Positions 1 through 25,652 of a DNA stretch of 25,652 nt are shown here, piece after piece. This DNA is from a virus: positions 1 through 25,652 of the IMG/VR virus record IMGVR_UViG_3300036845_000174; one strand, 5' to 3'. The notes below the pieces were generated by a model, which searched no databases, was not told the origin of the DNA, and saw nothing but the letters and a program-made list of their open reading frames with translations. A program made the position numbers and the translations under genes. Position 1 is the stretch's first letter. Each line of letters begins with the position of its first letter.

Positions 1-2
1 AC

Positions 3-617
3 TACCGGACCGACAGCGCGCAGGCAGCGAAGAAAGCGGCGATCGCCGCCGGGAAGATCCCGACCCTGCCGCACGAGCTGGCCGAGGCGCAGGCCATCGC
101 CGACGCCGTGCACGCCGACGAGCTGGCAGGCGGCCTGTTCGCCGAAGGGGAGGCCGAGCAGTCCCTGTTCTGGCGCGACCCCGACTGGGACATCTGGCTC
201 CGCGCCCGCACCGACTGGCTGACGTACTTCGACGGCTTTCCCTGCGTTGTCGACCTGAAGAAAACCGCGGACGCCTCCCCGGGCGAGTTCGCCCGCTCCG
301 TGGACAAGTACCGCTACTACATGCAGGACCCGCACTACCGCGACGGGCTCGGCGCGGTGCTCGGCTGCGACCCGGACGAGATCGACTTCGTGTTCGTCGC
401 CGTCGAGGAAGACCCGCCGCACTTCGTCATGGTGCACCGGCTGGACCCGGACGACGTCGCGCTCGGCCGCGAGCAGAACCGCATCGCCCGCGAGATCTTC
501 CGCGACTGCAGCGAATCCGGCCTCTGGCCCAAGTGGTCGCAATCCGTAAACGACCTTCCGCTGCCGCATTACGCGCGGACGCGGATCAAGGGAGAGATCA
601 ATGACTACCACGACTGA
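3..617 (+). CDS. RecE-like PD-(D/E)XK exonuclease (5' partial)
   Basis: The reading frame is open from the window edge, so the N-terminus is missing. The visible part carries a PD-(D/E)XK nuclease core: an Asp in RTDWL, about 15 residues later the D-L-K-K-T-A-D-A motif, then a conserved YRYYMQDPHYRDG segment. This order matches the exonuclease VIII/RecE and YqaJ-type phage nucleases, which resect double-stranded DNA 5' to 3' to expose single strands for an annealing protein. The next gene is a Bet/RecT annealase overlapping by 17 bases, the usual partner, which strongly supports the role. Family and context give good confidence; the exact subfamily is inferred. Confidence 0.85.
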   Translation, partial: YRTDSAQAAKKAAIAAGKIPTLPHELAEAQAIADAVHADELAGGLFAEGEAEQSLFWRDPDWDIWLRARTDWLTYFDGFPCVVDLKKTADASPGEFARSVDKYRYYMQDPHYRDGLGAVLGCDPDEIDFVFVAVEEDPPHFVMVHRLDPDDVALGREQNRIAREIFRDCSESGLWPKWSQSVNDLPLPHYARTRIKGEINDYHD

Positions 618-1707
618 CATCGCGCGCCGCAATGGCGGTGCGCCCGCGCAGCCATCCGCCGCGCTGGCCATCCGCAACGGCCAGACCATGTGGGACGACA
701 AGCAGCGCGCCGCCCTCGTCGCCATGGGCGTGTCCGAAAAAGCCACCAACGCCGAACTGGCCGTCTTCTTCCACCAGTGCCGCAACACCCAGCTCGACCC
801 CTTCCTGAAGCAGATCTACCTCATCCACCGCCGCGCCAAAGAAGGCGACCGCTGGGTCGACAAGCCCACCACCCAGATCGGCATCGACGGGTTCCGCGTC
901 ATCCGCGACCGCATCGCCGACAAGAAGGGCCTGCGCGTCGAATACGAGGACACCATCTGGTTCGACGCCGACGGCGGCCGCTACGACGTGTGGCTGTGGG
1001 ATGAGCCTCCCGCGGCATGCAGGGTCGTTGTCCTCGTCGACGGGCGCCGGTTCCCGTCCGTGCTGCGATTCAACGAATACTGCCAGCGGAACAAGGACGG
1101 GGACCGGACAGGCAAGTGGCGCGATGCCCACGCCCACCAGATCGAGAAGTGCACCGAGGCCGACGCGCTCCGCAAGGCGTTCCCCAACGACATGTCCGGC
1201 CTTATCCTCGAGGACGCCGCGCCGCTCGACGACCCCGACGCACCCGCACGGCTTCCCCAGGACCGTCAGCAGGTCACCGCTGAGCAGATCCGGCAGCGGC
1301 CCCGGCCCGTTCAGTCACGCGTAGTTGACACGGAGGCCGGCGAAGTCACGCACCCCGAGAACGCCTCGCCCGCGGCAGGCGGCCCCCCGTCCGCCGCAGG
1401 CACTGCCACCCCCCCGGCAGGCCCCGCGGGTGAGGTCCCGGACGAGCGGCCCCCGGCCCTGGCCACGACCGGGCAGATGTCGAAGATCCGGCAGCGGTTC
1501 ACTGACCTCGGTTACAGCGACAGCCCCGAGGACGAGGAAACGGTGAGCCGCATCATGACCCGGCTTACCGGGGGTGCCCTGAACGGCAGGCCCACCCAGG
1601 AGCAGGCCACGGCCATCCTGGACGAGCTGAAGCCGCTCCGCACCGCCGCTGACCTCGAGGACCTGCTGCGGGACCTGGCGAGCCAGGAAGCGGCCAGCGA
1701 TGGGTGA
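601..1707 (+). CDS. Phage recombination protein Bet/RecT family ssDNA annealase
   Basis: Predicted single-strand DNA annealing protein working with the upstream exonuclease in phage recombination. The N-terminal 210 residues carry the Bet-family core: a Cys at about 60, LDPFLKQIYLI near 65-75, and TQIGIDGFRVIRDR near 91-104. A Pro/Ala-rich linker follows (about 220-285), then a C-terminal helical segment (about 288-365) with TGQMSKIRQRFTDLGY. At 368 residues it is longer than lambda Beta because of the linker and tail, a form common in actinophages. The ATG at 601 follows a GGGAGA ribosome site and overlaps the nuclease gene, suggesting coupled translation. The family call is firm; the tail function is unknown. 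Confidence 0.9.
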   Translation: MTTTTDIARRNGGAPAQPSAALAIRNGQTMWDDKQRAALVAMGVSEKATNAELAVFFHQCRNTQLDPFLKQIYLIHRRAKEGDRWVDKPTTQIGIDGFRVIRDRIADKKGLRVEYEDTIWFDADGGRYDVWLWDEPPAACRVVVLVDGRRFPSVLRFNEYCQRNKDGDRTGKWRDAHAHQIEKCTEADALRKAFPNDMSGLILEDAAPLDDPDAPARLPQDRQQVTAEQIRQRPRPVQSRVVDTEAGEVTHPENASPAAGGPPSAAGTATPPAGPAGEVPDERPPALATTGQMSKIRQRFTDLGYSDSPEDEETVSRIMTRLTGGALNGRPTQEQATAILDELKPLRTAADLEDLLRDLASQEAASDG

Positions 1708-1933
1708 CGACTGGACCGAGGTCCACACCCTCACCGACGCGGCCGGCAAGCAGGTCACGGTCGGCCACGCGGACGGGTACGTCCGCATCGCCGTCCGGTC
1801 GCCCGCGGACCTCGTGCTCGCCTCGGTCGTGCTCGACGGCGACGGGCGCGATGAGTTCATCCGGGCGTTCATGGAGGCCGAGCGCCAGGACGCGGCGCGG
1901 GCGGCGGAGCGGGCGGTGATCTCCGGTGCCTGA
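1700..1933 (+). CDS. Small hypothetical protein
   Basis: A 77-residue soluble protein of unknown function. It starts eight bases inside the end of the annealase gene and its own end overlaps the next gene, so it belongs to the same transcript. The first half looks like short beta strands (VHTLTDAAGKQVTVGHADGYV), followed by a charged helix rich in Glu, Arg and Ala. No catalytic or metal-binding motif is visible. GC-rich third positions and the tight spacing support that it is a real gene. Confidence 0.7.
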   Translation: MGDDWTEVHTLTDAAGKQVTVGHADGYVRIAVRSPADLVLASVVLDGDGRDEFIRAFMEAERQDAARAAERAVISGA

Positions 1934-2150
1934 CATCGGTCACGAATGCCCGGCCTCCCGTTGCGCACTCCGCGTCGGCGCCGGGATGCTCATGTGCCGC
2001 TCGCACTGGTACATGGTCCCGAAGCCGCTCCGCGACGCCGTGTGGAACGCATGGGCCAACGGCAGGGGCGCAGGCTCGCCGGCCCACCGCGACGCCATCA
2101 CCGAGGCGATCGAGGCTGTCAACCGGAAGCTGGAGGTGTCCGGTGGCTGA
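1926..2150 (+). CDS. Small Cys/His protein of actinophage type
   Basis: A 74-residue protein starting at GTG 1926, overlapping its neighbour upstream. The N-terminal half holds Cys8, Cys13, Cys24 and His27 in the order C-x4-C-x10-C-x2-H, a plausible single metal site. The C-terminal half is a helix rich in Ala and charged residues. The CRSHW..VP..LRDAVW.AW arrangement is one I recognise from uncharacterised actinophage early proteins, so it is likely conserved, but no function is known. Confidence 0.75.
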   Translation: MPDIGHECPASRCALRVGAGMLMCRSHWYMVPKPLRDAVWNAWANGRGAGSPAHRDAITEAIEAVNRKLEVSGG

Positions 2151-2547
2151 CATCACCGTCGAGCAGCTCGCCTCGGCACTGGAAGGCTTCTACGTCACCG
2201 TCCATGCCGAGGGGGCGCACGTCCAGCGCGGCCAGATCGCCGACGCCGACGAGACCGCCGAAGCGCTGCACGCCACGCTCAGCCGCATGGCCGCGCTGCG
2301 CCACCCGTGGGCCGACCCCGACGCCAACCCCGACCTGTGCGCCTCGTGCGGGAACCAGTTCCTGCCCGGCCAGGTCTGCAATGCCTGCCAGGACGCAGAG
2401 CCGCACCTGATACCGCTGCGCGACGACCCGGAGATCAACGCCATCCGCGCCATCACCGGCCTGCTGAACGGCCTGCCCGGCAGGCCCGCACGCCAGCGCG
2501 TCATGGACTACCTCACCGCCCGGTTCGTCGCCGGGCCGCCCTTCTGA
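2143..2547 (+). CDS. Hypothetical protein with a zinc-ribbon-like motif
   Basis: A 134-residue protein starting at GTG 2143 with an eight-base overlap upstream. The first 60 residues look helical and acidic. Around residues 66-86 there are two Cys pairs, CASC and CNAC, spaced as in a small zinc ribbon. A helical C-terminal part (EINAIRAITGLLNGLPG) follows. It lies at the end of the first overlapping gene run, just before a hairpin. A nucleic-acid-binding role would fit the motif, but this is only inference. Confidence 0.7.
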   Translation: MADITVEQLASALEGFYVTVHAEGAHVQRGQIADADETAEALHATLSRMAALRHPWADPDANPDLCASCGNQFLPGQVCNACQDAEPHLIPLRDDPEINAIRAITGLLNGLPGRPARQRVMDYLTARFVAGPPF

Positions 2548-2550
2548 CCC

Positions 2551-2567
2551 CCCGGCACCAGGCCGGG
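2551..2567 (+). other. Short hairpin after the first gene run
   Basis: CCCGGC and GCCGGG form a perfect 6-bp stem around a 5-base loop just after a stop codon. There is no following T run, so it may be a weak attenuator or simply RNA structure before the next ribosome site. Confidence 0.3.
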
Positions 2568-2588
2568 CCAAGAGAAAGAAGAAACCGC

Positions 2589-2807
2589 ATGTCCTACTCC
2601 CTGAGCGTTTCCGGCCACGTGAACGAAGCGGAGACGCCAGAGGCACCCTCAGCCGCCGAGGTCGAGGCGGAGCTGTCCGTCGCGCTTCACGAGCTGCTCA
2701 GCCAGCCTAAGTACGGCTGCGGCAGCGCGACGTTCTACGGCCAGCACATCGGCAGCGTCGACCTGCTCGCCGCCGCGAAGCCGGAGAGCAGCGACGGCGA
2801 CAGCTAA
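2589..2807 (+). CDS. Small acidic hypothetical protein
   Basis: A 72-residue protein. The ATG at 2589 follows a purine-rich ribosome site (AGAGAAAGAAG). The open frame extends further upstream, but that part reads through the previous gene in another frame and is not credible. The middle has an Ala/Glu-rich helix (AEVEAELSVALHELL), then YGCGSATFYGQHIGSVDLLAA and an acidic end. No known family is recognised. It is isolated by hairpins on both sides, unlike its overlapping neighbours. Confidence 0.65.
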   Translation: MSYSLSVSGHVNEAETPEAPSAAEVEAELSVALHELLSQPKYGCGSATFYGQHIGSVDLLAAAKPESSDGDS

Positions 2808-2820
2808 CGCCGACCCGCGC

Positions 2821-2846
2821 GCCCGCGCCGCTTCCCCGGCGCGGGC
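2821..2846 (+). terminator. Strong GC hairpin, possible terminator or attenuator
   Basis: GCCCGCGCC and GGCGCGGGC form a perfect 9-bp stem with an 8-base loop, starting 14 bases after a stop codon. There is no T tract. In high-GC actinobacteria, terminators often lack one, so termination is possible but unproven. Confidence 0.4.
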
Positions 2847-2875
2847 ACGCCCGACCAGCACAACGGAGGATACCG

Positions 2876-3319
2876 ATGAACCGTCACCAGGCGCTCGCGC
2901 TGACGCGCCACTGCCGCCTGTCGATCGAGACGATGCACCCCGACTTCGGGCGCAGGCTGCCCGGCGGCCTGACGGCCGTCCTGACCGTGAACAGCGGCTA
3001 TGAATGAATCGAGGCAGGATTCGGCGGGCCGGTCTGGCACGCGAGCGTTTCGGGCAGCCTCATCAGGTCTGCCCTCGAACGGGAAGCCCTGCGCCAGCTC
3101 TCCGGACTGGGGGATGCCTCGCAAGGGGAGTGGCGGGAAATGGGTGATCACGCCTTCCATGTCCGTCGCAGGCTGTCCGCCTCCGAGGAGGCGCACGTCG
3201 GCCCCGTGCTCGACATCAGGCGCACCGGTGAGGCAGTCCGGCGCGCTGAGCGCCTCGGCTCCCTGCTTGCTCTCGCCCCTGCCGAAGTCCTCGCCGACGA
3301 GCTGGGAGCGGTGACCTGA
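2876..3319 (+). pseudogene. Hypothetical gene interrupted by one in-frame TGA
   Basis: A GGAGG ribosome site precedes ATG 2876. The frame codes 43 residues ending LTVNSGYE, meets TGA at 3005-3007, and then continues in the same frame for 103 codons (IEAGFGGPVWHASVSG...) to TGA 3317-3319. That stop overlaps the ATG of the next gene, the coupling seen across this operon. The second part has no ATG, GTG or TTG before its mid-point, while its composition and Glu/Arg-rich helices look truly coding. The motif FGGPVWHASV is one I recognise from actinophage proteins. The simplest reading is one 147-codon gene with a nonsense mutation (CGA to TGA would do it); a sequencing error or readthrough cannot be excluded. 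Function is unknown. Confidence 0.6.
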
Positions 3320-3531
3320 TGGCCGTCATCCGCGCCACCCACACCCCGGACGGCTACCCGCCCGCCGGAGGCGGACCGCAGCCCGTCCGCTACGCCACCA
3401 GCGCGCTCTGGCCCGGCATCACCACGGGCCACGACGCCCGCTGCTCGTGCACGTGGGCGAGGTGGCACGGCACCTACCAGGTCAAGTTCCGCGACGCGAT
3501 GTGCGTCAACCACCCGAGGGGATACCCGTGA
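3319..3531 (+). CDS. Small hypothetical protein with Cys/His cluster
   Basis: A 70-residue protein whose ATG overlaps the previous stop (ATGA) and whose stop overlaps the next GTG. After a Pro/Gly-rich first half it has HDARCSCTWARWHGTY and a late Cys-Val-Asn-His, giving three Cys and several His that could bind a metal. The function is not recognised. Overlaps at both ends support translation. Confidence 0.65.
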   Translation: MAVIRATHTPDGYPPAGGGPQPVRYATSALWPGITTGHDARCSCTWARWHGTYQVKFRDAMCVNHPRGYP

Positions 3532-4277
3532 CACGCATCGACATGACCACCCGCGAGTGGCACGAGCTGGTTAAGCCCGTGCTGCCGCACACGCTGAAGG
3601 ACAGCGACTTCCCTGAGCTGTCCCACATTCGCATCGAGATCGGCGCACGCGCCCTGTACGCCGTCGCGACCGACCGCTACACGCTCGCGGCCGAGCGGCA
3701 CGCGCTGACCCGCGCCGACCGGAACAGCCAGACGCCGCCCGTGCATGCCCAGGCGCCCGATATCGCCGCCTCACTCAAGCTGTTCAGCTACAGCAAGGAC
3801 AACAACCCGGCGCTAACCGTCACCGTCGACACCGTGCTCATCCCGTCCGAGGTCATGGGCCAGGACGGCAGCTACAGCAGCTTGGCTGTCACCATCACCA
3901 GCGACACCGGCTCGAAGATGGTCATGCACGACCGCCGCATGAGCCACCGCGACCCCCTCGCCGGCTGGCAGAAAACCATCTCTGCCGCCGTCGAGCGCGC
4001 CCAGGGCGGCACGCCGGCCGGCCTTGACGTCAACCCCGATCACCTCGGCCGGTGGGCTGCCGCTGTCCGCGCTGGGGAACGGCTCACCATGTGGACCGGC
4101 CCCGAGCGCAAGTCACCCATCCTCGTCACCGTCGACGAGCACTTCGCCGGCGTGTGGATGCCGTACGTCTGGGGCGAAGGCGAGGTGACGCCCCGCGCGC
4201 CCTCCGCGCTGCCGTGGAGCGCCGAGCTGTCAGGCATCGACCCGGAGACCGGCGAGAAGCTCGACGGCGATGCCTAG
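3528..4277 (+). CDS. Sliding-clamp (DnaN)-like protein, divergent
   Basis: A 249-residue protein starting at GTG 3528, which overlaps the previous stop. Two features recall the beta subunit of DNA polymerase III: ALYAVATDRYTLAAERH near 40-60, close to the clamp signature (L.ATDGYRLA), and near the end SPILVTVDEHFAGVWMPYVW, resembling the final clamp strands that end in a hydrophobic-Met-Pro motif. It is shorter than the bacterial clamp (about 366 residues). A clamp would tether phage or host polymerase to DNA and fits the early position near replication genes. The assignment is from motif memory only. An unrelated phage protein with chance similarity is the main alternative. Confidence 0.5.
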   Translation: MTRIDMTTREWHELVKPVLPHTLKDSDFPELSHIRIEIGARALYAVATDRYTLAAERHALTRADRNSQTPPVHAQAPDIAASLKLFSYSKDNNPALTVTVDTVLIPSEVMGQDGSYSSLAVTITSDTGSKMVMHDRRMSHRDPLAGWQKTISAAVERAQGGTPAGLDVNPDHLGRWAAAVRAGERLTMWTGPERKSPILVTVDEHFAGVWMPYVWGEGEVTPRAPSALPWSAELSGIDPETGEKLDGDA

Positions 4278-4413
4278 CCTGACCGCCGCCGCGCGCTGCC
4301 TGGCCTGCGGGCCGCTGGCGGCAGGCGACCCGGCCGCCGCCGACAGGGCCGCTGAGAAGCATGCGAAGGCCGGGCATGCGACTGCGGTCGTGACGACGTG
4401 GGCGGCACCGTGA
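4270..4413 (+). CDS. Very small Cys/His protein
   Basis: A 47-residue product starting at ATG 4270, eight bases inside the previous gene. It has a CLAC pair at residues 10-13 and two His in HAKAGHAT, giving a plausible C2H2 metal site. Its stop overlaps the next GTG start. It resembles tiny zinc-binding proteins common in actinophage early operons; the function is unknown. Confidence 0.6.
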   Translation: MPSLTAAARCLACGPLAAGDPAAADRAAEKHAKAGHATAVVTTWAAP

Positions 4414-4925
4414 CCTACGCCGATCAGTGCACGCGCGTCTACACCCGCACGGGCAAGCGCGCTCACCTCCTGCCGCCTCTGACGTCGCCGAACACGCACG
4501 GCAGCGCGCTGTGCGGCACCGGCCCGGAGTGGTTCGGGACGTGGCGCGGCACGGGATCGCAGACCGAGACCGAGACGGCCGCGTCGCTGCCGCTGTGCCG
4601 CTACTGCGAGAAGCACGCCCTCGCTTCGGATGAGGCTGAGGCCAGGTCCCGCGCCAGACGCCGCGAGCGTGAGGTGACGGGGTTATGCCGATCCGGCCCG
4701 AGAACCGCGACCGCTACCCGCCCGACTGGGTCGCCATCAGCGCCTGGGTCCGCTTCTCGCGCGCTCTCGGCCGCTGCGAATGCACCGGAGAGTGCGGGCG
4801 CGGCACGCACGAGGGCCGCTGTCCCAATCAGCACGGCAAGGCCGCCTACGGCACCGGCAGCAGCGTCGTGCTCACCACCGCCCACCTCGACCACACGCCG
4901 GAGAACTGCGACCCGGCCAACCTGA
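4410..4925 (+). CDS. Hypothetical protein with an unusually long overlap into the HNH gene
   Basis: The frame starts at GTG 4410, overlapping the previous stop. Residues 1-90 look like a real protein: CTRVYTRTGKRAHLL, ALCGTGPEWFGTWRGTG and LPLCRYCEKHAL, with Cys residues suited to a metal site, a pattern I recognise from small actinophage proteins. From about residue 92 (base 4685) to the end at 4925 it runs inside the HNH gene in another frame and becomes Ser/Ala/Pro/Thr-rich, as out-of-frame reading would. Either a frameshift has removed the native stop near 4675, or the overlap is genuine. The N-terminal part is credible, the tail is not. Confidence 0.55.
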   Translation: MTYADQCTRVYTRTGKRAHLLPPLTSPNTHGSALCGTGPEWFGTWRGTGSQTETETAASLPLCRYCEKHALASDEAEARSRARRREREVTGLCRSGPRTATATRPTGSPSAPGSASRALSAAANAPESAGAARTRAAVPISTARPPTAPAAASCSPPPTSTTRRRTATRPT

Positions 4926-5050
4926 AGGCGATGTGCCAGGGCTGCCATTTGCATTACGACCGCGATCACCACGCGCAGACACGGAAGGCGACCCGCGCCC
5001 GCGAGCTGGCCGCCGTGATGACGCCGCTGTGGAACCTGTCCGCCACCTAG
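4685..5050 (+). CDS. HNH endonuclease, early region
   Basis: A 121-residue protein with a clear HNH (His-Me finger) motif: zinc-type Cys at 33, 37 and 46, the core TTAHLDHTPENCDPANL with His67, Asp69 and His70, then CQGCHLHYDRDHH with Cys84, Cys87 and His88. Such proteins cut DNA with a divalent metal. Free-standing HNH genes in phage early regions may act in replication or recombination, or be homing-type passengers. It lies directly before the replication gene. The ATG at 4685 has only a weak ribosome site and falls within the previous frame. The family call is secure, the biological role is not. Confidence 0.85.
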   Translation: MPIRPENRDRYPPDWVAISAWVRFSRALGRCECTGECGRGTHEGRCPNQHGKAAYGTGSSVVLTTAHLDHTPENCDPANLKAMCQGCHLHYDRDHHAQTRKATRARELAAVMTPLWNLSAT

Positions 5051-5066
5051 AGGAGACAAGGACGAC

Positions 5067-5096
5067 GTGAGTGCGCAAGCCGCAGAAGAGGAGTGA
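5067..5096 (+). CDS. Nine-residue leader ORF before the replication gene
   Basis: GTG 5067 opens a nine-codon frame (MSAQAAEEE) preceded by the purine-rich AGGAGACAAGGA. Its TGA at 5094-5096 overlaps the ATG of the next gene (TGATG), and its last codons contain the next gene's ribosome site. This geometry suggests a translated leader that couples or moderates expression of the replication protein. It is short enough to have arisen by chance. Confidence 0.35.
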   Translation: MSAQAAEEE

Positions 5097-5455
5097 TGGC
5101 CCGTCCTAACTGGGAGTACATCCGTGTCGACGTGCTGCTGCCCGAGCACCCCAAGATCGACCTGCTCAGCCGCAGCGCGCGGTGGACGCTGATCGAGCTG
5201 TGGTGCTACTGCTCCCGCAACCGCACCGACGGCATCGTCACCGGCCAGCGGTGGAAGACGTTCGGCACCCCCGCCGAGCGGCGCCAGATCCTCGACGCGG
5301 GCTTCGCGGACCCGATCGCGCTCGGCGGCTACGTGATGCACGACTTCACCGACCACCAGCGGTCGCGCCAGGAGATCGAGGACCGGTCGGCCGAGCGGTC
5401 GGAATCCGGCAGGAAGGGGGCGGCGAAACGGTGGCACAAAGACCAGGATCCATAG
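5096..5455 (+). CDS. Replisome-organizer-like DNA-binding protein, N-terminal domain only
   Basis: A 119-residue protein with the sequence style of phage replisome-organizer/DnaD-like N-terminal winged-helix domains: WEYIRVDVLLPEHPKI, LLSRSARWTLIELWCYCSRNRTDG, then a basic end RKGAAKRWHKD. Full-length relatives usually run on through a low-complexity linker into a C-terminal domain; here a TAG stops the frame right after the winged-helix part. The linker-like codons (Ala-Thr-Ala-Met, Ala-Glu repeats) appear just downstream but in other frames, so the gene may be truncated by frameshifts. ATG 5096 was chosen over GTG 5093, which lies inside the ribosome site. Likely role: binding the phage origin, possibly the adjacent repeats. 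Confidence 0.65.
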   Translation: MARPNWEYIRVDVLLPEHPKIDLLSRSARWTLIELWCYCSRNRTDGIVTGQRWKTFGTPAERRQILDAGFADPIALGGYVMHDFTDHQRSRQEIEDRSAERSESGRKGAAKRWHKDQDP

Positions 5456-5653
5456 CTACAGCCATGGCTACAGCGATAGCTCAGCCATGGCGCGAGCTAT
5501 CGGAGGTGCGATAGCTAACCGATGGCAGAGGCAGAGGCAGAGGCAGTTACGTGGCGCTCCGCGCCTACGTCAGCCCGCCGCCTGACGGCGGGACCGGTGC
5601 AAGCAACGATGTGTGAATTTGGATAGCTGAGAAATGCTTTAACAGTAACTGTA
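5452..5653. other. Repeat-rich origin-like region
   Basis: ATAGCT occurs at 5452, 5476, 5511 and 5623, with an inverted copy (AGCTAT) at 5495. CCATGGC occurs at 5462 and 5485, the first inside the palindrome AGCCATGGCT. GGCAGA is repeated almost four times at 5524-5546. Two hairpins follow (5549-5570 and 5574-5592), then an AT-richer segment from about 5600 containing ACAGT-A-ACTGT at 5642-5652. Repeats, hairpins and an AT-rich stretch beside a replication initiator are what a phage replication origin looks like. No frame across this stretch reads as a convincing gene. The function is inferred from layout only. Confidence 0.5.
5549..5592 (+). other. Pair of adjacent hairpins
   Basis: The first is ACGT-GGCGC, loop TCC, GCGCC-T-ACGT (5549-5570), a 9-bp stem with one bulged base. 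The second is CCCGCCG, loop CCTGA, CGGCGGG (5574-5592), a perfect 7-bp stem. They lie after the truncated replication gene and before an AT-rich stretch. They may form part of an origin or end the early transcript; no T run follows. Confidence 0.45.
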
Positions 5654-5698
5654 GTGGCGCGAACCGGCGAAAAGCGATTTCAGCAGGAGGGAAAACGA

Positions 5699-5926
5699 AT
5701 GGCCAAATACACCGGCCTCCGGAAGACTGACGGCGGGGAAATACCAGAGGGCGAACCGTACTTCATACTCCGGGCAAGAGACATACTCGTCATACCGGCA
5801 ATTGAGACTTACCGGAGTCTCGCTGTCACTGCTCAGCGACCGCCGTCATTCATCGGCGAGATCGACGCGCACATCGAGCGCATCCGGCAGTGGCAGGCCC
5901 AGCACGGCACCAAGCTGCCCGACTAG
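5699..5926 (+). CDS. Hypothetical early protein
   Basis: A 75-residue protein. An in-frame GTG lies at 5654, but ATG 5699 has an AGGAGG ribosome site at ideal distance and is preferred. The sequence begins KYTGLRKTDGGEIPEGEPYF, continues with an Ile/Val-rich segment (ILRARDILVIPAIETY) and ends in a charged helix (IDAHIERIRQWQAQ). Third codon positions here are less GC-rich than in later genes. It opens the next operon, after the origin-like repeats. The family and function are not recognised. Confidence 0.7.
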   Translation: MAKYTGLRKTDGGEIPEGEPYFILRARDILVIPAIETYRSLAVTAQRPPSFIGEIDAHIERIRQWQAQHGTKLPD

Positions 5927-5940
5927 GCGAAGGCGGCGAT

Positions 5941-6168
5941 ATGGCACTCGAACACCTCAAATGCTTCCGCTGCGAAAAGCCCGGCCACGTCGCCGCCAAC
6001 TGCGACGAGCTAATCCCCGCCGCCAGCAAAGCCGAGCACGACGCCCGCATAGCCCTCTACATCCGCCGCTGGACCGAAGGCAAATGGACGGCACGCGAGA
6101 AACAGCGCGCCATATCCGAGGAAAACAAGATGGAGTACGGCAAAGACTGCCGCGCCGCACTGACCTAG
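5941..6168 (+). CDS. Zinc-knuckle (CCHC) protein
   Basis: A 75-residue protein whose N-terminus is a perfect CCHC zinc knuckle: Cys8-x2-Cys11-x4-His16-x4-Cys21 within CFRCEKPGHVAANC. This motif is best known from retroviral Gag and eukaryotic RNA-binding proteins, where it grips single-stranded nucleic acid. The rest is charged and probably helical, with two Trp (RRWTEGKWTAREKQR). It sits in a run of small early genes, several with other Cys/His motifs. Binding of single-stranded DNA or RNA is the natural inference; no homologue was checked. Confidence 0.8.
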   Translation: MALEHLKCFRCEKPGHVAANCDELIPAASKAEHDARIALYIRRWTEGKWTAREKQRAISEENKMEYGKDCRAALT

Positions 6169-6177
6169 GAGCAATTC

Positions 6178-6381
6178 ATGAAGGTAGTCACCTACGGCCA
6201 GATCGCCTACGAGGCGTACTGCGCCGCCGCCGACGGCAAGTCGCTCGTGTCCGGCGAGCCGCTGCCAGCCTGGGAAGAGCAGGACGAGCGCATCCGCGCC
6301 GCGTGGAACGCCGCCGGTACCGCAGTCTCAGATGACGTCATCGGCGACGGGCTTGCGCCAGCGCCAGCGGACCCGTCGTGA
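6178..6381 (+). CDS. Small hypothetical protein, paralogue of the next gene
   Basis: A 67-residue protein with AGGAG before ATG 6178. It has GQIAYEAYCAAADG, then LPAWEEQDERIRAAWNAA, a helix-turn-helix-like length of helical sequence without a clear DNA-binding signature. The following gene repeats this pattern, so the two look like tandem paralogues. Its stop overlaps the next GTG (GTGA). The function is unknown; short proteins of this pattern are frequent in actinophage early operons. Confidence 0.7.
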   Translation: MKVVTYGQIAYEAYCAAADGKSLVSGEPLPAWEEQDERIRAAWNAAGTAVSDDVIGDGLAPAPADPS

Positions 6382-6710
6382 CCGCGCCCTCACCCGGGCA
6401 GGCCGCCTACGCGGCGTACCTGGACACGGTCACTGACGTCCTGCTGCCGCCGTGGGATGAGCTGACCAGCGCCGAGCACCGCGCATGGGAAGCCGCCGCG
6501 CAGGCCGCCGACCGGGAGACCACCGCGCACTACGAGGAAGTCATCAGCGGACTGCGCGCCGAGACGCGCGACCTCCGCGACCGCCTGGACAAGCTCGCCG
6601 CGAAGCTCGAGCTGTCAGCGGCCCGGACCGAGCCGAGCAGGAAGTCCGACATCGAGCGGCAGACCGCGCGGCGGGTGCGCGACGTCGCGGCGGGGATGGA
6701 GGGGCAGTGA
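6378..6710 (+). CDS. Coiled-coil protein, paralogue of the preceding gene
   Basis: A 110-residue protein starting at GTG 6378. Residues 7-45 parallel the preceding protein (GQAAYAAYLDTVTD, LPPWDELTSAEHRAWEAAAQAA). An added C-terminal half forms a probable coiled coil (residues about 45-80, ISGLRAETRDLRDRLDKLAAKLELS) with a basic tail. The coiled coil suggests self-association. It is overlapped at both ends by neighbours and so is translated in series. The function is unknown. Confidence 0.7.
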   Translation: MTAPSPGQAAYAAYLDTVTDVLLPPWDELTSAEHRAWEAAAQAADRETTAHYEEVISGLRAETRDLRDRLDKLAAKLELSAARTEPSRKSDIERQTARRVRDVAAGMEGQ

Positions 6711-6997
6711 GCGCGCCCGGGACTACGCTGTGCGGCCCGAACGCGGATGACCGGTACTGCGCCCTGTACTGGGAACTGAGCGCCGAGCGCGACCGCTACA
6801 AGACCGCGCTGGAGCGCCTCTGCGACGAGGACGCCTGGATCCTGGACGAGGGGCTCGGCGGCAACCACCGCGAAGAGCACCACGTCCGCGCGAACCTCGT
6901 CCGCCAGGTGCTCGGGCTCGACGTGTGCGGGTGCAGCGAATGCCGGGTCAGCCTCGGACTGGCCGACGACGGCGACGAGCGGGGAGACGAGGACTGA
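6707..6997 (+). CDS. Hypothetical acidic Cys-containing protein
   Basis: A 96-residue protein starting at GTG 6707, which overlaps the previous stop. It has a helical segment YCALYWELSAERDRYKTALERL, then HREEHHVRANLVRQVLGLD, a CGCSEC Cys cluster and a very acidic end. A longer open frame upstream is only a reading of the previous gene in another frame. The Cys cluster with earlier His residues could hold a metal. No known family is recognised. Confidence 0.65.
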   Translation: MSAPGTTLCGPNADDRYCALYWELSAERDRYKTALERLCDEDAWILDEGLGGNHREEHHVRANLVRQVLGLDVCGCSECRVSLGLADDGDERGDED

Positions 6998-7419
6998 TGG
7001 CCCGCACCATGACCTACAGCAGCGTTCTCGCCATCGAGGAGTGCTGCAACTGTCACATCACCTTCGCCATGCCGGCAGACCTCCAGAAGCGGTGCACGGA
7101 GGCCGGCGCCGGGATGACGTTCTACTGCCCGCTCGGCCACCCCCAGCACTACACCGTCAGCGAGACCGCGCAGCTGAAGGAGAAGCTCGCCCGCGAGCAG
7201 GAATGGCGCAGGAACGCCGAGACCCGCGAGCGCGCCGCACGCGACCAGGCAGACGCCGCCGAACGCTCCGCCCGCGCCTACAAGGGCCACCTCACCAGGA
7301 CCCGCAAGCGGATCGGCAACGGCGTGTGCCCCTGCTGCAACCGCCACTTCGCCAACGTCGAACGGCACATGCGCGGCCAGCACCCCGGCTACGCGGACTC
7401 TGACGGGGAGGCGACCTGA
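6997..7419 (+). CDS. Two-zinc-finger protein with central coiled coil
   Basis: A 140-residue protein with three parts. At the N-terminus, Cys16/17/19, Cys33 and FYCPLGH (Cys44, His48) suggest a zinc ribbon. Residues 54-100 form a charged coiled coil. The C-terminus holds a C2H2-type finger, Cys111-x2-Cys114-x9-His124-x4-His129, within CPCCNRHFANVERHMRGQH. This ribbon, coil and C2H2 arrangement is one I recognise from actinophage early genes, with no assigned function. DNA or RNA binding is likely. ATG 6997 overlaps the previous stop and its own stop overlaps the next ATG. Confidence 0.8.
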   Translation: MARTMTYSSVLAIEECCNCHITFAMPADLQKRCTEAGAGMTFYCPLGHPQHYTVSETAQLKEKLAREQEWRRNAETRERAARDQADAAERSARAYKGHLTRTRKRIGNGVCPCCNRHFANVERHMRGQHPGYADSDGEAT

Positions 7420-7625
7420 TGGCCTGCCCGACGTGCGGCAGCCGCCAGCCGTCCATGCACCCGGCCGTCTCCGGCGGCGGCGAGGTCACGCACATCTGCC
7501 CCGACGCGTTCCACGATGGCGACCCGGTTACCGAGAAGGCGCGCGCCTTCTTCGCCGAGCGCGCGCCGCCGTCGGGCGCGCTGGTCATGCCGTCGGCGGA
7601 TGGCTCGGCCGTGAGCAGGCCATGA
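7419..7625 (+). CDS. Small hypothetical protein with N-terminal Cys motif
   Basis: A 68-residue protein starting in an ATGA overlap. It opens with ACPTCG (Cys3, Cys6), and has further possible ligands in THICPDAFHD, so a small zinc ribbon is likely. The second half is helical then disordered. It is the second Cys-rich protein in direct succession. The function is unknown. Confidence 0.65.
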   Translation: MACPTCGSRQPSMHPAVSGGGEVTHICPDAFHDGDPVTEKARAFFAERAPPSGALVMPSADGSAVSRP

Positions 7626-7717
7626 CCGCAGGCGAGTCCCGGCCGCCAGCGCACTACCACCCCGCCAGCGCAGTCCCCATCGAAAACTGGACCATCACCG
7701 CAACGGAGGAACATCCC

Positions 7718-8005
7718 ATGCCACTGCTCACCGACGCCAGGGCCACCGTCGAAACGGCCGGCCACGCCATCGAGGCGCTCGCCGCGCACGTCGCCGAGCT
7801 CGCCGCCAACCCGCTCGTCGACGCCATCGCCGAAGCCGGCCTCGGCATGGTCCTCACGCCCGGCCAGGTATCGGCCGTCGTCTCGTTCGTCAGCGCGCTC
7901 GAAGCCGAGCGGAAGGCGGCCGTGTCCGTCACCCCGACGACGGCCGCAGCCGCCAGCGCGTCCGTCGCAGCCACCATCACCAGCGACCCGCGCACCCGCG
8001 GGTGA
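7718..8005 (+). CDS. Hypothetical helical protein
   Basis: A 95-residue Ala/Val-rich helical protein (ARATVETAGHAIEALAAHVAELAANPLVDAIAEAGL), ending in an Ala/Ser/Thr-rich tail. ATG 7718 was chosen because GGAGGA lies seven bases upstream. An in-frame ATG at 7622 overlaps the previous stop (ATGA) and would add 32 residues; both starts may be used. The regular hydrophobic spacing suggests a helical bundle or amphipathic helix, without a clear membrane span. The function is unknown. Confidence 0.6.
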   Translation: MPLLTDARATVETAGHAIEALAAHVAELAANPLVDAIAEAGLGMVLTPGQVSAVVSFVSALEAERKAAVSVTPTTAAAASASVAATITSDPRTRG

Positions 8006-8580
8006 CCGAACTCGCCGACCGGTGCGCTGACCTGGCCCGCTGGCTGCCCGTCGCCGCCGCCCTCACCGCTGAGCCGGACGAGGACGGCACGGCGGGCACC
8101 GGCCAGCCCGGCAGCGCGCCGCCATGGAACGCCGCCGCGGCGGCCGCCGCCATGGACGCCCGCGAAGGCGTCCGCCGCCTGGAGGCGTCCATGCGCCGCG
8201 ACGTCACCGGGCGCACCGGGCGCAGCCGCGGCGGCTCCGACGCCAACACCGTCGCCGCCATCGCCGCCGTCGAACGGCTCGGCCATGGCGTCACCGTGAC
8301 CGGCGCGGCCATGGCGGCGCGGATCCTGGAACGGCTCACCCGGAAAATCCGCGAGCTTCCCGCCGTCGATGACGCCGAGCCATGGCGGCGCGTCAGCGCG
8401 GCCTGCCCGTACTGCGGGTTCGCCATGCTCCGCGTCGCGCCGCGCTCCGGACAGGTCACCTGCCTGCGGTACGGGGCGTGCGCTGATTCTGACGGGCGGC
8501 ATCCCATGGGGCGGCTTGAAGTGTCCGCGCTGACCGGCGACCCGCAGATCCGGTGGGCGGACGGGCTGACCGCACCATGA
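8002..8580 (+). CDS. Zinc-ribbon protein with helical N-terminal domain
   Basis: A 192-residue protein starting at GTG 8002 (GTGA overlap). Residues 1-125 are helical and Ala-rich. Residues 133-172 hold a four-Cys zinc ribbon: CPYCG (Cys135, Cys138), then Cys154 and Cys160 in CLRYGAC, followed by conserved-looking DGRHPMGRLE. This C-terminal arrangement is one I recognise from uncharacterised actinophage proteins. A role in nucleic-acid binding or in regulating late functions is possible but not shown. Confidence 0.75.
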   Translation: MTELADRCADLARWLPVAAALTAEPDEDGTAGTGQPGSAPPWNAAAAAAAMDAREGVRRLEASMRRDVTGRTGRSRGGSDANTVAAIAAVERLGHGVTVTGAAMAARILERLTRKIRELPAVDDAEPWRRVSAACPYCGFAMLRVAPRSGQVTCLRYGACADSDGRHPMGRLEVSALTGDPQIRWADGLTAP

Positions 8581-8834
8581 GCGGTCCCGAGATGTGCTAC
8601 GCGAGCAGGCGTAATCGCTTCATGCGCCTCGTGCACATCCATGGTGGCGCAGGCGACCGCCGTGAGCGCGCTCTTTGCGGCGTATGGGCCGGGCGCTTGC
8701 CGGTCCCGACCTCGCGCAAGCCGACCTGCTCAGTTTGCCTGCGATGGTGGAATCTCGGCTATCGCACATGGGAGTCGGTTGCGGGAGAAGTGGATTCCCT
8801 TACCGGCGAGATAGTCAGGATACCTTCCGGCTGA
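8577..8834 (+). CDS. Small basic Cys/His hypothetical protein
   Basis: An 85-residue protein from ATG 8577, which overlaps the previous stop (ATGA). It has RLVHIHGG, an early Cys, RALCGVW and the pair CSVCLRWWNLGYRTWES, so four Cys and two His might bind a metal. Its codons are less GC-rich than those of its neighbours (for example gcgagcaggcgtaatcgc at 8601-8618), which may mark a later arrival. The function is not recognised. Confidence 0.65.
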   Translation: MSGPEMCYASRRNRFMRLVHIHGGAGDRRERALCGVWAGRLPVPTSRKPTCSVCLRWWNLGYRTWESVAGEVDSLTGEIVRIPSG

Positions 8835-8849
8835 TGGCACCATGGATAC

Positions 8850-9071
8850 GTGCAGACGGCGGTCACGCTCACCCTCGCCGAAGCCGCCATGGTGCTCAGC
8901 CCGCCCGTATCAGAGCAGCAGCTCCGCGCCATGGTGACCGCGCTGCGCTGGCAGCCGTGCGGGCACCGGCACACCGGCCGCGCCGGACGGCCCGCACCCG
9001 CGTACAGCGCGAAACGGCTGCTCGAACTCCACGCCGCCATGGTTCCGTTCCTCGCCATTACCGATGCATAA
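8850..9071 (+). CDS. Helix-turn-helix DNA-binding protein candidate
   Basis: A 73-residue protein from GTG 8850. The run LTLAEAAMVLSPPVSEQQLRAMVTAL, then PCGHRHTGRAGRPAPAYSAKRLLELH, has the layout of MerR/excisionase-type winged helices: a helix-turn-helix, a Gly/Arg-rich wing and a final helix. Such small proteins control phage promoters or direct excision. It ends the early operon and precedes a hairpin and the packaging genes, so a regulator of the early-to-late switch would fit. This is inference; no target site is known. Confidence 0.6.
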   Translation: MQTAVTLTLAEAAMVLSPPVSEQQLRAMVTALRWQPCGHRHTGRAGRPAPAYSAKRLLELHAAMVPFLAITDA

Positions 9072-9074
9072 TGG

Positions 9075-9118
9075 GCGCGAGACCTCATGCCCTGAAACGG
9101 TGCACCGAGGTCTCGCGC
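9075..9118 (+). other. Perfect 12-bp inverted repeat (large hairpin)
   Basis: GCGCGAGACCTC at 9075-9086 and its exact complement GAGGTCTCGCGC at 9107-9118 flank a 20-base loop that contains the palindrome GGTGCACC. It starts four bases after the stop of the helix-turn-helix gene and ends 21 bases before the next start. It may be a terminator without a T run, an RNA element, or an operator for a dimeric regulator. Confidence 0.6.
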
Positions 9119-9138
9119 GTACCATCCCGGAGGCAACC

Positions 9139-9231
9139 GTGCCGCGCTGGCTGATCCTGCTCACCGCCGTCCTGGTCGTGCTCGCCATCGCCATCCTGTT
9201 CGCCGAGCACGTCCACGTCGGCGTGCACTGA
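9139..9231 (+). CDS. Small single-span membrane peptide
   Basis: A 30-residue peptide from GTG 9139, with GGAGG (9129-9133) as ribosome site. After PRW the sequence LILLTAVLVVLAIAILF is a continuous membrane span, followed by a short His-rich tail (AEHVHVGVH). Tiny membrane peptides are often missed by annotation. The clear ribosome site and strongly biased hydrophobic codons make this one credible. Its role (membrane signalling, lysis control or exclusion) is unknown. Confidence 0.55.
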   Translation: MPRWLILLTAVLVVLAIAILFAEHVHVGVH

Positions 9232-9233
9232 CC

Positions 9234-9539
9234 GTGGTGCGCACCCGCCGCGACATGCAGCGGTGGGCGCGCAAGGGCACGACGGAGCAGCGCGGCTACG
9301 GCACCGCGCACCGCGCCGAGCGCGACCGGCGCCTCGCCCGCTGGAAACCCGGCGACCCGTGCGCCCGCTGCGGCCGGCCGATGTACGGCCCTCCGGCGCT
9401 GATCGACCTCGGCCACACCGCCGACCGGACGGCGTACACCGGGCTGGAGCACCGGTCCTGCAACCGGGGCGAAGGCGCACGGCGCGGCAACCGGATGCGC
9501 AGACGGACCAGGGCGTGGCCAGCGGCCCGGCAGTGGTGA
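9234..9539 (+). CDS. HNH endonuclease adjacent to terminase
   Basis: A 101-residue protein with an HNH core: CARC at 43-46, LIDLGH with His61, and LEHRSCNR with His73, Cys76 and Asn77. The flanks are very basic. Small HNH proteins of this type often sit beside the terminase genes of HK97-like phages, where in studied cases they assist cleavage of concatemers during packaging. Its place just before the terminase genes supports that role, all the more because the terminase nuclease half here lacks expected acidic residues. Start is GTG 9234, two bases after the previous stop. Confidence 0.85.
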   Translation: MVRTRRDMQRWARKGTTEQRGYGTAHRAERDRRLARWKPGDPCARCGRPMYGPPALIDLGHTADRTAYTGLEHRSCNRGEGARRGNRMRRRTRAWPAARQW

Positions 9540-9730
9540 CCGGCAGTGACCGCGAGCGCGGCGGCTCGGCTGCGCCAGTACCGGCGTGCATCTGACACAC
9601 GATGATCAAGTCATCACGCAAGCCTGTGACCTGCGGAAATCGAATCGCCGTCCGGAAACGGACATTTCTCCCGACTCCGCAGCCGTTTGCATATAAACGC
9701 AACTTGCCGTTACGTAACGGAGGGTGATTT
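9540..9730. promoter_or_regulatory. Intergenic region before the packaging genes, likely late control region
   Basis: About 190 bases without a gene, AT-richer than the surroundings from 9600 on. It holds GATGA-TCAAG-TCATC (9601-9615), a GTCCG-GAAA-CGGAC hairpin (9650-9663), the AT-rich ATATAAA (9691-9697) and the 14-base palindrome CCGTTACGTAACGG (9707-9720). No standard -35/-10 pair is convincing. As the longest gap before the structural genes it is the natural place for a late promoter and operator; that is inference. Confidence 0.4.
9707..9720. promoter_or_regulatory. 14-base perfect palindrome overlapping a ribosome site
   Basis: CCGTTACGTAACGG is fully self-complementary. Its last two bases are the first of the GGAGGG ribosome site of the terminase small-subunit candidate. 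A dimeric protein bound here could block transcription, or the RNA form could affect ribosome access. Confidence 0.45.
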
Positions 9731-10057
9731 TTGGCCGATTCAGCGGCCCTCCGCATGCGCAGGTCGCGCGCGCACAAGGCCGGTGACCATTCGCTGTGCA
9801 GGCGCTGTCCGGGCGCTCCTGCCGAGAGAGGCCCGGCGCGCGCGGTCATGCTGCTGCCGCCCGTTCCCGCCGCGGCCGGCCTTGATGCGCCGGCGGAAAT
9901 GCGGGCCCTGGCCGCGCGGCTGGCCGCAGCGCACGAGGGAGAGCCGTCGAACGCGCTCGTGGCCCGCGAGCTGCGCATGACGCTGCGGGAGCTGATCGGC
10001 ATTGAGGGCAGTGGCGGCGCGTTCGATGATCTCGCAGCGGAGTACGGCCCGGCCTAG
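9731..10057 (+). CDS. Terminase small subunit candidate
   Basis: A 108-residue protein starting at TTG 9731, fixed by GGAGGG six bases upstream. It opens with a basic segment ADSAALRMRRSRAHKAGDHSLCRRC, a signature I recognise from proteins just before the terminase in Streptomyces-type phages, then a helical C-terminal half (MRALAARLAAAHEGEPSNALVARELRM). Small terminase subunits recognise the packaging site and load the large subunit. The call rests mostly on position, size and basic N-terminus. It overlaps the large-subunit gene by about 30 bases. Confidence 0.6.
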   Translation: MADSAALRMRRSRAHKAGDHSLCRRCPGAPAERGPARAVMLLPPVPAAAGLDAPAEMRALAARLAAAHEGEPSNALVARELRMTLRELIGIEGSGGAFDDLAAEYGPA

Positions 10058-10952
10058 GTTCGCCACTGCGGCGACACCGGGACGGCCGCACATGGCCGGG
10101 GGCATCGGCCGCACGGCGGTGCGCCTGGGCTTCCGGACAATCCTGGGGCCCGGCCTGATGCCGTGGCAGCATGAGGCGAACGCCGTCACGACGGAGACGG
10201 AGGACGGCCGGTTCGTCTTCCGCGAGGTCATCATCGAGATCATGCGGCAGCAGGGCAAGACGGTCGATCTCCTGTCGATGATGATCGACCGGGGACTGCG
10301 GCGCCCGGGGACGCAGATCAGCTATACGGCGCAGACGCGGCTGGACGCGCGGCACAGGCTGATCGACTCGTGGTGGCCCCGGATCCAGCGCAGTCCCCTG
10401 CGGCGGTATATCGATGTGCGCAAGGGCTCGGGCTCCGAGGCGCTGCTGTTCCGGAACGGTTCCATGCTCAGCCTCGTGTCCGGGACGGAGACGTCCGGCC
10501 ACGGTGACTCGCTTGACCTCGGCGTGATCGACGAGGCGTGGGCGCAGGAAGATGACCACATCGAGCAGGCGATGCGCCCGGCGATGATGACGCGGGACGC
10601 GCAGCTGTGGGTGGTGTCGGCGGCGGGCACGGAGAAGAGCACGTACTTCAGGGACAAGGTCGGCGCCGGACGCGCCCGCGCCGAGCTGGGCGTCACTGAC
10701 ACTTCCTGCTACATCGGCTACAGCTTCGCCGACGACGAGGATCCTGCGGATCCGGAGACGTGGCGGCGCCGCATGCCGGCGCTGGGGATCACGGTTACCG
10801 AGGACACTGTGCGGTCGGACTTTGAGACGATGAAGCTGGCCGAGTTCCGCCGCGCGTACGGCTGCCAGTGGCCGGAGGTGGCCAAGCCGGGCTGGGGTGT
10901 CATCGGCGAGGACACGTGGGGTGCGGCTGCCGTGCAGGGAGGCAGGCTGTGA
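10026..10952 (+). CDS. Terminase large subunit, ATPase part
   Basis: A 308-residue protein with the packaging-motor ATPase fold. The Walker A-like motif is RQQGKT (Arg74 to Thr79, Lys78), and the Walker B is LDLGVIDEAW (Asp169, Glu170). LMPWQHEAN near the start is the usual Q-motif region. Phage large terminases normally continue into a C-terminal RNase H-fold nuclease of about 200 residues; here TGA at 10950 stops the frame and the nuclease follows as a separate overlapping ORF. ATG 10026 was chosen; TTG 10002 and GTG 10014 are alternatives. Role: ATP-driven pumping of DNA into the prohead through the portal. Confidence 0.85.
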   Translation: MISQRSTARPRFATAATPGRPHMAGGIGRTAVRLGFRTILGPGLMPWQHEANAVTTETEDGRFVFREVIIEIMRQQGKTVDLLSMMIDRGLRRPGTQISYTAQTRLDARHRLIDSWWPRIQRSPLRRYIDVRKGSGSEALLFRNGSMLSLVSGTETSGHGDSLDLGVIDEAWAQEDDHIEQAMRPAMMTRDAQLWVVSAAGTEKSTYFRDKVGAGRARAELGVTDTSCYIGYSFADDEDPADPETWRRRMPALGITVTEDTVRSDFETMKLAEFRRAYGCQWPEVAKPGWGVIGEDTWGAAAVQGGRL

Positions 10953-11455
10953 GCGGCGAGGTCGCCTTCGGGTGCGCTATCAGCGAGGACCGCAGGCACG
11001 GCTCGATCGTGGCGGCCGGGCGCGACGGCGCGGGGAAGATCCTGGTAGACCTGGCGCCGTTCTACGATCATCCGCGGCTGCTGGTGGCCCGCATGACCGC
11101 GCTGTACGCGAAGCATGATCCGGTCGCCGTGGTGGTGAACGCGAAGGCGCAGTCGGGGACGCTGATCGAGCCGCTGAAGAACGCGGGGATCATCGTCCTG
11201 CAGCCGTCGGCGGAGGATATGGCGGTTGCGCACGGGGAGTTCCTGGACCTGGTGAACGACGGCGGTCTCGCGCACCTGGACCAGAAGCCGCTGACGGACG
11301 CGGTCCGGGCGGGGCAGCAGCGCCCGCTGGCGGGCGCGAAGGCGTGGGATCCGCATGTGGTGGTGGATCAGTCGCCGCTGGTGGCTGCTACCGGGGCGGT
11401 ATGGGCGTTCCTGCGCTGGGAGGAACTGGCGCAGCCGGGCGTCTGGGCTATGTGA
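10949..11455 (+). CDS. Terminase large subunit, nuclease part (separate ORF, atypical active site)
   Basis: A 168-residue ORF that reads as the missing C-terminal nuclease domain: VAFGCAISEDRRHGS near the start (usual form hydrophobic-D-x-S-P-D-R), then VAVVVNAKAQSGTLIEPLKNAG, PSAEDMAVAHGEFLDLV and VVVDQSPLVAATGAVWAF. GTG 10949 overlaps the ATPase stop (GTGA) and GGGAGG sits just upstream, so it is separately but jointly translated. Expected acidic residues of the RNase H-type site appear replaced: Ala10 (GCT) where Asp is usual and Asn64 (AAC) where Asp is usual; Asp140 is kept. Both are one base from Asp codons. Cutting activity may be lost or shifted to the HNH protein. Confidence 0.8.
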   Translation: MSGEVAFGCAISEDRRHGSIVAAGRDGAGKILVDLAPFYDHPRLLVARMTALYAKHDPVAVVVNAKAQSGTLIEPLKNAGIIVLQPSAEDMAVAHGEFLDLVNDGGLAHLDQKPLTDAVRAGQQRPLAGAKAWDPHVVVDQSPLVAATGAVWAFLRWEELAQPGVWAM

Positions 11456-11502
11456 CTGTCCTGTGCGAGATGTGCCGTGACCTGCGGCTAAGCGATTCCT
11501 GA
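11452..11502 (+). CDS. Possible 16-residue CxxC peptide
   Basis: GTG 11452 overlaps the nuclease stop (GTGA) and opens a 16-codon frame (TVLCEMCRDLRLSDS) with one Cys-x2-Cys pair. The overlap matches operon style and the CxxC is suggestive, but the length makes chance equally likely. Confidence 0.2.
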   Translation: MTVLCEMCRDLRLSDS

Positions 11503-11527
11503 CCCGATTCTGTCCAGTGAGGTGTCC

Positions 11528-11743
11528 GTGCGCTTGTCCGTCATCCTGCTGTGCTGCGCCCTGGCCGGCATCCTGGGCGGCGGCGCGCTGATCGGCGTCC
11601 CGGCGCTGGGCGGCTGCCTGATCTTCGACAGCCTCGCGGTGGGCGCGTGGGCGCTGCTGCGCGATGACGGCCAGCGGTCCGCGCCGTCGGTGCATGAGGT
11701 GCCGACGCTGGCGCAGGTGCTGGAACGGGCGCGGGCATCGTGA
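11528..11743 (+). CDS. Small membrane protein with two spans
   Basis: A 71-residue protein. GTG 11528 was preferred to GTG 11522 because GAGG lies five bases upstream. The N-terminal half gives two closely spaced hydrophobic segments (LSVILLCCALAGILGGGALIGV and LGGCLIFDSLAVGAWALL) forming a membrane hairpin, then a charged tail. Similar small membrane proteins lie between terminase and portal in other actinophages. Its function is unknown; exclusion or a link between packaging and the membrane are guesses. Confidence 0.65.
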   Translation: MRLSVILLCCALAGILGGGALIGVPALGGCLIFDSLAVGAWALLRDDGQRSAPSVHEVPTLAQVLERARAS

Positions 11744-12000
11744 GTCAGTGGATCGACGTGGGCTCCGGTCACCGGGTGCAGCTCCTCGACGGCGGCGGCG
11801 TGCTCTGGGAGCACGACACGCCGCCCGGCTACGCCAACGGTATCTACTCGATCCGGCGGCACGAGGTCTCCCCGAACGAGGGCGCGACATGGATGGTGGA
11901 ACAGCGTGAGCCGCTGACGCTTTCCCCGTCGCTGCACTGCGACCCGGCTATCGGCGGCTGCGGCGCACACGGGTTCATCCGCGACGGGCGCTGGACGTGA
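11740..12000 (+). CDS. DUF6527-like small protein
   Basis: An 86-residue protein from GTG 11740 (GTGA overlap). The C-terminus REPLTLSPSLHC, then GGCGAHGFIRDGRW, resembles the DUF6527 pattern (LTPS ... C-x2-HGFI-x-DG), with Cys and His that may bind a metal. The first half is beta-rich with charged turns. DUF6527 proteins are common in phages and lack a known function. It overlaps the portal gene by four bases. Confidence 0.65.
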   Translation: MSQWIDVGSGHRVQLLDGGGVLWEHDTPPGYANGIYSIRRHEVSPNEGATWMVEQREPLTLSPSLHCDPAIGGCGAHGFIRDGRWT

Positions 12001-13427
12001 GGCTCCTTGACCGGCTGATCCGCCGTGACGGCTACTGGGAGGGCACGGCGTCCGGCGCTGCGGTCCTGACGACCTCCTACGCGTCGGGGGACCGCGAGGC
12101 GGTCATGCCGCAGATGACGGCGTGGGCGCAGTCCGCGCACGGGAACAACTCGGTTGTCTTCAGCGCGATGCTGGTGCGGCTGGCGCTGTTCTGCGAGGCG
12201 AGGTTCACTTACCAGGCCAAGGACGACAGGCACCTGTTCGGCAACACGTCGCTGGCCAAGCTGGAGCAGCCGTTCGGCCCCGGCACGACGACGGGCCACC
12301 TGCTGGCCCGCATGGAGCAGGACAGCGGCCTTACGGGCAACTCCTACACGTGGGACGCGCCGGGCCAGGACCGGCTGGTGCGGCTGCGGCCGGACTGGAC
12401 GACGATCGTCTCCGAGCTGGTGCAGGTCGACGGCGGCGGCCAGTACCGGCGCAAGATCGGCTACTGGGTTGAACCGCCCAGGACGGTCACAGATCAGGGC
12501 GGCGGCCAGTGGTACCCGGCTGACGAGGTGGTGCACTGGGCGCCGATCCCGGACCCGGCGGCGGAGTTCCGGGGGATGAGCTGGCTGACGCCGGTCTACC
12601 GGGACGTCCTCGGCGACGACGGCCTGTCCCAGTACAAGATCAGGTACCTGGAGAACAGCGCCAGCCCCAACCTGCTGATCCGGTACGCGCAGAAGCTTTC
12701 GCCGGGGACGGTCGACAGCGTGCGGGAGCGGATGCACGCCCGCTACGGCGGCGTCTCCAACGCGTTCAAGACGCTGGTCCTGGACCAGGGCGCCGACGTG
12801 ACGGTGATCGGCAACAGCCTGGCGCAGATGGACTTCTCCGGCGTGTCCGCGGTGGGCACGGAACGGATCCTGGCCGCCGCGGGCGTTCCGGGCGTGCTGG
12901 TTGGCCTGGAGCCGCTGCGCGGCGCGGGCCGCGGCTTCCAGGAGTCGATGACCAAGTTCGAGAACCTGTGGGCGAGGCCGCAGTGGCGGTCGGCGTGCGG
13001 GGCGCTGGAGCAGCTGGCGGACGTCCCGGCGGGGAACCGGCTGTGGTTCGACACCTCGGACATCGCGGCGCTGCAGGACTCCGAGACGGCGCGGGCTCAG
13101 GCGGCGCTGGTGCGCGCCCAGGCGCTGCTGGCGCTGGCGCAGGCCGGCTACACGCATGATTCGGCTGTCGCGGCGGTGGAGTCGGGAGACCTGTCCAAGC
13201 TCCAGTCCGGGGGCACGGGGACGCCGGGGCAGTCGCAGCCGGTTCAGCACCTGCTGCCGCAGACTGCGCCGGGCGTGAGCGCCGATCCGCTGCCGCCGTC
13301 GATGCCGCGGCTGCCGGTCGGCTCGACGTCGCCCGGTGACGGCGGGAACGGGACGCGGCCGACGCCGCGGCCCTCGAGCGCGCGGCGTGCGCTGGAACCG
13401 GCGGGAAACGGAGCTGATCATGCCTAA
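11997..13427 (+). CDS. Portal protein (HK97 family)
   Basis: A 476-residue protein of the phage portal family, the twelve-subunit ring through which DNA enters and leaves the head. Recognisable points are MTAWAQSAHGNNSVVFSAM near the start, SGLTGNSYTWDAP, the LVRLRPDWTTIV segment, WYPADEVVHW and the helical KIRYLENSASPNLLIRY followed by FKTLVLDQGADVTVIG. The last 70 residues are Pro/Gly/Ser-rich and probably disordered. The length is slightly above the usual 400-450 because of that tail. GTG 11997 overlaps the previous stop. Position between terminase and protease is standard. Confidence 0.9.
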   Translation: MRLLDRLIRRDGYWEGTASGAAVLTTSYASGDREAVMPQMTAWAQSAHGNNSVVFSAMLVRLALFCEARFTYQAKDDRHLFGNTSLAKLEQPFGPGTTTGHLLARMEQDSGLTGNSYTWDAPGQDRLVRLRPDWTTIVSELVQVDGGGQYRRKIGYWVEPPRTVTDQGGGQWYPADEVVHWAPIPDPAAEFRGMSWLTPVYRDVLGDDGLSQYKIRYLENSASPNLLIRYAQKLSPGTVDSVRERMHARYGGVSNAFKTLVLDQGADVTVIGNSLAQMDFSGVSAVGTERILAAAGVPGVLVGLEPLRGAGRGFQESMTKFENLWARPQWRSACGALEQLADVPAGNRLWFDTSDIAALQDSETARAQAALVRAQALLALAQAGYTHDSAVAAVESGDLSKLQSGGTGTPGQSQPVQHLLPQTAPGVSADPLPPSMPRLPVGSTSPGDGGNGTRPTPRPSSARRALEPAGNGADHA

Positions 13428-13698
13428 GGACGCCACGGTTGAGGTTCGCGTGGCCGACCTGCCGCAGATGCAGCAGTTCATCGGCGCTGTCGCTGACCTG
13501 ATCAGGATGCTCGCCGCGTGCCGGGATCTCCCGGATCCGGTGATGACGGCAGCAGACCAGGTCCGGCGTGCCGTTGCGGCGCTAGGCGGCAAGGACATCG
13601 GCGCACCTCCGGCTTCCGATGAGGACCGCATCCGGGCCGCGATGCACATCGCGCGTGAACACCCCGGCCGGATGGTGACGGTCGATCCGGATGCCTGA
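13420..13698 (+). CDS. Hypothetical protein between portal and protease
   Basis: A 92-residue protein from ATG 13420, eight bases inside the portal gene, with CGGAG as ribosome site. Residues 8-55 are helical with regular hydrophobics (LPQMQQFIGAVADLIRMLAACRDLP), suggesting oligomer formation. A flexible end follows. Its place suggests a head-assembly accessory, but no family is recognised. Confidence 0.65.
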   Translation: MPKDATVEVRVADLPQMQQFIGAVADLIRMLAACRDLPDPVMTAADQVRRAVAALGGKDIGAPPASDEDRIRAAMHIAREHPGRMVTVDPDA

Positions 13699-14218
13699 GT
13701 CCCGGTCGGCGCAGTGGGCGGCGGCGTGGGCCGCCGGAGCGCGGCGGTTCAACCCGAACCACCTGCCGGCAGGCAAGGGCGGCGGCGAGTTCACGTCAGC
13801 CGGGAGCGGCGGCGGCGGGGGCAGCGGCGCGGGCGCCAAGGGCGGCGGCAGCAAGGCACCCGCGCACTCGCACGCGGCGCACGCGGCGCACCTGGCGCAC
13901 ATGGCGGTGCTGGCGCGCAAGAGGACGCTGCACGCGAGGGCGCAGGCTGACCGGGCGCAGGCGAGGAAGCTCCAGGCCGAGCTGCACGCCCTGCAGCAGC
14001 AGGAGCGGGCGGCGCTGGCGGCGGCGAAGAAGTCGGCGGCGGCGGCGAAGCCGGGCCACGCGAAGCACGCCGCGGCGGCGAGGAAAGCCGCGGCGCACCG
14101 CAAGGCGGCGGCGTCGCATCACGCGAGCCTGAAGCAGCGGATCAGCGCCCTGCAGAACCAGATCCACGGCCTGCTGACGCAGGCAGCGCAGCTGGATGCG
14201 CAGGCTGCGGCGATCTGA
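13691..14218 (+). CDS. Ala/His/Lys-rich coiled-coil protein, scaffold-like
   Basis: A 175-residue protein. Near the start FNPNHLPAGKGGGEFTS matches a pattern (FNPx-x-P-x-GxFTS) seen in several phage head-region proteins. A Gly-rich linker follows, then about 120 residues of Ala/His/Lys/Gln-rich coiled coil with repeated AAHAAH and KHAAAARKAAAH segments. Strong low complexity and coiled coil suggest a scaffolding or DNA-condensing role in the prohead; neither is proven. It lies between portal and protease, where scaffold functions are often found. Confidence 0.6.
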   Translation: MPESRSAQWAAAWAAGARRFNPNHLPAGKGGGEFTSAGSGGGGGSGAGAKGGGSKAPAHSHAAHAAHLAHMAVLARKRTLHARAQADRAQARKLQAELHALQQQERAALAAAKKSAAAAKPGHAKHAAAARKAAAHRKAAASHHASLKQRISALQNQIHGLLTQAAQLDAQAAAI

Positions 14219-14253
14219 CGGCAATGGAAAAGAAAACGACCGGGAGGTCATCG

Positions 14254-15309
14254 GTGACTGTGACGCAGCGCGCGGAGATGACCTCCGCGAGCATCAACGA
14301 CCTGCCCGACGACGATTTCGCCTACATCGAGCCGGGCGGCACCAAGGACGGCTCAGGCAGGACGGTCCCGCGGTCGAACCGGCACTTCCCGGTCCACGAC
14401 GCCCCGCATGTCCGCGACGCGCTGTCCCGCGCCCCGCAGTCCCCGTTCGGCGACAAGGCGATGCCGAAGATCAGGGCCGCGGCGAAGAAACTGGGAGTCG
14501 ACGTCAGCAACGACAGCGGATCGAGGTCCCTGTTCGACCGGTCCGACTTCCTGCGCATGTACCCGCTGGAGGACATCACCATCCTGCGCTCCGCTGACGG
14601 CGGCAACGGCAGGATCGTCGAGGCCTACGCCGCGGTGTTCGGCCAGGAGGCGGAGATCCAGGATCACGAGGGCCACTACACCGAGGTCATCGACCCCGCC
14701 GCGTTCGATACGGCTATCGAGTTCGCCGGCCGGAACAAGGGCGGCCTGCCCGCGAACGTGAAGGTTCTCTACAACCACGGGATGACCGTGCAGGGCACCC
14801 CGTCCGAGCGCGGCTCGATGCCGATCGGCGTGCCGCTGGCGATCCGGGCCGAGGCCCGCGGCCTGCTGACCCGCACCGAGTACAACGCCAACGCGCTGGC
14901 CGAGGAAGTGCTCGAGAACATCCGCTCCGGCGCGATCACCGCCCAGTCGTTCACCGGCCGCATCATCCGCTCCGACCCGCAGCTGCGCCGCGGCGACCGG
15001 CACCGGCCCGACAGCGCGGGGAACCTGCGCACCGTCCGGCGCACGAAGCTGGGCCTGCGCGAGTACGGCCCTGTCCTGTGGCCCGCGTACTCGGGCGCCG
15101 AGATCCTCGGCGTCCGCATGTCCACTCCCGGCTCCTGGAGCCCGGACCCGGACGACGGAGAGCAAGACCCCGGCACTCCCCCCGATGAGGGACCCGCCAC
15201 CGGCGGCGACCCGCTCGCGGCAGGCGAGCACTCGGCCCGGTATCACCAGCACGCGCTGTACCGCCTGCGGTCGCAGGAACTCCGGGAGAGCGCCGGGCTG
15301 GCCTGGTAA
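14254..15309 (+). CDS. Prohead protease fused to an N-terminal extension
   Basis: A 351-residue protein. The central part (about residues 108-265) is an HK97-type prohead serine protease: VLYNHG with His175, PIGVPLAIRAEARGLL, and GAITAQSFTG with Ser232 as the likely nucleophile. It cleaves the capsid delta domain during maturation. The first 90 residues are a separate module (LPDDDFAYIEPGG, RHFPVHDAPHVRDALSRA, AAAKKLGV) that in other phages occurs in its own protein or in front of structural genes. GTG 14254 has GGGAGG six bases upstream; ATG 14224 is possible but lacks a ribosome site. The C-terminal 70 residues are disordered. Confidence 0.85.
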   Translation: MTVTQRAEMTSASINDLPDDDFAYIEPGGTKDGSGRTVPRSNRHFPVHDAPHVRDALSRAPQSPFGDKAMPKIRAAAKKLGVDVSNDSGSRSLFDRSDFLRMYPLEDITILRSADGGNGRIVEAYAAVFGQEAEIQDHEGHYTEVIDPAAFDTAIEFAGRNKGGLPANVKVLYNHGMTVQGTPSERGSMPIGVPLAIRAEARGLLTRTEYNANALAEEVLENIRSGAITAQSFTGRIIRSDPQLRRGDRHRPDSAGNLRTVRRTKLGLREYGPVLWPAYSGAEILGVRMSTPGSWSPDPDDGEQDPGTPPDEGPATGGDPLAAGEHSARYHQHALYRLRSQELRESAGLAW

Positions 15310-15331
15310 CCAGACCGGAAGGACCGTGGCG

Positions 15332-16741
15332 ATGGCCACACTGCAGGAAATCCTCGACGAGCAGGCGAGGATCAAGAACGAGCTCCAGCGGATGGAGAAC
15401 GACGACGACACCACCGAGGAGGGCGACGGCAACCTGCGGGACACGCTGGTTGAGCGCTGGCAGTTCCTCGACGGGCAGGCCAAGCCGCTGATCGAGCGGA
15501 TGGAGAAGATCCGCGGCATCACCCGCGCGGCCGGGAACCCGGAGAACCTGGAGCGGCCGGACGGCAGCCAGCCGGGCGCCCGGTACGGCACGCCGGACCT
15601 GGTGATCCGGAGCAACCGGGATCCGTACGACAGCAACGAGGCGGTCCGCGCCAACGTCGTCACCCGCAGCGAGGTACGCGAGCGGGCGCTCGACGCGATC
15701 GAGCTTGAGGTCAAGCGCGGCAACCTGGCCGCCGACTGCGCGGAGACCGCGACGCGGATGACGCAGGACCAGTTCTACGGCCAGTCCAACATCGCCAAGC
15801 ACATCCTGATGACGGGCTCGCCGGAGTACCAGGAGGCGTTCAGCGCCTACCTGGAGGACCCGGAGGGGAACGCGCAGCGGACCGCGCTGTCGCTGACCCT
15901 GGGCAACGGCGGGTACCTGCTGCCGTTCGTCCTGGACCCGACGATCATCCTGACGAACTCTGCCTCCGCGAACCCGTGGCGGCGCATCTCCAACGTCAAG
16001 CAGACCACGAGCAACACGTGGAACGGCGTGAACTCCGCGGGCGTCACCGCCGCGTGGCTCTCCGAGGGCACCGCGGTCACCGACGGGTCGCCGGGGCTGG
16101 GGAACATCGTCGTCACTCCCGGCAAGGCCGCCGCGTGGGTGTTCGGCAGCTACGAAGTGCTCGAGGACACCGACTTCGGGCAGCAGCTTCCCCGGCTGCT
16201 CGCCGACGCGAAGGACCGCCTCGAGGAGGCGGCGTTCGCGACCGGCAGCGGCACCGGGCAGCCCAAGGGCGTCGTCTCGGCCGCGACCACCGTTGTCACG
16301 ACCGGCACGACGCTGGTCATCGCCCTCGCCGACGTGTACGCGACCCAGGCGGCGCTGCCGCCGAGGTTCCGCAACGCGCCCGGCGCGGCGTGGGTGGCGA
16401 ACGTCTCGATCATCAACAAGTTCCGGCAGCTCGACACCGCTGGCGGTGCGAGTTTTTGGACGAACCTCGGCAAGGGGCAGCCGGAGACGCTGCTCGGCGC
16501 CCCGATCTACGAGTCGACCACGATGGTCTCGGCCCTGACTTCGGGCAACCTGCTCGCCATCTTCGGCGACTTCGGTCAGTACATCATCGTCGACCGTGTC
16601 GGGGTCTCCATGATTTACGAGCCCCTGGTCAAGGACCCGACGACCACGCTGCCGAGCGGCCAGGCCGGATGGTTCATGTTCTGGCGGGTAGGCGGCCAGC
16701 TCTCGACCGTGAACGGCTTCAGGGTCATGAAGGGCGCCTGA
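15332..16741 (+). CDS. Major capsid protein (HK97 fold)
   Basis: A 469-residue HK97-type capsid protein. Residues 1-115 form a charged, coiled-coil delta domain (LQEILDEQARIKNELQRMEN) that acts as built-in scaffold and is probably cut by the adjacent protease. The mature part follows, with LTLGNGGYLLPFVLDPTIIL, a variable middle, and TTLPSGQAGWFMFWRVGGQLSTVNGFRVMK at the C-terminus. GGAAGGA precedes ATG 15332 by eight bases; an in-frame GTG at 15326 is too close. It forms the icosahedral shell. Size and gene order match the family well. Confidence 0.9.
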   Translation: MATLQEILDEQARIKNELQRMENDDDTTEEGDGNLRDTLVERWQFLDGQAKPLIERMEKIRGITRAAGNPENLERPDGSQPGARYGTPDLVIRSNRDPYDSNEAVRANVVTRSEVRERALDAIELEVKRGNLAADCAETATRMTQDQFYGQSNIAKHILMTGSPEYQEAFSAYLEDPEGNAQRTALSLTLGNGGYLLPFVLDPTIILTNSASANPWRRISNVKQTTSNTWNGVNSAGVTAAWLSEGTAVTDGSPGLGNIVVTPGKAAAWVFGSYEVLEDTDFGQQLPRLLADAKDRLEEAAFATGSGTGQPKGVVSAATTVVTTGTTLVIALADVYATQAALPPRFRNAPGAAWVANVSIINKFRQLDTAGGASFWTNLGKGQPETLLGAPIYESTTMVSALTSGNLLAIFGDFGQYIIVDRVGVSMIYEPLVKDPTTTLPSGQAGWFMFWRVGGQLSTVNGFRVMKGA

Positions 16742-16763
16742 CCCGCGGTTACCGGTTTTCATT

Positions 16764-16779
16764 GGCACCGGGAGGTGCC
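16764..16779 (+). terminator. Hairpin after the capsid gene
   Basis: GGCACC-GGGA-GGTGCC is a perfect 6-bp stem with a four-base loop, 22 bases after the capsid stop and followed by CGGTTTCTC. It may lower readthrough so that capsid is made in excess over downstream proteins. Confidence 0.45.
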
Positions 16780-16788
16780 CGGTTTCTC

Positions 16789-17040
16789 ATGCCGGGCGCC
16801 TCCCGGTTACGGGAGGTGGTTATCATCGCTGCGAACTACGCGACGGTGCAGTACTGCTATCAGACGGCCGGCGGGGCGCAGGAGTTCGTCCCGGCCGGAG
16901 CGACCCGTGATTCGGTGACGGACGCGACGATGATCGCGCAGTTCCCGACGAACTGGACGACTACGGCGCCGACGGCGGCGACTGTCGGCCAGTCCCTGTT
17001 CAACTGGCTGGCCGCTTACCCGAGGGGAACGGTGAGCTGA
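16789..17040 (+). CDS. Small head-region protein with uncertain start (ATC candidate)
   Basis: The C-terminal 72 residues (AANYATVQYCYQTAGG, FVPAGATRDSVTDATMIAQFPT, ATVGQSLFNWLAAYPRG) look like a conserved small actinophage head protein. The start is unclear. ATG 16789 is the first standard start but its ribosome site lies 12 bases away, and it adds a segment that also encodes a hairpin. An ideal ribosome site, GGGAGG at 16811-16816, points instead to ATC 16825 eight bases later, directly before AANYATVQ. The true start may therefore be a rare ATC or a mutated ATG. The function is unknown, perhaps capsid decoration. Confidence 0.65.
   Translation: MPGASRLREVVIIAANYATVQYCYQTAGGAQEFVPAGATRDSVTDATMIAQFPTNWTTTAPTAATVGQSLFNWLAAYPRGTVS
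16799..16816 (+). promoter_or_regulatory. Hairpin that hides a ribosome site
   Basis: CCTCCCG, loop GTTA, CGGGAGG forms a 7-bp perfect stem. The 3' arm is the GGGAGG ribosome site of the following gene, so folding would block translation unless opened, for example by a ribosome moving through from upstream. Confidence 0.45.
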
Positions 17041-17246
17041 TGGCTGTCATGCATCAGGCGCAGGACGCGTTCGTCGCCGAGGTCGACGGCGTGCCGTTCT
17101 CGGTGGCGAAGGGCGATGTGCTGCCCGCCGCTCATCCGCTGGTGAAGCTGGACAAGGGCCGCGGGCGGCTGTGGAAGCCGCTGGACACCGGCGACGACCC
17201 GAAGCCGGCGAAGGCCGCGGCCGCGGCTAAGGCCGGCGAGGGCTAG
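17040..17246 (+). CDS. Small hypothetical structural-region protein
   Basis: A 68-residue protein whose ATG overlaps the previous stop. FVAEVDGVPFSVAKGDVLPAAHPLVK is beta-like, then a Lys/Ala-rich tail (KPAKAAAAAKAGEG). Its pattern, a short domain with KGDVLPAxHPLV, is familiar from actinophage genes following the capsid gene. It may be a minor capsid or completion protein, but this is inferred from place only. Confidence 0.65.
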   Translation: MAVMHQAQDAFVAEVDGVPFSVAKGDVLPAAHPLVKLDKGRGRLWKPLDTGDDPKPAKAAAAAKAGEG

Positions 17247-17570
17247 ATGCCGACGTCGCCGGGCTGGAAGGTCTGGGAGCAGGTCACGCCGGTGACGGTG
17301 GCGCTCTCGCCGCTGGTCTCGCCGTGGTTCGACACGTCCGGCTACACGAACCTGCTGGTCTCCTACGTGTTCACGAACTCGACGGGCACCACGACGCTGA
17401 CGGTCGAGGGCAGTTTCGACGGGAGCACGCTGGAGTCCGACATCACTTACGCGGCGGTGGCCGCGACCCCGGCGACGGTGCAGGTCCTGACGCCGTTCGT
17501 CCGGTTCCGGATCGTGCAGGCGACCGCGGATGCGACGCGGACGAAGGCACTGGCGCAGGCGAGGGCGTAA
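17247..17570 (+). CDS. Beta-rich protein, possible capsid decoration
   Basis: A 107-residue protein starting directly after the previous stop. Its sequence is Thr/Val/Ser-rich with alternating hydrophobics (GYTNLLVSYVFTNSTGTTTLTVEG, FVRFRIVQATADATRTK), indicating a beta-sandwich with strands ending in a short helix. Such small beta proteins after the capsid gene often decorate the shell. No family is confirmed. Confidence 0.6.
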   Translation: MPTSPGWKVWEQVTPVTVALSPLVSPWFDTSGYTNLLVSYVFTNSTGTTTLTVEGSFDGSTLESDITYAAVAATPATVQVLTPFVRFRIVQATADATRTKALAQARA

Positions 17571-17600
17571 TGGGCGACACATGATGGGCGGCGATGACTG

Positions 17601-18092
17601 ATGGCTGACGTTCACGGTTCGCCCGGCGGCGGGCAGCAGATGCCGCAGGCGGCGAACTCAGGTTCCGCGCCGGTCCCGTACGCCGGGCCGGACCTGTCAC
17701 CCGAGCCGCCGCAGTACGCGGTGGACCTGGGCGCGGACGCGGGCGGCGCGACGTCGATGGTGATGGGCGGCGTCACGGACCTGGGCACCACGGAGTTGGC
17801 GGCCGCGCATGACGTCAGTGCCGGACTGGCCGATGCCCCGTACTATCCGGGTGACATCTCGCCGATCTACACCGGCGGCGACAGTGATGCCGGGGGACGT
17901 GACAGCGTGGCCGGGACGGTGGCGGCGTCCATCGCGGCCTCGACGGCCCGGTGGCAGGAACTCCAGTCCGACACCTTCAGCCAGGGCAGCACGGTCGGCG
18001 ACCTGATCAGCCTGCCGGCGAATACCCTCGACCCGGCTGTCGGCGTGACGGGCACCGCGGGCGCGTACTACGACCCGCCGCGGGACTACTGA
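17601..18092 (+). CDS. Hypothetical Gly/Ser/Pro-rich protein
   Basis: A 163-residue protein without charged helices or Cys, mainly Gly, Ser, Ala, Pro and Asp. The middle has LGTTELAAAHDVSAGLADAPYYPGDISPIYTGG, the end has SLPANTLDPAVGVTGTAGAYYDPP. Low complexity suggests an extended, perhaps virion-surface, protein. ATG 17601 lacks a strong ribosome site. A related style is seen in the gene at 18470. The function is unknown. Confidence 0.55.
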   Translation: MADVHGSPGGGQQMPQAANSGSAPVPYAGPDLSPEPPQYAVDLGADAGGATSMVMGGVTDLGTTELAAAHDVSAGLADAPYYPGDISPIYTGGDSDAGGRDSVAGTVAASIAASTARWQELQSDTFSQGSTVGDLISLPANTLDPAVGVTGTAGAYYDPPRDY

Positions 18093-18095
18093 CCG

Positions 18096-18461
18096 TTGCG
18101 CAGGCTGGCGATCGCGGCCGCCGCCGCGGCCGGCGCCGCGTGGTTCTGGTGGCATCCGATCGAGCACTGGATCGCGTACGCGACCGGCAGCTACAACACG
18201 CCGGGCACGCCGCATAACTACAACTTCAACTCCGGTTTCGGCTCCGTCATCCTGCCGCCGGTGATCACGGTCGCCGGTGCCGGGGTGCTGATGTGGTGGC
18301 ATCACCAGTGCCACGTCAGCGGCTGCTGGTGGTACGCGCGGCGGCAGACGGCGGCCGGTGACCGGGCGTGCTGGCGGCACAATCCCGGCAGGCGGCTGAC
18401 GGCGGATGAGCTGCGGCGCCGTCATCATCTCTACCTCGGCAGCAAGCCCGGACGCGGATAG
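18096..18461 (+). CDS. Membrane protein with Cys/His C-terminal domain
   Basis: A 121-residue protein starting at TTG 18096, four bases after the previous stop. One hydrophobic segment lies near residues 4-20 (LAIAAAAAAGAAWFWW) and a second near 48-67 (GSVILPPVITVAGAGVLMWW). The C-terminal 50 residues hold Cys/His pairs (HQCHVSGCWWYAR, ACWRHNPGRRLTADEL, RRHH), a motif I recognise from actinophage proteins of unknown function. A membrane-anchored zinc domain in a structural operon is unusual; a role in entry or exclusion is speculative. Confidence 0.65.
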   Translation: MRRLAIAAAAAAGAAWFWWHPIEHWIAYATGSYNTPGTPHNYNFNSGFGSVILPPVITVAGAGVLMWWHHQCHVSGCWWYARRQTAAGDRACWRHNPGRRLTADELRRRHHLYLGSKPGRG

Positions 18462-18469
18462 GAGAACCA

Positions 18470-18892
18470 GTGTCCAACCCTGAGTACCAGGGGGTTTCCC
18501 CGCAGGGGACCCCGCCGCCGGTCACCCCGGCGGACTCGCCGTCCGACCCGTCCGGCTACGCGTCCGTCACCCCGGCGGGGACGGGCCCCGCGCCGTACAG
18601 CATCACCGCGCCGCTGGACGACCTCGGCGCGATGACGGACGCGGCGGGCGCGCTGGCGGGCGCCGGGATCGTCTACCCGGCGGGCCCGCGCCAGGCTGCC
18701 ACGGCCGAGCTGATGAACTCGCCGCAGGGCTTCAGCGCCGGGGGCGGGACGTCGGGGTGGGATATCACCCCCGGCTATTCCGGCGACGGCGCCAGCCCGC
18801 GCGGCGGGTGGCCGGACAACCCGCAGCCGTCGATCCTGGAGACCCCGGACCAGGGGCACGGCAGCAACGAGGCGAACACGGGCACCGACTGA
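18470..18892 (+). CDS. Hypothetical Pro/Gly-rich protein
   Basis: A 140-residue acidic protein from GTG 18470 with GGAGAA as ribosome site. It is rich in Pro, Gly, Ser, Thr and Asp, for example GTPPPVTPADSPSDPSGYAS, with a short ordered part (LDDLGAMTDAAGALAGAGIVY). The likely disorder suggests a linker or surface protein. It sits just before the glycosyltransferase-like gene and might be a substrate, but nothing in the sequence proves this. Confidence 0.55.
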   Translation: MSNPEYQGVSPQGTPPPVTPADSPSDPSGYASVTPAGTGPAPYSITAPLDDLGAMTDAAGALAGAGIVYPAGPRQAATAELMNSPQGFSAGGGTSGWDITPGYSGDGASPRGGWPDNPQPSILETPDQGHGSNEANTGTD

Positions 18893-18894
18893 GC

Positions 18895-19533
18895 ATGCCT
18901 GACGCGGTGATCGGCTACCTGCACCCCGGCAGCGTCCGCGCCGAGTTCTGCGCGTCGCTGCTGGGCGTGTGCATGGAGGGCCGGACGCGGATCCGGACGG
19001 TGATCGCGCTGGAGTCGGGGCCGAACCTGTCAACGGGCCGGAACCTGATGGTGCGGGATTTCCTCGAGGACGGCCTGGCGCCGTGGCTGCTCATGTGCGA
19101 CACCGACATGTGGTTCGGCGCCGACACGGCAGACCGGCTGATCGCGGCCGCCGACCCGGCCGAGCGGCCCGTCGTCGGCGCCCTGTGCTGGTCGCTGGAC
19201 AAGGGCGAGCGGTTCCCGACGATGTACGAGCTGACCGAGCCGGAGCCGGGCCGGGTCGCGTTCGCCCGCTACAGGCAGTGGCCGGAGGACGCGTGCGTCC
19301 CGGTCGCGGCGACCGGCGCGGCGTGCCTGCTGATGCACCGTGACGCGCTGGAGAAGGTCGCCGCCTCCGCCGGGGACCTGGCCGCGCCGTGGTTCCGGGA
19401 GACGGCCATCGGGCCGATGGCGCTGATGGGCGAGGACATGACGTTCTGCCTGCGCCTCCAGGCGGCGGGGATACCGGTGCACGTCCATACGGGCGTGAAG
19501 GCCGGGCACATGAAGACGACGATGCTGATCTAG
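18895..19533 (+). CDS. GT-A-type glycosyltransferase-like protein
   Basis: A 212-residue protein with a nucleotide-sugar-transferase look: an N-terminal strand AVIGYLHPG, a GPNLSTGRNLMVRDFLEDG helix, and LLMCDTDMWFG holding the Asp-x-Asp (69-71) that binds metal and sugar nucleotide in GT-A enzymes. A later MGEDMTFCLRLQAAG resembles the ED-containing acceptor/catalytic motif of family-2-like enzymes, then HVHTGVKAGH. It is shorter than bacterial enzymes but typical for phage versions. It could glycosylate virion proteins or, less likely in this position, the host surface. The fold call is good, the substrate is unknown. Confidence 0.75.
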   Translation: MPDAVIGYLHPGSVRAEFCASLLGVCMEGRTRIRTVIALESGPNLSTGRNLMVRDFLEDGLAPWLLMCDTDMWFGADTADRLIAAADPAERPVVGALCWSLDKGERFPTMYELTEPEPGRVAFARYRQWPEDACVPVAATGAACLLMHRDALEKVAASAGDLAAPWFRETAIGPMALMGEDMTFCLRLQAAGIPVHVHTGVKAGHMKTTMLI

Positions 19534-19540
19534 GAATTCG

Positions 19541-20764
19541 GTGACCCAGTACCGGCTGTTCCCGTCCTCTAACGGCCCCGCGTCAGGCACTCCTACCGGC
19601 GCGACCCCGTTCCAGGCGGGTGTCATCTTCCAGGTCACCGCCAACGGCCTGTGGCTGAACGGCATCTACTACTGGTGCGCCGCGTCGGGCCAGTCGACGG
19701 GCGCTATCACCTGCGCCCTGTGGCAGCCGGTTGACGCGACGACGTTCGTCCTGGTGCCGGGCACCTCGGCCGGGCTGGCCGGCCTGACGGCAGGCGCGTG
19801 GAATTTCATCCCGTTCCCGGCGCCGGTCGGCCTGTCCGCCAAGGTCCCCTACACCGCCGTTGTCGCCTACGCGTCCACCACGTCGTTCGCGTTCACCGGC
19901 AGCCAGTTCGGCTCCGGCCAGCCGTTCAGCGCGGGCATCACGAACGGCCCGCTGTTCGCCTTCTCGGATGCGGGGGGCAGCACCCCGGCGCCCGACTCGC
20001 AGCCGCAGGGCCTGTTCGGTACCGGTGCCGCGTCGGGCGGCAACGCGAACGCCAACTATCCAGGCGCAGGGTCGAGCGGGAGCGCCAACTTCCACGTCGA
20101 CGTGCTCGTCGACAGCTCGCCACCCGGCGGCGCGGCCGCCTACCAGCTGTGGCCCGGCCAGCCGCGTCCGGTCAACTCCGTGATCGACGACACGACAGCG
20201 CTGGGAGGCGTCGTCACCGTGGCGACCGAGTTCAAGCTGGGCCAGCTGTGCGCGCTGAGCCAGATTCTCGTCTACTCGCCCGCAGGCGCCACGAGCCTCC
20301 CCTCCAAGTGCGCCATCTACAGCGTGAACACGCAGGCGCAGGTCGCCGGAACGCTGCAGTCATCCCCGGCATGGAAGAACGCGTCCGGGGGGGCGGCATC
20401 GCCGGCCGACGGCTGGATCTCGGCCAGCTATGCGGGCGTCACTCTCCCGGCAGGCGACTACAAATGCGCCGCGGCCGGGACCGCGGGGAAGTTCAACGCG
20501 ACCACCGGCCCGGACTACTGGCAGGGTGCCGGACCCGGCGCGAACGGCATCGCCAACGGTCCGCTCAGCGCGCCGAACGGCGCCACCGCGGCCAGTCCCG
20601 GCCAGTCGACGTACAACGGCGGGGGTGCCGATATCGCCTATCCGCTGACGATCCAGGCGGCATCGGCGTACACGTACTGGGTTGACGTCCTGGTGCAGGC
20701 CATCGCGCTGCCTTACGTGTCCCGGGTCGCATGCCAGGCCGTCCAGCGGTCCGCTTACTACTGA
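19541..20764 (+). CDS. Tandem DUF4082-like virion protein
   Basis: A 407-residue protein built of two similar halves (about 1-195 and 200-403). Each begins with a Tyr-x-Leu-hydrophobic-Pro motif (YRLFPSSNGP, YQLWPGQPRP), has a beta-rich core in the style of DUF4082 (V-x-F-x-V, then a jelly-roll-like strand set), and ends in similar strands (FHVDVLVD, YWVDVLVQ). DUF4082 domains occur in secreted and cell-surface-binding proteins. In a phage this could be a head fibre or decoration. No signal peptide is present. GTG 19541 lies seven bases after the previous stop. The family is inferred from pattern. Confidence 0.65.
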   Translation: MTQYRLFPSSNGPASGTPTGATPFQAGVIFQVTANGLWLNGIYYWCAASGQSTGAITCALWQPVDATTFVLVPGTSAGLAGLTAGAWNFIPFPAPVGLSAKVPYTAVVAYASTTSFAFTGSQFGSGQPFSAGITNGPLFAFSDAGGSTPAPDSQPQGLFGTGAASGGNANANYPGAGSSGSANFHVDVLVDSSPPGGAAAYQLWPGQPRPVNSVIDDTTALGGVVTVATEFKLGQLCALSQILVYSPAGATSLPSKCAIYSVNTQAQVAGTLQSSPAWKNASGGAASPADGWISASYAGVTLPAGDYKCAAAGTAGKFNATTGPDYWQGAGPGANGIANGPLSAPNGATAASPGQSTYNGGGADIAYPLTIQAASAYTYWVDVLVQAIALPYVSRVACQAVQRSAYY

Positions 20765-20776
20765 CAGGAGCACCCC

Positions 20777-21295
20777 GTGGCCGCCAAGACTTACCTCGTC
20801 ATGAACAGCCCGATGGTGACCGCGGCGGCGCCGGTGAAGGTGGCGACGGGCACGAGCATCAAGACGATGCTGCAGGTCGCGCCGAACCAGTCGGTCCGCG
20901 TGGTCGAGTGGGGATGCTCGTTCGACGCGAGCGTCGCGGCAACTCCCGGCGAGGTCGAGCTGCTGGAGACGGGGACGGTGTTCGCGACCGTGACTGCGCT
21001 CGCCGCGGCTGACGTCCAGCCGCACAACGACCCGAACGCCGACGTGAACACGGCAGGCTCGACCGGGCGCCCGCTCGGGCTGGGGACGGCGCTGTCGGGC
21101 TATACGGCATCAGCCGAGGGCAGCATCACGACGACGCGGATGCTTGACCCTCAGCAGGTCGATCCCGTGTACCAGTACGTGAAGCAGTTCCCGCTCGGGC
21201 GCGAGCCGGAGGTCCCGGCCGGTCACTGCCTCCGGGTGCGCATGACGTTCGCGGCGTCGGTGAACGCCTACTGCTACGTGATCTTCGAGGCGTGA
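20777..21295 (+). CDS. Beta-rich structural protein, function unknown
   Basis: A 172-residue protein from GTG 20777 with AGGAG as ribosome site. Alternating hydrophobic strands (KTMLQVAPNQSVRVVEWGCSFD, CLRVRMTFAASVNAYCYVIFEA) suggest a beta-sandwich, with Thr/Gly loops. It follows the DUF4082-like protein in the same transcript and may also be a surface protein. Its stop overlaps the next small ORF. The family is not recognised. Confidence 0.6.
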   Translation: MAAKTYLVMNSPMVTAAAPVKVATGTSIKTMLQVAPNQSVRVVEWGCSFDASVAATPGEVELLETGTVFATVTALAAADVQPHNDPNADVNTAGSTGRPLGLGTALSGYTASAEGSITTTRMLDPQQVDPVYQYVKQFPLGREPEVPAGHCLRVRMTFAASVNAYCYVIFEA

Positions 21296-21441
21296 TGGCG
21301 CGTCCCGGCCGTTCCCGTCCTGCTGCCGCCTACCTGATCCTGCAGCGCCTGGCACCCATGCCGCCTACTGTCCCCGGCACGCTTACCAGCGCCACGGCGG
21401 CACTGGGCACCCTGACGGCGACGTCGGGGACAGGCGCCTGA
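21295..21441 (+). CDS. Very small hypothetical protein
   Basis: A 48-residue product from ATG 21295, overlapping the previous stop (TGATG). It starts basic (ARPGRSRPAAAYLILQRL) and ends Ala/Thr/Gly-rich (TSATAALGTLTATSG). The overlap and GC-rich wobble positions support it; nothing else can be said. Confidence 0.45.
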   Translation: MARPGRSRPAAAYLILQRLAPMPPTVPGTLTSATAALGTLTATSGTGA

Positions 21442-21448
21442 CGGCGTC

Positions 21449-22090
21449 GTGAAGAAGCCCGCGAAGCTCGTGATTCCCGGCCGCCCGATCATCTCCGGGG
21501 GGCGCGGCGTCCCGATGCACGCGGGGAAGCCCGTGCCGAAGAAGCCCGTGCCGAAGAAGGTGGCGCCGAAGATCAAGGCGGCGCGCCACTCGGCGGCGGT
21601 GAAGGCTGCGAAGACGCGGGCGGCGAACGCGAAGAAGGCGAAGCATCACACGGTGCGCAAGCTGGCGCTCGGCGAAGGTGTCGCGTGCTGCTCGGCGGAG
21701 GCGCTGGCGGCGTCGCTGCGCCTGCTCGGCGCGGTCGTGACCGACGAGGACGTGCTGGCGCTCTACTGGCGCACGGCCAGCGACGAGGACGCGGGAGCGT
21801 CGATCCTGGCGACGCTAGACGCTGCCGCTCGGTTCGGGCTGGCGGGATGCCGCCCCGTCTTCGAGGAGGTGATGCCCCCTGATTGCCTACGGCCAATTCT
21901 GCTTCAGCTGCAAGAACCCGACATGTCAGCACGGGTTAGCCGGGCCGGGCTCGTCTTCGGCCTGGACGTGCCCGGCCCGCACGCGGTGCTGGCCACCCCT
22001 GACGGCTGGTGGTCGTGGGGCGAGCTGTACGAGCCGTGGACTGATGACATCGGCGAAGCGTGGGAGGTGACGTGGCCAGGTACCCGCTAG
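21449..22090 (+). CDS. Papain/C39-like cysteine peptidase candidate with Lys-rich leader
   Basis: A 213-residue protein. Residues 1-72 are basic, with repeated KPVPKK units and Lys/Ala-rich helices, perhaps binding DNA or acidic capsid surfaces. The rest resembles a C39-like peptidase: GVACCSAEALAASLRLLG (Cys80 or Cys81 as nucleophile on a helix), a middle ALYWRTASDEDAGASILATLDAA, then GPHAVLATPDGWWSWGE with His178. It may process a virion protein or be an inactive relative. A roughly 70-base stretch (21873-21945) has wobble-base signal in another frame, hinting at a local frame change. GTG 21449 has no clear ribosome site. Its end overlaps the next gene by 19 bases. Confidence 0.55.
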   Translation: MKKPAKLVIPGRPIISGGRGVPMHAGKPVPKKPVPKKVAPKIKAARHSAAVKAAKTRAANAKKAKHHTVRKLALGEGVACCSAEALAASLRLLGAVVTDEDVLALYWRTASDEDAGASILATLDAAARFGLAGCRPVFEEVMPPDCLRPILLQLQEPDMSARVSRAGLVFGLDVPGPHAVLATPDGWWSWGELYEPWTDDIGEAWEVTWPGTR

Positions 22091-22965
22091 GGCAGCCCAT
22101 CCGCGTCAGCACGACCATCCGCGACTTCACCGGTACCCTGGTCAACCCGGCGTCGCTGACGCTGCTGGTGAAGGTCGCGCAGGCCGACGGCACGCAGCTC
22201 ACCGCCGGCACCTACGCGAGCCCGGTCAACGACTCCACCGGCGCCTACCACCAGGACATCCCGGTCACCGACCTGGCAGCCACGGGCCACTACCAGTACA
22301 CGTGGACGGCAACCGGCACCGGCGCGGGCGTCTCGTTCGGCGACTTCGACGTGTTCGACCCGTTCGAGATCGCGGTGCTGCCGCTGCAGGACGCGAAGGA
22401 TGCACTGAACATCCCGCAGGATAAGACCGCCAGCGACAGCGAGATCCAGCAGTACATCGCGACGATCCAGGCGTGCATGGAGCGGATGACCGGTGGCCCG
22501 CTGGTCAACCGCAGCGTCACCGAGCGGGCCGAGCTGCTCGACCGCCAGACGGTGCTGCTCGTCCGCCAGCGCCCGCTCGTGTCGGTGACGTCGATCGTCT
22601 CGGTCGCGTCCGGGCTGCCGCTCGACATCAGCGCCGGGCTCGACATCGACGCGAACGCGGGGACGATCCGCCGCAAGCTCGGCTACCCGTTCTACGGCCC
22701 GTTCTTCGTCTGGCTGCCCGCGATGAGCATCACGTACGTGGCCGGGTGGGGGACGTCGGTTCCGGCGGCGTTCAACACGGCTGCGCGGATCATCCTGCAG
22801 AACCTGTGGGAGACCCAGCACGGGCCGTCGGCGCGGCCGTCGATGGGCGCGAACTCGGACATGGTGACGATGCCGGGGTGGGGGTTCGCGATCCCGAACC
22901 AGGCCGCCGAGCTACTGGAGGGCTCGCAGGGCGGGATGCCGTTCGTGAGCGAGGTCTACGTGTGA
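22072..22965 (+). CDS. Head-tail connector (gp6-like) with N-terminal beta domain
   Basis: A 297-residue two-part protein. Residues 1-105 are a beta-sandwich-like domain (IRVSTTIRDFTGTLVNPASLTLLVKV, GHYQYTWTATGTG). From about residue 106, LQDAKDALNIPQDKTASDSEIQQYIATIQACMERMTGG is the classic helical start of the HK97 gp6-type connector, which forms a ring beneath the portal; the later ITYVAGWGTSVPAAFNTAARIILQNLW continues that family. GTG 22072 was chosen because GGAGGT precedes it; GTG 22060 is inside that site. Most phages have the connector alone, so the N-terminal fusion is a variation. Confidence 0.8.
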   Translation: MARYPLGQPIRVSTTIRDFTGTLVNPASLTLLVKVAQADGTQLTAGTYASPVNDSTGAYHQDIPVTDLAATGHYQYTWTATGTGAGVSFGDFDVFDPFEIAVLPLQDAKDALNIPQDKTASDSEIQQYIATIQACMERMTGGPLVNRSVTERAELLDRQTVLLVRQRPLVSVTSIVSVASGLPLDISAGLDIDANAGTIRRKLGYPFYGPFFVWLPAMSITYVAGWGTSVPAAFNTAARIILQNLWETQHGPSARPSMGANSDMVTMPGWGFAIPNQAAELLEGSQGGMPFVSEVYV

Positions 22966-23504
22966 AGATCTTCTATGACGCCGAGTTCCTTGAGGACGGC
23001 CGCACCGTCGACCTGATCTCGATCGGGATGGTCGCCGAGGATGGCCGCGAATATTACGCGGTCAGCCGGGACGCATCAAAGCGCCGGTTGCGCCGGCGCA
23101 TCCGCAGGCACCCGTGGCTGATGGCAAACGTCGTCCCGTCGCTGCCGAAAGCTCACGGCGACTGGAATCTGTACATGCCACGGCGCTGGCTGTTCAACTA
23201 TTCCGACCCTTGCGTCAAGCCGCGCCACCTGATCGCCCGCGAGGTCCGGGATTTCATCCTCGCCACGCCGGAAGCGCAACTGTGGGCCTGGTATGGCGCA
23301 TATGACCACGTGGCCCTCTGTCAGCTCTGGGGCCGCATGATCGACCTGCCGGAGGGTGTCCCGATGTGGACGAATGACCTTAAGCAGGAATGCGTCCGGC
23401 TCGGCAACCCGAAGATTCCCCGGCAGGCAAGCGGCGAGCACAATGCGCTCGAGGACGCGCGGCACAACCGGGCCATCGCCGAGTTTCTCAAGGCGTACGT
23501 CTAG
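22962..23504 (+). CDS. DEDDh 3'-5' exonuclease (Rv2179c-like)
   Basis: A 180-residue protein matching the small DEDDh exoribonuclease family typified by mycobacterial Rv2179c (3'-5' exoribonuclease-like, PF16473). Active-site residues are all visible: Asp6 and Glu8 in FYDAEF, Asp115 in WYGAYDH, His160 and Asp165 in HNALEDARHN. These bind two metal ions and remove nucleotides from 3' ends. It lies between two head-completion genes and overlaps both (GTGA and one base), an odd place for a nuclease. Its codons include more A/T in the wobble position than its neighbours, suggesting later acquisition. Role may be RNA turnover or host defence interplay. Confidence 0.85.
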   Translation: MKIFYDAEFLEDGRTVDLISIGMVAEDGREYYAVSRDASKRRLRRRIRRHPWLMANVVPSLPKAHGDWNLYMPRRWLFNYSDPCVKPRHLIAREVRDFILATPEAQLWAWYGAYDHVALCQLWGRMIDLPEGVPMWTNDLKQECVRLGNPKIPRQASGEHNALEDARHNRAIAEFLKAYV

Positions 23505-24001
23505 TGACGGTCACCTCGCGCCTGCCGGCGCTGATCGACTACCTCGTCGCCCTGTTCACGGCCGCGCCCACCCTGGGCGCGGCAGCCGCGCCCGCCACCG
23601 TCACGGTCTTCGACGGCCCGGCGACAACGGAACTCGACCCTCTCCTGGCGCTGTACGTCGGCCTGTCCGACCCGGACAACCCGGCGGCGGAGACGGCGGG
23701 GAACACCGTCCAGTCGTGGGCTGCCCTCGGGCGCCTGGGGCGGAATGAGACGTCCACGATCCACTGCTGCGCGCAGGCGTGGGCCGGGACCGACGACATG
23801 AAGACGGTCCGCGTGCAGGCGACAGGCATCGTCGCGGCGGTCGAGGTGCTCATGCAGTCCGACACCACGCAGTTCGGCGGCAACGTCCTGTTCCCGCAGC
23901 CGGGCCTGTCGGTGACTTCACTGGCGCAGAACAACACGGACAGGGGCGCTATCGCGCGGGTGGCGTTCGACCTGATCTTCCAGTCCAGGATCGGCGGATA
24001 G
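23504..24001 (+). CDS. Head-tail completion/tail terminator candidate
   Basis: A 165-residue protein from GTG 23504, sharing one base with the previous stop. It opens with a helix (RLPALIDYLVALFTAAPTLG), then strands around VTVFDGPATTE, LLALYVGLSDPDN, NETSTIHCCAQAWAG, and ends RVAFDLIFQSRIGG. Size, helix-then-beta order and place between the connector and the tail tube match neck or tail-terminator proteins. The specific family is not confirmed. It ends the gene run before the first reverse-strand ORF. Confidence 0.65.
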   Translation: MTVTSRLPALIDYLVALFTAAPTLGAAAAPATVTVFDGPATTELDPLLALYVGLSDPDNPAAETAGNTVQSWAALGRLGRNETSTIHCCAQAWAGTDDMKTVRVQATGIVAAVEVLMQSDTTQFGGNVLFPQPGLSVTSLAQNNTDRGAIARVAFDLIFQSRIGG

Positions 24002-24155
24002 CCGCGTCGCCGCCGCTGATCAGGCGCACGATCTCGGCCCGGCGTTCCCGGTTACGGCGAGGCCGCCACCACTCCCGGATGACCAGGTAAGCCAGTTCGC
24101 CGACGCGCCTCGTGCGCTCCCGGTCCTCCTCGCGGCGCTGTTGCGCTGTCGTCAT
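23949..24155 (-). CDS. Possible reverse-strand small basic protein
   Basis: A 68-residue reverse ORF in the only gap of the tail region. Its composition is unlike a shadow frame: TTAQQRREEDRERTRRVGELAY, then LVIREWWRPRRNRERRAEIVRLI, a strongly charged helix with two Trp. Forward frames here read as Pro/Arg-rich noise. It overlaps the end of the forward gene by 53 bases and has a weak ribosome site. It may be a passenger (moron) gene with its own promoter, or a chance frame. The function is unknown. Confidence 0.4.
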   Translation of the reverse strand: MTTAQQRREEDRERTRRVGELAYLVIREWWRPRRNRERRAEIVRLISGGDAAIRRSWTGRSGRTPPAR

Positions 24156-24183
24156 ATCCGCACCGTACGCCCAGGAAGGCGCC

Positions 24184-24417
24184 ATGTCGAAGGTCAAGAA
24201 CATCAGCGGCGGCCCGCTGGACGTGCCGCTCCTCGGCCGGTCCGTCGAGGCGGACGAGGTCGCCGAGGTCCCCGACTTCCAGCCCGCGCACAGCGACGAG
24301 AACCCGCTGCCGATCACGTGGCCGCCGGACAAGTGGGAGTACGTCAGCGAGCACGGACCGGAACTCACCGGATTCCACGGCGGCGAGCAGGTCGTCAGCG
24401 ACACTGAAGGGATGTAA
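24184..24417 (+). CDS. Small conserved protein before the tail tube gene
   Basis: A 77-residue protein with AGGAAGG before ATG 24184. The start KVKNISGGPLDVPLLGRSVEADEVAEVPDFQP and the following LPITWPPDKWEYV are a pattern I recognise from actinophage proteins next to the tail tube gene; function unknown. It looks beta-rich and acidic. The stop lies just three bases before the tail gene start, so they are translated together. A structural role at the neck or tail is likely. Confidence 0.75.
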   Translation: MSKVKNISGGPLDVPLLGRSVEADEVAEVPDFQPAHSDENPLPITWPPDKWEYVSEHGPELTGFHGGEQVVSDTEGM

Positions 24418-24420
24418 TCG

Positions 24421-25518
24421 GTGCCCACCTACGCATCCGGCCTGTCCGGCCAGGTCGGCGCCGTCGCCGAGTCGACGTACGGCACGCCGGTCACCGTCAC
24501 CCACTTCTACGAGTTCCTTAGCGAAACCCTCACGTTCGTGCCCGGGTGGCTCGACGGCATGGGCCTGAAGGCCGGGCAGGCGTACAACCGGGCCAGCCGC
24601 ACCGTGCAGAGCCAGTTCAACGCGACCGGCGACATCGTGATGGAGCACACCTCCGGCGAGGCCGCGAACGCCGTCGCCGACAGCATGGGCTTCTGGTGGA
24701 AGTGGGCGCTCGGCTCGGCGCTGACCACGCCGACGGTGATCACGGGGACCGCGTACAAGCAGGTGCACACCAACGGCTCGAAGGCCGGCCAGTTCCTGAC
24801 CGTCCAGGTCGGCCGCCCGCAGATCTCCGGGGTGACCGTCCAGCCGTTCACCTACACCGGCCTGAAGGTCACCGACTGGGAGTTCTCCTGCAACGACAAC
24901 CAGATCGCGCAGCTCAAGGTCACCTGCGACGCCCAGAACGAGCTCACCTCGACGGGCCTGGCCGCCGCGTCCTACCCGACGCCGAACGGGCTGTTCTCCT
25001 TCGCCAACGCCAGCGTCATGACGCTCGGCGGCACCGTGTCGACCACGTCAGGCGAGACGTCCATCTCGGGCGGCAGCGCGCTCGGGTCGCGCGTCAACGG
25101 CATCACGCTCACGGGCACGACGCCGATGAAGAACAACCGGTACGGCCTGGGCAACAGCGGATTGAAAGCGGAACCGATCGAGAACGCGATCCCGGTGATC
25201 ACCGGCACGCTGTCGACGGAGTTCTTCAGCCGGACCGAGCTGTACGACGTGTTCAAGGGCGCGACGACGACGGCGCTGCAGATCGACTTCACCAAGTTCG
25301 ACCCGGCAGGCAACGACGCCAACGGCGCCGCCGCCGGGGCGAACCCGTACCGGCTGTCGATAATCCTCCCCGCAGTCAAGTTCAAGACCGCGGCCGTCAA
25401 CGTGGGGGGACCGGATGTTGTCCCCCAGTCGGTCGGCTTCCAGGCCTACGACGACGGCAGCGGATCGAATCCTGTGATCCAAGTCAAACTTGTATCGAAA
25501 GAGTCGTCAGCGATCTGA
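24421..25518 (+). CDS. Major tail (tail tube) protein
   Basis: A 365-residue protein, the likely tail tube subunit. Key points: YASGLSGQVGAVAESTYGTPVTVTHFYEFLSE at the start, a pattern typical of siphovirus tail tubes (testing the GTP-V-T..FYEF element), a beta-rich body (TGLKVTDWEFSCNDNQIAQLKV), a Gly/Ser/Thr-rich insertion near 205-225, and a strand-rich end (VPQSVGFQAYDD, VIQVKLVSKE). It is larger than minimal tube proteins (about 200-280), so an extra Ig-like domain may be present. GTG 24421 is fixed by position after the previous stop. It ends in convergent overlap with the reverse ORF. Confidence 0.8.
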   Translation: MPTYASGLSGQVGAVAESTYGTPVTVTHFYEFLSETLTFVPGWLDGMGLKAGQAYNRASRTVQSQFNATGDIVMEHTSGEAANAVADSMGFWWKWALGSALTTPTVITGTAYKQVHTNGSKAGQFLTVQVGRPQISGVTVQPFTYTGLKVTDWEFSCNDNQIAQLKVTCDAQNELTSTGLAAASYPTPNGLFSFANASVMTLGGTVSTTSGETSISGGSALGSRVNGITLTGTTPMKNNRYGLGNSGLKAEPIENAIPVITGTLSTEFFSRTELYDVFKGATTTALQIDFTKFDPAGNDANGAAAGANPYRLSIILPAVKFKTAAVNVGGPDVVPQSVGFQAYDDGSGSNPVIQVKLVSKESSAI

Positions 25519-25652
25519 GCTGTTCATCCTCGCCGCCGCTTCCCGCTGCACCTGAAGCCGCCGCTGCTCGCGCCGGATCCGCGTCTCCTGCGACGCCGGG
25601 ACGGCCGCCATGATCAGCAGCCCGAGGGGGCCGAGCAGCAGCCCGGCGAAGA
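25507..25652 (-). CDS. Reverse-strand small membrane protein (partial)
   Basis: A reverse frame open from the window edge to TGA (forward 25507-25509), giving the last 47 residues. It reads FAGLLLGPLGLLIMAAVPAS, a membrane span, then a charged helix QETRIRREQRRLQVQREAAARMNSSDR. This membrane-plus-charged-tail layout is common in small superinfection-exclusion or lysogenic passenger proteins. It overlaps the tail gene end by 12 bases, tail to tail. The forward frames here look like noise. The N-terminus lies outside the window, so length and start are unknown. Confidence 0.6.
   Translation of the reverse strand, partial: FAGLLLGPLGLLIMAAVPASQETRIRREQRRLQVQREAAARMNSSDR

Follow-up and report, generated by a model that had tools for sequence, protein, structure and literature searches.

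A two-gene large terminase in uncultured soil phages, with a nuclease-fold subunit that has probably lost catalysis in one group

Tailed phages are described as universally having a large terminase (TerL) that unites its two domains, ATPase and nuclease, in a single chain (PMC7824862), and the coupling of these domains is central to models of the packaging motor. The HK97 TerL has the catalytic residues D302, D388 and D471, and the HNH protein gp74 stimulates cos cleavage by this enzyme (PMC9410871). The nuclease domain of phi29 gp16 is vestigial and binds DNA; its vestigial state is attributed to the unit-length genomes of this phage, and every other phage is stated to have a functional nuclease here (PMC7672431). 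Moreover, phi29 uses pRNA, has no small terminase (TerS) and packages unit-length, protein-capped genomes (PMC9410871). For the HCMV terminase pUL56/pUL89, the ATPase and nuclease functions are assigned to different subunits (PMC6897398). The herpesvirus case nevertheless differs in kind from the domain split considered here, as pUL89 by itself has two domains and is TerL-like. Among the SEA-PHAGES functional terms are ones for separate TerL ATPase and nuclease domains, and isolated cases of split TerL may already be known; no split terminases were found in the literature searched, mostly outside subscription papers. Nor did this literature, or isolate phages, yield the combination described below, that is, a stable split with exchange of partners and a maintained pseudonuclease.

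The closest isolate relatives are the fused TerLs of Gordonia, Arthrobacter and Mycobacterium phages (Keelan, CallinAllBarbz, Kiko); nuclease domains of the isolate TerLs are about 33–41% identical to members of the split family. The difference is that TerL in these phages is a single gene, and among the 757 isolate records with a nuclease match, each one that was listed or sampled has one terminase gene. The CallinAllBarbz TerL, used as a query, found no relatives among viral contigs.

The window, that is, the whole stretch of DNA analysed, is a 25,652-bp IMG/VR virus record, a metagenomic contig classed as linear without end repeats, with the GC content of about 70%. PHROG and Pfam matches identify RecT, a PDDEXK protein (DUF3799), a RusA-like resolvase, the portal, a Peptidase_S78 protease and an HK97-type capsid protein; the features relevant here are listed in Table 1. 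The search for relatives in genome contigs produced a single match, to an Actinomycetota MAG contig, and the host of the phage is uncertain. The TerS–TerL–portal–protease–capsid gene order, the ATPase and RNase H-like domains and the HNH gene near the terminase resemble HK97 and other cos-type systems, whereas the arrangement differs in that the HK97 TerL is one chain with three catalytic Asp residues, while here there are two genes and, in the group of the window, Ala, Asn and Asp at these positions. The likeness to phi29 gp16 is an RNase H-like domain retained without catalytic residues, two of three being lost in the window's group. On the other hand, gp16 is one chain working with pRNA and no TerS, while the window has a probable TerS, RecT and the HNH gene, the former two speaking against phi29-type packaging. 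The TerS gene is assigned as probable by its place and length: it has no PHROG or Pfam match, and relatives with the type I ATPase (see below) keep upstream ORFs of the same kind (MADSxALRxRRxRAH...).

Table 1. Positions of the terminase genes and associated features in the window
Feature	Positions	Strand	Basis
HNH endonuclease gene, 101 aa, upstream of terminase; candidate cutter	9234..9539	+	phrog_1808, E 3e-15
Probable small terminase (TerS) gene, TTG start, overlaps ATPase start	9731..10057	+	position and length
TerL ATPase subunit, 308 aa, ATG 10026 to TGA 10950-10952	10026..10952	+	phrog_9 positions 202-471, E 4e-34
GGGAGG Shine-Dalgarno-like site, 6 nt before GTG	10937..10942	+	sequence; anti-SD duplex energy -11.1
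GTGA stop/start overlap, 4 nt	10949..10952	+	sequence; same overlap length in 66/89 split loci
Separately encoded TerL nuclease-fold subunit, RNase H-like, 168 aa, GTG start, -1 frame	10949..11455	+	phrog_9 positions 557-668, E 7e-8
Codon 10 of second subunit, GCT (Ala), replaces first catalytic Asp/Glu	10976..10978	+	alignments
Codon 64, AAC (Asn), replaces second catalytic Asp	11138..11140	+	alignments
Codon 140, GAT (Asp), third catalytic Asp retained	11366..11368	+	alignments
Portal protein gene	11997..13427	+	PF04860, E 3e-25

The first terminase ORF carries Walker A (RQQGKT, 10245–10262) and Walker B (VIDEAW, 10524–10541) motifs, has a Pfam TerL_ATPase match below the family cut-off, and is 68–80% identical to its relatives in viral contigs. 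Both ORFs, when compared with terminase profiles as an earlier note on this DNA had suggested, match phrog_9, the terminase large subunit, and the matched parts of this one family are complementary. Hence the window has the Walker-type packaging ATPase and the RNase H-like domain of a phage TerL, but in two ORFs instead of one polypeptide. The coordinates, frames and motifs given in the earlier note were correct.

Viral contigs scanned with each half yielded 93 distinct loci carrying both. Of these, 89 are split and four are fused (L065, L066, L136, L137), so that the stable two-subunit form suggested in the earlier note is strongly supported: the same split recurs in other phages too widely to be due to chance, and almost all relatives lack one continuous gene. 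The split-terminase group is a large, uncultured group of soil phages. Our main reading, to which we assign a probability of about 0.7, is that TerL here is encoded by two genes, that its second subunit no longer cuts DNA in the window's group, and that the upstream HNH endonuclease cuts the genome or completes the cutting.

The AlphaFold2 model of the second subunit is confident (pLDDT 87) and RNase H-like. When aligned by hhalign to the nuclease domains of fused phage TerLs (99.9%), positions 10, 64 and 140 pair with the conserved Asp residues, and MAFFT alignments also place A10, N64 and D140 at the three catalytic positions. Thus the window lacks two of the three catalytic carboxylates of TerL, and its nuclease domain is by sequence vestigial in the phi29 sense, two of three ligands being lost. 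The earlier description of a full nuclease domain holds for the fold, which is complete, and fails for the active site, in the window as well as in its group. The catalytic states were scored in 86 split proteins, of which 51 belong to the group of the window; the states at 10/64/140 are AND (49), EDD (32), QDD (2), ADD, AYD and HND (one each). The changes in the window's group are E10A and D64N plus R135P and R66K at the active site, with D140 kept. The two groups are told apart best by columns 10, 64, 135, 66 and 134, all of them at the active site. The four fused loci are EDD or DDD, and most fused phage controls retain D/E, D and D. At least one acid is lost also in a few fused TerLs (L171–L174, RRH1, Toulouse), hence a damaged site alone is not unique. 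The first nuclease position in L171–L174, a separate set, is occupied by Arg or Lys, and the third is Ser in three of them, apparently a further case of a lost catalytic triad.

In the phylogenetic tree, constructed without the group-separating columns, the split proteins all share a single long branch, which has full support and adjoins L065 and L066. The damaged state requires up to five changes on this tree, and the p-AU value for a single clade is 0.30, so a single origin of the residue loss is neither rejected nor demonstrated.

The best-surviving alternative is a two-gene terminase whose nuclease subunit is still catalytic, with D140 and other ligands forming an altered metal site. It agrees with the preserved fold, with the invariance of S12, R15, H95, D100 and D140 across both groups, and with purifying selection on the AND-type nuclease genes (dN/dS 0.09–0.37), these values, well below 1, meaning that the protein is maintained and not decaying. 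However, the EDD group has these invariant residues just as well, so that they offer no substitute for the lost ligands, and no new AND-specific acidic residue was found near the site among the aligned split proteins. The first and second acids of RNase H-fold nucleases are needed for two-metal catalysis. The comparison of the P22 and phi29 nuclease domains bears on this requirement (PMC7672431). Overall, an active subunit of this kind seems unlikely. As two of three metal ligands are lost, the subunit in the window's group, judged by its residues, has probably ceased to be an active nuclease; some residual or one-metal activity may persist, D140 and other conserved polar residues being retained.

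The ATPases adjoining this one family of nuclease subunits form three clusters, 25–30% identical to one another. Nuclease subunits that are up to 91% identical adjoin ATPases with the identity of only 25–30%, e.g. in L022 and L090, and among the closest relatives of the second subunit of the window there are both type I (L010) and type II (L012) partners. Since similar nuclease subunits co-occur with divergent ATPases, the halves have been exchanged as separate genes. In the type II loci the gene upstream of the ATPase, at the place expected for TerS, differs as well.

Such tolerance of partner exchange is also what one would expect if the second ORF had left packaging and were an independent protein of the RNase H/RuvC fold that merely adjoins the ATPase. 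Sequence searches against PDB (with A1, A3 and L065) gave unrelated matches only, and the NCBIfam profile search gave nothing useful; as the PDB searches were uninformative, a fold search was needed. Foldseek ranks RuvC and Ydc2 above the HK97 TerL by E-value, in line with an independent protein, whereas the best TM-score is that of the HK97 TerL (6z6d, 0.58). Against independence, the subunit matches the TerL profile, and the ATPase C-termini retain a linker-like segment, W-x-(V/I)-(I/L)-x-x-(D/G)-x-W, across the ATPase types. Moreover, among 19 long records all have an ATPase match and 18 have one separate nuclease match, with no second TerL, and no other TerL nuclease domain was found in them. 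We consider an independent protein improbable.

The 4-nt stop/start overlap is accompanied in the window by a Shine–Dalgarno-like site, and the earlier note had taken it for a good ribosome site. The site is indeed present, but it is not a feature of the family: the pairing in relatives is barely above the background (mean −5.9 at overlap junctions vs −4.3 in the control). This weakness implies that the conserved signature is the NTGA overlap and not the ribosome site. The overlap places the halves in adjacent frames in most loci, as would suit a programmed −1 frameshift or stop–start slippage producing fused TerL as the working product. However, no slippery heptamer is seen at the window junction, as the earlier note had remarked, and the second ORF starts at a conserved codon of its own. 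Further, in about 20 split loci the halves are separated by 82–1035 nt, often by whole genes. Genes are inserted in about 16 loci, mostly with 4-nt overlaps at both joints. They encode an N6/N4 methyltransferase of 222–231 aa (L041, positions 1092–1787; L096, L129), a DUF2283 protein (L071/L074/L075/L120), or a 62-aa ORF (L015/L021 and others). These clean insertions mean that the halves need not be fused, and the fused product proposed in the earlier note is excluded as the required mode for the insertion loci; for the family as a whole we consider it very improbable. Although a difference of one base at the junction would in principle be enough to bring both halves into one frame, an artefact of sequencing or assembly, or the recent breakdown of an ordinary single-chain TerL, is rejected, as the same split is shared by 89 distinct loci from many metagenomes, some with whole genes at the joint, and dN/dS is well below 1. 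Inserted genes and the wide distribution of the split together exclude error, decay and obligate frameshifting, and there is hardly any doubt that this is a stable, functional two-gene terminase. In the fused L065 and L066, the ATPase is about 71% identical to that of the window, and the junction lies within the interdomain linker.

Clean insertions of genes recur at the joint of the two TerL genes (L041, L096, L129, L071, L074, L015, L087, L114).

The HNH gene was recognised by the comparison of gene neighbourhoods together with phrog_1808, Pfam PF01844 finding it in only 2 of 22 records. Of the 38 loci whose sequence reaches far enough upstream of the terminase genes, 36 have its homologue there; D58, H61 and N77 are invariant, and related HNH genes sit at genome ends in Arthrobacter phages. 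The homologues show two zinc-ligand patterns, CxxC...HRxCN and CxHGG...CRRHN, as if the ligands were swapped in pairs. The upstream HNH gene occurs in both residue groups, AND and E/D/D, and in the fused L066; hence its presence does not track the residue loss, and this is the main weakness of the step that assigns cutting to it. We tentatively suggest, at somewhat less than even odds, that the HNH protein is the main cutter at packaging.

Under the main reading, one mRNA would yield the ATPase motor subunit and the separate RNase H-fold subunit by translational coupling at GTGA, and the two most likely assemble into a packaging motor as they do in the single chain. In the window's group the RNase H-fold subunit most likely does not cut DNA any longer and may be retained to grip DNA, to dock at the portal or to position the cleavage; the HNH endonuclease most likely does the cutting or completes it. 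The simplest reading would be that this division of labour pre-existed and the TerL acids then became dispensable in one group. The stronger version, in which the RNase H-like subunit is a portable non-cutting part serving at least three ATPases and all cutting is done by HNH, is rather doubtful; if true, it would be an instance of tailed-phage packaging outside the phi29 type with a non-cutting large terminase. A natural two-gene TerL whose ATPases can be exchanged shows that the motor can do without the covalent linker, and the motor, the nuclease-fold ring and the cutter can be separated using natural parts. A conserved subunit that has lost its catalytic site permits a direct test of whether HNH alone can cut genomes for packaging.

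Three other ORFs of the window are worth mentioning. An ORF of 73 aa (11522–11743) with a hydrophobic N-terminal half lies between the nuclease-fold subunit and the portal gene and is kept in 12 of 13 compared contigs. The ORF at 22473–23504, situated among the head–tail genes, has an Rv2179c-like 3'-5' exoribonuclease domain (PF16473, E 8e-12). Finally, a glycosyltransferase-like ORF (18757–19533; phrog_34859, E 4e-14) lies within the structural gene region and is kept in 11 related contigs.
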